Program-made: the position numbers and the translations under genes
Assembly (NCBI GenBank): GCA_903851195.1
Contig: CAINNJ010000004.1
Coordinates: 372,001-436,000 of the forward strand
DNA length: 64,000 nt
Direction of reading: 5' to 3'
From: an uncultured Acidobacteriia bacterium
Lineage (GTDB): Bacteria > Acidobacteriota > Terriglobia > Bryobacterales > Bryobacteraceae
Notes under the pieces: generated by a model
Database searches by the model: none
What the model saw: the letters and a program-made list of their open reading frames with translations, nothing else
What the model was told of the DNA's origin: nothing
Part shown: piece after piece, positions 1-64,000 of the stretch
Layout: every line of letters starts with the position of its first letter
Numbering within the stretch: the stretch's first letter is position 1

Positions 1-948
1 CGGAATGCCCTCCGCGAAACTGGCCAGCGCAAAGACATGCGCGCGGCTGTAAAGGTCCCGGATGCGGTCCTGATTCACGGCGCCTTCGAAAACCACGCTC
101 CCGCCCAGCCCGAACTCGCCGACGGCACTTTCCAGCGAAGCGCGGTCCGGCCCGTCTCCCACGTAGCGCAGCTTCACGCGGCGCCCGGCCGCGGCCAGCC
201 GGCGGACCGCGTCGAGCAGCACCCGCTGCCCTTTCGCCGGCACCAGACGGCCCACGCACAAAATCTCAAACTCCTCGAATACCGCCTCGAACGGCCGTGG
301 CGAGAACAGATCGGGATCCACCCCAAGCGGCGTAATCGCCATCTTCGGCCAGTCGCGAGCCGGGGCGATCCGCATCAGCTGGCTGCGCGCATAAAGGCCG
401 ATGGTGCACAACAGCGATGCCGCGGCAATCTTCTCGGCCAGATAAAATCCCGGAACATCGTAGAATTCGTCCGGACCGTGCACCGTAATCGACAGCGTGA
501 ACGGAAACATCTGCGTCAGAATCAGGCCTACCGTGGAAGCCGGCGTGGCGAAATGGACGTGCAGGTGCGTCAGCTGCCGCGCCTGCATCCACCGCCCCAG
601 CATCGCCGCTTCCACGAAATAGAAGAAGCACATGCCGGTCTTTTTCAGGTCCGCCTGGCCGAGTTTCAGCGCAAAAACAAGGCCTTTGAAGAAACGCCCG
701 GGGCTCGCGGCCAAAGTGCCCAGAATAGCGGATAACGCCCCCGCGGCGCCCTGCTGTTTTACGTACCACGTCGAAGCCGCTTCCTCCCGCTCTTCCGCGG
801 TAAGCTGCGCGACGGGACGGTCCAGGCCGTTCACCGAGGCAACATCGATCCGGAAGCCGAGTCTCCGCAGTTCGATCACCTCCCGCATGATGAACGTATG
901 CGAAATCGCGGGGTACCGGCTGATCAGATAGGCAACGCGTGGATTCAT
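1..948 (-). CDS. GT4-family glycosyltransferase, 3' end cut by window edge
   Basis: The minus-strand frame is open from an ATG at 948 to base 1, giving 316 codons without a stop. It reads as a GT-B glycosyltransferase of family 4. The N-terminal half contains SRYPAISHTFI and HVHFATPASTVG. The linker to the nucleotide-sugar domain has TPLGVDPDLF, and the sugar-donor half begins ILCVGRLVPAKGQ. The last visible residues, FAEGIP, are the start of the family's E-x7-E donor-binding motif, so roughly 80-100 residues lie outside the window. It should be cytoplasmic and add a sugar to a lipid-linked exopolysaccharide intermediate. It lies 37 nt downstream of the STAS gene on the same strand, at the end of a regulatory operon facing away from the sugar-transferase genes. 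Sugar specificity cannot be told. Confidence 0.88.
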   Translation of the reverse strand, partial: MNPRVAYLISRYPAISHTFIMREVIELRRLGFRIDVASVNGLDRPVAQLTAEEREEAASTWYVKQQGAAGALSAILGTLAASPGRFFKGLVFALKLGQADLKKTGMCFFYFVEAAMLGRWMQARQLTHLHVHFATPASTVGLILTQMFPFTLSITVHGPDEFYDVPGFYLAEKIAAASLLCTIGLYARSQLMRIAPARDWPKMAITPLGVDPDLFSPRPFEAVFEEFEILCVGRLVPAKGQRVLLDAVRRLAAAGRRVKLRYVGDGPDRASLESAVGEFGLGGSVVFEGAVNQDRIRDLYSRAHVFALASFAEGIP

Positions 949-985
949 GAGGGTGCCCGGAAGCGGCCAAAAAAGCGGAAAAAAC

Positions 986-1351
986 TCAGACTGCCGGGGT
1001 CGGGGCGGGGTCAGCCGTCTCAAAAGAACGGATGGCCTCCTCCCGCGTGTTGTAGATTTCGAAAACCCGGTGCATCCTCACCAGCTCAAACAGGGACCGG
1101 ATCGGCTTGTTCATTCCGCAGAGTTTCAGGTCGCCGCCCACGCCATTCAGCTGGCGAAGCGAGGAAAGCATCGCGCCCAGCCCCGAACTGTCCACGAATT
1201 TCAGCTCGGAGAGATCCAGAACGACCTTCGCGGCCGGCACGAGGGCCGGCGCAATCGCGGTTTTGAACGCCTTGGCGCTGCTCGCGTCCAGAGTGGTTCC
1301 CGGGACGGTTATGAAGGATATGCTCCCGATATTTTCGATGTTTAGCGTCAT
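986..1351 (-). CDS. STAS-domain anti-sigma factor antagonist (SpoIIAA/RsbV-like)
   Basis: This 121-residue protein is a single STAS domain. The phosphorylation loop reads FVDSSGLGAML around residues 52-62, with a serine in the position phosphorylated in SpoIIAA and RsbV. By family knowledge the unphosphorylated form binds an anti-sigma kinase and releases its partner. A phosphatase of the SpoIIE type resets it, and exactly such a gene ends 3 nt upstream. The pair with the response regulator forms a compact partner-switching module. No sigma factor or separate RsbW-type kinase is seen beside it, so the switch may act on the kinase domain fused to the phosphatase or on exopolysaccharide enzymes. 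The target is inference. Confidence 0.9.
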   Translation of the reverse strand: MTLNIENIGSISFITVPGTTLDASSAKAFKTAIAPALVPAAKVVLDLSELKFVDSSGLGAMLSSLRQLNGVGGDLKLCGMNKPIRSLFELVRMHRVFEIYNTREEAIRSFETADPAPTPAV

Positions 1352-1354
1352 GAG

Positions 1355-3340
1355 TCAGCTTAGCCTTGCCATTATGATGACAGAGATTGAATTGATCGCG
1401 CCATTCCTTGCGTAAATCAGTTCGTCGGCGGAGCGCATGATGATGAAAGTGCCGAAACCGCCGTCCCGCGAGCCGTCGAACGACGGCGGAGGAACGGACA
1501 TCGGATCGAACGGCGGCCCGGCGTGCCGGAACTCCACCTTCGCGTGGTCCGCGTAATTGAAAACGTCGATCCGGACCGGATTTCCGCCTTCCTCGCCGGA
1601 GCCTTTGCCGGAGCCGTGAAGCACGCAGTTTGCGAAAATCTCCGCCGCCGCGCTTTCGAGGCGCATCAGGCCCTCCGGACCGAGTTCGGCAGTCTCCCGG
1701 AGCCACTCCAGCGCGCTCGTCAGAAACTCCAGATCGCCCGCGAACTCCTGGCTTCGCGAACTCCTGAGGACGTCTTCGGGCCCGGGATGAACGCGCAGTC
1801 CGATGCAGCTGAAGTCGTCCGTCTGGCTCTCGCCGGCCCGGAAGGCATCGCACTCGCGGCGAATCTGCTCAAGCAGCAGATCGGGACCGAGCGAACTCCA
1901 GGTTTCCACGCACTCGATCAGCCGCTCCTCGCCGAACAGATCGCCGTCCCGGTTTTTCGTTTCCGTCACGCCGTCGGAGAACAGCAGGAACGTGTCGCCG
2001 GGCATCAAAGGCGCCGAATGCTGGTGCCATGTGTCCTCGAGATAGATGCCGAGAGGAAGATCGTCGCCCCGCAGGAAGAACGTCTCGCCCGTCAGCTTCC
2101 GGTGCACCAGAATGCCGGTGTGCCCGCAATCCACGTACTCCACGCAGCCGCGGGCCGGGTCGAAACGGGCGTAGCAAATCGTCACGAAGCGTTCGAGCGC
2201 CACCAGCCTCGCTCCCAGCCGGGACGCCGCGCGGTTGACGATATCCACCGGAGACGGCACGCCGCCTTTGATCGAAAGGTTGGCGATGGCGCGCAGGAAC
2301 TGATTCTTCGTCGCCGCGCCCAGCAGCGCGGCCGCCACGCCCTTGCCCATCACGTCGCCGATCAGAACGTCCACGGCCCCGTCATGCTTCAGAAAGTCGA
2401 GAAAGTCCCCGTCGATATGCTGGGACGCCGCGCTGTAAGCGGCCAGTTGCAGCGACGGGATGTCGGCCGGAGCGTTGCCCAGCAGCAGCGTCTGCTGGAT
2501 GGACGACGCAATCTCGATCTCCTTGGCCAGACGGTCGTTCTCCAGCATCGTCCGGTTCAGGCGGTCGCTTTCGAGCAGCATGGAAGCCTGGTGCGTGATG
2601 GCCTCGAGCAGCCGGCAAAACGGCGCGTCGAACTCGAAACGGCGATCCTCCCGCCACACCAGCAGCAGACCAATCACGGTCTGGCGGCGCGAAGTGACCG
2701 GCGCCGCGGCCAGACTGGTCGCCTCGCGCCACGGCATGACGTCGTCGCTGTCCGGCCAGGAGATCGCTTCGTTAATCACCACCGCGCGGCTTTCCAGAAT
2801 CGGCGTTGCAATCGGCCCCAGATGGCGCCAGTCGATTGCCGGTGGAACGTCGGGATTGCCCAGGATCGGCTCCAGACGCCCGCTCCGGGTAATCAGCAGA
2901 CATGCGCGCAGACTGTCCTGCAGCGACGTGAAGCGTTCGATCAGGCGCTTCAGCGCGCTGCGAACGTCCCCGAACCGCAGCACGTCGGTGCTGATCTCGT
3001 AAAGCGCCTCCAGACTTTCCCAGTTGGTGCCGAGTTCATCCAGAAGCTGCTCCTCGCGCTTCTCCACTTCGATCTTGTCCAGCACCGCGCGAACGGCCCG
3101 GTCGAGCAGAAACGCCTCGGCGCCGGACGCCGGGGAAGACAGAAATACAAGCAGTCGCGCCCCGTTCTCTTCCACCGCAAAGACCGACGGTTCAACCGCT
3201 GCCGGACCATCCACGATTTCCACCCGCGCGCCGGACGCCGTTTCCAGTTCCACCCGAATTCCGGGCAGGGCGGAAAAATCGGCAAATGCCTCCCGTAAGC
3301 GGTCCGCCAGAGACTCTTCCGCGGCCATCCTTTCGGTCAC
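1355..3340 (-). CDS. GAF-SpoIIE phosphatase-RsbW-like kinase fusion
   Basis: This 661-residue multidomain regulator has a GAF-like segment (about 110-270), a PP2C/SpoIIE phosphatase (about 285-490) and a C-terminal GHKL ATPase of the RsbW type (about 520-655). The phosphatase has its metal-binding acidic motifs: GDFLDFL, LIGDVMGKG, LFSDGVTE and DDFSCIGL. The kinase has an N-box-like EIFANCVLH and a GGFGTFIIM lid. The usual D-x-G of the G1 box is replaced in RHAGPPFDP, which could weaken ATP binding. The probable role is dephosphorylation of the adjacent STAS protein in response to the upstream response regulator. The listed start is GTG at 3340; an ATG four codons later (3328) is an alternative. 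The regulator gene ends 1 nt upstream, so the genes are likely cotranscribed and coupled. Confidence 0.88.
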   Translation of the reverse strand: MTERMAAEESLADRLREAFADFSALPGIRVELETASGARVEIVDGPAAVEPSVFAVEENGARLLVFLSSPASGAEAFLLDRAVRAVLDKIEVEKREEQLLDELGTNWESLEALYEISTDVLRFGDVRSALKRLIERFTSLQDSLRACLLITRSGRLEPILGNPDVPPAIDWRHLGPIATPILESRAVVINEAISWPDSDDVMPWREATSLAAAPVTSRRQTVIGLLLVWREDRRFEFDAPFCRLLEAITHQASMLLESDRLNRTMLENDRLAKEIEIASSIQQTLLLGNAPADIPSLQLAAYSAASQHIDGDFLDFLKHDGAVDVLIGDVMGKGVAAALLGAATKNQFLRAIANLSIKGGVPSPVDIVNRAASRLGARLVALERFVTICYARFDPARGCVEYVDCGHTGILVHRKLTGETFFLRGDDLPLGIYLEDTWHQHSAPLMPGDTFLLFSDGVTETKNRDGDLFGEERLIECVETWSSLGPDLLLEQIRRECDAFRAGESQTDDFSCIGLRVHPGPEDVLRSSRSQEFAGDLEFLTSALEWLRETAELGPEGLMRLESAAAEIFANCVLHGSGKGSGEEGGNPVRIDVFNYADHAKVEFRHAGPPFDPMSVPPPSFDGSRDGGFGTFIIMRSADELIYARNGAINSISVIIMARLS

Positions 3341-3341
3341 G

Positions 3342-3800
3342 TCAGGAAGCCGCTCTTTCCGCCGGCAGGGGTTCGGAAGGCAGGAGAGGAGTCATCCCGC
3401 ATTCCTGCAGTTTGCGCAGCAGCTTCGACGGCGCGATCGGTTTCGGACACTGCGCCGTGGCGCCCGCGTCCGCCAGCGTCGGGTCGTCGTGTTTGAACCA
3501 GTGCCCGCTGAGCACGATCACCACGAGAGACCCGAACCGCGGATCCAGCCGGATATGCCGCAACAGATCGAGCCCCGACATTCCCGGCAGTACGATGTCC
3601 AGCAGGATCGCGTCCGGCGTGCGCGCTTCAATCGCGGCGAGCGCTTTTTCCGCGTCGTGCACGGCCGTAACGGAGTAGCCCTCTTTTCGCAAAACGTGGT
3701 CGAGAAGCCTCGCGATATGCCGCTCGTCTTCCACCACCAGAACGTGACACCGGCGGGTGGCAGGCGCGGTTTTTTCGGAATCCGTAGCCTGTTCGCGCAT
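3342..3800 (-). CDS. Response regulator, receiver domain only
   Basis: This 152-residue protein is a CheY-like receiver with no output domain. The acidic pocket is VVEDE, the phospho-acceptor is Asp68 in ILLDIVLPGMSG, the switch residue is in VIVLSGHW, and the conserved lysine is in CPKPIAPSK. The frame stays open upstream to 4451, but that extension is low-complexity and antisense to the sugar transferase, so I start at the ATG at 3800 (MREQATDSEK). It is the first gene of a leftward operon with SpoIIE phosphatase, STAS and GT4 genes. Single receivers in this arrangement usually control the phosphatase by contact. The cognate kinase could be the hybrid histidine kinase at 7620, which ends in an Hpt domain; that pairing is inference. 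Confidence 0.87.
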   Translation of the reverse strand: MREQATDSEKTAPATRRCHVLVVEDERHIARLLDHVLRKEGYSVTAVHDAEKALAAIEARTPDAILLDIVLPGMSGLDLLRHIRLDPRFGSLVVIVLSGHWFKHDDPTLADAGATAQCPKPIAPSKLLRKLQECGMTPLLPSEPLPAERAAS

Positions 3801-3954
3801 ATGGTTCAGAGAAAGAGACAAGACGAATTCCGGCGAAAAAACTGATAGTACCACGCAGGTGTGTTTTACGGTACACTTAAGTACTGAAAAGCGGTAAACG
3901 GCGGGTCGCCGACACGCTCCCGGCGCACGCCTGAATCCTTCTTCAGCACTCAAT
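3801..3954. promoter_or_regulatory. Divergent intergenic region of the exopolysaccharide locus
   Basis: This 154-bp gap separates two divergent operons, so it must carry both promoters. It is less GC-rich than its neighbours. It contains the palindrome ACTTAAGT and two GTAC tetramers exactly 10 bp apart (3871 and 3881). The 9-mer TTAAGTACT at 3877-3885 recurs at 11172-11180, upstream of the secreted protein of the same locus. This is a possible shared operator. No convincing -35/-10 pair could be fixed by eye. Confidence 0.4.
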
Positions 3955-4740
3955 ATGCCCCTCGCTCCGCTTCCTTCCTCAAAATCCGGAATCTCAGGCG
4001 TTACGGCTGGGCACGCGGAACGGCGCGTGATTCTTCTTGAGGATCTGTATGCCCGGTACGGCGCAACATCCGACAGCAATCTCCGGATGAAGTGGAAGTA
4101 CCTGCGGAAGAAATATCTGTGGAAAATCGTGATCGGCGGCTCCAATTTCCTGAAGCGAAGCCTCGATATAGCCGTCTGCGTCGTCATGATGGTTCTTCTG
4201 GCGCCCCTCTTCGCGGCGGTGGCGCTTCTGATCCGGCTCACCGATAACGGACCCGTCCTTTTCTGGCAGTCGCGGGTGGGCCAGTGGGGCCGCGAGTTCC
4301 CTTTCCCGAAATTCCGTTCGATGGTCACGAATGCCGAGGCATTAAAAGACAAACTACTCGCGTCGAACGACCACCAGAACGGCATTACGTTCAAGATGAA
4401 GAAGGATCCCCGCATCACCTGGATCGGCCGGATCATCCGCAAAACCAGCATCGACGAACTGCCCCAGCTCTGGTGTGTTCTGAAGGGTGAAATGTCTCTG
4501 GTCGGGCCCCGCCCGCCGGTGCCCCGCGAGGTGGCTCTCTATACCCTGCGCGATCGCCGCCGCCTCGACGTGAAACCCGGCCTGACCTGCATCTGGCAGG
4601 TGAGCGGACGCGGTGACATCCCGTTCGATAAACAGGTGGAACTCGACGTCCAGTACATCGAAAGCCAGAGTTTCTGGCTCGATATTCTGCTGCTGCTCAA
4701 GACCGCTCCGGCGATCCTGATCGGCAAGGGCGCTTACTAG
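3955..4740 (+). CDS. Polyprenyl-phosphate sugar-1-phosphate transferase (bacterial sugar transferase family)
   Basis: This 261-residue monotopic phosphoglycosyl transferase starts polysaccharide repeat synthesis by moving a sugar-1-phosphate from a UDP-sugar to undecaprenyl phosphate at the inner membrane. One hydrophobic segment (about 73-94) follows the basic stretch LKRSLD. All family motifs are present: PKFRSM (118-123), the catalytic Asp167-Glu168 pair in SIDELPQ, MSLVGPRPP, and VKPGLTCIWQVSGR. It lacks the four-helix N-terminal domain of WbaP-type enzymes and so resembles the short PglC/EpsL type with an extra cytoplasmic N-terminus of about 60 residues. It is first in a rightward operon. 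The next two genes contain degenerate relatives of this same domain, which makes this the likely active member. Confidence 0.92.
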   Translation: MPLAPLPSSKSGISGVTAGHAERRVILLEDLYARYGATSDSNLRMKWKYLRKKYLWKIVIGGSNFLKRSLDIAVCVVMMVLLAPLFAAVALLIRLTDNGPVLFWQSRVGQWGREFPFPKFRSMVTNAEALKDKLLASNDHQNGITFKMKKDPRITWIGRIIRKTSIDELPQLWCVLKGEMSLVGPRPPVPREVALYTLRDRRRLDVKPGLTCIWQVSGRGDIPFDKQVELDVQYIESQSFWLDILLLLKTAPAILIGKGAY

Positions 4741-4759
4741 GTCGCGGGCGCTGCCGTCC

Positions 4760-6163
4760 ATGCCGGAACGTTTCACCAAATCCCGCACCGGGACCATTCC
4801 AGTTGGTTCCGAACGCGACCGGGCCATTCAGGAACTCGAACAGCGCTTCTCCCCCGGGGCGATTCGCCGCAACCGCCTGAATCGCCTGTTCCAGGGCAAT
4901 GCCTGGCTGGTCTGGATCCAACTGCTGACCGGGGCCAAACGCGCCCTCGATATTCTCACCTCCGGCGCTCTGCTGCTGGTCTCCCTGCCGCTGCTCGTGC
5001 TGCTTTGGGCAGCGGCCCGTCTCCGTGGCGGCGGCGTGGTGCGCACCGAGCGTCTGGGCCGCTGGGGTTGCGTCTTTCAGGAACGGGCTTTCTCGTCAGG
5101 CCCCCTGCGGAATCTGCCCGCGCTCCTCAACGTCCTCGCCGGCGATATGTCCCTGATCGGCCCGCGGGCCGTTTCTCCCGGTCAGGTGACGGCCGAGGAC
5201 CGCGCCGCCTGGCGCCGCTTCAACATCCGACCCGGTCTCATCTGCCTCTGGTGGATCCGCAAACGCGCCAACATCGATTTCGGCTCGGAGTGGGATACCG
5301 ACGCCGAATATCTCGACTCGCAGTCTTTCTTTGGCGATCTCGCAATCGCCCTGCGCGCCATTCCAGCCGCGTTCTACGGCGAAGGCGTCGCCCTCGCGCC
5401 GGAGCGAATCTCGCTCATGGGCATTCCCGTCGACAACCTGACCATGGATGAAGCGATCGACGCGATTCTGCAGCGAGCCCAGCCCGGCCGCGCGCCCAGC
5501 CAGCTCTGCTTCGTCAATGCGGATTGCGTCAACATCGCCTACCGCAATTCCGCCTACCGCAAACTGCTCTGCCAGGCCGGTATCGTGCTCGCCGACGGGA
5601 TCGGCGTCAAACTCGCCGGCCGCATTCTCAACACCAATATCCGCCAGAACGTCAACGGCACGGATCTCTTTCCGCGCCTCTGCGCGGCGCTCGAAACAAG
5701 CCCGGCCGGCCTCTACCTTCTGGGCGGCCAGCCCGGCGTGCCGGACGCCGTAGCACAATGGATTTCCGGCCACCATCCCAATGTAAAGATCTGCGGTTAC
5801 CACCATGGATTTTTCCCGGCCTCGGAACTGCCGCAAATCACCCAGGGAATTCGGGATTCCGGCGCGGAGATCCTGCTGGTCGCGTTTGGCGTTCCGAAGC
5901 AGGAACTGTGGATCGCCCAAAACCTCGCCCAAACCGGCGCCCGGATCGGAATCGGCGTGGGCGGGCTGTTCGATTTTTACTCCGGCCGGATCCGCCGCGC
6001 CCCGGTGTGGATGCGGGAAATCGGAATGGAATGGATTTACCGCTTTCTGCAGGAACCCGGGCGCATGTGGCGACGGTACTTTCTCGGAAATTTCGTGTTT
6101 CTCTGCCTTGTTCTGGGCAGGCGCTTTTTACCAGGACGTTCTTTCGAAGGAAACGCCGAATGA
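4760..6163 (+). CDS. Degenerate sugar transferase domain fused to WecG/TagA (GT26) glycosyltransferase
   Basis: The protein is 467 residues. Residues about 60-215 align with the phosphoglycosyl transferase encoded just upstream: a membrane segment in RALDILTSGALLLV, then AGDMSLIGPR, FNIRPGLICLWW and YLDSQSFFGDLAIAL. The catalytic Asp-Glu pair is replaced (SIDELP becomes PLRNLP) and PKFRSM is absent. Residues from about 220 to the end form a complete GT26 domain with FVNADCVNIAY, VLADGIGVKLAG, GTDLFPRL and VAFGVPKQELWIA. GT26 enzymes (WecG, TagA) add the second sugar to a lipid-linked sugar. The fusion may use the dead domain as a membrane anchor or partner for the active transferase. The stop overlaps the next start (ATGA). 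Confidence 0.88.
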   Translation: MPERFTKSRTGTIPVGSERDRAIQELEQRFSPGAIRRNRLNRLFQGNAWLVWIQLLTGAKRALDILTSGALLLVSLPLLVLLWAAARLRGGGVVRTERLGRWGCVFQERAFSSGPLRNLPALLNVLAGDMSLIGPRAVSPGQVTAEDRAAWRRFNIRPGLICLWWIRKRANIDFGSEWDTDAEYLDSQSFFGDLAIALRAIPAAFYGEGVALAPERISLMGIPVDNLTMDEAIDAILQRAQPGRAPSQLCFVNADCVNIAYRNSAYRKLLCQAGIVLADGIGVKLAGRILNTNIRQNVNGTDLFPRLCAALETSPAGLYLLGGQPGVPDAVAQWISGHHPNVKICGYHHGFFPASELPQITQGIRDSGAEILLVAFGVPKQELWIAQNLAQTGARIGIGVGGLFDFYSGRIRRAPVWMREIGMEWIYRFLQEPGRMWRRYFLGNFVFLCLVLGRRFLPGRSFEGNAE

Positions 6164-7619
6164 TTGCCATCCTCTTCGCTACCGGACAGAACCCGGCCTT
6201 TCACGGCCTCGACGACAGCCTTCCCACTCCCCTTCTCCCGCTGGGCGACCGGCCGTTTCTGCAGCATGTCATCGAATTTCTGGCGCGCGCCGGTGTCCGG
6301 CGGTTCGAGTTCATCCTCAGCCATCTGCCGGAGAAGATTGAAGCCTGCCTCGGCGACGGAGCCCGCTGGGGCTGCGCGTTTCACTATCACCTGGTCCCTT
6401 CCGTCGGGGACGCGTTCCGGCAGGCCAGAACCATCGCCGCCGGCACGAAGGACGATGTTCTCCTCGCCTCCGGCAGTTCCCTTCCCGCCTTTGAACTGGC
6501 CGACCTCACGCCGGGCGCCATGCTGTGCAGCGAAGGTCTCTGGACGGGCTGGGGCTTCTTTGGCGCCGGCGCGCCGCTGCCCGCCTCCCTCGAATCCGGC
6601 ACGCCGGCCGGCAGTCTGCCGGACGGTCTGAACGCCGTCGCCGTCGAACGCTGCCTCAGCATCGAAACCGGCGAAGAACTGCTGCGTTCACAGCGCGAGT
6701 GTCTGGACGGCTCGTTCCCCGGCCTGATGACCGGCGGCAGACAGGCGGAGCCCGGCATCTGGATCTCCCGCAACGTGGTGCTGCACCCTTCCGCTACCCT
6801 GCAGGCGCCCGTCTTCATCGGCGAGAACTGCCGGATCGGGAAGGGCGCGCAGATCGGACCCTCCGCCGTGGTCGGCGCCAACTGCATCGTGGACGCGCAC
6901 TCTTCGGTGGTCAACTCTATGGTCGCGCCCGGAACCTACGTGGGCGAAGCACTGGAACTGGAATCCGTCATCGTGGACCGGAACCGGCTGGTAAACGTCC
7001 GGATCGGCGCCTCATTTCTGGTTTCCGAAACCTTCCTGCTGGGCAATCTGACCATGCGCGCCCCCGGACGCCCGCTCGAGCGCTGGCGCGACCGGCTCCT
7101 CGCCCTTCTGCTGCTCCTGTTCTTATGGCCCGTGCTGCTGGTCTCCTGGCTCTTCCTGTCTTTCGTGAAAGGCGAAAAGCTGACCACCCGCGAAGCCCTT
7201 GCTCTCCCCGCCGATACGGATCCCACCAACTGGCGCTCCGTCCGGCTGCTCCTGATCGCGGGCGCCGGCCGGCCCGGACGCGCCGGACAGTTCTTCCGCG
7301 AGTTCCTCCCCGGCCTTCTCTCCGTGCTGACCGGCAATGTGTTCCTCGTCGGCGTCCGGCCACGCTCCCGCCGGGAAGTGGAGGCCATGCCGCCCGACTG
7401 GCAGTCGGTCTATCTCACCACCAAGGCCGGCCTCATTACCGAAGCCGACACCATGTTCGGCCCCGATGCCACCCAGGACGAAATCTATACGGGTGAAGCA
7501 TTCTACAGCGCCACCGAATCCGCCTGGCACGATCTGCGGCTGGCTGGTCTCTGGTTCTGGAAACTGCTGGCCGGAGCCGGGAAAAACACCTCGGGCATCG
7601 CCGGGGACTTTGAAAATCT

Positions 7620-7623
<4 letters not shown>
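6160..7623 (+). CDS. Nucleotidyltransferase-like / hexapeptide-repeat / degenerate sugar-transferase fusion
   Basis: The start is ATG 6160, overlapping the previous stop; the frame extends further upstream only as an antisense-style shadow. The product is 487 residues. Residues 1-185 resemble sugar nucleotidyltransferases, but the GGxGTRL loop is ATGQNPAFHG, the lysine of PKPLLP is threonine, and the metal-site Asp is missing (LLASGS). Residues 200-285 are left-handed beta-helix hexapeptide repeats (PVFIGENCRIGKGAQIG). A membrane segment (313-336) leads to a C-terminal part resembling the sugar-transferase core (FLPGLLSVLTGNVFLVGVRP, SVYLTTKAGLI). There the catalytic pair reads Glu-Phe. Both catalytic domains look inactive, so a structural or regulatory role is likely. 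No function is assigned. Confidence 0.82.
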
Positions 7624-10973
<3,350 letters not shown>

Positions 10974-11188
10974 GTCCGATTTCCTCGCGGACGCGGCCAA
11001 ACGGCGCTTCGTGAAGTCGCGCCGCGGTTGAGTCCTGCGTAGAAAAGCGACAGGTCCCCCCGAAGTCTCCGCCAGGAGGCGCCACAGGCCAATCCGGCGA
11101 CGGAGCCGGCCATGGTTCGCGCTCTTTTGTTAGCGAGATTTTTTGTATTTTAATATACAAAAGTAAGCAGTTTAAGTACTATAGGTAC
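10974..11188. other. Intergenic region with AT-rich palindromic stretch
   Basis: This 215-bp gap is GC-rich in its first two thirds with small inverted repeats and then sharply AT-rich from about 11130. The AT part contains the hairpin TTTTGTAT-TTTAAT-ATACAAAA (11139-11160) and the inverted repeat AAGTAC-TATAG-GTACTT (11174-11190). The latter abuts the next start codon. The hairpin could end the kinase transcript, and the inverted repeat could be an operator. I compared the GC-rich part with the c-di-GMP-I riboswitch consensus and did not find its conserved core. Confidence 0.35.
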
Positions 11189-13831
11189 TTGCGGATCCTT
11201 TTTGCAAAACGGGGGCTTGGGCTGCGCCTCCTGCACGCGGCAGCCATTATCGCCATCGCAATGGTGAGCTTTTTCCGCTCGCAGCCTTCCAGCCATGCCT
11301 TGGGCGGCACCAGCGGCTTCTTCCTCGCTTATGAACCCTTTGCCGTTTCCGGCGGGGCTCTGCATGGCGCTTCCGCGGGATTCGGCTGGTCGACTCCGTG
11401 GCAGGTGCAGAACGGACACGTCGGCCTGCCGGGCTACAACACGGCGACGGCTACTCCGCTCGTCGTCAGCGGCGTGGTGCAATCCGGAAACTATGCGGTG
11501 GGCGGCGCAGGCTATTTAATGGCCGGCCGATCGCTCGACACCAGCGCCACCGGAAGTTTCTCGTCGCTCCTCGACAACGGACTGATCGGCAAAGCCGGTC
11601 AGAGCCTCTATTTCGGCGTGCTCCTTCGAAAAGACTCCAATACGGACGATGAAATGTCGGTCACGCTGCATCCCGGCGGCAGTCCCGCCTGGTATGTCCC
11701 GTCGCCCGGTGTATCGATCGGCCATTTCGGCGGCGCCTCGAACAACGCGGGCAAACGCTACTGGTCGCTGAAGCTCGCCGGCGTCGTTTATCGCACCACC
11801 GTACCGGTAGTGGTCGGTCAGGCGGCGAATCTGCTGGTGCGTATCGACTTCCCGGCCACCACGGGCGGCGCGGCCAAAGCGAGCCTGTATGTCAACCCCA
11901 CCGGAAGTACCCTGCCCGCGACCGCCAACGCGTCGGCCACCACAACCAATTCTCTGGCCTTCCAGAGTCTGGCCTGGAACGCGGGAACCACGGCGGGTCA
12001 GAGTTCCGTCGACGAGATCCGTTTTGCCGGCACCTACGCCGCGGTGACCTCGGGCTCCGTTCCGCCGCCCGCCACACCCGCGAACGTTTCCGCAATGCCT
12101 GGCGATCGCCAGGTGGCCCTCTCCTGGAGCCCGGTCTCCGGTGCGACCGCATACCAGATCTACCAGTCTCTCGGTGGGGTACCCCATCTGGAGGCAACCA
12201 CGGCGAACAGCGCTTTCACCGATACCGGTCTGACCAACGGGACGGCCTACGGCTTCTCTCTGGTGGCGGTTGGACCATCCGGGCAGAGCGCGGCTTCCGC
12301 CCCGCTCACGGCCGTGCCCCGCGGGCCCGCCGCGCCGCCCGTTCCGGCCCTCGGCACCAATCTCAGTGAGGTTGTCGATTACAGCCGTGAGCTGCCGTTC
12401 GTGGACGTTTTCCATTCGGCCCGCGCCTGGATCCCGCAGCAACAGGGCGCGGCGTGGGGTCAGGGCCCCGCGCTGAAGCTGGATTCCAACGGCTGGATTC
12501 TGTCTCTGCAGCCCGGTCAGTACGCCGAGACCATTCTCCTCGATAACTCGTTCGGCGAACAGTCGCACTACCCGGTCGGGAACTACACACTGCTCTACGA
12601 TGGTCAGGGCACCATCGAATTCGATCTGCAAAGCGCCTCCGTCGTCAGCCAGACTCCCGGTCGCATGGTAGTAAACGTTCCGCCGGGTGGCAATGGTGTC
12701 TTCCTGAAAGTGACGGCCACCAACGCCTCCAATCCCTTGCGCAACATTCGCTTCATCATGCCGGGCTTTGAAGCCACCTACCAGACACACCCCTTCAATC
12801 CGGCCTTCACCGCGCGGCTCCAGGGCTTCAAGGTATTGCGGTTCATGGAATGGTCGCTCGTCAATGGCTCCGGCGTGACGAACTGGACGGACCGCGCGCT
12901 GCCCTCCGATTACACCTACTCAATCCGGGGCGTTCCGCTGGAAGTGCAGATTCAGCTCGCCAACGCCGTGAAGACCACGCCCTGGTTCAACCTCCCCGTC
13001 AAGGCGACCGACGATTTCATGCAGCAGTTTGCCACCCTGGTGAAGGCTCAGCTCAGTCCCTCGCTCAACTTCTACCTCGAATATTCCAACGAAACATGGA
13101 ACGGCATGTTTTCCCAGAACGCCTGGCTCCGCAGTCAGGGCGTCGCGGCGGGACTCAATACCGATCCGACGATCGCGGCGGCCGATTACACCGCCCTGCG
13201 GGCCACGAAGATGTTCAGCATCTTCCAGACGGTTTTCGGCGGCACCAGCCGGATGATCCGTGTCATCGCCTCGCAGGCCGACAACTCCTGGCTCTCCGAA
13301 CAGACCCTGGCTTTCCAGAACGCGTTCGCCTCCGCGGACGCCCTCGCCATCGCGCCCTACTTCAACTGTGACGACCGGGCGTCGGGAGGCTTCGGCATGA
13401 TCGGCGACCCGCTCACCGCGAATCAGGTTGCCGCCATGACAGCCGATCAGCTGATCGATATCGAACTCGCCAAAATCAACGGATGCGCGCTGCAGCAGAT
13501 GCAGAGCAACGCCGCTGTGGCGCGAAAGTACGGGCTCAAACTCGTCGCTTACGAAGGCGGACAGTCTCTGGTCGGCTACAACGGAACGGAAAACAACGCC
13601 GCCGTCACCGCGGTGTTTATCGCCTCGAACCGCAGCACCCGCATGGCCGGACTCTATGCCCAATACCTGCAGAACTGGATCTCGGCAGGCGGCGATCTGT
13701 TCGTCAATTTTACCGACGTGACGGCCTACACCAAGTACGGCAGTTTTGGCGCGCTGGAATATCAGGACCAGGACATCAACTCCGCTCCGAAGTTCCAGGC
13801 ACTGGCGACCTTCATGGCGCAACACCCCTAA
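11189..13831 (+). CDS. Secreted protein with FN3 domain and hydrolase-like C-terminal domain
   Basis: The 880-residue product starts at TTG 11189. An ATG at 11261 is the alternative but would lose the basic n-region of the signal peptide (RGLGLRLLHAAAIIAIAMVSF). Residues about 45-290 look like a lectin-like beta domain. An FN3 domain follows (PATPANVSAMPGDRQVALSW to about residue 375). The C-terminal part (about 385-880) has FYLEYSNETWN, VRVIASQ-type barrel strands and LVAYEGGQSLVG, with acidic residues placed like those of TIM-barrel glycoside hydrolases. I do not recognise a named family. Its place directly after the exopolysaccharide genes suggests a role in processing or binding the exported polymer at the cell surface; this is inference. 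Confidence 0.75.
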   Translation: MRILFAKRGLGLRLLHAAAIIAIAMVSFFRSQPSSHALGGTSGFFLAYEPFAVSGGALHGASAGFGWSTPWQVQNGHVGLPGYNTATATPLVVSGVVQSGNYAVGGAGYLMAGRSLDTSATGSFSSLLDNGLIGKAGQSLYFGVLLRKDSNTDDEMSVTLHPGGSPAWYVPSPGVSIGHFGGASNNAGKRYWSLKLAGVVYRTTVPVVVGQAANLLVRIDFPATTGGAAKASLYVNPTGSTLPATANASATTTNSLAFQSLAWNAGTTAGQSSVDEIRFAGTYAAVTSGSVPPPATPANVSAMPGDRQVALSWSPVSGATAYQIYQSLGGVPHLEATTANSAFTDTGLTNGTAYGFSLVAVGPSGQSAASAPLTAVPRGPAAPPVPALGTNLSEVVDYSRELPFVDVFHSARAWIPQQQGAAWGQGPALKLDSNGWILSLQPGQYAETILLDNSFGEQSHYPVGNYTLLYDGQGTIEFDLQSASVVSQTPGRMVVNVPPGGNGVFLKVTATNASNPLRNIRFIMPGFEATYQTHPFNPAFTARLQGFKVLRFMEWSLVNGSGVTNWTDRALPSDYTYSIRGVPLEVQIQLANAVKTTPWFNLPVKATDDFMQQFATLVKAQLSPSLNFYLEYSNETWNGMFSQNAWLRSQGVAAGLNTDPTIAAADYTALRATKMFSIFQTVFGGTSRMIRVIASQADNSWLSEQTLAFQNAFASADALAIAPYFNCDDRASGGFGMIGDPLTANQVAAMTADQLIDIELAKINGCALQQMQSNAAVARKYGLKLVAYEGGQSLVGYNGTENNAAVTAVFIASNRSTRMAGLYAQYLQNWISAGGDLFVNFTDVTAYTKYGSFGALEYQDQDINSAPKFQALATFMAQHP

Positions 13832-13832
13832 A

Positions 13833-13866
13833 CCCGGAACACCCCGAAACCCGGAACAACCCGAAA
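13833..13866 (+). repeat. 17-bp tandem repeat, two copies
   Basis: Two adjacent copies of a 17-bp unit beginning CCCGGAAC and ending CCCGAAA occupy 13833-13849 and 13850-13866, differing at one base. They fill the short gap between the convergent secreted-protein and motB genes. The function is unknown; it may be slippage-derived. Confidence 0.6.
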
Positions 13867-13877
13867 CCCTGACGCAA

Positions 13878-14690
13878 TCACTTCTTTGCCGGAGGAACCG
13901 GCGCGGGAGCGGCGGCTTTGGCTTCTCCCGCCCTGGCCTCCGCTGCCACCGGCCCGGATTCCTGCTTCTGGTACTGGATGATCAGCGTAACCCGGCGATT
14001 CGACGCGTCTTCCGGATTTGCCGGGTTCCGCAGGCTCTGATCGGCGAACCCGCGCACCTGCGTGACCTGATCTTCCCGGACGCCGTTCGCCTGCATCCAG
14101 CGGCGCGCACTGTTCGCCCGGTCGGTGGAAAGTTCCCAGTTCGAGTAATCCGCCCGCGCGCCGAAAGGCGTCGCATCGGTATGGCCTTCCACCGTGATCT
14201 TATTCGGCAGTTTCCCGATCTCCTGCGCCAGCGTCAGCAGCAGTTCCTTGCCGAAATCGGTGGGCGCCGGACTGCCCGACTGAAAGAACATCCCTTTCTC
14301 GTCCTCGATCATCTCGATCCGCAGTCCTTCCCCGGTCACGGTAATCACGATATGATCCTTGATCTTCTCCAGCGATCCGGTGTCCTTGACGGCCTGATCC
14401 AGCTTTTCCTTTAGACGCTTCATATCGTCTTTGTGGATCGCCAGGCTCTCGCTGCCCGCCCCGCGCAGTCCGTTGCCGATCTCTTTGCCATGCCCCTTGG
14501 GATCGGTAAAGTACCCACCCACCGCCTTCTGCACCTGCTCACTGCTGCTCAGCAGCCACAGCACGATAAACAGGGCCATCATGGCGGTCACGAAATCCGC
14601 GTAAGCCACCTTCCACGCCCCGCCATGGTGCACGCCGTGGCCGGCCTTCTTCCTCCGGATGATGATGATTTGCGGTGGCGCCTGTGCCAT
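13878..14690 (-). CDS. motB: Flagellar stator protein MotB (OmpA-like C-terminus)
   Basis: This 270-residue stator subunit couples ion flow to torque. The start is ATG 14690 (MAQAPPQIII), chosen because it follows the motA stop by 4 nt; the frame extends upstream without support. A cytoplasmic basic N-terminus is followed by the single membrane helix VAYADFVTAMMALFIVLWLL, whose Asp32 is the ion-binding residue. A periplasmic linker follows, then an OmpA/MotB peptidoglycan-binding domain (about 130-245) with VEGHTDATPFG, NWELSTDRANSARRWM and RVTLIIQY. The tail is Ala/Pro-rich. Together with motA it forms a two-gene operon; no other flagellar structural gene lies in the window. Confidence 0.93.
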   Translation of the reverse strand: MAQAPPQIIIIRRKKAGHGVHHGGAWKVAYADFVTAMMALFIVLWLLSSSEQVQKAVGGYFTDPKGHGKEIGNGLRGAGSESLAIHKDDMKRLKEKLDQAVKDTGSLEKIKDHIVITVTGEGLRIEMIEDEKGMFFQSGSPAPTDFGKELLLTLAQEIGKLPNKITVEGHTDATPFGARADYSNWELSTDRANSARRWMQANGVREDQVTQVRGFADQSLRNPANPEDASNRRVTLIIQYQKQESGPVAAEARAGEAKAAAPAPVPPAKK

Positions 14691-14694
14691 TCGC

Positions 14695-15564
14695 CTAGGC
14701 CGCCTTCGCCGCCGCGCCGCCCTTGCAGGCCGCTTCCATCTCCTTAAACGAAGGACGGAAGTCGTGCGGGATCGCCCGGCGCGCGAACTCGACGGCAATC
14801 ATCGGCGCCATGCCCCTCGCGAACGCCATCAGCCCGGCTCGCAGCATCTGGTAAAACTGCCCTTCGCAATCGATGCTTTTCTCCAGATTGGCGGCGATCG
14901 GCGAGACCACTCCATAGCAAAGCAGGATGCCGAGAAACGTCCCCACCAGAGCCGCCGCCACCTTATGGCCGATCTCCTCCGGCGGCCCGCCCAGCGCGCC
15001 CATCGTGATCACGACCCCCAGCACCGCCGCCACGATCCCCAGTCCCGGCAGCGCGTCGGACACGGTGGCCAGCGATTTCGCCGGCAGCAGCGCCTCATGG
15101 TGGTGGATGTCGATATCGGCCTCGAGCATCGCGTCCAGATCGTGCGGCGGCACCACCCCCGCCACCGCCGTCCGCAGCGTGTCACAAACGAAGTGCAGCA
15201 GGTGGTGATCTTTAATCAGTTTGGGATACTTGGAAAAAACCGCGCTCTTCTCCGGATTCTCCACGTCTTCTTCGAGCTTGGCCATGCCGCTCTTCCGCGC
15301 GAAGCTGAAGATGTCGTTCAGCATCTTCAGACTCTCCAGATAAAACTCTTTCGTATACTTGCCGCCCGAAAGAACCCCGAGCACGCACTTGAAGATCTTG
15401 ATCACCAGCGGCAGCGGATTGGCAATCAGCAGCGTGCCGATCGCGGCCCCGCCGATGATCACCAGTTCGGCCGGCTGAATCAGCACCGCGAGCGGCCCCT
15501 TTTCCATCAGGAAGCCGCCGATAATGGCGCCGAAGACCACGACGATCCCAATAATTGCGAACAT
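14695..15564 (-). CDS. motA: Flagellar motor stator protein MotA
   Basis: This 289-residue membrane protein has the four MotA transmembrane segments: two near the N-terminus (FAIIGIVVVFGAIIGGFLM and a second at about 33-50) and two after the long cytoplasmic loop (GLGIVAAVLGVVITMG and LVGTFLGILLCYGVVSPIA). The conserved motif SDALPGLGIVAAVLG corresponds to the TM3 proline region that works with the MotB aspartate. The length matches the family. It precedes motB by 4 nt on the same strand. It forms the ion channel of the flagellar stator, or less likely a gliding or secretion motor related to ExbB. Confidence 0.94.
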   Translation of the reverse strand: MFAIIGIVVVFGAIIGGFLMEKGPLAVLIQPAELVIIGGAAIGTLLIANPLPLVIKIFKCVLGVLSGGKYTKEFYLESLKMLNDIFSFARKSGMAKLEEDVENPEKSAVFSKYPKLIKDHHLLHFVCDTLRTAVAGVVPPHDLDAMLEADIDIHHHEALLPAKSLATVSDALPGLGIVAAVLGVVITMGALGGPPEEIGHKVAAALVGTFLGILLCYGVVSPIAANLEKSIDCEGQFYQMLRAGLMAFARGMAPMIAVEFARRAIPHDFRPSFKEMEAACKGGAAAKAA

Positions 15565-15628
15565 GTCCCGGTGATCTATCGGCCATCTTTCACCAGAACT
15601 TCAGCCCCCCGCGAAAGATTCCGCGGAT

Positions 15629-16621
15629 CTATTTCAGAATCCGGATCCGATGGTTCTCCGAGTCGCCGATATAAACCACCCCGCCCGCATCCACGAACAC
15701 GCCATGCGGTCTCGCCAGCTTCGCCTTCTTCGGATCCCCGTCCGGACCATCCCCCCGCTCCCCCGTGCCCGCCACCGTGGTGATAATCCCGTTCCGGTCC
15801 ACCCGGCGAATCGCATGGTTCTCCGTGTCCGCGATATACAGGCTCCCGTCCGGCGCCAACGCCACCCCCTTAGGCCCCGACAGTTTCGCCTGCCGCGCAT
15901 CGCCCCCATCGCCCGTGAAACCCTTCTCCCCCGTGCCCGCGAACCGATACATCCTGCCGCCCTTCACATCCAGCCGGTAGATCGCATTCCCTTCCCGCAG
16001 CGCCAGGTAATAATTCCCCGCCTTATCGATGGCCAGGGCGCGCGGCCCGTCGAGCGGCGTGCCCGTCAGCGGCGCTCCGTCCGGCGCGGGCCCCCGCTGC
16101 CCCGTGCCCGCCCACGTGGAAATCGTGCCCGTCGCCAGATCCAGACTCCGGATCCGGAAGTTCAGGATGTCGCAGATCAGCAGCTGCTGATCCGGCGTGA
16201 ACGCGATACTGTGCGGCTGTTTAAACTGCGCCTCCGTCGCCGGGCCGCCATCCCCCGCGAAGCCTTCCTTCCCGGTCCCCGCCACCACCGTGATCGCCTT
16301 CGTCCGCCGATCGACCTTGCTCACCTGCTGCTTCACCCGATCGCAGAAAAACAGATCCCCGGCCTTGCTGAACGCGATCTCATACGGCTCCCCCTGACCG
16401 TCCGCCACCACCGACGTCTTCTTCGTCTTCAGGTCCAGCCGGCTGATCCTGTGATTCCCAATCTCACAGTAATAAAGCGCCTTGTCCGGGCCGATTCCCA
16501 ACCCATACGGCTGGTCCATCTTCCCGTCGGAAGCCCCCGCCGCGCCCGTGCCGGCGATCGTCGTCAAAGTCTGTGCCGTACAGATACCAGCAAAAAACAA
16601 AACCGCCAAAGCCATGCGCAT
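15629..16621 (-). CDS. Secreted NHL-repeat beta-propeller protein
   Basis: The 330-residue protein begins with a signal peptide (MRMALAVLFFAGICTAQ). The rest consists of NHL-type repeats, visible as periodic blades such as DGKMDQPYGLGIGPD, LICDILNFRIR, DGSLYIADTENHAIRRVD and GVVYIGDSENHRIRIL. Most blades end in the same TxxGTGxxGxxGDGG linker, giving about five to six blades of one propeller. Such proteins act as extracellular binding or lactonase-like enzymes; no catalytic site can be assigned. It follows the serine hydrolase gene on the same strand with only 2 nt between the hydrolase stop and this start region, so they form one operon. Confidence 0.88.
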   Translation of the reverse strand: MRMALAVLFFAGICTAQTLTTIAGTGAAGASDGKMDQPYGLGIGPDKALYYCEIGNHRISRLDLKTKKTSVVADGQGEPYEIAFSKAGDLFFCDRVKQQVSKVDRRTKAITVVAGTGKEGFAGDGGPATEAQFKQPHSIAFTPDQQLLICDILNFRIRSLDLATGTISTWAGTGQRGPAPDGAPLTGTPLDGPRALAIDKAGNYYLALREGNAIYRLDVKGGRMYRFAGTGEKGFTGDGGDARQAKLSGPKGVALAPDGSLYIADTENHAIRRVDRNGIITTVAGTGERGDGPDGDPKKAKLARPHGVFVDAGGVVYIGDSENHRIRILK

Positions 16622-16623
16622 GA

Positions 16624-17823
16624 CTATTTCCCGATCGCCGCGGCCGCCATGGCCACGAACGTATTGATCTCGTCCGCCACGTCCCCGCCCCCGTTGGTGC
16701 GCTGCAGCAGAATAATCCCCACCAGATCTTTCGCCGGATCGATAAACTCGTACGTGCGATACGCCCCGCCCTTGACCAGCGTTCCCAGCGAGTTATAACG
16801 ATACGTCCCGCGAGCCTCCCGAATCACTTCGTAGCCCAGTCCGTGTCCCGCCCCGGGCGCGAAGCCGGCCTTCATCTCCCCGGTCATTGATGTCCCCATC
16901 ATCTCGGCGGCGGCCGCGGAAAGCACGCGATTCCCGTCCAGCCGGCCCTTGTTGAGGATCATCTGATTGAACCGGAACAGATCGGCCGCCGTGCTGAACA
17001 GACCGCCCTGCGGCGCCGGTATTCGTGGCCCCGTATTCGATTCCACCTGCGTCGCGCGCTTCAGCGTGCCGTTGTCGTCCGTGTAAACCGCCGCAATGCG
17101 CGCCTTCCGGTCGTCGCCCGGAAAGAACATCGTGTCCTTCATGCCCAGCGGCGCAAACAGTTCCTCCGCCAGGAACTGGTCGTACGGCTTTTTCGACGCC
17201 ACCTCGATAATCCGCCCCAGCGTGGCATAGCCGATATTGCTGTAATTCCACGCCGTTCCCGGCTCGAACAGCAGCGAAAGCTTCCCGCCCGCCGCCACTT
17301 CCTCCGCGAGACTAACCGGCGCCGCACCCCTGCCCGCCGGCGCTGCCCCCGGCAGACCCGACGTATGCGTCATCAGGTCCAGAACGTTAATTGGCCGCGA
17401 CGCCGCCGCCGAAGTGCAGCCCCCCGCCGGCGAACACGCCGCCACCTTCTGTCCCTTGAACTCCGGAACAAATTTTTCCACCGGATCCAGCACGGAAAGC
17501 CGCCCCTGATCCACCAGCACCATGATCCCCGCGCAGGTGATCGGCTTGGTCAGCGACGCGATCCGCACCATCGTGTCCGTCCGCATCGGCGTCTTCGTTT
17601 CCAGTTCCTGAAAACCCACCGCGTCCAGACTGGCCAGCCGGCCGTGCCGCGCCACCAGCGTCACGATGCCCGCCGCCTTCCCGGCCTCCACGAACTCTTT
17701 CATCCGCGCCGGAATCCGGGCCAGACGCGCGGGATCCATCCCCGCCCCGGTCGGGTCCGGCGTCTCCGCGCCATGCAGCGCCAGACTGGTCAACAGAAAC
17801 AGGGCCGAGCGTCTTCTCATCAT
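16624..17823 (-). CDS. Secreted serine hydrolase, class C beta-lactamase family
   Basis: This protein of about 399 residues starts at ATG 17823 (a second ATG directly follows) and has a signal peptide (RRRSALFLLTSLALHGAE). It is a penicillin-binding-protein-like serine hydrolase. The nucleophile motif is Ser90-x-x-Lys93 in RIASLTKPIT and the YxN motif is WNYSNIGYATLG. The family includes esterases, D-aminopeptidases and class C beta-lactamases. Sequence alone does not show resistance activity, and an esterase or peptidase role is more likely in this neighbourhood of secreted hydrolases. It starts divergently from the GH42 gene 50 bp away and is followed by the NHL protein. Confidence 0.9.
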   Translation of the reverse strand: MMRRRSALFLLTSLALHGAETPDPTGAGMDPARLARIPARMKEFVEAGKAAGIVTLVARHGRLASLDAVGFQELETKTPMRTDTMVRIASLTKPITCAGIMVLVDQGRLSVLDPVEKFVPEFKGQKVAACSPAGGCTSAAASRPINVLDLMTHTSGLPGAAPAGRGAAPVSLAEEVAAGGKLSLLFEPGTAWNYSNIGYATLGRIIEVASKKPYDQFLAEELFAPLGMKDTMFFPGDDRKARIAAVYTDDNGTLKRATQVESNTGPRIPAPQGGLFSTAADLFRFNQMILNKGRLDGNRVLSAAAAEMMGTSMTGEMKAGFAPGAGHGLGYEVIREARGTYRYNSLGTLVKGGAYRTYEFIDPAKDLVGIILLQRTNGGGDVADEINTFVAMAAAAIGK

Positions 17824-17872
17824 CAGGCATTCTATACCGTCGGAATCGCACAAGTCTGATACAACAGGTGAC

Positions 17873-20005
17873 GTGAAGAAACTCGCGCTCGCCCTGCTGC
17901 TGGCCGCCTTTTCGCTGCCCGCGGCGGACCCCGTCTTCCCCTACGGCGCCGTCTATTTCCGCAAATCGAATCCGCCCGAACAGGACTGGGCACGCGACCA
18001 CGCCACCGCCGCGCGCGTCGGCATGAACACCTTCCGCCACTGGTTCATGTGGGAAGCCATCGAGACCTCGCCCGGCAAATACGACTGGCGCGACTATGAC
18101 CAGATGATGGACCTCGCCGCGAAGAACGGCATCAAAGTCGTGATCGCCGAACTCATGACTTCCGCGCCCGAATGGGTTTACGAGAAGTACCCGCACGCGC
18201 GTTTCAAAGCGAGCGACGGCACCGTAGGCAGCAGCGGCGTCTCCGGCTCCAGCGCCACCGGCGGCTTCCCCGGCATGTGTCTCGATAACGAAGACGTGCA
18301 CGCCCTCGCCGAAAAATTCCTCCAGGCCCTGGTCAATCACTACAAGAACCACCCCGCCCTGTTCGGCTTCGACGTCTGGAACGAAAACACCTACGACGGC
18401 GGCACCCCGCAGCACATGTATTGTTATTGCGACGCCAGCCAGCGCAAGTACCGCGCGTGGCTCAAAGACCATTACGGCACCCTCGACAAACTCGCCAAAA
18501 CCTGGTATCGCTACGGATATGCCGAGTGGGACAACGTCCATCCGCCCGCCAACTTCACCGGCTATCCCGAAAGTCTCGACTGGCTCGACTTCCGCTCCGA
18601 TAACGCCTTCCGCCTCATGAAGTGGCGAACCGACCTCATCCGGAAACTCGACCCCGCCCACAAACTCATCGCGCACGGCGTGGCCGGAACTCTCGACACC
18701 CTGCCCTCCGGCACGCACAACGAATGGCGCTCGGCGGAACTCGTCGATACCTGGGGCCTCACCTGGATCGCCGCCCGCAAGGGCGACGCCCTCTGGCAGC
18801 AGTTCCACGCCCTCGACCTCGTGCGCGGCGGCGCCCGCGGCAAACCCTTCTGGCACGCCGAAGCGCAGGCCGGCCCGCTCTGGATGCAGCCGCAGGTGCT
18901 GAAGCGCGACCGCGAAGACGGCCGCATTCCGGATGAAAAAGACGTGCGCCTCTGGAATCTGATCTCCTGCGCCGGCGGCGCTACCGGCATCCTCTATCCC
19001 CGCTTCCGCCCGCTGCTCGACGGCCCTCTCTTCGGCGCCTTCGGAGCCTTCGCCATGGATGGCTCGGTGACGCCCCGCGCCGAGATGGCCGGCAAGGTCG
19101 CCACCTGGGCCAACGCGAACCCGGAACTCTGGAAATCCCGCCCCGTCCAGGGCGATATCGGACTCGTCTTCGCGCCGGAATCCGAGACCTTCAACTACGT
19201 GCAGCAGGGTTCCACCGACTTCTACGCGCAATCCATCCGCGGCGCTTATCAGGGCTTCTTCGACAACAACATCCAGGCCGATTTCGTCCACATCGACGAC
19301 CTGCAAAAATACCCGGTCGTCTACCTTCCCTACCCCGTCATGCTGAAGTCCGATTCCGCGAAGAAGCTCATCGAATACGTTCGCCAGGGCGGCACGCTCA
19401 TCAGCGAAGGCCTGCCCGCATACTTCGGCGATCACGGCAAAGTGGGCACCGTGCAGCCGAACTATGGACTCGACGAAGTCTTCGGCGCCAAAGAAAGCTA
19501 CGTCGAATTCACGCCGGATATTCTGGAGGATCTGACTCTCGACGTGCGCGGCCACAAAATTAATGGCCGTTACTTTCTGCAGGCGTACACTCCGGCCGGA
19601 GGAACCGCGGCGGGCACTTACAGCGACGGCAAAATCGCCGCCATCGAGCATCCCTTCGGCAAGGGTCGCGCGCTCCTCATCGGCACGTTCCCGGGCGCTG
19701 GTTACTACCTGCACCACTCGCCCGCCGAAAAAGCCTTCTTCGCCGGCCTGCTCGATTGGGCGAAGATCTCCCCGCAAGTTCGCACCGCCGCGACCGGCGT
19801 CCAGGCGCGCCTGCATACCGGCCCCGGCGGCACTTATCTCTATGTCGTTAATCCGGATCGCAAGCCCCGCGATATCCCGGTCACCGTGCCAGGAACGTTC
19901 ACGTCCGGCACGGATCTCTGGGCCGCCCGCCCCGTCACCGTCAAAGGCAACACCGTCCAGGTGACCGTCGGCGACCGCGACGTGGCCGTGATCCGGCTAA
20001 AATAA
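17873..20005 (+). CDS. Secreted GH42-type beta-galactosidase
   Basis: GTG 17873 gives a 710-residue protein with a signal peptide (KKLALALLLAAFSLPAA). AGGTG lies just upstream. The frame is open to 17666 but only across the antisense hydrolase gene. The catalytic TIM barrel carries FWMW-type N-terminal strands (NTFRHWFMWEAIE), the acid/base Glu171 in DVWNENTY and the likely nucleophile Glu330 in WHAEAQAG, as in GH42. A trimerisation-like Rossmann domain follows (about 430-630: LGIIDSG-like strand VYLPYPVML, GGTLISEGLP), then a small C-terminal beta domain. It should hydrolyse terminal galactosides outside the cytoplasm. No transporter gene is adjacent. Confidence 0.92.
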   Translation: MKKLALALLLAAFSLPAADPVFPYGAVYFRKSNPPEQDWARDHATAARVGMNTFRHWFMWEAIETSPGKYDWRDYDQMMDLAAKNGIKVVIAELMTSAPEWVYEKYPHARFKASDGTVGSSGVSGSSATGGFPGMCLDNEDVHALAEKFLQALVNHYKNHPALFGFDVWNENTYDGGTPQHMYCYCDASQRKYRAWLKDHYGTLDKLAKTWYRYGYAEWDNVHPPANFTGYPESLDWLDFRSDNAFRLMKWRTDLIRKLDPAHKLIAHGVAGTLDTLPSGTHNEWRSAELVDTWGLTWIAARKGDALWQQFHALDLVRGGARGKPFWHAEAQAGPLWMQPQVLKRDREDGRIPDEKDVRLWNLISCAGGATGILYPRFRPLLDGPLFGAFGAFAMDGSVTPRAEMAGKVATWANANPELWKSRPVQGDIGLVFAPESETFNYVQQGSTDFYAQSIRGAYQGFFDNNIQADFVHIDDLQKYPVVYLPYPVMLKSDSAKKLIEYVRQGGTLISEGLPAYFGDHGKVGTVQPNYGLDEVFGAKESYVEFTPDILEDLTLDVRGHKINGRYFLQAYTPAGGTAAGTYSDGKIAAIEHPFGKGRALLIGTFPGAGYYLHHSPAEKAFFAGLLDWAKISPQVRTAATGVQARLHTGPGGTYLYVVNPDRKPRDIPVTVPGTFTSGTDLWAARPVTVKGNTVQVTVGDRDVAVIRLK

Positions 20006-20059
20006 ATGTAACTGGCGAAGGACCCTGTCCGTCCAGTGCGAAAGGTCGCCTCGAAATCG

Positions 20060-20998
20060 ATGAAACAGCTTCTGGCGTCTGCGCTCGCGATCCTGCTGAT
20101 TCAGCCCGCCAGCATAATTGCGGCTGATAAGAAGAAAGACCCGAACGCCATCGGCGACCGTAATGTCGCGGCGGGCGCGAATTTCTACAGCCTCGAAAAA
20201 GAGATCGCGCTCGGCAAACAGCTTTCCATCGAAGTGCGGAAGCAGGCGCGCATCGTGGACGATCCCATCGCCGCCGAATACCTCAACCGCCTCGGGCAAA
20301 ATCTCGTCCGGAATTCCGATGTCACGTTCCCCGTTTCCTTCACGTTAATCGACGCGGACGAAATTAACGCGTTTACACTGCCCGGCGGATTTATTTTCGT
20401 CAACACCGCCGTGCTCCGCCTCTCCGACAACGAAGCGGAACTGGCTTCCGTGCTCGCCCATGAACTGGGACACGCCGCCGCCCGCCACGCCACCCGGCAG
20501 GCCACGCGCGATCAGATGATCAGCATGGGCACTCTTCCGCTGGCCGTCTTCGGCGGCGTCGCCGGCCTTGCCGTCAGACAAGCGGCCGGCTTAATGGCCC
20601 CGATGGCCTTCTTCCACTTCTCCCGCGCCTTCGAGACCGAAGCGGACCTGCTCGGCATCCAGTATCTCTGGAAAGCCGGTTACGACCCCAACGCCAGTGT
20701 CGATCTGTTCGAGCGCGTGGAATCCACCGAGCGCAGGCAGCCCGGCGCGGTCTCCAGACTCTTCCGCACGCACCCTCTCACGCCCGACCGCATCGAGAAG
20801 ACCCAGAACAACATCAATGCGCTGCTGCCGAAGCAGGCCGAATACGTCATCAACACGTCCGAATACGAGGCGGTGCGCGAACGTCTCGCGCAGCTCTCCA
20901 CCCTGCAAAAAGCCGACCCCAAAGACGCCACGAAGCCGACCCTGCGCCGCACCCCTTCCGAACATATCGGCGACGCCGAAACGGAAAAGCGTCCGTAA
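20060..20998 (+). CDS. Secreted or periplasmic M48-family zinc metalloprotease
   Basis: From ATG 20060 the protein has 312 residues with a signal peptide (MKQLLASALAILLIQPASIIA). A GTG at 20036 is an alternative start. The M48 signature HELGH is at residues 134-138, and the third zinc ligand is in FETEADLLGIQY. The N-terminal strand pattern EIALGKQLSIEV and the NAFTLPGGFIFVNTAVL segment are those of BepA/Oma1-like peptidases, which degrade misassembled outer-membrane proteins. BepA normally also has a TPR tail, which is missing here. The stop codon abuts the convergent DUF1501 stop with no spacer. Confidence 0.92.
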   Translation: MKQLLASALAILLIQPASIIAADKKKDPNAIGDRNVAAGANFYSLEKEIALGKQLSIEVRKQARIVDDPIAAEYLNRLGQNLVRNSDVTFPVSFTLIDADEINAFTLPGGFIFVNTAVLRLSDNEAELASVLAHELGHAAARHATRQATRDQMISMGTLPLAVFGGVAGLAVRQAAGLMAPMAFFHFSRAFETEADLLGIQYLWKAGYDPNASVDLFERVESTERRQPGAVSRLFRTHPLTPDRIEKTQNNINALLPKQAEYVINTSEYEAVRERLAQLSTLQKADPKDATKPTLRRTPSEHIGDAETEKRP

Positions 20999-22408
20999 TC
21001 AGATCAGAATATCTTTAACCACGTCTCCCGAGATCCCGGTGAGCCGCGCATCCAGGCCCTGGTACTTCACCGCCAGCCGTTTGTGGTCGATCCCCAGCAC
21101 GTGCAGCATCGTCGCATGGAAATCATGCACCGTGACCACATTCTCCGCCGCCGCGTAACCCAGGTCGTCCGTCGCCCCGTAACTGATCCCCGGCTTGATG
21201 CCGCCGCCGGCCATCAGATACGTGAAGCCCTTGATGTGATGGTCGCGGCCGTTGCCTCCCTGCGACATCGGCGTGCGCCCGAACTCCCCGCCCCAGATCA
21301 CCAGCGTGTCTTCCAGCATGCCGCGCTGCTTCAGATCTTTGATCAGCGCCGCCGTCGCGCGATCCGTCTCCTGCGCCTTGAATTCCATGTTGTTTTTGAC
21401 GTCGTTATGGTGATCCCAGTCCCGATGGTAGAGCTGGATAAACCGCACCCCGCGCTCCGCCAGCTTCCTCGCCAGCAGACAATTCGAAGCATAGGAACCA
21501 TCGCCGGGATTCGCCCCGTACATCTCCAGCACGCTCTTCGGCTCTTTGCTGACGTCCACCAGATCCGGCACGCTCGCCTGCATCTTAAACGCCAGTTCAT
21601 ACTGCGCCACCCGCGTCAGAATCTCGGGATCTTTCAGCGTCCCGTATTCGATCCGGTTCAGCGCATTCACCGCGTCGATCGACTGCTGCTGCAGCTTCCG
21701 GTTCACGCCCGCCGGATTATTGATATACAGCACCGGGTCGCCGATCGAATTAAACTTCACGCCCTGAAACTTACTCGGCAGAATTCCCGCCGACCACTGC
21801 CGCGCCGCGATCGGCTGCATCTGCCCGCCCTTGCCGGACGACACCAGCACCACGAAACCCGGCAGATTTTCCGCATCCGCGCCCAGCCCGTAAAGCAGCC
21901 AGGAGCCCATACTGGGGCGCCCCGGAATAATGGAGCCCGTGTTCATCACCGTATGCGCCGGGTCGTGATTAATCTGCTCCGTCGTCATGGACCGCACGAT
22001 GCACAAATCGTCCACAATCCCGCCGATATGCGGGAATAATTCACACAATAGTTCGCCGTTTTTCCCGAACCGCTTAAATGGATGCCGAGGACCGAAACAC
22101 AGCAGTTCCTTGCCCTGCAACTGCGCGATCTGCTGCCCCTTCGTGAGCGACTCCGGCATCGGCTTACCGTCGAGCTTCGCCAGTTCCGGCTTGTAATCGA
22201 ACGTTTCCAGATGCGAAGGCCCGCCCGCCTGATACAGGAAGATCACGCGCTTCGCCTTCGCCGCATGATGCAGCGGATTCACCACGCCCTTCGACGCGAT
22301 GGACTGCGCGAACGCCTTCGGCGAAAGCAGCGAATTCAGCGCAATCATGCCCAGCCCGCCGAACCCGTGGCGGAGGAACGATCTTCGGCAAGTATCCGTT
22401 GTTGTCAT
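20999..22408 (-). CDS. DUF1501 sulfatase-like protein, Tat-exported
   Basis: The 469-residue protein starts with a twin-arginine-type signal (RRSFLRHGFGGLGM). It has the DUF1501 pattern of alkaline-phosphatase-fold proteins: KRVIFLYQAGGPSHLETFDYK, CIVRSMTTEQINHDPAHTVMN, LVIWGGEFGRTP and GRDHHIKGFTYLMAGGG. The family is always found next to planctomycete-type cytochrome proteins, as here, where that gene ends 26 nt upstream on the same strand. The biochemical role is not established; a joint role in breaking down complex or sulfated polymers at the envelope is the usual inference. The tat genes at 38.5-40.2 kb could serve its export. Confidence 0.92.
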   Translation of the reverse strand: MTTTDTCRRSFLRHGFGGLGMIALNSLLSPKAFAQSIASKGVVNPLHHAAKAKRVIFLYQAGGPSHLETFDYKPELAKLDGKPMPESLTKGQQIAQLQGKELLCFGPRHPFKRFGKNGELLCELFPHIGGIVDDLCIVRSMTTEQINHDPAHTVMNTGSIIPGRPSMGSWLLYGLGADAENLPGFVVLVSSGKGGQMQPIAARQWSAGILPSKFQGVKFNSIGDPVLYINNPAGVNRKLQQQSIDAVNALNRIEYGTLKDPEILTRVAQYELAFKMQASVPDLVDVSKEPKSVLEMYGANPGDGSYASNCLLARKLAERGVRFIQLYHRDWDHHNDVKNNMEFKAQETDRATAALIKDLKQRGMLEDTLVIWGGEFGRTPMSQGGNGRDHHIKGFTYLMAGGGIKPGISYGATDDLGYAAAENVVTVHDFHATMLHVLGIDHKRLAVKYQGLDARLTGISGDVVKDILI

Positions 22409-22434
22409 GTCGTTCAGGCCTCAGTTTCTCGTAC

Positions 22435-25400
22435 TCAGTTTCGGGTAATGGTCTCGTGCAGGTTGAGAATCGCCCGCGTCACCACCGTCATCGCGGCGGT
22501 CTCTACGGCTTTCTCCGGCCTTGGCGCCTCTCCCGTCGCCACCAGCGCCGCAGCCGATTTCGGATCCGCCCGGAACTGCCGCAGACTCTCCCGATACAGC
22601 CCGTCCAGCACCCGCCGCTCAGCCGCGCTTGGCGCGCGATCCTCGGCCTGCGTAAACGCCCAGCCAATCGGATTCTTCCCGCCCGCCGCCATCGCCCGCT
22701 GCGCGAACACCCGCGCCGCTTCCACGAAAATCGGATCGTTCAGCAGATCGAGCGCCTGCAGCGGCGTATTGGAATTCACCCGGTTCACGGTGCACTCCTC
22801 GCGCGTCGGGGCGTCGAAGTTCAGCAACTCAGGATGCAGAAAGGTCCGCTGCCACTGCGTGTACACCGCACGGCGATACAGATCTTCACCGCGGCTTTCC
22901 GAATAATCGCGCTTCGGAAAATTCATCGCCAGCAGATACCCCGGCGGCGTCACGGGCCGCACCGGCGGTCCGCCGAACTGATCCACCAGCAGCCCGGCCA
23001 GCGACAGCGCCGTGTCGTGCACCGTCTCGGCTTCCACGCGGAACCGGCTCTGCCGCGCAATCAGACGGTTATCCGGATCTTTCTCCTCCAGCTCCGGCGT
23101 GACCACCGAAGACTGCCGGTACGCCCGGCTCATCACAATCGTGCGCACCAGTTGCTTTATATCCCAATGCTCCTGAAACTCCGCCGCCAGCCAGTCGAGC
23201 AGTTCCGGATGCACCGGCGCCTCCCCCTGGGAGCCCAGATCGTCCAGCGCCTTCGAAATACCGGTCCCGAAAAACTCGCGCCACACCCGGTTCACATACG
23301 CCCGCGCGGTCAGCGGATTCTCTTTCGACACCAGCCAGTTCGCCAGATCGAGCCGCGTCGCCCGTCGCTCCCCCGTATCGAGCTTGCCCAGAAACGCCGG
23401 AATCGCCGGCTGCACGATTTCGGTCGTGTCATTCATCCAGTCCGCCCGCGGCAGGATGTGCGTAACGCTCGGCTCCGTGGCTTCCGTCGTCACCACCCGC
23501 GGAATCGACCAGAAGAACAGCGTCCGCGCCATCTCGGCCTGCGCGGACCGGATCAGCGCGGCCTGCAACTCCGGCCGCGAAAATTCATAGAACTCCAGCA
23601 GCGCCTTCTGCTGCTTCTCATCGCGCTTCTCGGGCTCCGCTTTCAACGCGTCCCGGACATCGGCCGGAACGCCGTGGTCGACATCCACATTGAGCGTCGC
23701 CTGCGGCCCGTCGTCCTTGCGCGAGTCCAGTTGTTTCTTGCCGTCTTCCAGTTCCGGCCACGAGTACTCGGCTTCGGACAGCGCCACGCGAAACCGCCCG
23801 ATCACCGCCCTTCGCAGCGAAGCTTCCTGACGCAGCCGGATCGTAATCACCGAATCCGCCTGCGTCGTCACCTTCCCCCCGAACCGCAGCGCGATCATGT
23901 AATTCCTTGCCTCGGCAATCCCGCCCGCCCAGCCCGTCCGCGCGTCCCCGTCGATCGCCGCCATCGCCGGCCCATCCACCTGCTCACCGGCCTTATTGGC
24001 CGTCGCCAGCACCAACGGCAGCCGCGCGCCGTTCATCTCCGCTTCCACCTCGGAAAGCACGAAACGATCAGCCCCGCGTGCCAGCCGCGCTCCAGGCAAT
24101 GACTCGTCCTGATGCACATCGACACCCAGCGCTGTCCACGTGCCCGCGCCCGGCCGAATCTGCACCGTATACGTGTCGCTATCCGGAATCGGGCCGCTCG
24201 CCACCACCAGCCCATCGCCGCGCTTGTGCTCGAACTTGAGCGAGCCCGCCGCATAAAACGCGCTGTCGATCTCCTGCTGGTCGTAAATCGTCAGCACCGA
24301 ACCCTTCGCCGCCTTCGCCGACACAGGCACCTGCCAACGCCACGGACGGTCGTTCGCCTCAACCGGAATCTTCAACAGCAGTTGCTTCGCGGCGTCGTCG
24401 AGTTCGCGCTTGGCCTCCGCAGCCGCGGCCGTGAGCGCATCCAGCTTCGCCTGCTGCTCCGGCGTGGCCAGCAGCAACTTCGCCCCCCACGCGCTCTCGC
24501 CGCGATCCGGCATCAGACCGGTCTCTTTAATATCGGCGAAGAACGCTTTCATCGAATAAAAGTCTTTCGAGGTAAACGGATCGAATTTATGGTCGTGACA
24601 CTCCGCGCAGCCCATCGTGGAACCCAGCCACGCCGCGCTCAGCGTGCGCACCCGGTCCGCGCCGTACTTCGCCAGATACTCCTTGGGCTGCAGCCCGCCT
24701 TCCGCCGAATAACGGTTCATCCGGTTATACGCCGACGCGATTTTCTGCTCCACGCCCGCATTCGGCAGCAGATCCCCGGCCAGTTGTTCCCGCGTGAAAA
24801 CGTCGAACGGCTTGTTATCCCGAAATGCCCGCAGCACATAATCCCGATAGGGCCACGCGGGCCAGAGATTGTCGCCGTGGAAGCCAGAGGAATCCGCGTA
24901 GCGCACCGCATCCAGCCAGTGCATCGCCTGCTTCTCGGCATAATGCGGCGACGCGAGCAGCCGGTCCACCACCTTGCTCCACGCCTCGGGCGACCGGTCA
25001 TTCTGAAATGCCGCAACCTCTTCCGGAGCAGGCGGCAGCCCAGTCAGATCGAACGACGCGCGGCGCAGCAGCGTCCTCCGGTCCGCCTCCCCCGAAAGAT
25101 GCAGCCCTTCCCGCGCCAGACGCGCTTCCAGAAACGCGTCGACGGGCGATTCGGAACCCGGCGCGCCCGCGGGCAGAGCCGGCTTTCTAATAGGCTGATA
25201 CGCCCAGTGCCCCTCGTACTTCGCGCCTTCCTCCACCCACCGGCGGATCGTCTGCTTCTGCGCGTCCGTCAGACTCTTGCGCGAATAATCGGGCGGCATC
25301 TTCCGCGCGTCCGTGGCGAAGATACGCGCCAGAATCTCGCTCTGCTCCGGCGCTCCGGGCACAATCGGGGTCTTCCCGTTGCCAAGCGGCTTCGTCGCTT

Positions 25401-25569
25401 CCTCGCGCAGATCGAGCCGCATGTTGGCCAGCCGCGAACTCTTGTCCGGACCGTGGCACCGGAAACACGTCTCCGCCATAATCGGCCGGATGTCGCGATT
25501 GAAAGATACCGGTTCCGCACCGGCGGCAGCAGCGCAACAGAGGACAAGAGCAGCGGCTCGCATAAGCAT
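22435..25569 (-). CDS. Planctomycete-type cytochrome c domain protein (PSCyt1-DUF1549-DUF1553)
   Basis: The start is ATG 25569 (MLMRAAALVLCC), which gives a clean signal peptide; ATG 25587 is six codons upstream. The product is 1044 residues. A single heme site CFRCH lies near residue 36 in the PSCyt1 domain. DUF1549 follows (about 115-320; DAFLEARLAREGL, RRASFDLTGLPP, WLDAVRYADSSGFHGD). A concanavalin-like insert occupies the middle, and DUF1553 the C-terminus (VNRVWREFFGTGI, LNDPIFVEAARVFAQR). The heme implies electron transfer in the periplasm. It is upstream of and cotranscribed with the DUF1501 gene. This pair is typical of Planctomycetes and Acidobacteria; the substrate is unknown. Confidence 0.92.
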   Translation of the reverse strand: MLMRAAALVLCCAAAAGAEPVSFNRDIRPIMAETCFRCHGPDKSSRLANMRLDLREEATKPLGNGKTPIVPGAPEQSEILARIFATDARKMPPDYSRKSLTDAQKQTIRRWVEEGAKYEGHWAYQPIRKPALPAGAPGSESPVDAFLEARLAREGLHLSGEADRRTLLRRASFDLTGLPPAPEEVAAFQNDRSPEAWSKVVDRLLASPHYAEKQAMHWLDAVRYADSSGFHGDNLWPAWPYRDYVLRAFRDNKPFDVFTREQLAGDLLPNAGVEQKIASAYNRMNRYSAEGGLQPKEYLAKYGADRVRTLSAAWLGSTMGCAECHDHKFDPFTSKDFYSMKAFFADIKETGLMPDRGESAWGAKLLLATPEQQAKLDALTAAAAEAKRELDDAAKQLLLKIPVEANDRPWRWQVPVSAKAAKGSVLTIYDQQEIDSAFYAAGSLKFEHKRGDGLVVASGPIPDSDTYTVQIRPGAGTWTALGVDVHQDESLPGARLARGADRFVLSEVEAEMNGARLPLVLATANKAGEQVDGPAMAAIDGDARTGWAGGIAEARNYMIALRFGGKVTTQADSVITIRLRQEASLRRAVIGRFRVALSEAEYSWPELEDGKKQLDSRKDDGPQATLNVDVDHGVPADVRDALKAEPEKRDEKQQKALLEFYEFSRPELQAALIRSAQAEMARTLFFWSIPRVVTTEATEPSVTHILPRADWMNDTTEIVQPAIPAFLGKLDTGERRATRLDLANWLVSKENPLTARAYVNRVWREFFGTGISKALDDLGSQGEAPVHPELLDWLAAEFQEHWDIKQLVRTIVMSRAYRQSSVVTPELEEKDPDNRLIARQSRFRVEAETVHDTALSLAGLLVDQFGGPPVRPVTPPGYLLAMNFPKRDYSESRGEDLYRRAVYTQWQRTFLHPELLNFDAPTREECTVNRVNSNTPLQALDLLNDPIFVEAARVFAQRAMAAGGKNPIGWAFTQAEDRAPSAAERRVLDGLYRESLRQFRADPKSAAALVATGEAPRPEKAVETAAMTVVTRAILNLHETITRN

Positions 25570-25623
25570 GGTTAATCTTTCGACCATCATATGCCCGTTG
25601 CCCTGATCCCGACACACCACCCA

Positions 25624-25820
25624 GCTCCCGGCGCAACCCAGGAAAATTGTCCTCGACAACCGGGGCGCCAATCAGATGCAGGACTTCCAGGCCATGTCGT
25701 TGAAGGTAAAAATCGTTCCGGGCTCGACAACGCCCGTATGCTCGGCACCATCAAAGACGACATCCTCCGCTTCTGCCGAAGGCATGGGTTTCGGAGGTGG
25801 TTGCCGGAGGCAATTGGTTA
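25624..25820 (+). pseudogene. Internally deleted remnant of the 2-hydroxyacid dehydrogenase paralogue
   Basis: Bases 25624-25719 align without gaps to 26850-26945 of the intact dehydrogenase gene; by hand I count 9 mismatches in 96. From 25720 the sequence jumps to the equivalent of 27712 onward (CTCGACAACGCCCG), near the 3' end. The join sits on CGTTCC, a hexamer present at both edges in the intact gene (26940 and 27706), so 766 bp are missing and the frame is shifted. A further 1-nt insertion follows near 25775. The remnant encodes no useful protein. It lies in the same orientation about 1.2 kb before the intact copy, with the PEP-CTERM gene between them. The rest of the gap 25570-25949 shows nothing else. 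Confidence 0.85.
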
Positions 25821-25949
25821 AGTTATCTGGAATGACGTCCGGGGGGTTGCTTTTAAATTCGATGCGACCCGCCGCACCCGATAGCGAATGCGGCGGGCCG
25901 AAACTCCGGCCCGGAAAAGCAGTCCGGACCGGGATGAAGCCGGAGGGAA

Positions 25950-26423
25950 TTAGCGGCTGAGTTTCCGCTTCAGGCCGGCGAGGACGGCGATTCCGGTCAG
26001 AGCGGTCAGAACGCTCGCGGGTTCCGGGGCGGCCGGGGCGCTCTCGGTGGCAGTTGCATACGTCTCCGAGTAGGCCAGAGGTGCAAAGTCGTCGGCGATG
26101 GTGCCCGAGTTGGTTCTATCTTCGACGCTCACAGCGAGGCCCGAGGCGTAAGCAAAAAGGGGGCCGACTGGATTGCCTCCAAAGATGATAGTCCCCAGCT
26201 AAGTGCCAACGGTGCTCGCAAACGTCTTCGCAAGGGTTTTGTCGCCCCACCATGGCTCCGAACTCAGCGTGCTGGAGAGAGAATTGTAGCTGCCCGTAGT
26301 CGTGGACACGTCATAGCTGACGCCGTTGACCGTGACGTTGATGGTGGCAGCCTGCGCGGGAACCACCGTCGCCAGGGTAACCAGACCGAAACAAATAACC
26401 GTGGAAATCAGATTCATTTTCAT
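25950..26423 (-). pseudogene. PEP-CTERM-sorted protein with in-frame amber codon
   Basis: From ATG 26423 a signal peptide (MKMNLISTVICFGLVTLATV, cleaved after AQA) leads a small secreted domain (NVTVNGVSYDVST, SSEPWWGDKTLAKTFA). TAG at 26199-26201 interrupts it after residue 74. The same frame then continues with LGTIIFGGNPVGPLFAY and ends in a PEP-CTERM tail: EPASVLTALTG, a hydrophobic segment and LKRKLSR. The reading frame is otherwise intact over 158 codons. The likely ancestral codon is CAG (one C-to-T change). It is either a fresh pseudogene, a suppressed amber codon or a sequencing error. PEP-CTERM proteins are processed by exosortase and tied to exopolysaccharide export. No exosortase gene is in this window. 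Confidence 0.8.
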
Positions 26424-26808
26424 ATGTTTATTGGAAAAGTCTCCGTGTAATGGCGAGAATATCACGGACCTTCTCCTGGTTGAAAGTTTTATTTTCCGCG
26501 CTTCATGAGACTTCCAAAACTGCCGCGCGGAATTCAGGAAAGTTTTGCGGAAACGTCCGTGAACGCCTGAGAATGGCCGGGCGGATTTCGGGAGCGCCTT
26601 CAAGGCGGGCTGCATTTCGGACAGCGGGCGATGATGCGATTCGTCATCCGGGTCAAATGACGCGGCGAAGGGAGGATTGCGGCGTCTGTGCCGTTGTTGA
26701 TGCAGGTATTGTTTTTGTGCCGCTGATTCCCGGCTGGATTCACGACCCGGCGAGTCACCACCTCCGGGCAGGTCCGAAGCCCATGGAACGTGCGATAGAA
26801 TTCAGCCG
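26424..26808. other. Intergenic region, no gene recognised
   Basis: This 385-bp stretch lies between the divergent PEP-CTERM and dehydrogenase genes. Short open frames exist on both strands but lack family features, a good ribosome site or codon bias. It must contain the two divergent promoters; none could be fixed by eye. GGAG lies about 15 nt upstream of the PEP-CTERM start. Confidence 0.4.
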
Positions 26809-27816
26809 ATGCGACTACTCTTCTCCGCCATGCTGCTCGGCGCCACCCTGCTCCCGGCGCAAACCAAGAAAATCGTCCTCTACAACCCGGGCGCCAACCA
26901 GGTGCAGGACTTCCAGGCCGTGTCGTCGAAGGTAAAAATCGTTCCCGCCAACAGCGGTAACGTGCTGCGGGAAATCGCGGATGCCGATGGCTTCATCGGC
27001 GTGATCACGCCGGAGATGTATGCCGCGTCGAAGCGCCTCAAGTGGGTCGGCGTCATGTCCGCCGGCGTCGAAAACATCCTGCAGGTGCCCGGAGCCGAGC
27101 CGTTCAAAAACAGCGACGTCGTGCTGACGAATAACAAAGTCGTGCAGGGCATCGAAATCGCCGACCACGCCCTCGCGCTGCTCCTCTACACCACCCGCCG
27201 CATCAATGAATATGCCGTGAGCACCGCCGCCGGCGAGTGGCCCCGCACCCCGTTCAAAGGCATCGAACTGCGCGGCAAGACCGCCGTGATCATCGGAGTG
27301 GGCGGCATCGGCACCAACATCGCCCTGCGCTGCTGGGCTTTCGGCATGCACGTGATCGGCGTGGACCCCGAAGAGAAACCCATCGTTTCCTATATCGACC
27401 GCGTCGTGAAACCGGATCAGCTGGATGAAGTGGTTCCCCTCGCCGACGTCGTGTTCATCTCGGCCCCTGACACCGACAAGAGCCACAAAATGTTCGGCGC
27501 GAAGCAGTTCGACCTGATGAAACAGCACTCGTACTTTGTCGCCGTCAGCCGCGGCGGCGTTTACGATATGAACGGTCTGGTGAAGGCACTGGACAGCCAG
27601 AAACTCGATGGCGCGGGCGTGGACGTCACCGACCCGGAACCGCTTCCCAAAGGCCACCCGCTCTACTCATTCAAGAACGTCGTCGTAACGCCGCACATCG
27701 CCGGCCGTTCCGATCTCGACAACGCCCGCATGATCGGCACCATAAAAGAAAATATCCACCGGTTCGCGGAAGGCATGCCCTTCGTGAACGTGGTGGATAA
27801 GAAAAAAGGCTACTAA
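26809..27816 (+). CDS. D-isomer-specific 2-hydroxyacid dehydrogenase with signal peptide
   Basis: The 335-residue protein has all D-2-hydroxyacid dehydrogenase features. The NAD-binding loop is GVGGIG (163-168) followed by an acidic residue at the end of the next strand (VIGVDPEE). The catalytic triad is Arg248 (AVSRGGVYD), Glu277 (TDPEPLP) and His296 (TPHIAGR). Unusually it opens with a signal-peptide-like stretch, MRLLFSAMLLGATLLPAQ, ahead of the first strand KKIVLYNP, implying export although NAD(H) is cytoplasmic. The family reduces 2-keto acids or oxidises D-2-hydroxyacids. A 91%-identical deletion remnant lies upstream at 25624. A hairpin follows the stop. Confidence 0.9.
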   Translation: MRLLFSAMLLGATLLPAQTKKIVLYNPGANQVQDFQAVSSKVKIVPANSGNVLREIADADGFIGVITPEMYAASKRLKWVGVMSAGVENILQVPGAEPFKNSDVVLTNNKVVQGIEIADHALALLLYTTRRINEYAVSTAAGEWPRTPFKGIELRGKTAVIIGVGGIGTNIALRCWAFGMHVIGVDPEEKPIVSYIDRVVKPDQLDEVVPLADVVFISAPDTDKSHKMFGAKQFDLMKQHSYFVAVSRGGVYDMNGLVKALDSQKLDGAGVDVTDPEPLPKGHPLYSFKNVVVTPHIAGRSDLDNARMIGTIKENIHRFAEGMPFVNVVDKKKGY

Positions 27817-27823
27817 GCGGAAA

Positions 27824-27855
27824 GCCAGGCAGGCTGAGTCACACGCCTGCCTGGC
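27824..27855. terminator. Bidirectional terminator-like hairpin
   Basis: The arms GCCAGGCAGGC (27824-27834) and GCCTGCCTGGC (27845-27855) form a perfect 11-bp stem with a 10-nt loop. It sits between the convergent dehydrogenase and fasciclin genes. There is no long T-run on the + side and only TTT on the minus side. Confidence 0.7.
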
Positions 27856-27865
27856 CGTTGAAAAA

Positions 27866-28330
27866 CTACATCTTCGGCATGATCACGGCGTCGATCACGT
27901 GGATCACGCCGTTGTCGCAAACAATATCGGTCTTGACCACCTTCGCCTGATCGATCATCACGGTGCCGCCCTTTACCGTAACCTTCGCCGACGAGCCTTC
28001 CACCGTCTTCGCACTCTTCATCTTCACCACATCGGCCGCCATCACCTTCCCGGCCACGACGTGATAGGTGAGGATCTTCTTCAGTTTCTCGGGATTCTGC
28101 AGCAAGCTGTCCACCGTACCCGCCGGCAGTTTGGCAAACGCCTCGTCGGTCGGCGCGAAAACCGTGAACGGCCCGGCGCCCTTCAGGGTATCCACCAGCC
28201 CGGCGGCCTTCACGGCGGCCACCAGCGTTTTAAAGTCGCCCGCGGCCACGGCCGTATCGACAATATCGGCGGCGGAAGCGGCAAAAGCGGAACAAGTCAA
28301 CAGCACGGAAGTCAAAAACAAAGCTCTCAT
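27866..28330 (-). CDS. Secreted fasciclin-domain protein
   Basis: ATG 28330 gives 154 residues; upstream frame extension lacks support. A signal peptide ([19 protein letters not shown]) is followed by one FAS1 domain with both conserved blocks: [17 protein letters not shown] (H1) and [11 protein letters not shown] leading to the C-terminal [18 protein letters not shown] (H2). Fasciclin domains mediate adhesion or surface binding, and single-domain secreted versions are common in soil bacteria. No operon partner is obvious, since the upstream SDR gene is 119 bp away on the same strand. Confidence 0.93.
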
Positions 28331-28449
28331 GCAGTAACGGATGTTGCGTTCGCGGGCCCGGCGCACGATTCGCGGCGTTCCCGCAAACTCGATTCAGCGC
28401 TGCTTCACGGAAACGCCAATACCTCACCGGCAACTTACAGCAGCCAGCT

Positions 28450-29229
28450 TTATACCGCCGACCGCAGCACCCCGCCATCCACCCGCACCGCCGCGCCATT
28501 CGTCCCCGAAGCCAGCGGACTCGCGAGATAGGCCACCAGATCCGCAATCTCCTCCGGCCTCTCGAACCGCTTCAGCAGCGAGGAGGGCCGAATCTTCTCG
28601 AAGAACATCGTCTCGATCGCCGTCTCGTCGGTCTTCTGCGCGGCCGCCATCTGCTGCACGAAAACCTCGACGCCTTCCGACCGCGTCGGCCCCGGCAGCA
28701 CCGAATTGACCGTGACGTTCGTCCCCGCCGTCAGTTCCGCCAGCCCCCGCGATAAAGCCAGTTGTGCCGTCTTGGTCACGCCATAGTGAATCATCTCGGC
28801 GGGAATCTGCAACGCCGATTCGCTCGACACGAAAATCACCCGTCCCTCGTTGCGCGCCAGCATCAGCGGGAAATAGTGCCGCGACAAACGCACCCCGCTC
28901 ATCACATTCGCTTCCCAGATGCGCGCCCAGTCCTCATCGGAGATCTCCGCGAATGCCTTGGGAAAGAAAATCCCCATGTTGTTCACCAGGATGTCGACAG
29001 CCGGATATTCCGAACCCAGCCGGGCCACCGCATCCGCCCGCGAGAGATCGCCCGCGAAGCCCCGCGTCTTCCCGCCGATCTGACGAATCGCTTCCGCGAC
29101 CCGCTCGTTCGACCGTCCGTTGACGATCACCGCGGCGCCTTCGCGTGCCAGCGCCTTCGCGATCGCGAACCCGATGCCCGCCGTAGATCCGGTCACCAGC
29201 GCCGTCTTGTTCTGAAGTTGTAGATCCAT
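28450..29229 (-). CDS. Short-chain dehydrogenase/reductase
   Basis: This 259-residue classical SDR has the cofactor loop TGSTAGIG (13-20), the NNMG motif (83-86) and catalytic Ser136, Tyr149 and Lys153 (SSES, IHYGVTK). NGRS after the second strand, with a basic residue, favours NADP(H). The C-terminus ends GTNGAAVRVDGGVLRS, typical of the oligomer interface. It oxidises or reduces a carbonyl or alcohol of unknown identity in the cytoplasm. It begins 24 nt after the MarR-family gene on the same strand, so it is probably controlled by that repressor. Confidence 0.93.
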   Translation of the reverse strand: MDLQLQNKTALVTGSTAGIGFAIAKALAREGAAVIVNGRSNERVAEAIRQIGGKTRGFAGDLSRADAVARLGSEYPAVDILVNNMGIFFPKAFAEISDEDWARIWEANVMSGVRLSRHYFPLMLARNEGRVIFVSSESALQIPAEMIHYGVTKTAQLALSRGLAELTAGTNVTVNSVLPGPTRSEGVEVFVQQMAAAQKTDETAIETMFFEKIRPSSLLKRFERPEEIADLVAYLASPLASGTNGAAVRVDGGVLRSAV

Positions 29230-29253
29230 GCGGGTTGGATGCCCCGCGGCGAG

Positions 29254-29739
29254 CTAAGTCGCGGTCCCGGCCGGCAACTGCTTCCCCAAACGCCGCAATA
29301 AGCGAAGTAAAGCACTTCTCTCGTCCACGCTCAGTCCGCCTGCCGCCTCTTCCATGGCCTCCGCGTGCGTCCGGAACGCGCTTTCGATCAGCGACCGCCC
29401 TTCCTCCGTCAGATGCACCACGCGCGCCCTCCTGTCGCCCGGATCCGCGTGCCGTGTCACCAGCCCCCGCTTCTCCAGCCGGTCGACAGCCGCCGTCCCC
29501 GACCCGCTCGTCAGGCCGATCCGCGCCGTCAGCGTATTCACCGGCAACGGACCCTTGTTCAGCAGAATCTCCAGAATCATGAAGTCCGAAAAACAGATGC
29601 CGGTCTGCTCGATACTCTTCTCCGCTTTCTCCTGCAGCGCCCGGTAGGCCTTCATCAGCACCAGCCAGAGATGGACTCCGGAGGTGATCTCCACGGGCTC
29701 TGAAGAAGCTTCCTGCATAGCTTTAAAGACTCTTCGCAT
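29254..29739 (-). CDS. MarR-family transcriptional regulator
   Basis: This 161-residue winged-helix protein has the MarR pattern: a dimerisation helix (HLWLVLMKAYRALQEKAEKS), a recognition region (LTARIGLTSGSGTAAVDRLEKRGLV) and the wing TRHADPGDRRARVVHLTEEG with the signature D-x-R-D-R-R-like core. It should bind DNA as a dimer and release it on binding a small aromatic or fatty ligand. The start at 29739 is the first in-frame ATG; ATG 29718 (MQEASSEP) is possible. It precedes the SDR gene by 24 nt, which is the likely target. Confidence 0.93.
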   Translation of the reverse strand: MRRVFKAMQEASSEPVEITSGVHLWLVLMKAYRALQEKAEKSIEQTGICFSDFMILEILLNKGPLPVNTLTARIGLTSGSGTAAVDRLEKRGLVTRHADPGDRRARVVHLTEEGRSLIESAFRTHAEAMEEAAGGLSVDERSALLRLLRRLGKQLPAGTAT

Positions 29740-29789
29740 CGAGCTTTCGACTCGCCCGCTCGCCTGTATTTATTTCGTAACGATCGCGC

Positions 29790-29818
29790 TTGACAGTCCG
29801 GCGGTTCGGGGGTAGCTT
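29790..29818 (+). promoter_or_regulatory. Sigma-70-type promoter of the small RNA/peptide unit
   Basis: A consensus -35 box TTGACA lies at 29790-29795. After exactly 17 bp comes TAGCTT (29813-29818), an imperfect -10. Transcription would start near 29825, just before the extended Shine-Dalgarno. It faces rightward, away from the MarR gene. Confidence 0.7.
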
Positions 29819-29834
29819 GAAGGTATCACTGAAG

Positions 29835-29849
29835 AAGGAGGTGGTCCAG
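29835..29849 (+). promoter_or_regulatory. Fifteen-nucleotide extended Shine-Dalgarno
   Basis: AAGGAGGTGGTCCAG matches the complement of the universal 16S tail (CTGGATCACCTCCTT) at 14 of 15 positions, with a G-U pair at the other. Ordinary sites in this window match 4-6. The ATG is 5 nt after the end of the match but 13 nt after GGAGG, longer than usual. Confidence 0.75.
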
Positions 29850-29854
29850 AAAAG

Positions 29855-29896
29855 ATGAGTTCATGTAGTAGACCGCGCGAGGTGGCCGAATGCTGA
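29855..29896 (+). CDS. Micro-ORF MSSCSRPREVAEC
   Basis: ATG 29855 opens a 13-residue peptide with two cysteines, ending at TGA 29894. It is too short for family assignment. Its support is the extraordinary ribosome-binding match just upstream and the consensus -35. It may be a leader peptide whose translation controls folding of the downstream hairpins. If the TGA were recoded, the frame stays open for 35 more codons to 30002, and a hairpin apex lies about 32 nt after it. That is a geometry compatible with, but not proof of, selenocysteine insertion. Confidence 0.45.
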   Translation: MSSCSRPREVAEC

Positions 29897-30017
29897 AACG
29901 ACCGTTCAAATGCTGCCGATCTCCGCTATCAGTGGCGAGATCAACTTCCTGTGGACCGGTCGCCTCTTAGCGGCGCACGTCAACGCATCTCAGGCGTTGC
30001 CTGAGTGAAGCAATACC

Positions 30018-30063
30018 AACCCCTCGTATGCCGGCGCTGTTACAGACCGGTGTACGAGGGGTT
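30018..30063 (+). terminator. Hairpin between micro-ORF unit and rpmE
   Basis: AACCCCTCGTA (30018-30028) and TACGAGGGGTT (30053-30063) form a perfect 11-bp stem. The 24-nt loop can form an inner GCCGG/CCGGT stem. Only a weak T-rich tail follows (TGTCGTCTTGTGTT), so it could be a terminator or a leader element of rpmE, whose ATG is 38 nt downstream. Confidence 0.6.
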
Positions 30064-30101
30064 TGTCGTCTTGTGTTAAGATAGTACTTCCCGAGGATAG
30101 A

Positions 30102-30338
30102 ATGAAAGCCGGAATTCACCCTGCCTATAACGAACTGAGTGTCATCTGCGCATGCGGACATACATTCAAAACACGCTCCACCCACAAAGGCGACATCCGC
30201 GTCGAAATTTGCTCAAACTGCCACCCGTTTTTCACTGGCAAACAGAAGCTCATCGACACTGCCGGCCGCGTTGACCGCTTCGAGAAGAAGTACGCTCAGC
30301 AGCGCGCCGCGAAAGCCGACAGACTCGCCGCCAAGTAG
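30102..30338 (+). CDS. rpmE: 50S ribosomal protein L31
   Basis: ATG 30102 follows GAGGA by 6 nt and gives a 78-residue L31. It is the zinc-binding (C+) form: the cysteine pairs are in VICACGHTF and [10 protein letters not shown], and it has the family signature [20 protein letters not shown]. It is a large-subunit protein of the ribosome. The C-terminal tail [17 protein letters not shown] is basic. It is preceded by the structured transcript described above and followed by a strong terminator, so it may be monocistronic with leader control. Confidence 0.96.
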
Positions 30339-30365
30339 TTTTCGGGCGGCATCCCCAAAAACTCA

Positions 30366-30402
30366 AAAGGGGCGATTCAGCAACCCGCTGAATCGCCCCT
30401 TT
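30366..30402. terminator. Strong bidirectional intrinsic terminator
   Basis: AAAGGGGCGATTCAGC (30366-30381), the loop AACCC, and GCTGAATCGCCCCTTT (30387-30402) form a 16-bp perfect stem followed by CGCTTTTT on the + strand. On the minus strand a broken T-run follows. It ends both rpmE and the convergent Spy-like gene. Confidence 0.92.
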
Positions 30403-30423
30403 CGCTTTTTCCCGCCGAATCAG

Positions 30424-30837
30424 CTATTTTTTCTTCTTCTGCTGTTCCTGCCGCTGCAGCCGGGCGCGCTCTTCCCGCCACTTCTCGTACGCCGTGCGCT
30501 GGTCGTCCGTCAGCAAAGCCCGGATCGATTCCACCTGCTCCTGCTGAATCTTGTCCCGCAACGGCTTTTCCTGCCGGTGCAGTTCGTCGAACTTGCGCTT
30601 CGTCTCGTCCAGAATCTGGTTGATCGACCCGATCTGCGCATCGTTTACCCCCACCTTCGCCCGCATATCGGCAAGGTAGCGCTTGCGGATGTCGTCCATG
30701 GTTCGCGGCGGAGCAACGCTGTTATTCGCGTTCACGGTCGTCGTCACGTAAAGACGATGCGAAACGATGCCCACCAGAATCCCGCTGGCGAAAACCAGCA
30801 CCAGGTAGATCACCGCGCTGAAACGGGTACGGGGCAT
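30424..30837 (-). CDS. Membrane-anchored Spy/CpxP-like periplasmic protein
   Basis: The 137-residue protein has one N-terminal membrane anchor (VIYLVLVFASGILVGIVSH). A helical periplasmic part follows with the spacing of Spy/CpxP heavy-metal-resistance-like proteins: IRKRYLADMRAKVGVND, LHRQEKPLRDKIQQEQ and LTDDQRTAYEKW, which corresponds to the LTxxQ motif. The C-terminus is a Gln/Arg/Lys tail. It is the third gene of a leftward operon with the ECF sigma factor and its probable anti-sigma factor, suggesting an envelope-stress sensor or a chaperone acting on that pair. Confidence 0.75.
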   Translation of the reverse strand: MPRTRFSAVIYLVLVFASGILVGIVSHRLYVTTTVNANNSVAPPRTMDDIRKRYLADMRAKVGVNDAQIGSINQILDETKRKFDELHRQEKPLRDKIQQEQVESIRALLTDDQRTAYEKWREERARLQRQEQQKKKK

Positions 30838-30843
30838 GACCGC

Positions 30844-31221
30844 TTACTGCTGCTCCAGCTCGGAAATCCGTTCGATATTCAGCGGTTCCAGCCCGGAGGC
30901 GTGGTCCGCCATCAGCGCGTCCAGATACGTTCCGTTATACGTCGAACCCGGCTGGCTGGCCGTGGAAAGCAGAAACCCCAGAATCATCGATGCCGCCAGT
31001 GCCGCCGTGACCAGCGCCTTCGCCATCCGTCCAAACAGATTCGTGGAGCTTTCCCGCGCCTCGATTTTGGCCCAAAGCTCCGGCATGAAGTGAACGCCCG
31101 GTTCCGGGTCGGGACACGCTTCGCGATAGGCATGAAACAGCCGCTCCAGCTGCGCGGATGCCTCGTCTGTCGGAACGTTTCCTGCCACGAATCGGTCGTC
31201 TTGCTTTGCTCGGTCGAACAT
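30844..31221 (-). CDS. Probable membrane anti-sigma factor
   Basis: The start is ATG 31221 (MFDRAKQDD), chosen because AGGAGG lies 6 nt upstream; the frame is open to 31239. The 125-residue product has a cytoplasmic N-terminal helical region of about 65 residues, with PELWAKIEARES as in many acidobacterial anti-sigma factors. One membrane helix follows (ALVTAALAASMILGFLLST), then a short periplasmic tail. No zinc-binding HxxxCxxC motif is present. Its position 26 nt after the ECF sigma gene is the main evidence for the role. It is followed 6 nt later by the Spy-like gene. Confidence 0.7.
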   Translation of the reverse strand: MFDRAKQDDRFVAGNVPTDEASAQLERLFHAYREACPDPEPGVHFMPELWAKIEARESSTNLFGRMAKALVTAALAASMILGFLLSTASQPGSTYNGTYLDALMADHASGLEPLNIERISELEQQ

Positions 31222-31247
31222 GAGCCTCCTGAGTACCATAATACCGG

Positions 31248-31847
31248 TTACCCTGCCTTATCAGATTTGGCGGAAGGGAGGGGAGCTTCGGTTACTCCCT
31301 TCAACTTTTTTAATACACGCTGACGGGCACGGAACAGCCGTACCTTCAGCGCATTCTCGTTCACCCCGTAGATGGTCTCCAGTTCCTTCAGGGATAAACC
31401 TTCCACTTCCTTCATCGTCAGCAGGATCCGGTCTTCTTCCGAAACCGCCGCGAGCATCCCGTTCACGGTATCCCGCACCCGATGCTTCTCCGTTTCGTCC
31501 AGCTGCGCCTTGGAACCGGCCACCGCATCCGCCATCATCACCTGCTGGTCCGACAAGTCGGCCATCCGCGATTCCAGCCTGCGTTTGCTCTTCCGCAGAT
31601 AGTCGTAACAGGCATTGACGGTGAGACGGTACAACCAGGGTTCAAAAACTTCCGGTGTCCGCAACTGCCCCAGCGAGAAGTAGAGCCGCATGAAGACCTC
31701 CTGGCCCACGTCCTCCACATCTTCCGGACGCCCGATCAGCCGGGAAATCGTCCCCAGGATCCGTCGGCGGTACGCGGTGACCACCTGGCTGAACGCCGAT
31801 GCATCGCCTTGCTGCGCCTTCTGGATCAGCTCGAATTCGACCAGCAT
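31248..31847 (-). CDS. ECF-type RNA polymerase sigma factor
   Basis: The 199-residue protein has sigma region 2 (about 20-85: VTAYRRRILGTISRLIG, DVGQEVFMRLYFSLGQL, PWLYRLTVNACYDYLRKSKR) and region 4 (about 125-180: VSEEDRILLTMKEVEGLSLKE plus a helix-turn-helix ending VRLFRARQRVLKKL). Regions 1 and 3 are missing, as in RpoE-type factors. It heads an operon with the membrane anti-sigma candidate and the Spy-like protein. This layout usually responds to envelope stress. The family subgroup cannot be fixed by eye. Confidence 0.93.
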   Translation of the reverse strand: MLVEFELIQKAQQGDASAFSQVVTAYRRRILGTISRLIGRPEDVEDVGQEVFMRLYFSLGQLRTPEVFEPWLYRLTVNACYDYLRKSKRRLESRMADLSDQQVMMADAVAGSKAQLDETEKHRVRDTVNGMLAAVSEEDRILLTMKEVEGLSLKELETIYGVNENALKVRLFRARQRVLKKLKGVTEAPLPSAKSDKAG

Positions 31848-32001
31848 TCGTTAGCCCCGCACTCCCTCAGACAATCCTCGGTGTTCCTTTCGTGCAGGCG
31901 AGAGTCCCAAACCCTCAACTCCCCAGATTACAAGGGTTTAGGGAATAAGAACACGTAAAGATTCTATTGTACGCGGAGCCCGGCACGCGGAACCCAAAAG
32001 G

Positions 32002-33600
32002 GTGCTGATTTTCACTCTGGTAAAGGCCGGTGCAATCTGGTACGAATATACCAGCGCCACCGGAGAGCTTCGCTACCTGACAGAAAACCAGCCGGAAAAT
32101 CAGCTCCGCTCTCTACTCTCCGGAGTTTTTCGGGGGACTCCACTCCACCTCGGTTCTCCCCTGGCGGGGTATATCGCCGGCCCCCTTCTCGTCCTGCTGG
32201 GCGGCGTCGGCCGTCTGGAAATGATGAAATCCGGCGATAACCGAGGCCCCTTCCTTCTCTTTTATCCCGCCATCGCCCTGGCCGCCTTTCTGGGTGGCGC
32301 GGGACCCGGATTTTTAGCAATCCTCGCTTCGGCCGTCTTCGTCGCGTTTCAATTCCCTTTTCGACCCGATCCGGCGAACTCCGTCCTGTTCACTCTCTCC
32401 GGGCCGCTGCTCGTTGTGCTCTGCGTCCACCTCCGCAAGGTGCGCGACACCGGCTATGCGACAGCCCGCGAAAACGCGCGCTTCCGGCTGATCAGCGACA
32501 ATGCGGGCGACTGGCTCTTCCTGCTCGGAGAATCCGGCGAGATAGCATACACGAACGCCACCGCCGCGCGACATATGGGATTCGCCCCTTCCGAACTGAT
32601 CCGCAAAACCCTCCAGGACCTGACTGTCGAATCCGACCGCGACGCCCTGAACGACATGCTCCGGCGCTGCCGGAGTGCCGGAACCGCGACCGTCGAGGTC
32701 ACCTTCACAGCGCGCGACGGTGCCCAGGTAGCCGTGGAAGCCGGCGGCACGGCGGTGCGCGTTGCCGACGAACTGGTCATTCACGTCGCCGCTCGCGATA
32801 TCACCAGCCGGAAACAGATGGAATCCCGGCTGCGGGAAGCGCAGCGCTGGGAAAGTCTGGGCGTTATGGCCGGCGGTCTGGCCCACGATTTCAATAACCT
32901 GCTCACCACCGTTCTCGGCAATGCCTCGCTCGCCCGCGAGTATCTGGACGCCGGACATCCGGCTACCGAATCGCTCCACAGCATCGAGCACGCCGGCGAG
33001 AGCGCTGCCGAACTGATTCGCCTCATGCTGGCGACCGCCGGCTACCGTTCCCGCGCCGTCCGCAAAGCCGACCTCCCCGATGTCCTCAACCAGACGCTTG
33101 CCTCCCGGATCTTCCCTGCCGAAGTCCGGATCGTCTCCAACGTGGACGCGCCTCCCTTCCCCGGAGACCCGCGTTCCCTTTCGACTCTGCTCGGCAGCCT
33201 GATCTCCAACGCCGTGGAATCCTACGATTCCCGGCCCGGTGAGGTCCACGTGCGGATTTCCTCCGCCGATACGCCGGATTCGGGTCCCGCCAGCGTTGAG
33301 GCTGGCTTTGAGACCGGTTTCGAAGAAGGAGAACATGTCGAGAGCCCCTGCCTCACCATCGTCGTCGAAGACAGCGGCTCCGGCATGACGCCCGAAGTCC
33401 TCGCCCGCGCCTTCGATCCCTTCTACACCACGAAATTCACCGGCCGTGGACTCGGTCTGCCCGCCGTCCGAGGACTCGTACGCTCCTACGGCGGCAGAAT
33501 CCGGCTCCAGACGGAAGCCGGACGCGGCACCCGTGTGGAAATCCGGCTGCCTGGCTACTTGCCCAGTTCCACGTCGAGCGCTCTGGCCAGATCGTCGTAA
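32002..33600 (+). CDS. Membrane sensor histidine kinase (DUF4118-like, PAS)
   Basis: GTG 32002 gives 532 residues. The N-terminus has several hydrophobic segments (LAGYIAGPLLVLLGGV, PFLLFYPAIALAAFLGGAG, FLAILASAVFVAF, SGPLLVVLCV), with a PFLLFYPAIALAA-type motif like the KdpD membrane domain. A PAS domain (about 160-275) precedes HisKA with His295 in GGLAHDFNNLLT. The ATPase has LISNAVESYD, VEDSGSGMTPE and GRGLGLPAVRGLV. The HDFNN class commonly partners with NtrC-type regulators, but no regulator is adjacent. Its 3' end overlaps the convergent thioredoxin-fold gene by 46 bp. An in-frame alternative start further downstream would lose the first membrane segment. Confidence 0.88.
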   Translation: MLIFTLVKAGAIWYEYTSATGELRYLTENQPENQLRSLLSGVFRGTPLHLGSPLAGYIAGPLLVLLGGVGRLEMMKSGDNRGPFLLFYPAIALAAFLGGAGPGFLAILASAVFVAFQFPFRPDPANSVLFTLSGPLLVVLCVHLRKVRDTGYATARENARFRLISDNAGDWLFLLGESGEIAYTNATAARHMGFAPSELIRKTLQDLTVESDRDALNDMLRRCRSAGTATVEVTFTARDGAQVAVEAGGTAVRVADELVIHVAARDITSRKQMESRLREAQRWESLGVMAGGLAHDFNNLLTTVLGNASLAREYLDAGHPATESLHSIEHAGESAAELIRLMLATAGYRSRAVRKADLPDVLNQTLASRIFPAEVRIVSNVDAPPFPGDPRSLSTLLGSLISNAVESYDSRPGEVHVRISSADTPDSGPASVEAGFETGFEEGEHVESPCLTIVVEDSGSGMTPEVLARAFDPFYTTKFTGRGLGLPAVRGLVRSYGGRIRLQTEAGRGTRVEIRLPGYLPSSTSSALARSS

Positions 33601-34133
33601 AGGACCGTCTCCACAAACGCCTGCGCGCCGACGTAGACCGACGGCGTCTTCTCCACGCCGCGCGCCACCGCCGCCAGGTAATCCTGGTCCACCAGCTTGA
33701 CCAGACGGGGATCGGTCAGCGAGGCGACAATCGCCTGCTCGTCCAGATGGTTCCGCCGCGCAAACTCGCTGATCCACGGACGCAAACTCTTCACCGTCAG
33801 ATGACTTTGCTCCGCCATAATCTCGCGCCGGAATACGATACCCAGCTGTTGATCCTGCTCGTACACCCACCGCGCCGCCACCGCCGCGGGCCTCGCCCAG
33901 TCGTGTTTCGGCAGCGGCAGGTCCCGGTGCACGAACGCCACCCGCCTGCCGTAACGCGGCAGAATCTTTTCGTCCAGCAGCGTGCGGAGGTTCTGGCAGT
34001 CGCTGCACTGCAGATCCTCGTAAATCAACACACGGACGGGACTGGCGGGGTTTCCTTCCACAATTTCGGGACGCGTCCCGGCGTAGGCCGCCATGACAAA
34101 AAACAACGCCAGCCCCGCGACGGCGTAGTTCAT
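33555..34133 (-). CDS. Secreted DsbA-like thioredoxin-fold protein
   Basis: The 192-residue protein has a signal peptide (NYAVAGLALFFVMAAYA) and a DsbA-type fold: VRVLIYEDLQCSDCQNLR with the redox pair Cys43-Cys46, VAFVHRDLPLP, helical insert PAAVAARWVYEQDQQLG, and the cis-proline region KTPSVYVGAQAF. It should act as a periplasmic disulfide oxidase or reductase. Its ATG overlaps the stop of the preceding gene (ATGA), so it is translated together with the glycine-zipper protein. Its last 46 bp are antisense to the sensor kinase 3' end. Confidence 0.9.
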   Translation of the reverse strand: MNYAVAGLALFFVMAAYAGTRPEIVEGNPASPVRVLIYEDLQCSDCQNLRTLLDEKILPRYGRRVAFVHRDLPLPKHDWARPAAVAARWVYEQDQQLGIVFRREIMAEQSHLTVKSLRPWISEFARRNHLDEQAIVASLTDPRLVKLVDQDYLAAVARGVEKTPSVYVGAQAFVETVLYDDLARALDVELGK

Positions 34134-34954
34134 ATCTGAACGGGAGTTTGCAGCCGGAAGGTCAAACGGGTTTCCGAGGGAATCTTCACCTGCTGCCCGC
34201 TCGTCAGAACCTCGCTCGCGCCGCCCAGCGCCGCGCCGGAGGTGGCGCCAATGGCCGCACCCTTTCCGCCGCCCGCCAGCGCGCCGATAATGGCGCCCAC
34301 CGCAGCGCCGCCCCCCACCACCCCGGCCGTCCGCGCGCCGCGGGACGCACTTGCCGTCCGCACGTCCGTGCTCGACACTTCCACCATCTGACCGTTCACG
34401 CTCATCGAATACAGCGCCATGGTGAGCGCGGTGCGACCCTCGAACTTGCCCGATTGCTGCGCATTCACCAGCTTGGTAATCACATCCGCGCCCCGCGGAA
34501 TCACCTGCTGGCCATCGATCGTAATCGGCTCGTCGATACTCGCCCGGAACGTCTGGCCCATGCGCGCGGTCTGGGAATTCACCGCGTCGATCATACGAAT
34601 CGTAATCTGCGTATCGGCGGGAAGCGTAATCCCGAGCCGCCCCGGCCCGTTCTGCTGGCTCGCGTAGTTCGGATTCGGATTCGCCGGGTACGAATTGCGG
34701 CTCGAGTAATCACTGGGTGGCGGTGGAGGCGGAGGCGGCGGAGCCGGCGAATAATTCTCTTCCACGAACGAAATGGAACGGACCTGTTCCACATCGAACG
34801 TCTGCACCGAACCATTCACGTCCATCCGCACCTGCCGGGTCGTGCCGCCCAGCCAGGTTCCCTGGATCACCGTTCCATTCCGCAACGTCAGCCGGTCCGC
34901 GCTCGCATTCCCTGCCAGCGCCAAAGCCAAGCCTACAAATGTAAGAATACGCAT
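34130..34954 (-). CDS. Secreted protein with proline tract and glycine-zipper region
   Basis: This 274-residue exported protein (signal MRILTFVGLALALAGNASA) has no family I can name with certainty. Residues 20-67 form a small beta domain (RLTLRNGTVIQGTWLGG, VRMDVNGSVQTFDVEQV) like short SH3/LSm-type strands seen in acidobacterial proteins. A run of ten prolines follows, then a beta-rich domain (about 105-195) with ITIRMIDAVNSQTARMGQTF, and a glycine-zipper helix pair (GAIIGALAGGGKGAAIGATSG). The zipper suggests association with the outer membrane. Its stop overlaps the thioredoxin-fold start, so the two are cotranscribed. Confidence 0.75.
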   Translation of the reverse strand: MRILTFVGLALALAGNASADRLTLRNGTVIQGTWLGGTTRQVRMDVNGSVQTFDVEQVRSISFVEENYSPAPPPPPPPPPSDYSSRNSYPANPNPNYASQQNGPGRLGITLPADTQITIRMIDAVNSQTARMGQTFRASIDEPITIDGQQVIPRGADVITKLVNAQQSGKFEGRTALTMALYSMSVNGQMVEVSSTDVRTASASRGARTAGVVGGGAAVGAIIGALAGGGKGAAIGATSGAALGGASEVLTSGQQVKIPSETRLTFRLQTPVQI

Positions 34955-35034
34955 TACTTACTCCTCAATCCTAAAACGTTGGACACGCCGAGTGCCAGTC
35001 CGGTTGCGAAAAAGCCAGGCCGCTCCCGTCCCCC

Positions 35035-35925
35035 TCAGGACAGCAGTTTGACGTTGCGGACCAACGCCTCCGGATCGGGAGCGCCAGGGGTGAGTTCCCG
35101 CATGGATTCCCGCCCGTGCGCGAAAGCCTCGGCATAGGCGTCGCGCTTTTCTTCCCTTGTCAGGCCCGTGCCCGTCCGGTGCGCTTTATCGAGCCCCACG
35201 CCGACCACCCACGTGCCCGCAAACGCCACCGCTGCCTTCGGAATCAGACCGCCACCAAGGGGAATATGCCCCACCAGCTCGCGCGCGATCGCCCGCCAGC
35301 CGAAAGCCGCGGCAATAATGGCAAAGATATCGCCCTTCTGCTCCCCATAACCCACCTCGCGGCCATGCACCGCCGCCAGCTGCAGCGCCATGCGGATCTG
35401 GTTCATCGTCAAAAACGCCGTATCCGTGGCGAACTCGCCCAGCGTCCACGGCAGCTCGATCAGACTCGGGATGATGTTGGGCAACGCGGTCACCAGCGAA
35501 AACATCGCATTCTCGCGGGCCGTGCTCCGAATGATCCGGTGTGTCACCGCGCTGCGGAACAGAGGAAACGTACGCGCAATGGTCAGTTGGAGATCTTCTT
35601 TCTCCGACACGATCAGGTGGGGCAGCGAATCGGTCTCGTCGGATTCGAACAGATACCCGTTCCGGGGCACCGGTATCCCCGGCTCGCAAAGCACGAAATC
35701 GTACCGGTCCGTCGCCCCGTCCGCAATGTGGATGGCGCGCAACGCATGTGCGCGCTCCAGTTCGTCCATGCCGGGCGGCGCCAAAAACGCCTCCATGCGG
35801 CGGATTCCGTCCTCGCCGGATGCCAGCAGCCCGACATTCAGGTCCCGCCACGCCTCCCCCCGAATCTCATCCGCGTTCAGACTCGCATAGACTTTCCGGA
35901 TGTCCTTCAAAACATTCAGCCGCAT
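35035..35925 (-). CDS. DUF697-like membrane-associated protein
   Basis: The start is ATG 35925 (MRLNVLKDIR), preceded by GGAG at about 9 nt; ATG 35943 is also possible. The 296-residue protein has a cytoplasmic N-terminal half (about 1-140) with no motif I recognise. The C-terminal half has the DUF697 pattern: ALPNIIPSLIELPW, LTMNQIRMALQLAAVHGREV, AFGWRAIARELVGHIPLGG and PKAAVAFAGTWVVGVG. Two or three hydrophobic stretches could insert in the membrane. DUF697 is often fused to or next to a GTPase, but none is here. Biological role unknown. Confidence 0.72.
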   Translation of the reverse strand: MRLNVLKDIRKVYASLNADEIRGEAWRDLNVGLLASGEDGIRRMEAFLAPPGMDELERAHALRAIHIADGATDRYDFVLCEPGIPVPRNGYLFESDETDSLPHLIVSEKEDLQLTIARTFPLFRSAVTHRIIRSTARENAMFSLVTALPNIIPSLIELPWTLGEFATDTAFLTMNQIRMALQLAAVHGREVGYGEQKGDIFAIIAAAFGWRAIARELVGHIPLGGGLIPKAAVAFAGTWVVGVGLDKAHRTGTGLTREEKRDAYAEAFAHGRESMRELTPGAPDPEALVRNVKLLS

Positions 35926-36067
35926 CGGTGTCTCCGGCTCCATCTTAGCGCCCAAAGCCCTCCCGTGGCACGTGGCTGCTGTACGGACCATGCCCTCTGT
36001 CCCCCGCCCCGCCGGTTCCTCCTGCGACGAGGCCGGGTCATGGGACAATACCCGTGAAGCGGCACCC

Positions 36068-36250
36068 ATGAAGAACCGAATCCTCAGCGCCCTCGTCGCC
36101 TACGGCATCCTGATCGCGCTTGCCTCGTACCTGCTGCGCGGGAAAGTCCTCGCGGCAGTGTTGATCCTCTTTGCCGGACTGATCGCCAAAACGCTGATCG
36201 CCATCAAAGCGGGCTGGCGCGCTCCGGGCGATTCCCAAATCCCGGATTAA
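36068..36250 (+). CDS. Small two-helix membrane protein
   Basis: ATG 36068 encodes 60 residues dominated by two hydrophobic helices (ILSALVAYGILIALASYLL and VLAAVLILFAGLIAKTLIAI) joined by the basic turn RGK, with a short polar tail. No family is recognised. The regular amphipathic pattern and charged turn make it a believable small inner-membrane protein. It begins 142 bp from the divergent DUF697-like gene and ends 123 bp before the FliA-type sigma gene. Confidence 0.6.
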   Translation: MKNRILSALVAYGILIALASYLLRGKVLAAVLILFAGLIAKTLIAIKAGWRAPGDSQIPD

Positions 36251-36373
36251 AACAATCCGTTCCACGACCCGTTCCAATTCCGCACGAAATCCGCCAATTC
36301 CCCGGCGCCTCCCCGCTCAACCTGAACGATTCAGAGCACTTCCCTCCCGTCCAGGTCCTGGCAATCCTCCTGC

Positions 36374-37195
36374 ATGAAGAGCGTGACGGACACCCCCATG
36401 ACTCCCACGCCGGCTCACCTCCCACCCCCGCTGTCCCCCCCGATTTCCGAGGAGGCAGATCCCGCGGAACGGACACAAAGCGAACGAGACCGGCTGGTCC
36501 TGAAGAACCTGCCCCTCGTCCGCGCCATTGCCGTCCGGGTCTATGAAAACCTTCCCGTGCATGTCGAACTCGACGATCTGGTTCACGCGGGCATACTCGG
36601 CCTGTTCGACGCCGCGCTCAAGTACGACGACAACAAACAGGTCACCTTTCAGAGCTATGCCAAACACCGCATCAAAGGCGCGATTCTCGACAGCCTTCGC
36701 GACATGGACTGGGCGTCCCGCGACCTTCGCAAGCGGCACAAACGTCTCGAAGAGATTACCCGCGAACTGGCCGCCGCGATGGAACGAAATCCAACCGAAC
36801 AGGAAATTGCCGAAAAAATGGGAATGGATGTCACGCGATGGCGTCAGGTCGCGGTCGAACTTCGCATGGTCGGCCTGCTTTCCGCTTCCAGCCGCTCGCC
36901 GGAAAACGAAAATCAGAGCGTTCCCGAATTCCCCGCCAACGACGACCTGAACCCCGATGTTCTGACCGGACAGCGGGAGGTGCAGACCGTCCTCGCGGCC
37001 GCCATGAAAAGCCTGCCGGAACGATACCAGGCCGTGATCCGGCACTATTACGAAGGAGGAAAAACGATGCGGGAGATTGGTGATGCGCTGGGAATCAACG
37101 AGAGCCGGGTTTCACAAATACACCGGGCGGCTTTGGAAAGGATGAACCAGACCCTGAAGGCTGCGGGAATTCACTCCGCGGACAACCTGCTCTAG
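36374..37195 (+). CDS. fliA: FliA/WhiG-type sigma-28 family RNA polymerase sigma factor
   Basis: The 273-residue protein has an unstructured Pro-rich N-terminus of about 30 residues, then sigma regions 2 (NLPLVRAIAVRVYENLP, ELDDLVHAGILGLFDAALKYD, FQSYAKHRIKGAILDSLRDMDW), 3 (LEEITRELAAAMERNPTEQE) and 4 (ERYQAVIRHYYEGGKTMREI, SRVSQIHRAALERM). SLRDMDWASRDLRKR is the hallmark of the FliA group. It likely directs late flagellar or motility genes such as the motAB pair at 13.9-15.6 kb. No anti-sigma FlgM is adjacent. ATG 36374 is used; ATG 36398 is an alternative. Confidence 0.9.
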   Translation: MKSVTDTPMTPTPAHLPPPLSPPISEEADPAERTQSERDRLVLKNLPLVRAIAVRVYENLPVHVELDDLVHAGILGLFDAALKYDDNKQVTFQSYAKHRIKGAILDSLRDMDWASRDLRKRHKRLEEITRELAAAMERNPTEQEIAEKMGMDVTRWRQVAVELRMVGLLSASSRSPENENQSVPEFPANDDLNPDVLTGQREVQTVLAAAMKSLPERYQAVIRHYYEGGKTMREIGDALGINESRVSQIHRAALERMNQTLKAAGIHSADNLL

Positions 37196-37216
37196 CAAAT
37201 CTCTTTGGCAAATTTT

Positions 37217-37292
37217 TGGTGGACGGAAAGGGATTCGAACCCTCGACCCCCGCGATGCGAACGCGGTGCTCTCCCAACTGAGCTATCCGCCC
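37217..37292 (-). tRNA. tRNA-Ala (anticodon CGC)
   Basis: The minus strand folds as a complete cloverleaf. The acceptor GGGCGGA pairs with TCCGTCC and contains the G3-U70 wobble that specifies alanine. The D-arm is AGCTCAGTTGGGAGAGC, the anticodon stem is CCGCG/CGCGG with loop TTCGCAT giving anticodon CGC, and the T-arm has GGTTCGAATCC. The 3' CCA is encoded (TGGT at 37217-37220 on +). Confidence 0.97.
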
Positions 37293-37322
37293 ACTCGTGC
37301 GCGAACAATTACAATATAACAG

Positions 37323-38087
37323 ATGATCATCACTGAAGACGATTCCGGTTTGCCGCTGCCTGCCGCAGGCGGAAAAGCCACCGTGGCGAACCGGGTCGCA
37401 GGGCACGCGCCGTCGGCCGCACCAGACCCCGTACTGGTGGAAAAAATGCGCCGCGAATGGGACACCCGCGCCAAAGAAAACGCCCGCTACTATGTAGCCA
37501 CAGCGCAGCAGAACTGGACCGATGAGGAGTATTTTGAGTCAGGACGCCAGAACGTCTATCACGAGATTCTGACGGACATGGGGAACGTCTGTCAGGGCAA
37601 AGACCCGAAGCAGATGAAGGTTCTCGAAATCGGCTGCGGCTCCGGCCGGATCACCCGCGCCCTTGCGGACGTTTTCGGTACTGTTTACGCCGTCGATATC
37701 AGCGGTGAAATGATTCGGCAGGCCAAAGAAGCGCTGCGGGACCGGCCCAACGCCGCGGTGTTTCAAAACAGCGGGGCGGATCTGCAGGTGCTCGGCGACA
37801 TCCAGGTGGATTTCGCCTTCTCCTACATCGTCTTTCAGCACATCCCCAGCCGTGAGGTGATTCAGAGCTACGTCCGGGACGTCTTCCGACTGCTCCGTCC
37901 GGGCGGCCTCTTCAAATTTCAGGTGCAGGGCGACGACTCTCTGATGACCGCGCCGGAAGACACCTGGCTAGGTGTGCCTTTTTCCGACGCCGACGCCGTG
38001 GCGCTGGCCGAAAGCTGCGGCTTCGAACCCCGTCACCGCCACGGCGCGGGAACGCAGTACTTCTGGCTGTGGTTTTTTAAACCGTAA
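37323..38087 (+). CDS. SAM-dependent class I methyltransferase
   Basis: The 254-residue protein has a Rossmann methyltransferase core: motif I VLEIGCGSGRITRAL (about 100-114), the acidic end of strand 2 in VYAVDISGEMIRQA, motif II-like DFAFSYIVFQHIPS and motif III LRPGGLFKFQVQG. The first 40 residues are low-complexity. It has no membrane segment. The substrate cannot be inferred; it resembles the general ubiE-like small-molecule or lipid group. It begins 31 bp from the divergent tRNA-Ala gene. Confidence 0.9.
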   Translation: MIITEDDSGLPLPAAGGKATVANRVAGHAPSAAPDPVLVEKMRREWDTRAKENARYYVATAQQNWTDEEYFESGRQNVYHEILTDMGNVCQGKDPKQMKVLEIGCGSGRITRALADVFGTVYAVDISGEMIRQAKEALRDRPNAAVFQNSGADLQVLGDIQVDFAFSYIVFQHIPSREVIQSYVRDVFRLLRPGGLFKFQVQGDDSLMTAPEDTWLGVPFSDADAVALAESCGFEPRHRHGAGTQYFWLWFFKP

Positions 38088-38153
38088 AACGCCCGCAACG
38101 GAGCGAATCGGCCGGAGAAACGCCATGGGCGCCCTCTCCGGCCTCCGGCGACT

Positions 38154-38471
38154 CTAGCTTTCGCGATCCTGTCCGCCGGCGGCCCCGTTCACATGGAACG
38201 CGGTCGACGTCGCGTCGGGTGCGCCTTCGGATGTTCCCGCCGCGTCCGCGCTCCGGCGCCTGGCCCAGTAGCGCTTCATCCGCTCGGACACGTCCTGCCG
38301 CGCCTGAGGATCCATGGACTTGCGCCCTGGCCTCTTCGCCCCCGCGCGCGCCGGTTTCCCCGCCTTCCGGCGACCCGCGCCCGCCGCACCGCCGGCATCC
38401 AGCGACTGGATGATCCGGTCGATGCGGTTTCTCTCCGCAATCAGAGTGTCGATTATGCTGTATAAGTCCAT
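38154..38471 (-). CDS. Small basic protein with coiled N-terminus and Lys/Arg-rich tail
   Basis: The 105-residue protein begins with a helical segment (DLYSIIDTLIAERNRIDRIIQSL). An Ala/Gly/Lys/Arg-rich linker (RRKAGKPARAGAKRPGRK) and the motif ARQDVSERMKRYWARRR follow. The latter resembles the MSAEARARISEAQKKRWAKR pattern of small acidobacterial nucleoid-like proteins. The histone-H1-like composition suggests DNA binding; this is inference. It lies 22 nt upstream of tatC on the same strand, at the head of no clear operon. Confidence 0.6.
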   Translation of the reverse strand: MDLYSIIDTLIAERNRIDRIIQSLDAGGAAGAGRRKAGKPARAGAKRPGRKSMDPQARQDVSERMKRYWARRRSADAAGTSEGAPDATSTAFHVNGAAGGQDRES

Positions 38472-38493
38472 CGGCTTTACTTACCCGCGCACA

Positions 38494-39681
38494 TCATTTC
38501 AGAAAATACGGCCATCGCGGCACGAAATGATAACCATAGTATCGCGCGCCGAGCGCCGTCAGCACACTCAAAATGAAGATTACAATCGCCACCCAGGTAA
38601 AGAAGGTCTTCCACGGGAATCTGCGTTTCTCGCGCCGCAGCACCAGCAGGTAGCCGGCGAAGATTCCGACGTAGAACAGCACGATCATCGGCGTCGCGAA
38701 CAGCGCCAGATTGAACACATCGCCCGTCGGCGTGATGAACGCCGCCAGAATCACGATGGCCAGAATGGCATACCGGCTGTGCCGCACCAGAAACGACGGA
38801 CTCACCACGTGCAGCAGCGTCAGCAGGAAAATCAGAATCGGAATTTCGAAAACCACGCCCACGCCGAGCATCACGTCGACAAACACGTCGTAGTACTCTG
38901 TCAGGCTGATGCCGGGTTCCACGCCTTTTCCCAGCCCCATGCTCAGCAGAAACTCGAGCCCGAACCGAAACGCGATGAAATACGCGAAAAATCCGCCCGC
39001 GACAAACAAACCGGCGCTCGAAACCACGAACGGAACCGCGTACCGTTTTTCCTTTTTGTACAAACCGGGTGAAATGAACGCCCAAACCTGATACAGCACC
39101 CATGGCGAGGACAGGAAAATGGAAAACAGCAGCGGAATCTTCATCCACATGATCTGGAAGCCGTCCATGGGCGAGATCATGCGCAGCACCGGAGGATTCA
39201 CATGCAGGTTCGTCAGCACCGTCGTTGCCGGCGCCCGCACGAAATCCCACAGCTGATCGCTGAACAGCAAACAAAGGACAAACGAGACGCCGATCCCGCC
39301 CAGCGCCAGAATCAGCCGCTTCCGGAGTTCCTCGAGATGCTCGAGGAAACTCATCCGCGCCATGCCCTCTTCGTCGTCCTCCTCGGAAGGCGGCTCCGGC
39401 GGCTTTGGCGGAACCCCCGAACCTCCGGCGGACGTAACCGGCGTGGACCCGGAAACCGGCGGAGCCGCCGTCACGGCACTTCCCTGGTAACCGCCCCCCG
39501 CGTGACCGGACGACGACCAGTCGTCCGCATACGAATGCGCCCCCTCCGTGATCACGTCGCCCGTGACCTCGTGAAAACGCTCTTCATGAACGCCGTGGCT
39601 CCCGGAATGAGGTTCCGGAGCGGAAGGCACAACTTCGCTGACGGGAGTCGGGGCTCCCTGCGGTTCGTCGGGAAATGCCAT
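38494..39681 (-). CDS. tatC: Sec-independent translocase TatC with long N-terminal extension
   Basis: ATG 39681 gives 395 residues. The conserved TatC begins only at about residue 112 (MSFLEHLEELRKRL), so about 110 extra residues precede it. They are rich in Pro, Gly, His, Ser and acids and show no known domain. The body has six transmembrane helices, the ISPMDGFQIMWMK first periplasmic loop, the WAFISPGLYKKEKR cytoplasmic loop that receives the twin-arginine signal, and FITPTGDVFNLALFATPM. It forms the receptor core of the Tat system with the TatA-family protein encoded 10 nt upstream. Confidence 0.94.
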   Translation of the reverse strand: MAFPDEPQGAPTPVSEVVPSAPEPHSGSHGVHEERFHEVTGDVITEGAHSYADDWSSSGHAGGGYQGSAVTAAPPVSGSTPVTSAGGSGVPPKPPEPPSEEDDEEGMARMSFLEHLEELRKRLILALGGIGVSFVLCLLFSDQLWDFVRAPATTVLTNLHVNPPVLRMISPMDGFQIMWMKIPLLFSIFLSSPWVLYQVWAFISPGLYKKEKRYAVPFVVSSAGLFVAGGFFAYFIAFRFGLEFLLSMGLGKGVEPGISLTEYYDVFVDVMLGVGVVFEIPILIFLLTLLHVVSPSFLVRHSRYAILAIVILAAFITPTGDVFNLALFATPMIVLFYVGIFAGYLLVLRREKRRFPWKTFFTWVAIVIFILSVLTALGARYYGYHFVPRWPYFLK

Positions 39682-39691
39682 GGGCTGCTTT

Positions 39692-40222
39692 TTAGCTGTT
39701 AACCGGCTTCTCGGTGGCCCCCGGGTGCGCCTCATGCGAAGTCTCATGAGAAACAGCCGGGTGACCGGGTTCTGTATGCCCGCCCGCGGCGTGCGTTTCC
39801 GAAACCGAGCCATAATCTGCATGCCCGGCATCGTAATGCCCGTTCGCGATCGTGCCGGCTGCCGATTCAATTTGAAGCGGAGCCGTTGACCCAGCGCCCA
39901 GAGTTGCGGATGCACCGGTTGTCGTCGTGTTGGTTACGGTGGAATCGTACGACCCGTCGTAGTAAGACGAATCGTGTGAGGAATAGTCGTAGTTGTAGCT
40001 GTCCGGCTGATAGCTGGTCGCTGTCAACTCCTTGATTCCGGTTTCCCGCTCCAGGTTGATCATCTCGCGATCGAAAGTGGCCTTCAGCTCACTTTGCGCG
40101 CGCCGGAACTCGGTCATCGCCTTCCCCAGCGTCCGGCCCAGTTTTGGCAATTCCTTCGGGCCAAAAAGAACCAGCGCGAGAATGAAGATGAACACGATTT
40201 CCTGTGGACCTAGCGGACCCAT
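39692..40222 (-). CDS. tatA: TatA/TatB-family translocase subunit with long acidic/His-rich tail
   Basis: The 176-residue protein starts with the short TatA/B membrane helix (QEIVFIFILALVLFGPKELPKLG) and the amphipathic helix (RTLGKAMTEFRRAQSELKATFD). FGPKELP is the hinge. The remaining 110 residues are low-complexity: a Tyr/Asp/Ser part (SYNYDYSSHDSSYYDGSYDS), a Thr run, then His/Gly/Glu. It is not obviously TatA or TatB, and may do both jobs as in organisms with one such gene. It is 10 nt upstream of tatC on the same strand. Confidence 0.9.
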   Translation of the reverse strand: MGPLGPQEIVFIFILALVLFGPKELPKLGRTLGKAMTEFRRAQSELKATFDREMINLERETGIKELTATSYQPDSYNYDYSSHDSSYYDGSYDSTVTNTTTTGASATLGAGSTAPLQIESAAGTIANGHYDAGHADYGSVSETHAAGGHTEPGHPAVSHETSHEAHPGATEKPVNS

Positions 40223-40284
40223 GTAAAAGGATTACCCTCCGTTCCATATTGTAAGCCAGGCGGATGCCGCGAATCCGGCGGCGC

Positions 40285-40584
40285 TCAATCGGACGGCGGA
40301 AGTTGCGCCAACTCCCGCGAGCTCGCCTCGGGCGGCGCGGGCACATAACCGTTCTCCTCCATCGCCGCAATCGCCCTCTCGCGCGCCGCGGGTAAGACAT
40401 AAAAGAAGGCGCCCACGCGCGTCCGGCGAAAGATCACGCCCCCGTAATACTCGTCCGCCTCCACCCCGTAATCCACCCCCGCCCCGTCCAGAATCGACTC
40501 CAGCCGCGTGGCATCCTGGAGCCGTTTCGCAATGAAAATCAGCTGCGGCTCCCCGCCCTCGAAATAGTACGCGTCTTTTTTCAT
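40285..40584 (-). CDS. DUF2007-like small protein
   Basis: ATG 40584 gives 99 residues (MKKDAYYFEGGEPQLIFIAK); the longer frame upstream is antisense to dprA. The protein has a ferredoxin-like alpha/beta pattern of DUF2007 (putative signal-transducing): LIFIAKRLQDATRLESILDGAGVDYGV, GGVIFRRTRVGAFFYVLPAARERAIAAM. The family is often found beside regulatory proteins and lacks a firm function. It diverges from dprA; the two starts are only about 40 bp apart. Confidence 0.72.
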   Translation of the reverse strand: MKKDAYYFEGGEPQLIFIAKRLQDATRLESILDGAGVDYGVEADEYYGGVIFRRTRVGAFFYVLPAARERAIAAMEENGYVPAPPEASSRELAQLPPSD

Positions 40585-40621
40585 GAGAATCGGCCCCGTA
40601 TCCACAACTATGTTACCGACC

Positions 40622-41857
40622 ATGGCCACCTCACTGACGAGACACTCCGCCCCGCTCACCGACGAAGAAGAACTGTACTGGCTCGCACTTCGCCTGGTTC
40701 CCGGACTCGGCGCCCGCCGATCGAACCTCCTCCTCCAGCGCTTCAAAACACCCCAGGCAATCTTCCGCGCCTCCGCCAGTGAACTGGAAGGCGCCGGCAT
40801 GAGCGGCGCCCTCGCCCGGTCGGTCGCGAGCGGCTGCAGCTTCGAGGAAGCCGCCAGCCAGCAGCAACTCGTCCGAAGCGCCGGAGCCCACGTCATTCCC
40901 CTGGGCGACAGCCGCTACCCGGAACCCCTGCGCACCATCTACGACCCGCCGCCCGTGCTCTTCGCCCGCGGCCGCCTCGAACTCCTCGCCTCCGTCGCGA
41001 TCGCCGTGGTCGGCACCCGGCGCGCCACGCCCTACGGCATCGCCGCCGCCGAACGGCTCTCCGGCGACCTTGCCCGCGCGGGCCTGACCATCGTCTCCGG
41101 CATGGCGCGCGGCATCGACACCGCCGCCCACCGCGCCAGCCTCGCCGCGGGCGGCGCCACCATCGCCGTGCTCGGCTGCGGCGTCGACGTCGTCTATCCC
41201 TCGGAAAATAAGCGACTCGCCGCCGAAATCGCTTCGAGCGGCCTTATCCTCTCCGAATTCCCGATGACCGGCGTCGCCTTCCCCCAGAACTTCCCCATCC
41301 GCAACCGCGTCATCAGCGGCCTGAGCTGCGGACTCCTGGTCGTCGAAGGCGCCCAGTACAGCGGCTCCGCCATCACCGCGCGCCTCGCCATGGACCAGGG
41401 CCGCGAAGTCTTCGCCGTCCCCGGCAACATCACCTCTAAAATGAGCTGGAGCCCCAACCTCCTCATCAAACAGGGCGCGAAACTGGTGCAGGACTGGAAC
41501 GACGTGGTGGTCGAACTCCCCGCCGCGGTGCAGCGCCGGCTCATCGACGAAGGCCGTGAACGCCTGATAAATCAGGGACTTGGAACCGCTTCCTCAGGCC
41601 CCGCCGAAACCCGCCCTGAAACTTCCGGCAACAACCCCGCATCAGATCCAGCCGTACAGAATTTACCCCCGGCACAAGCCCGGGCCGCCCGGCAAGTCCT
41701 CGAAAAACTCCGGGTCGACGCCGCCATTCAGCTGGACACACTGGTCGAATCCATCGACGACATGTCGCCCTCCGAGATCATCGCGGCGCTGTTCGAACTG
41801 GAGATCCTCGGGCTGGTTCGCCAACAACCTGGCAGGAACTTTGTTAAAGTGTGGTAG
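40622..41857 (+). CDS. dprA: DNA-processing protein DprA
   Basis: ATG 40622 gives 411 residues; in-frame ATGs at 40583 and 40610 are alternatives. The SAM-like N-terminus (LALRLVPGLGARR) is followed by the extended Rossmann domain with AVVGTRRATPYG, SGMARGIDTAAHRASL, LGCGVDVVYPSENKRL, SEFPMTGVAFPQNFPIRNRVISGL and EVFAVPGNI. The C-terminal winged helix (about 345-411) has LDTLVESIDDMSPSEIIAALFELE. By family knowledge it loads RecA on incoming single-stranded DNA in natural transformation. It is 105 bp upstream of topA, a common neighbour. Confidence 0.96.
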   Translation: MATSLTRHSAPLTDEEELYWLALRLVPGLGARRSNLLLQRFKTPQAIFRASASELEGAGMSGALARSVASGCSFEEAASQQQLVRSAGAHVIPLGDSRYPEPLRTIYDPPPVLFARGRLELLASVAIAVVGTRRATPYGIAAAERLSGDLARAGLTIVSGMARGIDTAAHRASLAAGGATIAVLGCGVDVVYPSENKRLAAEIASSGLILSEFPMTGVAFPQNFPIRNRVISGLSCGLLVVEGAQYSGSAITARLAMDQGREVFAVPGNITSKMSWSPNLLIKQGAKLVQDWNDVVVELPAAVQRRLIDEGRERLINQGLGTASSGPAETRPETSGNNPASDPAVQNLPPAQARAARQVLEKLRVDAAIQLDTLVESIDDMSPSEIIAALFELEILGLVRQQPGRNFVKVW

Positions 41858-41962
41858 CCAGATCAGCCGGTCTTCCGGTCGGCCGGTCTCGTGCAGGTTG
41901 GCCGGTCCGGATACGGTTTGCCGTGGAAGGTAGTTTATTCTGGGAAAGCATTTAATAAGGAT

Positions 41963-44422
41963 ATGGCAAAAGCTCTGGTAATCGTCGAGTCACCGGCGAA
42001 GGCAAAGACAATCAACAAGTACCTGGGGAAGAACTTCATCGTGAAGGCTTCGCTCGGCCACATCAAGGATCTTCCGAAAAAAGATCTCGCGGTGGACGTG
42101 GAAGACGGCTTCAGACCGAAATACGAAGTCATCGAAGGCAAGAAGAAGCTGATCCAGGAGCTGAAGGACGCAGCGAAAAAAGTCGATGCCATCTACCTCG
42201 CGGCCGATCCCGATCGCGAAGGCGAAGCGATCTGCTGGCACCTCCAGGAAGAACTGAAGTCGAAGAAAACCCTCGAACAGGGCGCGCCGCAGATCTTCCG
42301 CGTCATGTTCAACGAAATCACGAAGAAGTCCATCGAGAAGGCCTTCGAGAAGCCCACGGTCGTCAACATCAATCTGGTGGACGCCCAGCAGGCTCGCCGC
42401 GTCCTCGACCGCCTCGTGGGTTACAAAATCTCGCCGCTTCTCTGGGACAAAGTGCGCCGCGGCCTCTCCGCCGGCCGCGTCCAGACCGTCGCCGTCCGCG
42501 TCATCGTCGACCGGGAGCGCGAAGTCCGCGCCTTCGTCAAACAGGAATACTGGACCCTCGACGTCAACCTCGCGGCAAAGAAGACCCCCTACTTCGACGC
42601 CCGCCTGAGCCGCAAAGGCGAAGACACGCCGGAAATCCCGGATCAGACCTCCGCCGACACCATCGTCGCGGATCTCGAAGGCGCCAGGTTCATCGTCCGC
42701 TCCGTGGGCACGAAAGAGAAGAAACGCAACCCTGTCGCGCCCTTCATCACCTCCACCCTGCAGCAGGATTCCTCCCGCAAGCTGCGCTTCAGCGTCAAGC
42801 GCACCATGATGCTCGCCCAGCAGCTTTATGAAGGTGTCGAAGTCGGAGCCGAAGGCTCCGTCGGTCTCATCACTTATATGCGTACCGATTCCACGCGTAT
42901 CGGCGAAGAAGCCCTCACCGAAGTCCGCGAGTTCATCGGTTCCAAATATGGACCGCAGTACGTCCCCGCGTCCCCCAACGTTTATAAATCGAAGAAGGAC
43001 GCCCAGGACGCCCACGAAGCCATCCGCCCCACCTCCGCTCTCCGCACCCCGGACGACGTCGCGCCGTTTCTCGCCGAAGATCAGCTCAAGCTCTATCGCC
43101 TCATCTGGATGCGCTTTATCGCCTCCCAGATGAACCCCGCGCTGCTCGACCAGACCACCATCGATGTCACGGCGGCCGGCGTCAGCGCCGCCGAATACAC
43201 CTTCCGCGCCACCGGTTCCGTCCTCAAATTCGACGGCTTCCTCACCGTCTACGAAGAAGGCAAAGACCAGAAGGACGAAGAAGACGAAGAGCTCAAACAC
43301 AAGCTGCCGGCGGTCACCGCGGGCGAAGAACTGAAACTCCGCGCCCTCAAGCCGGAACAGCACTTCACCGAGCCGCCCCCGCGCTACACCGAAGCCACGC
43401 TCGTCAAAAAGCTGGAAGCCGACGGCGTCGGTCGCCCCTCCACCTACGCGTCCATCCTCTCCACCATTCAGGAACGCGAGTACGTCACCAAAGAAGGCGG
43501 CAAGTTCAAGCCCACCGAACTCGGCATGGTGGTGACGGACCTGCTGCTCGAAAGCTTCGCCGACATCTTCGACGTCCGTTACACCGCCCGCATGGAAGGT
43601 GAACTCGACGAGATCGAAGACGGCAAGCTCGACTGGCGCGATGCCATGGGCGACTTCTACGAGCGCTTCACCAAAGATCTCACCAACGCCGAAACCCACA
43701 TGACCAACATCAAGCGGATGGAAAAACCCACCGACTTGCTGTGCGACAAATGCGGAAAGCCCCTGGTCATCAAATGGGGCAAACACGGCAGCTTCCTCGC
43801 CTGCACCGGCTATCCGGAATGCACCTACACCCGTGAACTGACCGTCGATCTGCCCGACATCGACAATGCCGATCTCACCGAACAGGGCGATGAGGAGTAT
43901 TGCCAGAACTGCGGACGCCCAATGGTTCTCAAAAAGGGCCGCTTCGGCACCTTCTTCGCCTGTTCCGGCTATCCCGACTGCAAGACCACCAAGCAGATCG
44001 GTGGCGCGCAGAAAAAGGCCGACGTCATCCTCGACGAGAAGTGCCCGCAGTGCTCCAGCAACCTGGTGCAGAAGTCCGGCCGTTTCGGCGAGTTCACCGC
44101 CTGCAGCAACTACCCGGAATGCAAATACGTCAAGCAGAAGACCATCGGCGTGAAATGTCCGGAATGCTCCGAAGGTGACGTGGTCGAACGCCGCTCCAAA
44201 CGCGGCAAGACCTTCTACGGCTGCCATCGCTACCCGGACTGCGATTTCGTCGCCTGGGCCAGGCCGGTCGCCGAAACCTGCCCGGAATGCGGCAGCGCTT
44301 ATCTCACCGAAAAGTACCTCAAGGCCGGGGCCTTCCTCCAGTGCCCCGCCGCGGGCTGCAAATACAAGCGTGAGATGACGCCGGCAGAACAGCCGGCCGA
44401 ACCGGAACCCGTCACCGCCTGA
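41963..44422 (+). CDS. topA: DNA topoisomerase I
   Basis: ATG 41963 (MAKALVIVESPAKAKTINKY) after AAGG gives 819 residues; the open frame to 41891 is not used. It is a type IA topoisomerase that relaxes negative supercoils. The Toprim domain has IVESPAKAKTI and AADPDREGEAICWHL. The strand-cleaving tyrosine is Tyr305 in LITYMRTDSTRIG. The central clamp follows. Five C-terminal zinc ribbons start CDKCGKPLV, CQNCGRPMV, CPQCSSNLV, CPECSEGDV and CPECGSAYL, so the tail is longer than in E. coli. A clear intrinsic terminator follows 18 nt after the stop. Confidence 0.97.
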   Translation: MAKALVIVESPAKAKTINKYLGKNFIVKASLGHIKDLPKKDLAVDVEDGFRPKYEVIEGKKKLIQELKDAAKKVDAIYLAADPDREGEAICWHLQEELKSKKTLEQGAPQIFRVMFNEITKKSIEKAFEKPTVVNINLVDAQQARRVLDRLVGYKISPLLWDKVRRGLSAGRVQTVAVRVIVDREREVRAFVKQEYWTLDVNLAAKKTPYFDARLSRKGEDTPEIPDQTSADTIVADLEGARFIVRSVGTKEKKRNPVAPFITSTLQQDSSRKLRFSVKRTMMLAQQLYEGVEVGAEGSVGLITYMRTDSTRIGEEALTEVREFIGSKYGPQYVPASPNVYKSKKDAQDAHEAIRPTSALRTPDDVAPFLAEDQLKLYRLIWMRFIASQMNPALLDQTTIDVTAAGVSAAEYTFRATGSVLKFDGFLTVYEEGKDQKDEEDEELKHKLPAVTAGEELKLRALKPEQHFTEPPPRYTEATLVKKLEADGVGRPSTYASILSTIQEREYVTKEGGKFKPTELGMVVTDLLLESFADIFDVRYTARMEGELDEIEDGKLDWRDAMGDFYERFTKDLTNAETHMTNIKRMEKPTDLLCDKCGKPLVIKWGKHGSFLACTGYPECTYTRELTVDLPDIDNADLTEQGDEEYCQNCGRPMVLKKGRFGTFFACSGYPDCKTTKQIGGAQKKADVILDEKCPQCSSNLVQKSGRFGEFTACSNYPECKYVKQKTIGVKCPECSEGDVVERRSKRGKTFYGCHRYPDCDFVAWARPVAETCPECGSAYLTEKYLKAGAFLQCPAAGCKYKREMTPAEQPAEPEPVTA

Positions 44423-44440
44423 TTCTTACTCCAGCCGGAA

Positions 44441-44466
44441 AAAAAGCCGCCGCAAGGCGGCTTTTT
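44441..44466 (+). terminator. Intrinsic terminator of topA
   Basis: AAAAAGCCGCC (44441-44451), loop GCAA, GGCGGCTTTTT (44456-44466): an 11-bp stem with a T-run, 18 nt after the topA stop. It may act on both strands. Confidence 0.92.
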
Positions 44467-44692
44467 CCATTACTGACCTTAGCCACCGGATTTCTTTTTC
44501 CTGAGCTGTAACGCCGAGCCCGTTCCGGTCACTAACCTCTTTCCCCTCCATATCTTCCCGGTACTATCCCCCCAAAACTCTCCGTATTTTTCCTGTCCAA
44601 AAAAACCTGAGAAAATTAGCCCTCTCCACTTACTCTTGTAAGTGAATACACACCGTGACGTTTGCACGGGACCAGGAGATTATCAACCCAAC
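44467..44692. other. Intergenic leader of the molybdopterin-binding gene
   Basis: This stretch is AT-richer than average and has no gene. It includes the perfect hairpin or operator CACTTAC-TCTT-GTAAGTG at 44627-44644, about 48 bp before the next start codon, placed like a repressor site. AGGAG lies 13 nt upstream of the ATG at 44693. No clear promoter was fixed. Confidence 0.4.
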
Positions 44693-45664
44693 ATGAGAGC
44701 ACAGACTATCGATGTTCAGGAGTGTACTGGCCGGATTCTGTCGTCCGCGATCTTCCGGCCCGGCGGCAAAAAGCTACTCGCCAAAGGCCACATCCTGCGC
44801 GAAGAAGATATCCGCATCCTCCAGTCGGAGGGCATGGCGAATATCTGGGTCGCGGAACTGGAAGCGGACGAAATCCCGGAGGACGAGGCGGTTTGCGCCA
44901 TCGCCGGCGAGATGGCCTGCGGCTCCTATGAAATCCAGCTGGCCCCCGGCGGCCGCGCCAACCTGCTTGCCACGGAAAACAGCTGCGTCCTTGTCGACGA
45001 CGACCTCCTCCGTCAGGCCAACTGCACTTCCGGGGTCGTCATCGCAACCGCCCTGAACTTCAGCTTCGCCACCGCCGGCCAGCGCATCGCCACCGTCAAG
45101 AGCGCTCCCTTCGCCATGTCCAAATCGGACTTCGAAGGCTCCCTGAACATGCTGCGGGATCGCGGTCCCATCATGCAGGCGCGCCCTGTCAAAGGCGCTT
45201 CCATCGCGGTGCTGTACACGGACCCGCTGAACGGCGACCGTGCCCGCCTGCTCTTCGAACCGGTGCTGCGTCAGAAGCTCGAAAAATTCGGCCTCCGTTC
45301 CCAGGTCAATATGGCCGTCCTCGAGAACGAAGAGCACGTCTCCCGCGGGCTGCAGCAGCTGCTTCGCTCGAAACCGGCGGCGATCCTGGTCGCCTCCACC
45401 ACCGCCCCCGCGGGCCCGGAAGACGCCGTCGGCCAGGCGATGAGCAAGATCGGTTGCGAGATCGAGCGCTTCCTCGCCCCCGTCGAACCCGGCAATCTGC
45501 TCCTGATGGGCTACAAAGACCAGGTACCCATCCTCTCCGCCCCCGGCTGCTTCCGCTCCCTGCGTCCCAACGTCATCGACCTGCTGCTGCCCCCGGTGAT
45601 GGCGCGCTACCGCATCTCCACCTGGGAAGTCTCCTGCCTCGGCCACGGCGGCCTGCTCTGCTAA
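44693..45664 (+). CDS. MoeA/MogA-type molybdopterin-binding domain protein
   Basis: ATG 44693 (MRAQTIDVQECTGRILSSA) gives 323 residues. The N-terminus resembles the DAxGRVLAEDI segment of MoeA-like proteins and the C-terminal half a MoCF-type Rossmann domain (about 165-310: GASIAVLYTDPLNGDRARLL, AILVASTTAPAGPEDAVGQAM, APVEPGNLLLMGYKDQVPILSAPGC). MoeA inserts molybdate into molybdopterin, but here domain III with its typical GTS/GDEL motifs is altered (VLYTDPLNGD), so the true role may be cofactor binding or sensing. It converges on the HAD gene; the two stop codons overlap in CTAA. Confidence 0.82.
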   Translation: MRAQTIDVQECTGRILSSAIFRPGGKKLLAKGHILREEDIRILQSEGMANIWVAELEADEIPEDEAVCAIAGEMACGSYEIQLAPGGRANLLATENSCVLVDDDLLRQANCTSGVVIATALNFSFATAGQRIATVKSAPFAMSKSDFEGSLNMLRDRGPIMQARPVKGASIAVLYTDPLNGDRARLLFEPVLRQKLEKFGLRSQVNMAVLENEEHVSRGLQQLLRSKPAAILVASTTAPAGPEDAVGQAMSKIGCEIERFLAPVEPGNLLLMGYKDQVPILSAPGCFRSLRPNVIDLLLPPVMARYRISTWEVSCLGHGGLLC

Positions 45665-46269
45665 CGGATCCGGACGCCTCGCGCCACCAGTTCTGACTCG
45701 GCCTGCCCGGCCGAAAGGAACTGCACCGCGTGAAGCCCCGCCTCTCGGGCTGCCTCGACATTTTCCGCCATGTCGTCGAAGAACAGACATTCTTCGGCCT
45801 GGCACGCCGAGGCAGCCACCGCGCGCTCATAAATCGCCCGCGAAGGCTTCATCACACCTACCCGGTACGAAAGCACGAACTCATGGAAATGCCGCAGCAG
45901 CGGATAGGTCTCCCGGATCATCTCGAAATGGATGGCATTCGTATTCGACAGCAACACCAGCTTGTAGTTCCGCGCCAGCCCCTCCAGGAACTCCTCCGTC
46001 AGCAGCGGATCAGGCAGGAAGATCGAGGTCCACATCGGGCAGAAATCCTCATACGAAATGCTCATGCCCAGACAGCCGCCCACCCGCTCGACGAACTCCG
46101 GCGGCTCGAGCAAGCCGGATTCGAACTGCCGGTACAGATCCGCCTCCCCCAGCCGCCGCCGGATCTCCGGCGTGGTCAGGCCGGTATGCGCCTCGAAGTG
46201 CCGATAGGCGCGCTCGAATTCAAACGGGATAATTACCTTCCCCAGGTCGAAAATAATGCTCTTAATCAT
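45661..46269 (-). CDS. HAD-superfamily hydrolase (YihX-like)
   Basis: The 202-residue protein has the HAD motifs: nucleophile Asp8 in IIFDLGKV, motif II in LVLLSNTNAIH, the lysine in GVMKPSRAIYERA, and motif III FFDDMAENVEAAREAG. The second Asp of D-x-D is glycine, as in YihX-type sugar-phosphatases, so it is not by itself a defect. The cap is a four-helix bundle (about 17-85). It probably dephosphorylates a small phosphate ester such as glucose-1-phosphate. It directly follows the DASS transporter stop/start junction and may be cotranscribed with it. Confidence 0.92.
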   Translation of the reverse strand: MIKSIIFDLGKVIIPFEFERAYRHFEAHTGLTTPEIRRRLGEADLYRQFESGLLEPPEFVERVGGCLGMSISYEDFCPMWTSIFLPDPLLTEEFLEGLARNYKLVLLSNTNAIHFEMIRETYPLLRHFHEFVLSYRVGVMKPSRAIYERAVAASACQAEECLFFDDMAENVEAAREAGLHAVQFLSAGQAESELVARGVRIR

Positions 46270-47679
46270 TTACCAGATCCCCAGATACTTCCACCACGCC
46301 AGACCCACCGTTCCCCAGATCGAGATCGTCACCAGCGAAACGATAAACCCGATCCGCCACCACGTCCCGAACGCCACGTAACCCTGCGCGAAAAACATGG
46401 GCGCGGGAGTCGTGCCGTAGTTCGTCAGCGCCGCGCAAAGATTGCCGAAACAAGCCAGCGAAAACGCCGCGAGCCCCGGCGGAACACCCTTCACCAGCAT
46501 CACCGTGCAAAACGCCGGATACATCGCCAGCGTGTGGGCGGTAATACTGGCGAAGCCGTAGTGACTGTAGAAATAAACCAGCAGCGCCACCACGAACAGC
46601 GTCACCACGCCGTACCCCGCCAGGCTCGACCCAACCCGGTTCGCGAACACCGGCGTCACGTTTGCCTCACCCAGCGCGCGAGCCAGTTCGAACAGCCCGC
46701 CGTACCACACAAACACATCCCACGCGATCCGGTCCGCCATCAGTTCCGCCCAGTTCAGCACGCCCGTTACCAGCAGCACCCCGGAACCCAGCAGCGGCGG
46801 CACACTCGCGTCCAGCTTCGAAAAGATCCAAAGCCCGCAGACTCCCAGAAAGACGCCGCAGACGATCCACTCCGGCGCCGTCATCTTCCCCATCGCAGCC
46901 AGTTCCCGCCGCGCGAATCCGGAGGCTTCCGGCGTCTCCCGTATCGTCGGCGGATGCAGCCGGTAAACCAGCCACGGGACAATCGCCAGCGAGAGCATCC
47001 CCGGCACGATGCCCGCTCGCAGCCAGCTCACCCACGTGATCGGATAGTGCAGGAACTGTCCCGCCATGCGCGCCGCCAGCGCATTGCTCGCCTGCCCGGT
47101 AAGCAGGATCGCGGAAACCACGCAAACCGACTGGTACACGCCCACCATCAGGAAAGAGCCCAGCTTCGATGCCGTCGCGCCGGGCTCCGAGCCGTAGAGT
47201 TCCGCCACCGACCTTACGATCGGCAGCACCACCCCGCCCGACCGCGCCCCGCTCGAAGGAATAATCGCGGCCAGCACCAGATCCGTAAGCCCGAGCGAAT
47301 AACAAACACCCAGCGAAGTCCCGCCAAAAACCCGCACGAACACCAAAGCGATCCGCCGTGCCAGCCCCGTCTTCAGCAGCGCGTTGGACACGAAAAACGC
47401 CGACAGCACCAGCCAGACCACCGGATCGGAAAAGCCCGAGAGCGCCTTCTGCACCGTCAGCCCGCCCAGAAGTATCGCCAGCGTGATCGCGATCAGCACC
47501 AGCGCGCCGCCCGCAACGGGCTGCAGGATCAGACCCGCAATAGTCGCCGCGAAAATCCCGAACAAACGCCACGCCTCCGGCCTGAGTTCCGCCGGCCGGG
47601 GAACCACAAAAACAACAAAACAATAAATCGCAATGAGAATCCCGGTGGATACCGCGGGAGAGAGCGCCTTCCTGGGCAA
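46270..47679 (-). CDS. DASS (SLC13) family anion/sodium symporter
   Basis: The 469-residue protein has 11-12 hydrophobic helices and the signatures of divalent-anion:Na+ symporters near the plant 2-oxoglutarate/malate translocator branch: DPVVWLVLSAFFVSNALLKTGLARRI, IIPSSGARSGGVVLPIVRS (the S-S-x-x-R ion motif) and NYGTTPAPMFFAQGYV. It should import dicarboxylates. The only upstream start I can support is TTG 47679 (TTG CCC AGG), without a clear Shine-Dalgarno, so the exact start is uncertain. The HAD gene starts immediately after its stop on the same strand. Confidence 0.9.
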   Translation of the reverse strand: MPRKALSPAVSTGILIAIYCFVVFVVPRPAELRPEAWRLFGIFAATIAGLILQPVAGGALVLIAITLAILLGGLTVQKALSGFSDPVVWLVLSAFFVSNALLKTGLARRIALVFVRVFGGTSLGVCYSLGLTDLVLAAIIPSSGARSGGVVLPIVRSVAELYGSEPGATASKLGSFLMVGVYQSVCVVSAILLTGQASNALAARMAGQFLHYPITWVSWLRAGIVPGMLSLAIVPWLVYRLHPPTIRETPEASGFARRELAAMGKMTAPEWIVCGVFLGVCGLWIFSKLDASVPPLLGSGVLLVTGVLNWAELMADRIAWDVFVWYGGLFELARALGEANVTPVFANRVGSSLAGYGVVTLFVVALLVYFYSHYGFASITAHTLAMYPAFCTVMLVKGVPPGLAAFSLACFGNLCAALTNYGTTPAPMFFAQGYVAFGTWWRIGFIVSLVTISIWGTVGLAWWKYLGIW

Positions 47680-47796
47680 GTTCTGAGATTATGGGTACAC
47701 GGCACCAAACGTCAAGCGATTCGGGGCTTTTTGCCCCGTAACTCTCCTGAAAGGAACGCCGCTGTCGGAGCCCGCGTCGGACAATAGGAAAGACGG

Positions 47797-48636
47797 ATGA
47801 AAAGAGCCCCCGCCCTGCTGCCCTGGCTGCTCGCCTGTTGGATTCCCGCGGGGAGCGCCTTCGCGCTGGAACCCACCTTGCCGGAATCAACCTTGCTGGA
47901 CAAAGGTTATCGCCAGATGTATAACCTCCAGTTCAACGAGGCCCACCAGACTTTCGCCGCCTACTCGCGCCAGAACGCCGCCGATCCCATGGGCGCGGTC
48001 TCCGACGCCGCCGCTTACCTCTTCTCCGAATTCGACCGCCTCCACATCCTCAAATCCGAATTCTGGATCGAAGACCAGAGCCTGTTCGACTTCCACAAAC
48101 TGCCCGCCGACCCCGCCGTGAAGAAACGTTTCGACGCGGCTCTCGCCAAAACCCAGTTCCTCGCCGATTCCGAACTGAAGAAATCGCCGGACAGCGCCAA
48201 TGCGCAACTGGCCAACTCCCTCCGTCTCGGTCTGGAGGCGGATTACACCGCGCTCATCGAGAAACGCGCCATGGCTGCCCTGGCCGAAGTCAAACAGAGC
48301 CGCGCCCTTGCCGAAAAACTGCTCGCCAAACACCCCGATTATTACGACGCCTGGATCGCCATCGGCCTCGAAAACTATCTGCTCAGCATGAAGCCGGCGC
48401 CGGTGCGCTGGCTGCTTCACATGGGAGGCGCGCAGACGGATAAAGGCACGGGCCTCGATCGACTTCGTCTCACCGCGGAAAAGGGCCACTACCTTCTGCC
48501 CTACGCCCGCCTCCTCCTGGCCATTGCCGACCTGCGGAACCACGAGCCGTCACGAGCGAAGGAAAAGCTCCAGTGGCTGGCCAAAGAGTTCCCCGGCAAC
48601 CGCCTGTATCGTGACGAACTCGCTAAGCTGAACTAA
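47797..48636 (+). CDS. Secreted TPR-like protein
   Basis: The 279-residue protein, with AGGAAAG upstream of ATG 47797, has a signal peptide (RAPALLPWLLACWIPAGSAFA). A helical repeat body follows: GYRQMYNLQFNEAHQTFAAY, SANAQLANSLRLGLEADYTAL, KHPDYYDAWIAIGLENYLL and HEPSRAKEKLQWLAKEFP have TPR-like spacing, though degenerate. It is probably a periplasmic protein-interaction factor. It ends 8 nt before the type III polyketide synthase and is very likely in one operon with it, an unusual partner. Confidence 0.78.
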   Translation: MKRAPALLPWLLACWIPAGSAFALEPTLPESTLLDKGYRQMYNLQFNEAHQTFAAYSRQNAADPMGAVSDAAAYLFSEFDRLHILKSEFWIEDQSLFDFHKLPADPAVKKRFDAALAKTQFLADSELKKSPDSANAQLANSLRLGLEADYTALIEKRAMAALAEVKQSRALAEKLLAKHPDYYDAWIAIGLENYLLSMKPAPVRWLLHMGGAQTDKGTGLDRLRLTAEKGHYLLPYARLLLAIADLRNHEPSRAKEKLQWLAKEFPGNRLYRDELAKLN

Positions 48637-48644
48637 CCCTTTCA

Positions 48645-49706
48645 ATGAGAATTCTCGCCGCGTCAAGCGCGTTCCCCCCTTATCACTACAGTCAGAAAGA
48701 GTTGGTCGAAGCGTTTCTCAGACACTGGGGAGACCGCCTGCCGGACGGCCGCAAACTCGAACTCCTCCATGCCAACGTTGGCGTGGACCACCGATACCTG
48801 TCCCTGCCGATCGACGAGTATCCGGAGCTCACCTTCGGCCGCGCCAACGACGTTTGGCTCGAAACCGCCCAGACACTCGGTCAGAAGGCCGTCCAGTGCG
48901 CTCTGCAGCGCGCCGGACTCCAAAATACGGACCCTTCGGCCTTCTTCTTCGTCTCCGTAACCGGAATCGCCAGCCCGTCCATCGAAGCGCGCCTGATCAA
49001 CCGCATGGGCCTTTCGCGCCACCTGAAGCGCATCCCCATCTTCGGACTCGGCTGCGTCGCCGGAGCCGCCGGCATCGCGCGCGCCGCCGACTACGTCCGT
49101 GCCTTTCCCGATCAGTACGCCATCCTTCTCTCGGTCGAACTCTGCTCCCTTACCCTCCAGACCGGCGATCTTTCCGTCGCCAACCTGATCTCCACCGGCC
49201 TGTTCGCCGACGGCGCCGCCGCTGTCATCGTGGCGGGCGACGACTGTCCCGAGCCCACCACGCCCCTGCGCGGCCCCGCCATCCTCGGCACCAAATCGAC
49301 CTTTTACCCGGACACCGAACGCGTCATGGGCTGGGATATCTCCGAAAAAGGCTTCCAGATCGTCCTCTCGCCGCAGGTGCCGGATGTGATCGCGCAGAAC
49401 CTCGGCGGCGATATGGATGGCTTTCTCGCGGAATACGACCTGACGCGCAAAGACATCGGCTGCTGGGTGGTCCACACCGGCGGTCCCAAGGTCCTCCGGG
49501 CAACCCAACAGGCCCTGGCCCTGGACGACAAAGCGCTGAGCGTCTCCTGGGATTGCCTGCGAAAAATGGGGAATCTCTCGTCATCTTCCGTGCTTATGGT
49601 GCTCGAAGAAGTCATGCTGCACCGCCGTCCTCAGCCCGGCACGTGGAGCGTGCTGGCCGCCATGGGCCCCGGCTTCTGCTCCGAACTGGTCCTCCTGCGC
49701 TGGTAA
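48645..49706 (+). CDS. Type III polyketide synthase (chalcone/stilbene synthase family)
   Basis: The 353-residue protein has the thiolase-fold catalytic triad of type III PKS: Cys137 in FGLGCVAGAAG, His277 in WVVHTGGPKVL and Asn310 in KMGNLSSSSV, plus the C-terminal GPGFCSELVLL loop. These homodimers extend an acyl-CoA with malonyl-CoA and cyclise to alkylresorcinols, alkylpyrones or phloroglucinol. No methyltransferase, oxidoreductase or fatty-acid ligase is adjacent; the only operon partner is the secreted TPR-like gene. The product cannot be predicted, but long-chain alkylpyrone or resorcinol lipids are the commonest bacterial products. Confidence 0.93.
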   Translation: MRILAASSAFPPYHYSQKELVEAFLRHWGDRLPDGRKLELLHANVGVDHRYLSLPIDEYPELTFGRANDVWLETAQTLGQKAVQCALQRAGLQNTDPSAFFFVSVTGIASPSIEARLINRMGLSRHLKRIPIFGLGCVAGAAGIARAADYVRAFPDQYAILLSVELCSLTLQTGDLSVANLISTGLFADGAAAVIVAGDDCPEPTTPLRGPAILGTKSTFYPDTERVMGWDISEKGFQIVLSPQVPDVIAQNLGGDMDGFLAEYDLTRKDIGCWVVHTGGPKVLRATQQALALDDKALSVSWDCLRKMGNLSSSSVLMVLEEVMLHRRPQPGTWSVLAAMGPGFCSELVLLRW

Positions 49707-49724
49707 CGTCCCCAAAACAGACAA

Positions 49725-49750
49725 AGCCGGGATTCCGAAGAATCCCGGCT
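49725..49750. terminator. Terminator hairpin between PKS and TonB receptor genes
   Basis: AGCCGGGATT (49725-49734) and AATCCCGGCT (49741-49750) form a 10-bp stem with a 6-nt loop. On the minus strand it is followed by TTGTCTGTTTT, so it mainly serves the TonB receptor transcript; the + strand lacks a T-run. Confidence 0.82.
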
Positions 49751-49778
49751 CTGCCCAACCAACTCCGTTGACTGCGAA

Positions 49779-52700
49779 CTAGAACAGGATCCGGAGACCC
49801 ACCTGCGCGCGCCGGGCCGTGGTGCCGTTCAGGCTTTCCGAAGTCGCCGAGATCGCCCCGTACGAAGCATTCGGAACCAGTGCCGTGATCCCGTTCAGGG
49901 GACCCGACGTCTGTTTGATCGCCGTGTACTGCTGCGCCACTCTGGCGCCCGAACCCTGCACCAGAACGTGGTTGAAGACGTTGAACGCTTCGAAGAAAAG
50001 GTTCAGTTTCACCCGCTCGGTGACGGAAATGCCCTTCTGCAGCCGCGCGTCCGTCTTAAAGATATTGCTCAGCTTCAGAAACGCGGTATCTTCAAACGGA
50101 ACGCGGCTCGATCCGCCCAAACCGTTCAGCGAACTCGTGCTGAGCGTGCCGACGGTCGTCCCGTTCGGCAGATACGGACGATCCCGCGTGCTGATCGTGG
50201 GCGCGATGCCGAAAGGAGTACCCGCCAGTTCGATGACCGAGAGCTGCCAGCCATTGACGACGTTCTTCGAGAACCAGTCGGTCCGTTTAGTGAACGTCGG
50301 AGCGAGGATCCCGTTGACCACCAGCCGCTGCCGTTCATCGCTGGAGCTATTGCCTTTTTCGCCGTTATAGTCGCCGTTGAAAACCGAAGTGGCGAAGGTG
50401 GAACCGAACAGCGTGTTCCCGCCGCCGCCCTGGTTGTTGTCGATCGAGTGGCTCCAGGTATACGCCACGTCTCCCATGAACCAGCCGGAGAAGCGCTTGT
50501 TCATCTGCACCAGCAGGCCGTCGTAGTAGCTTTTGCCTGCCGATTCCAGCTGATACACACCACCATAGGCCGGGTTGATCCGCGTGGTGTAAAGCGGAGT
50601 CGTGTAGCTGCCCACCTGCGCGTTGGACGCGTCCAGAATCGGGAACGTGTAGCTGGTGGTCGGCGCCGCAGCGTTGACGTCGCGCGTCTGCAGCAAATGC
50701 AGGCCGAGACTCCACACGTAGGAAACCGTCAGGCTGGTGTCTTTCGCGAGTTGCCGCTCAACGGCCACCGTGCCCTGCTGCGAGTAAGGATTCCGCCACT
50801 TTTTGTCGAGGAACAGAATGGTCGAGGCGCCCGTGATACCCACCGGCTGCGCCGCGAGCGGATTCGGGAACACCGGACCACCCGCGGCGATCTGTGCGGC
50901 CGAACTGAGCGTGTAGGTCGCCTGATACAGACCGTTGGTGACGAAAGCGTTTTCCACGGTCGACGAGGTATACCGGTTGAAGAAAAGACCGTAGCCGGCC
51001 CGAACCACCGTTTTGTCGTCGATCGTGTAAGCCACACCCAGGCGGGGACCGAAGTTCTTGCTGGTCTGGGGCACTACCGCCGTTTGCGGCCAAGCCGGAT
51101 TCGTCAGCGAAGGCTGCGGCAGGAACGTCCGCTCGTACCGAAGACCGGGGCTGACCACCAGTTTCGGCGTCACATGCCACTGGTCCTGAACGAAGAACGA
51201 CATCTCACTCAGTTTCGTGTCGACTTTCGGGTTACCGAACGTCTGCGAGTACGAGGAGTAATTCCGCGCTCCGTTGGTGTTGCCGCTGTAATCGAGCGCG
51301 AACGCCGCGAACGAAGGATACGAGTAGGTGCCGTACCGGTTGGCCAGACGATCCACGTAGTCTTCCACGCGCGAATAATCGAAGCCAAACTTCAGCGCGT
51401 GCGAGCCGCGGTTCCAGGAATAGGTATCCGCAATCTGATGCCGCGTCTCACTCGGATTCAGGCGCGGATAGCCGTTCGGAATCGCCAGGTTGCTGCCGGT
51501 GTTGGTCACGCTGAGCGAGATCGGTCCAAAGGACGGGCGCAGACTCGGGCTGGCCGGGTCGAACTGCCGGTCGATGAACAGACCGTACCGCAGCGAATTG
51601 ACCGCGGAAGGCGTCGCCACGAAAGTCCACTCGGCGCGCGCCGTGCGGTCGAAAACGTTGGTGTCCGCGTTGTTGCCGATACCGTCGCCAGCCGGATACG
51701 AAAGCGCCGTCTGAATGCCGTTCGGCGAACGGAAGTCGAGATAGTTCGCGCTCAGGCTGACCGCGTTTTTGTCGTTCGGGCGATAGTCGATCTTGCCGAA
51801 AAGCAGGTTGATGTCAGACGTGCGGGGCACCAGTTGCGTCTTGATGCGGCTCACCACGTAAGCGGCGGCAGCGGCGCACTGGGAAGCGGTCGGAGTCACC
51901 CCGCCGACCGCCGTGCAGGCGTTCGGACGAAGATTCAGATTCGCATCGAAGGGACCGCTGGTGGACGTCGCCGTCAGCAGGTTCGACGAAACAATCGGCT
52001 CGTTGCGCCGCTGCAATTCGCCGTTGAAGAAGTAGAAGAGTTTGTTCTTGATGATCGGTCCGCCGACGCTGGCGCCCGCCTGATGCCGCCACTCCGGCGG
52101 ATTCACGCCCTGCGCCGTGATGTCGGTCGCGTTCAGCGTCCGGTTGCGGAAGAACCAGTAGAGAGTTCCGTTCAGATCGTTCGATCCGCTGCGCGTGACC
52201 GTGTTCACCACACCGCCCGACGCCTTGCCGTATTCGGCGAGGAAGTTGGAGGAAACCACCTGAAACTCCTGCACGGCATCCTGCGCGATGTTGACCGTGC
52301 GGGTACGACCCGCGTTTTCATCGTAAAACTGATTCGTGGTGTCGTTACCGTCCGTCAGAAAAGCATTGCCGCCCGGATTTCCCCGGAACGAGACCAGCCC
52401 GAACGGGCCGTCCGCCGTGACGCCCGGAGTCAGCAGCACGAACGCGTCCACGCGGCGGCCATTGACCGGCAGATCGAGGATCTGACGGCTGCCCACCACC
52501 TGCGAAACATCCGTTTTTTCATTTTCGACCAGAGGCGCTTCGGTCGTCACATCCACCTGAGTGGCCGCCGAACTCACGTTGAGTCGAGGCGTCAGGCCCA
52601 CCACCTGACCGACCGAAAGCTGGATGCCCTTCAGTTCGTAGTTGGCGAAACCGGTTTTGGAGATGGTGACGGAGTAGCCGTCCGCCGGCACCAGCGTCGA

Positions 52701-52913
52701 GCCAGTAAAAGCCCCGGAACCACTGGTTTCCACCTCGCGATGGATACCTTTTGACGGATTGTCGATGACGACTTTCGCCCCGGGGACCACCGAACCCGTT
52801 GCATCCGTAACCACGCCGTTGATTGCTCCAAAGCCGGCCGTCGTCTGCGCCAGAAGCGCGGACGAAAGAGGCAGTGCGAGCAGGAACGCAATTCGCACAG
52901 TGTGTTTGTTCAT
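49779..52913 (-). CDS. Oar-like TonB-dependent receptor with carboxypeptidase-like N-terminus
   Basis: The 1044-residue outer-membrane protein has a signal peptide (NKHTVRIAFLLALPLSSALLAQ). A carboxypeptidase regulatory-like beta-sandwich (about 28-115: GAINGVVTDATGSVVPGAKV, YSVTISKTGFANYELKGIQL) precedes the plug domain (SRQILDLPVNGRRVDAFVLL, SFRGNPGGNAFLTDGNDTTNQF, QEFQVVSSNFLAEYGKASGGVVN). The rest is a large beta-barrel ending in ARRAQVGLRILF, with a C-terminal aromatic. Such receptors import or bind large substrates, often polymers or peptides. A separate possible TonB-like protein is encoded divergently at 53110. The gene is monocistronic with a terminator. Confidence 0.94.
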   Translation of the reverse strand: MNKHTVRIAFLLALPLSSALLAQTTAGFGAINGVVTDATGSVVPGAKVVIDNPSKGIHREVETSGSGAFTGSTLVPADGYSVTISKTGFANYELKGIQLSVGQVVGLTPRLNVSSAATQVDVTTEAPLVENEKTDVSQVVGSRQILDLPVNGRRVDAFVLLTPGVTADGPFGLVSFRGNPGGNAFLTDGNDTTNQFYDENAGRTRTVNIAQDAVQEFQVVSSNFLAEYGKASGGVVNTVTRSGSNDLNGTLYWFFRNRTLNATDITAQGVNPPEWRHQAGASVGGPIIKNKLFYFFNGELQRRNEPIVSSNLLTATSTSGPFDANLNLRPNACTAVGGVTPTASQCAAAAAYVVSRIKTQLVPRTSDINLLFGKIDYRPNDKNAVSLSANYLDFRSPNGIQTALSYPAGDGIGNNADTNVFDRTARAEWTFVATPSAVNSLRYGLFIDRQFDPASPSLRPSFGPISLSVTNTGSNLAIPNGYPRLNPSETRHQIADTYSWNRGSHALKFGFDYSRVEDYVDRLANRYGTYSYPSFAAFALDYSGNTNGARNYSSYSQTFGNPKVDTKLSEMSFFVQDQWHVTPKLVVSPGLRYERTFLPQPSLTNPAWPQTAVVPQTSKNFGPRLGVAYTIDDKTVVRAGYGLFFNRYTSSTVENAFVTNGLYQATYTLSSAAQIAAGGPVFPNPLAAQPVGITGASTILFLDKKWRNPYSQQGTVAVERQLAKDTSLTVSYVWSLGLHLLQTRDVNAAAPTTSYTFPILDASNAQVGSYTTPLYTTRINPAYGGVYQLESAGKSYYDGLLVQMNKRFSGWFMGDVAYTWSHSIDNNQGGGGNTLFGSTFATSVFNGDYNGEKGNSSSDERQRLVVNGILAPTFTKRTDWFSKNVVNGWQLSVIELAGTPFGIAPTISTRDRPYLPNGTTVGTLSTSSLNGLGGSSRVPFEDTAFLKLSNIFKTDARLQKGISVTERVKLNLFFEAFNVFNHVLVQGSGARVAQQYTAIKQTSGPLNGITALVPNASYGAISATSESLNGTTARRAQVGLRILF

Positions 52914-53109
52914 AGAAAGACCGTTATCTTCAATGATACCCGCGCAAACATTACATTTCTATGAAATTGCGGTGTTTAGCGGATGTGAACCCCGGCCGGT
53001 TGCGGAACGTACCGCCACGGACACACCCTCGATTAATTCTTATTCACACAGCGACAGCCGGTGAACCGGAGTTGTCCGTTTCGCGTCAGAATCGAGCAGT
53101 GAGGCACTG

Positions 53110-54327
53110 ATGTCCCCGGCTCTCGATCCAAACGAATCGGCGGAGTTGGCCCCGGCGGGATACGCCTTGTGGCGGCTCGAGACCGCTCCGCTGGAGATAC
53201 GAATCTCCGTTCACGCGCTGGAAGCCATGGCTGTGGAGGGCGCGAACGGCGGCGTTCTCTACGGACATCGGCCGCCGGACAACCCGGAAGTCGTCTGGAT
53301 TGAGAGCCTCGCCCCCACGGCGCGTGAGGCGGTGGTGGGAACCTGGTCGCGTGATGCCGACCCTGGTGGCGAAGAGGACGCGGGCCTTCACCTGCGTATC
53401 GCGCCTTACCCTTCCGGAGCGCTGACGGCACAGTGCTATCTCCGTAACCCTGCGGGCACGTTCGAACCCGCCTGGCCCATGTTCGCTTTGCCGACAGGAA
53501 ACGCTGCCCCGGCACATCGCCGTCTGGTGCCCGATTTCGACGCAGTCGCCGCTGATCTTCGCCCGCCCACCGATTTCTCCGCGCCCGTTCCGCCAACGTC
53601 TCGGCACGTCCGGCCGATCTCGCAACTGCGCCGTCTCGGGCCCCTTCTGGCCGCCGTTGCCCTTGTGGGGGGCGCGGTCGGCGCTTTTGTGCTCTTCACC
53701 CCGGCAGCGCGAGTGACGGCGCCGCGAACCCCTTCCGCCCGGCCCGATCCCACGCCGCGCCCGCTGGGGCTCTATGTGGACCCCGCCGGACCGGAGTGGC
53801 GAATCTCCTGGAATCCGGCTGCCACCATGCTGCGGGATGCCCGCTCGGTCCGGCTGTTTGTCCAGGACGGAGACGGCCAGAACGTTGTCGAACTGACGCC
53901 GCAAGACCTGGAATCCGCCACCTATCACTACCAGCCAAAGGGGAATGATGTAACATTCCGGCTGGAAACGACCGATAGAGAAGGGCGGATCACAGCGGAG
54001 TCGTTCCGTCTTTTGAACACGGTAACGGCAACTCCGGCGGAAGAAGCCTCCACGCCGCCGCGCGCCAGCCATCGGGTTGCTCCCGTCGTGGCAGCCGGTG
54101 TGCGTCCGCGTATCAAAGGCAAAATCCCGGTGGATGTCCGGGTGGAGATCGACAGCAACGGTCTGGTAGTCGCCGCGGCGCCTCTGACGAAACCTCGTCG
54201 CGGTCTCGAGACCTATCTGACCGAGCGGGCCGTGCGTGCCGCCCGGGAGTGGCGTTTCGAGCCGGCTACGAAAAACCACAAGCCGGTCGGCAGCGCGCAC
54301 ACGATCCACTTTATGTTCGGGCACTAG
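53110..54327 (+). CDS. TonB C-terminal domain protein with possible JAB-like N-terminal domain
   Basis: The 405-residue protein has three parts. Residues about 20-160 are cytoplasmic and contain RISVHALEAMAVEGANGGVLYGHRP, followed by strands such as VVWIESLAP; this resembles the JAB/MPN-like domains of acidobacterial proteins, but the JAMM metal-binding HxH...D set is not evident. A single membrane helix (LGPLLAAVALVGGAVGAFVLF, about 177-197) and a Pro-rich region follow. Residues about 310-405 form a TonB C-terminal domain (VDVRVEIDSNGLVVAAAPLT, ERAVRAAREWRFEPATKN). It may energise the divergent TonB receptor. Domain identity of the N-terminus is tentative. Confidence 0.72.
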   Translation: MSPALDPNESAELAPAGYALWRLETAPLEIRISVHALEAMAVEGANGGVLYGHRPPDNPEVVWIESLAPTAREAVVGTWSRDADPGGEEDAGLHLRIAPYPSGALTAQCYLRNPAGTFEPAWPMFALPTGNAAPAHRRLVPDFDAVAADLRPPTDFSAPVPPTSRHVRPISQLRRLGPLLAAVALVGGAVGAFVLFTPAARVTAPRTPSARPDPTPRPLGLYVDPAGPEWRISWNPAATMLRDARSVRLFVQDGDGQNVVELTPQDLESATYHYQPKGNDVTFRLETTDREGRITAESFRLLNTVTATPAEEASTPPRASHRVAPVVAAGVRPRIKGKIPVDVRVEIDSNGLVVAAAPLTKPRRGLETYLTERAVRAAREWRFEPATKNHKPVGSAHTIHFMFGH

Positions 54328-54398
54328 AATTGTAAGGGAACGAAACCGCGACCCGCGGCAAAACGTTTGGTGGAGTATTAGTTTCACAGGAGACCCCT

Positions 54399-55835
54399 TT
54401 GTTATTCCGCATTTACAGGAACTTTTATTACTCTTTCGTACTCATCGCCCTCTCTGGGCTGCTTCCGGTTGCCGCATTCAGCCAGTTCGCGGACCGCTAT
54501 GCTCTGGTGCTGGCCGATCCGCCGGTGTCGGTCCGCTACACGTCCCGCGCCGAACTGCAGTCCTTCGCGGCAGCCGGTTATCGCCAGACCATCGAACGGC
54601 AGCAGGCTTCGCTCCGCACGGAACTGGCGTCGCGGAATTTCTCCATTACCGGGTCGAACAGCCTGCTGGTGAACGCCGTCTTTGTCCGGTCTTCGCCCGA
54701 CCGCGTCGCGGAACTGGCGGCGCTCCCCGGAGTTAAGGGAGTGGTCCGGCTGCGTAAATACAAACGGAATCTGAATCAGGCGATTCAGCTTCTCAACAGC
54801 ACCGGGAACAGCGGCACTGCCTGGGGCCTGGCGGGGGGCTCCCCCAATGCGGGCAAAGGGATCAAAATCGGCATCATCGACAGCGGCATCGATCAGAATC
54901 ACCCCTCCCTGCAGGACAACACGCTCACCGTACCGGCCGGCTTCCCGAAGTGTGATACGCCAAGTAACTGCACCAATTTCACGAACAGCAAGGTCATCGT
55001 GGCGCGCAGCTACGTCCGGCAACTGGCCCTCGGGACGGGCGGCATCGATCCGACTACCTCCCGGCCCGACGATTACTCCGCCCGCGACCACAGCGGTCAC
55101 GGCACCGCTGTCGCGACCTGCGCGGCGGGCGCGCCCAGCACCGGCACCGTCGCGATTGCGGGTATGGCGCCCAAGGCCTACCTCGGGAACTACAAGGTCT
55201 TCGGATCGCCCGAAATCAACGATTTCTCCACGGACGACGTGTTAATCGCCGCCCTCACGGACGCCATCAGCGATGGCATGGACATCGTTTCCATGTCCAT
55301 CGGCGGACCGGCTTTCACGGGACCGCTCGATTCCGGTTCCGCCTGCGGGCTGTCGCCCGGGGTGCCCTGCGATCTGGGCGCGTCCGCTTTCGAGGCCGCC
55401 GCTTCCATGAAAGGCGCGCCTGTCATCATCGTGGCGGCCGGAAACCAGGGCGCCAACGGCGTCGGCTACCCGACATTCAACTCGGTCAGTTCCCCGGGAA
55501 CCGCGCCTTCCGTGGTCGCGGTGGGCGGTACGTCCAACTCGCACGGCTTTCTGCCCGCGGTCCGGATCGCCGGGCTTGGGGTGCCTGCGAATCTGACGGC
55601 CATCGCCGCCCAGCCGACCGACACCTCCAATCCGAACTTCGGCGCCTACGCGGCTCCACTGGTCGACGTGGGCAAAATCTCGGCCGATAACTACGCTTGC
55701 GGTGCTCTGCCTGCGGGATCTCTCACGGGGGCCTATGCCCTGATTCAGCGGGGGCCCTCCGACGCCCCGTGCAGTTTCATCAGCAAGTTCTCCAACGCGA
55801 TTACCGCGGGGGGCCGCGGGCGCGATCTTCTATGA
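54399..55835 (+). CDS. Subtilisin-like S8 protease, 5' part of a frameshifted gene
   Basis: TTG 54399 is supported by AGGAG 8 nt upstream. The 478 residues contain a signal peptide, a pro-domain (about 30-120) and the S8 catalytic core: Asp161 in IGIIDSGID and His234 in SGHGTAVA; GPAFTGPLD and IIVAAGNQG follow. An inserted PA domain begins near residue 400. The frame ends at TGA 55833 after SNAITAGGRGRDLL. The Ser nucleophile lies in the other frame downstream (see next entry), so this fragment alone is not a protease. A run of six G (55808-55813) is the break; five would keep the frame. Confidence 0.85.
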   Translation: MLFRIYRNFYYSFVLIALSGLLPVAAFSQFADRYALVLADPPVSVRYTSRAELQSFAAAGYRQTIERQQASLRTELASRNFSITGSNSLLVNAVFVRSSPDRVAELAALPGVKGVVRLRKYKRNLNQAIQLLNSTGNSGTAWGLAGGSPNAGKGIKIGIIDSGIDQNHPSLQDNTLTVPAGFPKCDTPSNCTNFTNSKVIVARSYVRQLALGTGGIDPTTSRPDDYSARDHSGHGTAVATCAAGAPSTGTVAIAGMAPKAYLGNYKVFGSPEINDFSTDDVLIAALTDAISDGMDIVSMSIGGPAFTGPLDSGSACGLSPGVPCDLGASAFEAAASMKGAPVIIVAAGNQGANGVGYPTFNSVSSPGTAPSVVAVGGTSNSHGFLPAVRIAGLGVPANLTAIAAQPTDTSNPNFGAYAAPLVDVGKISADNYACGALPAGSLTGAYALIQRGPSDAPCSFISKFSNAITAGGRGRDLL

Positions 55836-57750
55836 CTACGCGGGCAGCACGGATTTTCCTTTCTCGCCCTCCGGTCTGAGCAGCTTTTCGCAGGCGGCCG
55901 TGCTGATTGGCAACAGCGACGGCGTGAACCTGAAGTCCTTTATCGACGCCAACCCGGGCTCTACGGCAATCATCGATCCCTCGGGAACCGAAGTGCCGGT
56001 CTCACCATTCAACGAACTGGTCTACTACTCCTCCATGGGCCCCGCTCTGGGGACGAACGGGATTAAACCGGACGTTCTCGCCGTCGCGGGCGGTGGTCAG
56101 AACGGCGATCTCATCTATATGGGAGGCCAGTCTTTCGACCCCCTCGGCGATCTCTACACAGCCACCGGTTATCTGGCGGCCGCGGGAACCAGCTTCGCGA
56201 CTCCGCTCACGGCGGGCACCGCGGCGCTGGTCAAGCAGACTCATCCCGGCTATACGGCGGCCCAACTGAAGTCCGCACTGGTCAATACCGCCACCCAGGA
56301 TGTTGTTAACGACGACTCCGGATTCCCGCTGGACATCCTGCAGACCGGAGCCGGCAAAACGGCCGCGGACCTGGCGATCCAGACCAACGTGACCGCGGTG
56401 CCGTCCACTCTCTCGTTCGGCGCCCTGCCTTCAGGCGCGGTCTCGAAGACCGTTCCGGTGACGCTCACGAACACCGGCTCGACGCCGCTGAATCTGACAC
56501 TCGCGGTGGTCGCCACGACGTCCTCCAATGTTGCCAAAGTGGCTCTGGATAAGAGCACGCTCTCTCTGGCAGCCGGAGCGACCGCGACAGTCAACGCCAC
56601 GCTGGCGGGGACGGCACCCTCCGCCGGCCTCTTCTACGGAGCCGTGACGGTGGCCGGCAGCGCGACAGCCCTCCGGATCCCGTATATGTTCCTGGTCGGC
56701 AGCACGGTGCCGGCCAACTTCACTCCGCTCGCCGGCGACCAGAACGACGGGGCCGTGGGGCAGGTGCTCCCCGACGGGTCAGTCGCGTTCCAGATCACCG
56801 ATGCCAATGGCGTCCCGATCCCGAACGCGGCTGTGAACTTCCATGTGAATGCCGGCAGCGCGCCCATCTCCCTGAGCCAGGTTTCCACCGTTACGAACGC
56901 CTATGGGATCGCTGTCGCAACGCCGACTGCCGGCGCCACCACCGGCACCTATTCGATTGAGGGCTGCCTGGGCGCCTGCAGCAGCCGCAACGAATTCGAA
57001 TACACGTTTTCCGGCAACATCCGGAACACGCCGGCCATCTCGCCGAACGGCGTCGTCAACGCGGCCGTTGCGAACCCCGGGACGCCGATCGCTCCCGGCT
57101 CGTACTTCTCGATCTACGGGACCGGGCTGAGCGATCAGACCGACGTCACCACCACCGCCAAACTGCCCGCGGCCATCGACTACGTGAACGTCAGTTTCGA
57201 TGTGCCCTCCGCGCAGTTGAGCGTGCCCGGCCACCTGGTCTTCGTCAGCAATGGCCAGATCAACGCGCAGGTTCCCTGGGAACTACAGGGTCAGACCTCG
57301 GCGCAGGTCAAGGTCACCATCGACGGCATTCCCGGCAACGTCGTTACGGTGCCGCTGGCCAACTATGCACCGGCCTTCTTCGAGATCGGCGCCGGGGTGG
57401 TGGCCGCGATCAATCCGCTGAACGCGTCCAACCCCGTGATCACGGCCACGAATGCCGCCAAACGAGGCGGCGTCATCGCGCTCTACGCCAACGGTCTGGG
57501 CCCGGTCGAGAACCAGCCGGCATCCGGCGATGCGGCGTCGCTTACCGTGCTGTCCAAAACCACGGCACTGCCCGTCGTGACCATCGGCGGCCAGCCCGCA
57601 CAGGTGGCGTTCAGCGGTCTGACACCGGGCCTGCCTGGGCTCTATCAGATCAACGTGACGGTGCCGACCAACATCGGGACCGGCAACCAGCCCGTGACCC
57701 TGGCCATCGGCGGCGCGACGGCCAAGGCCTCCGGCATTACGGTGCAGTAA
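55813..57750 (+). CDS. Subtilisin-like S8 protease, 3' part with ASH-like and TIGR03437-type domains
   Basis: In the shifted frame from 55813 the PA domain resumes (AGAIFYDYAGSTDFPFSPSG). The Ser motif AAAGTSFATPLTAGTAAL carries the catalytic serine (codon 56191-56193). Next come an ASH/Ig-like domain (TLSFGALPSGAVSKTVPVTL), a second Ig-like domain, and a C-terminal domain of the Solibacter TIGR03437 type (GVVNAAVANPGTPIAPGSYF, LVFVSNGQINAQVPWEL, RGGVIALYANGLGPVENQP). Joined to the 5' part it would be a secreted protease of about 1116 residues. An ATG-less start near 55900 is unlikely to be used naturally. Either a pseudogene, phase-variable, or a sequence error. Confidence 0.85.
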   Translation, partial: AAGAIFYDYAGSTDFPFSPSGLSSFSQAAVLIGNSDGVNLKSFIDANPGSTAIIDPSGTEVPVSPFNELVYYSSMGPALGTNGIKPDVLAVAGGGQNGDLIYMGGQSFDPLGDLYTATGYLAAAGTSFATPLTAGTAALVKQTHPGYTAAQLKSALVNTATQDVVNDDSGFPLDILQTGAGKTAADLAIQTNVTAVPSTLSFGALPSGAVSKTVPVTLTNTGSTPLNLTLAVVATTSSNVAKVALDKSTLSLAAGATATVNATLAGTAPSAGLFYGAVTVAGSATALRIPYMFLVGSTVPANFTPLAGDQNDGAVGQVLPDGSVAFQITDANGVPIPNAAVNFHVNAGSAPISLSQVSTVTNAYGIAVATPTAGATTGTYSIEGCLGACSSRNEFEYTFSGNIRNTPAISPNGVVNAAVANPGTPIAPGSYFSIYGTGLSDQTDVTTTAKLPAAIDYVNVSFDVPSAQLSVPGHLVFVSNGQINAQVPWELQGQTSAQVKVTIDGIPGNVVTVPLANYAPAFFEIGAGVVAAINPLNASNPVITATNAAKRGGVIALYANGLGPVENQPASGDAASLTVLSKTTALPVVTIGGQPAQVAFSGLTPGLPGLYQINVTVPTNIGTGNQPVTLAIGGATAKASGITVQ

Positions 57751-59559
57751 CTAACGCCCGTAGACGAAACGGCCACGACGGGGATCGGCGGCGCCCTGCA
57801 GGACGCCGCCGCCCATCTGGATCACCACCGGCGCCGAGCCGTTGCTCCACGGGCCCGAGACGTTGACCTTGTGGCCGAGTTTCGTAAGGGCATCGGCCGT
57901 TTCCTTCGGGATGCGGTTTTCAAGGTTCAGCTTGCCGGCCATAAACTCGTGGTTGGCGAAGGTGGCGTAGAAGTGTTCGGTCTGGAAGCGGGGCGCCTCG
58001 ACGGCGGCCTGCGGGCTCATGCCGAAATCGATGATGTTCAGCACCACCTGGAGCAGCGCCTGGTCCTGGTTGTCGCCGCCGGGGGTGGACAGTTCGAGGA
58101 AGGGCTGGCCGTCCTTCAGGATCAGGGTCGGGCTCAGGGTGACGCGCGGGCGGCGGCCACCGACGAGAGCGTTGGCGTGTCCCGGAGAGTTCACGAGGAA
58201 GCACTGCAGCCGGGTGCCAAGGGGAATGCCCGTGTCGCCGGCGATGACGGACGGCAGCCAGGCGCCGCTCGGGGTGGCGGAGAAGGTGTTGCCCTTCGCG
58301 TCCACGGTGTTCACGCAGGTGGTGTCGGCGACGTTCGAGGAAGCGGTGGTGCTCTTCGGCATGGCGGGAACGGGGCCGCCGAAGGCTCCGGGGCGGCTTT
58401 CCATGCTGGCCTGGGCGGTATCGATCTGCTTGCGGCGCTCCGCGGCGTAGTCCTTCGAGAGCAGGGTTTCCTCGGGGATTTTCGAGAACTTCGGATCGCC
58501 GTAGTAACGGTCGCGATCGGCAAAAGCGAGTTTGACGGCTTCCACAACGGTGTGGAGGTAGGCCGGTGAGTTGTGGCCCATCGCCTTCAGGTCATAGCCT
58601 TCCAGGATGTTGAGGGCTTCCAGCATGACGGGACCCTGCGTCCAGAAGCCGGGCTTATTGACGCTATAGCCGCGATAGGTGGCGGTGCGCGGCGTGTCGA
58701 TCTCGGCGTGGAATTGCGCCATGTCGTTGTAGCGGAGCAAGCCGCCGTTCTTCTCGGAGAAGTCGCCGATCTGTTTGGCGATGGGACCGCGGTAGAAGTA
58801 ATTGCGAACTGCCTCGATCTTCGCGACGCGGTTGCCGTGGGCCTTCTTCTCGGCTTTGACCAACTGGTCGAGAGTGTCGGCGAGGGTGGGCTCGGCGTAC
58901 ATCTCACCGGGCACCGGCACGTGGCCGTTGGGCTCGAAGAACTTCAGCGAGACGGGCCAGATATCCAGGTACTGCTGGCTGGTCCTGATGTAGGAACTGA
59001 AGATTTCGCTGGTGGGGAAGCCATGGGTGTACTCGAGGGCGGGGGCCACGACCTGGGCGAAACTCATGGTGCCGTATTTTTCGAGCGCCAGCATGAGGCC
59101 ATCGAAGACGCCCGGCACGGTGGCGGCGAGGATGCCGTTGGCGGGGATGGGCGGCATGGTCGCCTTCTCTTCCCACGGTTCGGGCTTGCGGGCACGGAAG
59201 AACTCGGGTGTAGCCAGCGCGGGGGCGGTACCCACACCGCTGATCACGACGGCAGGCTGGTCCTTCATCTTGATGATGAGGGGCATCTCGCCGCCGATGC
59301 CGAAGTGGTCGAGTTCGGTGACCGAGGCGGCGAGGGTGGAGGCAACGCCCGCGTCCACGGCGTTGCCGCCTTTGTCGAGCATCCGGGTGCCGGCCGCGAC
59401 GACGAGGTTGTTGCCGCCGCCGACCATGAACTGCGTCCCGCGGACGGGCGGGAACATGGTGGCGGGGTTCTGGGCGTGAACCACGGCGCCCGCGAGGAGG
59501 GCAACGCCCGCCGAGGCGGAGAGAAAGGTCTTTTTAGAATTTGTAGATGGCTTTTTCAA
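57751..59559 (-). CDS. ggt: Gamma-glutamyltransferase
   Basis: No ATG fits the 5' end. TTG 59559 is preceded by GGGGTG and gives 602 residues with a signal peptide (KKTFLSASAGVALLAGAVVHA); TTG 59604 is the outermost option. It is an N-terminal-nucleophile hydrolase that self-cleaves and moves gamma-glutamyl groups from glutathione in the periplasm. The processing threonine is in DTTCVNTVDAKGN, with GTPLGTRLQCF-like and STPGGDNQDQALLQVVLN oxyanion-loop motifs. GGEMPLIIKMKD is at the donor-site side. The start lies inside the last codons of the upstream DUF362 gene (stop 59534), indicating coupling. Confidence 0.93.
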   Translation of the reverse strand: MKKPSTNSKKTFLSASAGVALLAGAVVHAQNPATMFPPVRGTQFMVGGGNNLVVAAGTRMLDKGGNAVDAGVASTLAASVTELDHFGIGGEMPLIIKMKDQPAVVISGVGTAPALATPEFFRARKPEPWEEKATMPPIPANGILAATVPGVFDGLMLALEKYGTMSFAQVVAPALEYTHGFPTSEIFSSYIRTSQQYLDIWPVSLKFFEPNGHVPVPGEMYAEPTLADTLDQLVKAEKKAHGNRVAKIEAVRNYFYRGPIAKQIGDFSEKNGGLLRYNDMAQFHAEIDTPRTATYRGYSVNKPGFWTQGPVMLEALNILEGYDLKAMGHNSPAYLHTVVEAVKLAFADRDRYYGDPKFSKIPEETLLSKDYAAERRKQIDTAQASMESRPGAFGGPVPAMPKSTTASSNVADTTCVNTVDAKGNTFSATPSGAWLPSVIAGDTGIPLGTRLQCFLVNSPGHANALVGGRRPRVTLSPTLILKDGQPFLELSTPGGDNQDQALLQVVLNIIDFGMSPQAAVEAPRFQTEHFYATFANHEFMAGKLNLENRIPKETADALTKLGHKVNVSGPWSNGSAPVVIQMGGGVLQGAADPRRGRFVYGR

Positions 59560-60661
59560 TTGGCACCCCGGCCACTTCAATGCGGCTGAGGTCGGCACTG
59601 CCAACGCCCAGTTGTTCCGCTAACAGAAGAGTATTGTCACACTTCCGAAACGGCGCGACGCCTCGCAGCGCGCGCGGGTCATATCCCATGACGGCGGTGG
59701 CCACGGCATCCGTGTTCACCGCATTCAGACCGGCGATCAGCACGCCGGGTTCAACGTAGCGCAGACCGCGAATCCAAGGGCCTTCGCCGCCGGAGACGGA
59801 CTGGACTCCATCGATGATGGCGAGGTCAACGGGCCGGGCGCGATTCAGTTCGGCGACGATGCGCGGCATCCGGTGGCCCGCGTCGCGATTGCTGTTCGGA
59901 TCGAGTTCCGGCAACGCGGACTTCGAGGGCGCGCGCACGCCGTTGTGCATGGCGCTGACGCGGCCGGAGTTGGGCGTTTCGTTCGGCTCATCCACGCCGG
60001 CATCGTCCCCGTAAATAGAGGCGGGGGTGATGCCGAAACAGTTCTTCATGGAGAGCGTGACGCCGCAGGTGGCGTGGTTTTTCAGCTTCGCCATGCTCAC
60101 GAAGACGTCGGTATCGTGATAGGCATAGTTCAGGTCGTAGGCCGGGAAGATGTAGGGGTCGCCGGGGACTTTGAAGCGAAAGTACTGTTTGCCTTTGCCG
60201 AGGTTGTTGGTGTTTTCGAACTCAACGTTTTTCGCGGAATTCGCCAGTTGTTTGACGTTCCAGCCGGAATCGAGCAGGTAGTCTTCGAGGGGGCCGCTGA
60301 GGGCCCAGCCGCTTTCGACGAAGCGGATGCGGGTGGCACCAGCTTCTCCCATGAGGTACGCGGCGGCGGCGATCACCTGCGGGTGCGTGTAGTGCGTGAT
60401 GCCGAGCGCGCGGCCTTCAAAGCGCTGCCCGGGGCTGCCCGTCATGTTGATCTTGACCGTGACGGTCTTGTTGCGGACCAGACGGGGGAGGCCGCCCAAC
60501 TGGTCGAACATGGTCTTCAGGTTCGCGACGATCTCGTCATTCTTATAGGACGCGCATTTGGCCACGGCGACGGTTTGCGCCGGAGCGGCCGCGGCCCGAA
60601 GTTTTGGCGCTATCAGGACGGCGCCCGATAACGCGAACAGTTCCCGCCGGGTGATGCTCAT
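59534..60661 (-). CDS. DUF362 protein, Tat-exported
   Basis: ATG 60661 (MSITRRELFALSGAVLIAP) gives 375 residues with a twin-arginine signal; ATG 60673 is four codons upstream. The DUF362 pattern is present: NKTVTVKINMTGSPG, TRIRFVESGWALSG, VFVSMAKLKNHATCGVTLSMKNCFG, LAIIDGVQSVSGGEGPW and AVATAVMGYDP. The function of DUF362 is not established; some members bind Fe-S clusters, but the ferredoxin tail is absent here. It overlaps the gamma-glutamyltransferase start on the same strand, so the pair may act together on a secreted substrate. Confidence 0.9.
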   Translation of the reverse strand: MSITRRELFALSGAVLIAPKLRAAAAPAQTVAVAKCASYKNDEIVANLKTMFDQLGGLPRLVRNKTVTVKINMTGSPGQRFEGRALGITHYTHPQVIAAAAYLMGEAGATRIRFVESGWALSGPLEDYLLDSGWNVKQLANSAKNVEFENTNNLGKGKQYFRFKVPGDPYIFPAYDLNYAYHDTDVFVSMAKLKNHATCGVTLSMKNCFGITPASIYGDDAGVDEPNETPNSGRVSAMHNGVRAPSKSALPELDPNSNRDAGHRMPRIVAELNRARPVDLAIIDGVQSVSGGEGPWIRGLRYVEPGVLIAGLNAVNTDAVATAVMGYDPRALRGVAPFRKCDNTLLLAEQLGVGSADLSRIEVAGVPIEKAIYKF

Positions 60662-60734
60662 TTCGCCTACCATTCTAAGCCTTCCCTGCCCCGGCTTCTT
60701 GCACCGGCTCAGGGCCGGGGTCTTACAATACATC

Positions 60735-63566
60735 ATGCGCTTTCGCGTTTTCGTACCTCTCTTCACGGCTGTTCTCCTTTCTGTTTCTGTTTCGGCCCAG
60801 ACTCTGCCACCCGGGGTGGAAAAGCTGTCTTCGGCCGGCGGCATCACGGAATATGCGTTTCCGAACGGGCTGCGGGTGCTGCTGTATCCGAATCCGGCCA
60901 ATCCGAAGATCACGGTGAACGTGACCTATCTGGTGGGTTCCCGCCATGAGGGTTACGGCGAAACCGGCATGGCCCACTTGCTGGAACATCTCGACTTCAT
61001 CGAGACGACCAATGGCCGGCAGATCAAGAACGAGATTGTGGGACGCGGGGCGGCGTGGAACGGCACTACTTCGTTCGACCGGACCAACTACTACGAGACG
61101 GTGCCGGCATCCGACGAGAATCTGAACTGGGCTCTGGGACTGGAAGCGGACCGGATGGTGAACGTGAAGTTCACGAAACAGATTCTCGACACCGAGATGA
61201 CGGTGGTGCGGAACGAGTTCGAGCGGGGCGAGAACAGTCCGCAGAGCATTCTGCGGGAGCGCGTGGAGGCAACCGCGTATCTGTGGCACAACTACGGGAA
61301 ATCGACAATCGGGTCCAAAGACGATCTGGAGAAGGTGCCGGTGGAGCGGCTGGCCGCGTTTTACAAGAAGTTTTATCAGCCGGACAACGCGGTGCTGGTG
61401 CTGACCGGGCGGCTGGATGAGGCGAAGACGCTGCAGGCTGTCGCGAACACGATGGGCCGGATTCCGCGGCCGACGCGGAAGCTGGATCAGACCTATACGG
61501 TGGAACCGACGCAGGACGGGGAGCGGTTCGTGGAACTGCGCCGGGTGGGCGAGGGCAAGGACGTGATTATCGCGTATCACGGCCCCGCGGCGGGACATCC
61601 GGATTCGGCGGCGCTGCAGGTGCTGGCGGGGATTATGAGCGGCGGCGGGGGTGGCCGGGGCGGTCGCGGCGGGGGCGGCGGAGAAGGGCGGCTGCAGAAG
61701 GCGCTCGTCGATACGAAGATTGCGGACTCGGCCGGCATGTCATTCCGGAGCCTGCACGACCCCGGGCTGGTGATGCTGAACGCGAATCTGAACAAAGACC
61801 AGTCGCCGGACGAGGCGCGGAAGGCGCTGATTGCGGCGCTCGAAGGGATTATCGCGAATCCTCCGAGTAAGGAAGAGACGGAGCGGGTGACGACCGGGCT
61901 GCTGCGGAATCTGGAGACCAGCCTGTCGGATCCGCAGGCGATCGCAACGGGGGCGCTGAACGAGGCGATTGCGCAGGGCGACTGGCGGCTGATGTTCCTG
62001 CAGCATGACCGGCTGAAGGACGTAAGTCCGATGGATGTGGTGCGGGTGGCGAAGACGTATCTGAAGGCTTCCAACCGGACGGTGGGTTATTACATCCCCG
62101 ACGCGGCGCCGGACCGGACGGTGGTGCCGCCGACGCCGGATCTGAATTCGCTGCTGAAGAATTACAAGAGCTCCGTGGTGATTTCGCATGCGGAGGTGTT
62201 CGATCCCTCGCCGGCGAATGTGGAGAGCCGGGTGGTGCGGTCGAAGCTGGCGAACGGGATGAAGGTGGTGATGCTGCCGAAGAAGACGGAGGCCGAGATG
62301 GTTTCGGCGACGATCGAGCTGCGGTTCGGCGACGCGGCGTCGCTGGCGGGCAAGAGCAGCGTGGCTTCGGTGGCCGGTTCGCTGCTGAGCAGCGGCACGA
62401 AGACGAAGAGCCGGGAGCAACTGGCGGATGAGATGCGCCGGCTGAATGCGCGCATCCAGGTGAGCGGCGGAGGCGGCGGTTTCGGCGGGGGACGTGGCGG
62501 GGGCGGTCGTGGCGGCGCGGCGGGCAGCGCGGGGGTGTCGGGCGCGAGTGCGAGTATTACGGTTCCGGCCGGGAATTTCGTGGCGGCGATGCGGCTTGCG
62601 GTGGAGATGCTGCGGGAACCGGCTTATGCGCCGGCGGAGTTCGACCGGGTGCTGCAGCCGAGGCTGAAGGCGCTGGAGAATGCGCAGACGGAGCCGGTGC
62701 AACTGGCGGCGGAGACGCTGGCGCGGAAGCTGAGTCCGTGGAGCAAGGGCGATGTGCTGTATAACGCGCCCCGGGAAGAACAGCTGGCGGAGATGAAGAA
62801 GGTCACGCTGGAGGATGTGAAGAAGTTCCACGATCAGTTTTATGGCGCGAATTTCGGGGTGTTCGCGGTGGTGGGGCCGGTGGATCCGAATATGGTAAAG
62901 GCGACCGCGGCGGAACTGCTGGGTTCGTGGAATACCAGCATGCCGTATAAGCCGATTATTGCCGCCTATAAGAATGTGGCGGCTTCCAATCTGAAGATCG
63001 AGACGCCGGATAAGGCGAATGCGCAGTTCGAGGCCGGGGTGCGGGTGCAGCTATCGGAGAATGATCCGGATTATCCGGCGATGGTGCTGGCGGGTTACCT
63101 GTTCGGCGGCCCGATTACTTCGCATGTTTCGGACCGGATCCGCAACCGGGAGGGTTTGAGCTACGGGGCGAATGCGCGTCTGGCGGTGCCGCAGGAGGGG
63201 GATTCGTCGCTGCTTTCGGGGACGGTGAGTCTGAATCCGGTGAACGGGCCGAAGGTGGAGTTCAGTTTCACGGATGAACTGGCGCGGACGCTGAAGGACG
63301 GGTTTACGGCGAAGGAAGTGGCGGAGGCGAAGAAGGCGTTTCTGGATTCGCGGCTGGTTTCGCGGTCGCAGGACGGGGCGTTGCTGGCGCTGCTGGCTTC
63401 GCATGAGATGTACGACCGGACGATGAAGTGGGACGAACAGCTGGAGAAGCGGATTGAGGGGCTGACTCCGGAGCAGATCAGCGCGGCGTTCCGGAAACAT
63501 GTGGATGCGGGGTCGCTTTCGATTGTGAAGGCGGGGGATTTTAAGGCGGCCGGGGTTTATCAGTAG
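60735..63566 (+). CDS. Secreted M16-family zinc metalloprotease (insulinase/pitrilysin type)
   Basis: ATG 60735 gives 943 residues with a signal peptide (RFRVFVPLFTAVLLSVSVSAQ). It has two M16 halves. The first has the inverted zinc motif His81-x-x-Glu84-His85 in GMAHLLEHLDF and a later glutamate in VVRNEFERGENSP. The second (from about 500) is a non-catalytic clam-shell partner, where the zinc motif is missing. Two unusual Gly/Arg-rich loops (about 300-312 and 577-595) sit inside the halves. Length fits the fused two-domain M16 class. It should degrade short peptides in the periplasm. It starts 74 bp from the divergent DUF362 gene. Confidence 0.93.
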   Translation: MRFRVFVPLFTAVLLSVSVSAQTLPPGVEKLSSAGGITEYAFPNGLRVLLYPNPANPKITVNVTYLVGSRHEGYGETGMAHLLEHLDFIETTNGRQIKNEIVGRGAAWNGTTSFDRTNYYETVPASDENLNWALGLEADRMVNVKFTKQILDTEMTVVRNEFERGENSPQSILRERVEATAYLWHNYGKSTIGSKDDLEKVPVERLAAFYKKFYQPDNAVLVLTGRLDEAKTLQAVANTMGRIPRPTRKLDQTYTVEPTQDGERFVELRRVGEGKDVIIAYHGPAAGHPDSAALQVLAGIMSGGGGGRGGRGGGGGEGRLQKALVDTKIADSAGMSFRSLHDPGLVMLNANLNKDQSPDEARKALIAALEGIIANPPSKEETERVTTGLLRNLETSLSDPQAIATGALNEAIAQGDWRLMFLQHDRLKDVSPMDVVRVAKTYLKASNRTVGYYIPDAAPDRTVVPPTPDLNSLLKNYKSSVVISHAEVFDPSPANVESRVVRSKLANGMKVVMLPKKTEAEMVSATIELRFGDAASLAGKSSVASVAGSLLSSGTKTKSREQLADEMRRLNARIQVSGGGGGFGGGRGGGGRGGAAGSAGVSGASASITVPAGNFVAAMRLAVEMLREPAYAPAEFDRVLQPRLKALENAQTEPVQLAAETLARKLSPWSKGDVLYNAPREEQLAEMKKVTLEDVKKFHDQFYGANFGVFAVVGPVDPNMVKATAAELLGSWNTSMPYKPIIAAYKNVAASNLKIETPDKANAQFEAGVRVQLSENDPDYPAMVLAGYLFGGPITSHVSDRIRNREGLSYGANARLAVPQEGDSSLLSGTVSLNPVNGPKVEFSFTDELARTLKDGFTAKEVAEAKKAFLDSRLVSRSQDGALLALLASHEMYDRTMKWDEQLEKRIEGLTPEQISAAFRKHVDAGSLSIVKAGDFKAAGVYQ

Positions 63567-63811
63567 GGGCTTTCGGAGGGCGCCGGGGCGCAGGTGTGGC
63601 GCGGCGTTGGATTCGGATTTCAAGGAGCGGGCGGCCGGGGACTTTTTGGGTACGGCCTGATTCCCCGACCGTGGAATCGGGTGCGAGTGTGGTGCAGATT
63701 GTTCATCTGCCCGCGGGTTGGTCACAGGAGATGTTGGCGGGTTTCCAACCCGCCGCAGGATTCCATCCTGCCCTACATCGAGAGAATTGATTGATGACGC
63801 TGGGTTGACGA
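63567..63811. other. Intergenic region after the M16 gene
   Basis: This 245-bp gap holds a G-rich stretch, a GATTCC/GGAATC hairpin (63660-63677), and the palindrome cluster described next. An open frame on the + strand translates the palindromes (NPPQDSILPY) and looks spurious. Confidence 0.45.
63694..63771. repeat. Palindromic (REP-like) repeat cluster
   Basis: Three back-to-back hairpins: GCAGAT/ATCTGC (63694-63710), GGCGGGTT-TCC-AACCCGCC (63736-63754) and GCAGGAT-TCC-ATCCTGC (63755-63771). The last two share the TCC loop and are adjacent. The minus strand reads GTAGGGCAGGAT and resembles dispersed hairpin repeats of Solibacter-like genomes (from memory). Only one copy is seen in this window. 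Confidence 0.7.
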
Positions 63812-64000
63812 TCAGGCCGCGGCGGCGAAGTGGAGTTCGGCCGCCGCGGTTTGGGCGTTTTCGGGTGTTTGGGTTGGTTTTGTTTCGGGCTCGGCGTTTG
63901 CCGGGTCGTAGCGTTTGGTGAGTTTGGCGATGTCGAGGGGCGGGAAGGCGGCCAGGGCGGCGAGGTGGACCGCGTTGTTCTGTTTGATCTGGTCGATTTT
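63812..64000 (-). CDS. C-terminal end of an unidentified protein, cut by window edge
   Basis: The minus strand is open from 64000 to TGA 63812, giving 62 residues: IDQIKQNNAVHLAALAAFPP, then LDIAKLTKRYDPAN and a Pro/Thr/Ala-rich tail ending LHFAAAA. The first part looks like a small amphipathic helix, the rest disordered. Not enough is visible to name the family. Confidence 0.5.
   Translation of the reverse strand, partial: KIDQIKQNNAVHLAALAAFPPLDIAKLTKRYDPANAEPETKPTQTPENAQTAAAELHFAAAA

Follow-up and report, generated by a model that had tools for sequence, protein, structure and literature searches.

How does a gene with the C-terminal domain of TonB come to stand back to back with the gene of an Oar-like TonB-dependent receptor, and does its product couple the cytoplasm to the outer membrane? 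The original prediction saw a possible JAB-like cytoplasmic domain, joined through one membrane helix to a TonB_C end, and proposed that this domain could sense or process something and tie it to outer-membrane transport. Here we follow the gene, its relatives and its neighbours. The window is the whole stretch of DNA analysed, 64,000 nucleotides in length, and the window protein is the product of the gene in question.

The gene and its domains

The predicted open reading frame is real, with exactly the coordinates and strand listed in Table 1. The motif GGVLYGHRP is present at residues 47-55; the EALEAMAVEG-like helix is there as well (residues 35-44), and its letters are HALEAMAVEG. A single hydrophobic helix was found by the hydropathy scan, as expected, but the same stretch is unstructured in the AlphaFold model of the window protein (pLDDT about 43-51). 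The model of an intact relative has a helix at this position (residues 257-278).

Table 1. Features of the locus, with positions in the window and the basis of each assignment
Feature	Position	Strand	Basis
405-aa membrane protein: reduced JAB/MPN - TM - Fn3 - TonB_C	53110..54327	+	ATG start, 405 codons
Reduced JAB/MPN-like N-terminal domain, residues about 17-127, without JAMM residues	53158..53490	+	Alignment with full-length relatives, weak profile score, orthologue L034, model
Single membrane helix, residues about 177-196, without SxxxH/Q motif	53638..53697	+	Hydropathy; not helical in own model
Fibronectin-III-fold domain, residues about 217-305	53758..54024	+	Model and fold searches
TonB_C domain, residues about 339-404, without YP motif	54124..54321	+	Pfam, genome search, model
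Oar-like TonB-dependent receptor, divergent neighbour	49779..52913	-	Pfam; orthologues
S8 subtilase with Soli_cterm (TIGR03437) end, two frames (54399-55835, 55900-57750)	54399..57750	+	ORFs, Pfam, comparison with G011/G009 loci

Between the helix and TonB_C, a Pro-rich linker had been proposed. A Pro-rich stretch exists, but the region also holds a fibronectin-III (Fn3) fold: the model has the seven-stranded Fn3 sandwich at residues 222-302, and this part matches PDB structures at Z 9 to 10 (9.6 to 6hyf_D, 9.4 to 1ten). The TonB_C end is borne out by a match to PF03544 (residues 341-403, E 1.2e-4), which scores 22.9 bits by hmmscan, below the cut-off of 24.6 bits, and 25.5 bits in the genome search, above it; this was the sole match of the window protein at useful scores in Pfam and NCBIfam. 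The divergent neighbour is an Oar-like receptor as claimed, with OMP_b-brl_4 (1.8e-109) and CarboxypepD_reg (1.2e-15). On the other side, an S8 subtilase gene begins 71 bases 3' of the window gene on the same strand. PADLOC gave 0 matches for the four proteins tested and thus lends a defence role no support. Orthologues of the window gene occur in five other genomes, which makes the observation more than chance, and the reading frame is kept in all six.

A Bryobacterales family with an MPN fold

Searching with the window protein gave matches in 26 of 41 genomes, many through the TonB_C end alone. They include orthologues as well as paralogues with a far better kept N-terminus. Based on these alignments, we assign the window gene as a paralogue to a pseudo-JAMM family of the Bryobacterales (Acidobacteriota), little-known membrane proteins of soil bacteria. 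The family plan, as read from the sequences, is an N-terminal JAB/MPN domain, one membrane helix, Fn3 and, in some members, TonB_C; the family is a new variant built of known parts.

The Pfam JAB model matches only 1 of 12 members, at E 0.015. A profile built from nine N-domains reached, among PDB chains, the Caldiarchaeum Rpn11-like protein (3.4e-4 and 8.8e-4), a Mov34/MPN/PAD-1 protein (4.1e-4) and then Abraxas (0.033). We also modelled an intact relative, L101, with AlphaFold (66-sequence alignment, mean pLDDT 83). Foldseek matched this model to 88 PDB chains at E ≤0.001, with Rpn11 (4owp) in first place at 1.8e-7, and the best 50 of the 88 seem, judging by title, to be MPN proteins or complexes containing them. 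The model aligns with 6fnn_B at Z 13.8 (rmsd 3.0 over 141 residues) and with PfJAMM1 at Z 13.6. As modelled, the N-domain of the family has the MPN fold of the JAB/MPN superfamily. The prediction of a JAB-like domain therefore holds for the family, but for the window copy itself the profile score is weak and the evidence indirect.

The JAB domain was found in 178 of 200 genomes of the order sample, 177 of these in the window's own family, and in 16 of 297 genomes of the phylum sample. That public profile libraries hardly detect a domain so common in its order is a point of general interest. All 80 named loci are from Acidobacteriota by title, save one mislabelled record: L137, titled Bordetella parapertussis (a MAG), holds a Bryobacterales-type locus that groups with the Acidobacteriota rows and is probably a mislabelled bin. 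Searches of the open-licence PMC literature brought up nothing on this JAB-TM-Fn3-TonB_C family, judged by titles and the openings of abstracts.

By profiles and hydropathy scan, 78 rows have the short form, JAB-TM-Fn3, and 27 the long form with TonB_C, to which four rows without a helix call and five without a JAB call can be added. These counts are not frequencies, since most rows come from 80 loci picked for the short form and 40 picked for their long frames; the window protein is counted twice. The short form (e.g. L101, 8168-10143) lies at most two genes from rsmI, named by TIGR00096, in 59 of 76 cases, at loci that had been gathered with the short form. In 12 of 46 rows (L187-L205), the long form faces, as its immediate 5' neighbour, a protein of 600 aa that Pfam does not recognise and that has pairs of CxxC close to its N-terminus; a TPR protein often stands behind it at these loci of the long TonB_C paralogues. 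The full JAB-TonB_C gene of G013 is closely preceded by the tail end of a second helix-Fn3 protein (L038, 2-511), a layout that resembles a tandem duplication. L046 (452-1876, G025:C771) offers a further case of a cytoplasmic domain joined to TonB_C: a serine/threonine-kinase-like part (by eye), a membrane helix and TonB_C (by profile) follow each other in the same order.

A pseudo-JAMM metal site

The original prediction stated that the JAMM metal ligands are not evident. This is correct and turned out to be a trait of the whole family. The alignment comprises 116 distinct proteins in 124 rows. With gapped positions left out, Arg stands where the first metal His would be in 111 of 113 (119 of 121 by rows), which marks the family as pseudo-JAMM, and Thr takes the place of the Pro of the motif in 108 of 113. 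The JAMM Glu is retained in 113 of 114, the Asp in 112 of 113 and the second His in 87 of 113. Glu, both His and Asp occur together in 1 of 116 distinct members, so the E/HxHP/S/D zinc site of a JAMM metalloprotease (MPN-plus) is not a property of the family. In the HMMER alignment to the Caldiarchaeum protein, YRSHT stands opposite YHSHP, and the Arg would occupy the metal site. Domains of this MPN-minus or pseudo-JAMM kind are known from Abraxas, CSN6 and Rpn8. For studying the role of bacterial MPN folds without metal, an MPN pseudoenzyme anchored in the membrane, with its fixed Arg, offers a clear target.

Erosion of the JAB domain in the window clade

In a tree of the Fn3 region, the window protein and its five same-genus orthologues form a group of six rows with support of 97/94, joined next by a helix-Fn3 protein of G007 (100/99). 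The tree has 122 rows and few columns, its bootstrap had not settled, and the minimal gene of G003 (L041) was left out. Two clade members, G005 and G013, retain the full JAB domain (E about 1e-70; both sequences are in the profile seed). G011 (4e-7) and the window genome, G000 (0.0036), have part of it, and in the G009 and G004 orthologues it went undetected by profile search. With a larger profile that includes G011, the window copy scores E 2.4e-4 in a set of six proteins. A frameshift hiding the domain in G009 and G004 was considered and found no support; neither the gene nor the 900 bases upstream has a profile match. Read in this order, two full, two reduced and two without, the sequences form a series in which the JAB end is eroding.

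The window copy is short by about 55 residues against the family domain in the alignment, and the metal site is absent from it. Its model has strands within residues 18-127 (pLDDT about 67-92). Fold searches with this model returned Fn3 matches and none to MPN, which proves little, as the Fn3 part fills the match lists. Given this result and the weak score of its own, the JAB assignment of the window copy rests on homology through its relatives, with L034 as the link. The cytoplasmic JAB end of the window protein is probably vestigial.

Linkage to an Oar-like receptor

In G000, G011 and G009 the family gene has an Oar-like gene as its divergent neighbour on the 5' side, and so do minimal helix-Fn3 genes in G007 and G003. 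The G003 receptor is cut by the contig end, and its minimal gene was missed by the gene caller. G004 and G013 have no divergent Oar-like neighbour, and the G005 gene, at a contig edge, was left out, giving 5 of 7 assessable genomes. Since the minimal genes face the orthologous receptor as well, the pairing does not need the JAB domain. The pair of G007 and G003 is at another locus, beside amidase-like and superoxide-dismutase-like genes (by eye), and the c5 genes of these genomes are on other contigs; either the two genes were relocated together or there was a rearrangement of the locus.

The proposed conserved linkage is seen in these genomes, at two loci, but does not extend to the long relatives outside the clade. 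Of these, 36 distinct ones could be assessed, and in none is the gene directly next to an Oar-like one, 5' or 3' (46 rows, 44 distinct, 38 outside the clade; a neighbour is visible 5' in 36 and 3' in 36, and TonB_C is called in 32 of the 38). Receptor pairing as a rule of the family was rejected on this count; at L033 an Oar-like gene lies four genes off. Seen from the receptor, orthologues with at least 72% identity are found in five (G000, G011, G015, G007 and, in pieces, G003) of 25 genomes searched, and four of the five face a family member; that of G015 does not.

At least 65 Oar-like receptors are encoded in the window genome (of 137 candidates, 65 scored; the receptor in the window is not in these rows). 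A single genome with such an adjacency would therefore be weak evidence, and the second locus is stronger. The linkage is also partly shared synteny with the genes c3, c4 and c5. A serious rival, which we hold to be possible though on balance unlikely, is that the neighbourhood has no function: a decaying paralogue would have come to lie by chance beside one of many such receptors and been inherited with its surroundings. The large number of receptors, the erosion of the domain and the conserved flanking genes agree with this, as does the identity of the protein between orthologues, 41 to 56% versus 67 to 77% for S8 in G011 and G009. The missing partner in G004, in G013 and beside the G015 receptor fits it as well. 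However, the reading frame has been kept in six genomes and the pairing recurs at the second locus. The receptor slot of G009 (L035, 6505-9588) also speaks against it: its Oar is only 45% identical to that of the window although the neighbours are 71 to 82% identical; some Oar appears to have been kept there while the slot was seemingly refilled by in-place replacement.

Energy coupling

In TonB, an SxxxH-type motif in the membrane helix is the energy-coupling motif. Neither SxxxH nor SxxxQ is present in the helix region of any of the 36 distinct family members with TonB_C. As a control, eight helix-anchored TonB/TolA-like proteins of the window genome have S...H (six) or S...Q (two); being chosen by eye, with the helices already seen, from 19 TonB_C places, they are a soft control, and in L226 another S...Q was matched first, with SxxxH further on. 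The YP motif is missing from TonB_C in all six clade members and present in 16 of 30 members outside the clade (a simple pattern in a fixed stretch, by which some may be missed), which makes docking of the clade's TonB_C on a TonB box doubtful. ExbD is encoded at four places in the genome, two on contig C52 and one each on C25 and C8, and a genome search for ExbD found none on the window contig C4. Close to the ExbD pair on C52 there is a TonB-like frame (262 aa), and ExbB/ExbD may act in trans on the window protein. Lys and Arg around the helix are richer on the N side in 21 of the 36 TonB_C members (equal in 10, less in 5) and in 72 of 86 other members (equal in 10, less in 4), charges that lean towards an N-in orientation.

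With no SxxxH/Q in 36 members, no YP in the clade and no ExbD on the contig, the window protein is unlikely to be a TonB energy transducer. More specifically, it might be a TonB-type transducer dedicated to the adjacent Oar-like receptor, with a cytoplasmic domain for sensing, a reading that we find decidedly improbable. It would explain the TonB_C domain and the adjoining divergent receptor, and it has a precedent in Myxococcus xanthus: the TonB-dependent receptor Oar binds the C-terminal domain of TonB1 in two-hybrid tests and is encoded together with a Ton system (PMC6434023). Besides the missing signatures of energy coupling, two orthologues without a detectable JAB domain speak against it, and so do G007 and G003, where a partner without TonB_C adjoins the orthologous receptor. 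The proposal that a cytoplasmic domain is tied to outer-membrane transport is not supported in that form, as this domain is eroding in the clade, the energy-coupling motif was not seen and the receptor pairing goes no further than the clade and those closest to it.

The neighbouring subtilase

In G000, G011 and G009 the S8 subtilase gene follows downstream in the same orientation; in G013 it is one gene away. It is a single open reading frame in the G011 and G009 loci (1061 and 1120 aa). No paper on its C-terminal domain TIGR03437 (Soli_cterm) was found in the open-licence PMC literature. In G017 and G014, Oar-like and S8 genes are divergent neighbours with no JAB/TonB_C gene between them (L243, 1506-8133; L244, 734-7368); these genomes are close and their receptors share 98% identity, so a single event may lie behind both cases. 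A gene of 528-533 aa before S8 in G007, G003 and G015 was considered as another tether and dropped, as it is quinoprotein-like by eye.

The protease could be the real client of the window protein, which would then be a periplasmic adaptor for S8 export or maturation. In M. xanthus, the subtilisin-like PopC depends on Oar for its secretion (PMC6434023), and the recurring S8 neighbour, including the Oar and S8 pairs of G014 and G017, would suit such a role. But none of the nearest S8 matches in G007, G003, G015, G018, G010 and G002 directly adjoins an Oar-like gene, the window S8 begins with a signal-peptide-like stretch (by eye) and PopC has no signal peptide, and the window assembly breaks the S8 gene into two frames. 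We regard the adaptor role as improbable.

Discussion

The reading that we prefer, and put forward as tentative with somewhat less than even confidence, is a non-energised inner-membrane tether that is paired with an Oar-like receptor and carries a vestigial pseudo-JAB end. The window protein would sit in the inner membrane with its N-terminus inside and its C-terminus outside. Its Fn3 and TonB_C part would span the periplasm and dock on the receptor, or on the protease in passage, so that receptor and inner membrane would be held together without ExbB/ExbD drive. A canonical TonB encoded on another contig, C52, might supply force if any is required. Formerly, the MPN part would have been a cytoplasmic protein-binding pseudoenzyme, and it may now be dispensable in the window clade. 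By comparison with Oar and PopC of M. xanthus (PMC6434023), the tether or adaptor might serve export of the S8 protease. Against a tether stand the unpaired genes of G004 and G013, the absence of pairing in 36 long relatives outside the clade, the at least 65 receptors of the genome, the shared synteny, the Oar and S8 pairs of G014 and G017 that lack the gene, and the missing YP.

A bolder version of the tether would make the single-helix Fn3 inner-membrane protein a new kind of receptor partner. It would form a two-gene cassette with one Oar-like receptor, found at two loci, and could gain or lose a pseudo-JAB end and a TonB_C end; it would tether the receptor for export of the Soli_cterm subtilase and not serve as an energy source. 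Its ancestor would be a lineage-wide membrane pseudo-JAMM protein, locked by the Arg that replaces the first zinc His. We give this version little probability. If it is true, a receptor-linked helix-Fn3 protein would turn the inner-membrane partners of the many Oar-like receptors into a testable question.

Among known systems, the N-domain of the family is closest to the MPN-minus or pseudo-JAMM kind, its nearest structures being Rpn11, the archaeal Rpn11-like 6fnn, PfJAMM1 (5ld9) and Cap3 (9ild). It shares with this kind the MPN fold and the conserved Glu and Asp positions of JAMM, and differs in the Arg for the first His, the Thr for the Pro and the membrane helix and Fn3 to which it is fused; the window copy no longer has the site at all. 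With the transducers TonB and TolA the window protein shares a C-terminal TonB_C, one membrane helix and a Pro-rich stretch. Unlike them, the family has no SxxxH/Q and has a large cytoplasmic domain and an Fn3 insert, the clade lacks YP and the window contig lacks ExbD.

GltJ of the Myxococcus gliding machinery combines a cytoplasmic zinc ribbon and GYF domain with one helix and a periplasmic TonB_C. The window protein likewise has a cytoplasmic part, one helix and a periplasmic TonB_C and may act as a connector, but Pfam detected neither zinc ribbon nor GYF in it at E up to 1. Finally, the locus can be set beside Oar and PopC of M. xanthus (PMC6434023). It differs in that the window contig has no ExbD, the TonB_C protein is non-canonical and the protease has a signal-like start and a Soli_cterm end. 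The likeness, here one of adjacency only, is that an Oar-like TonB-dependent receptor, a subtilisin-like protease and a TonB_C protein are all three encoded at the window locus.
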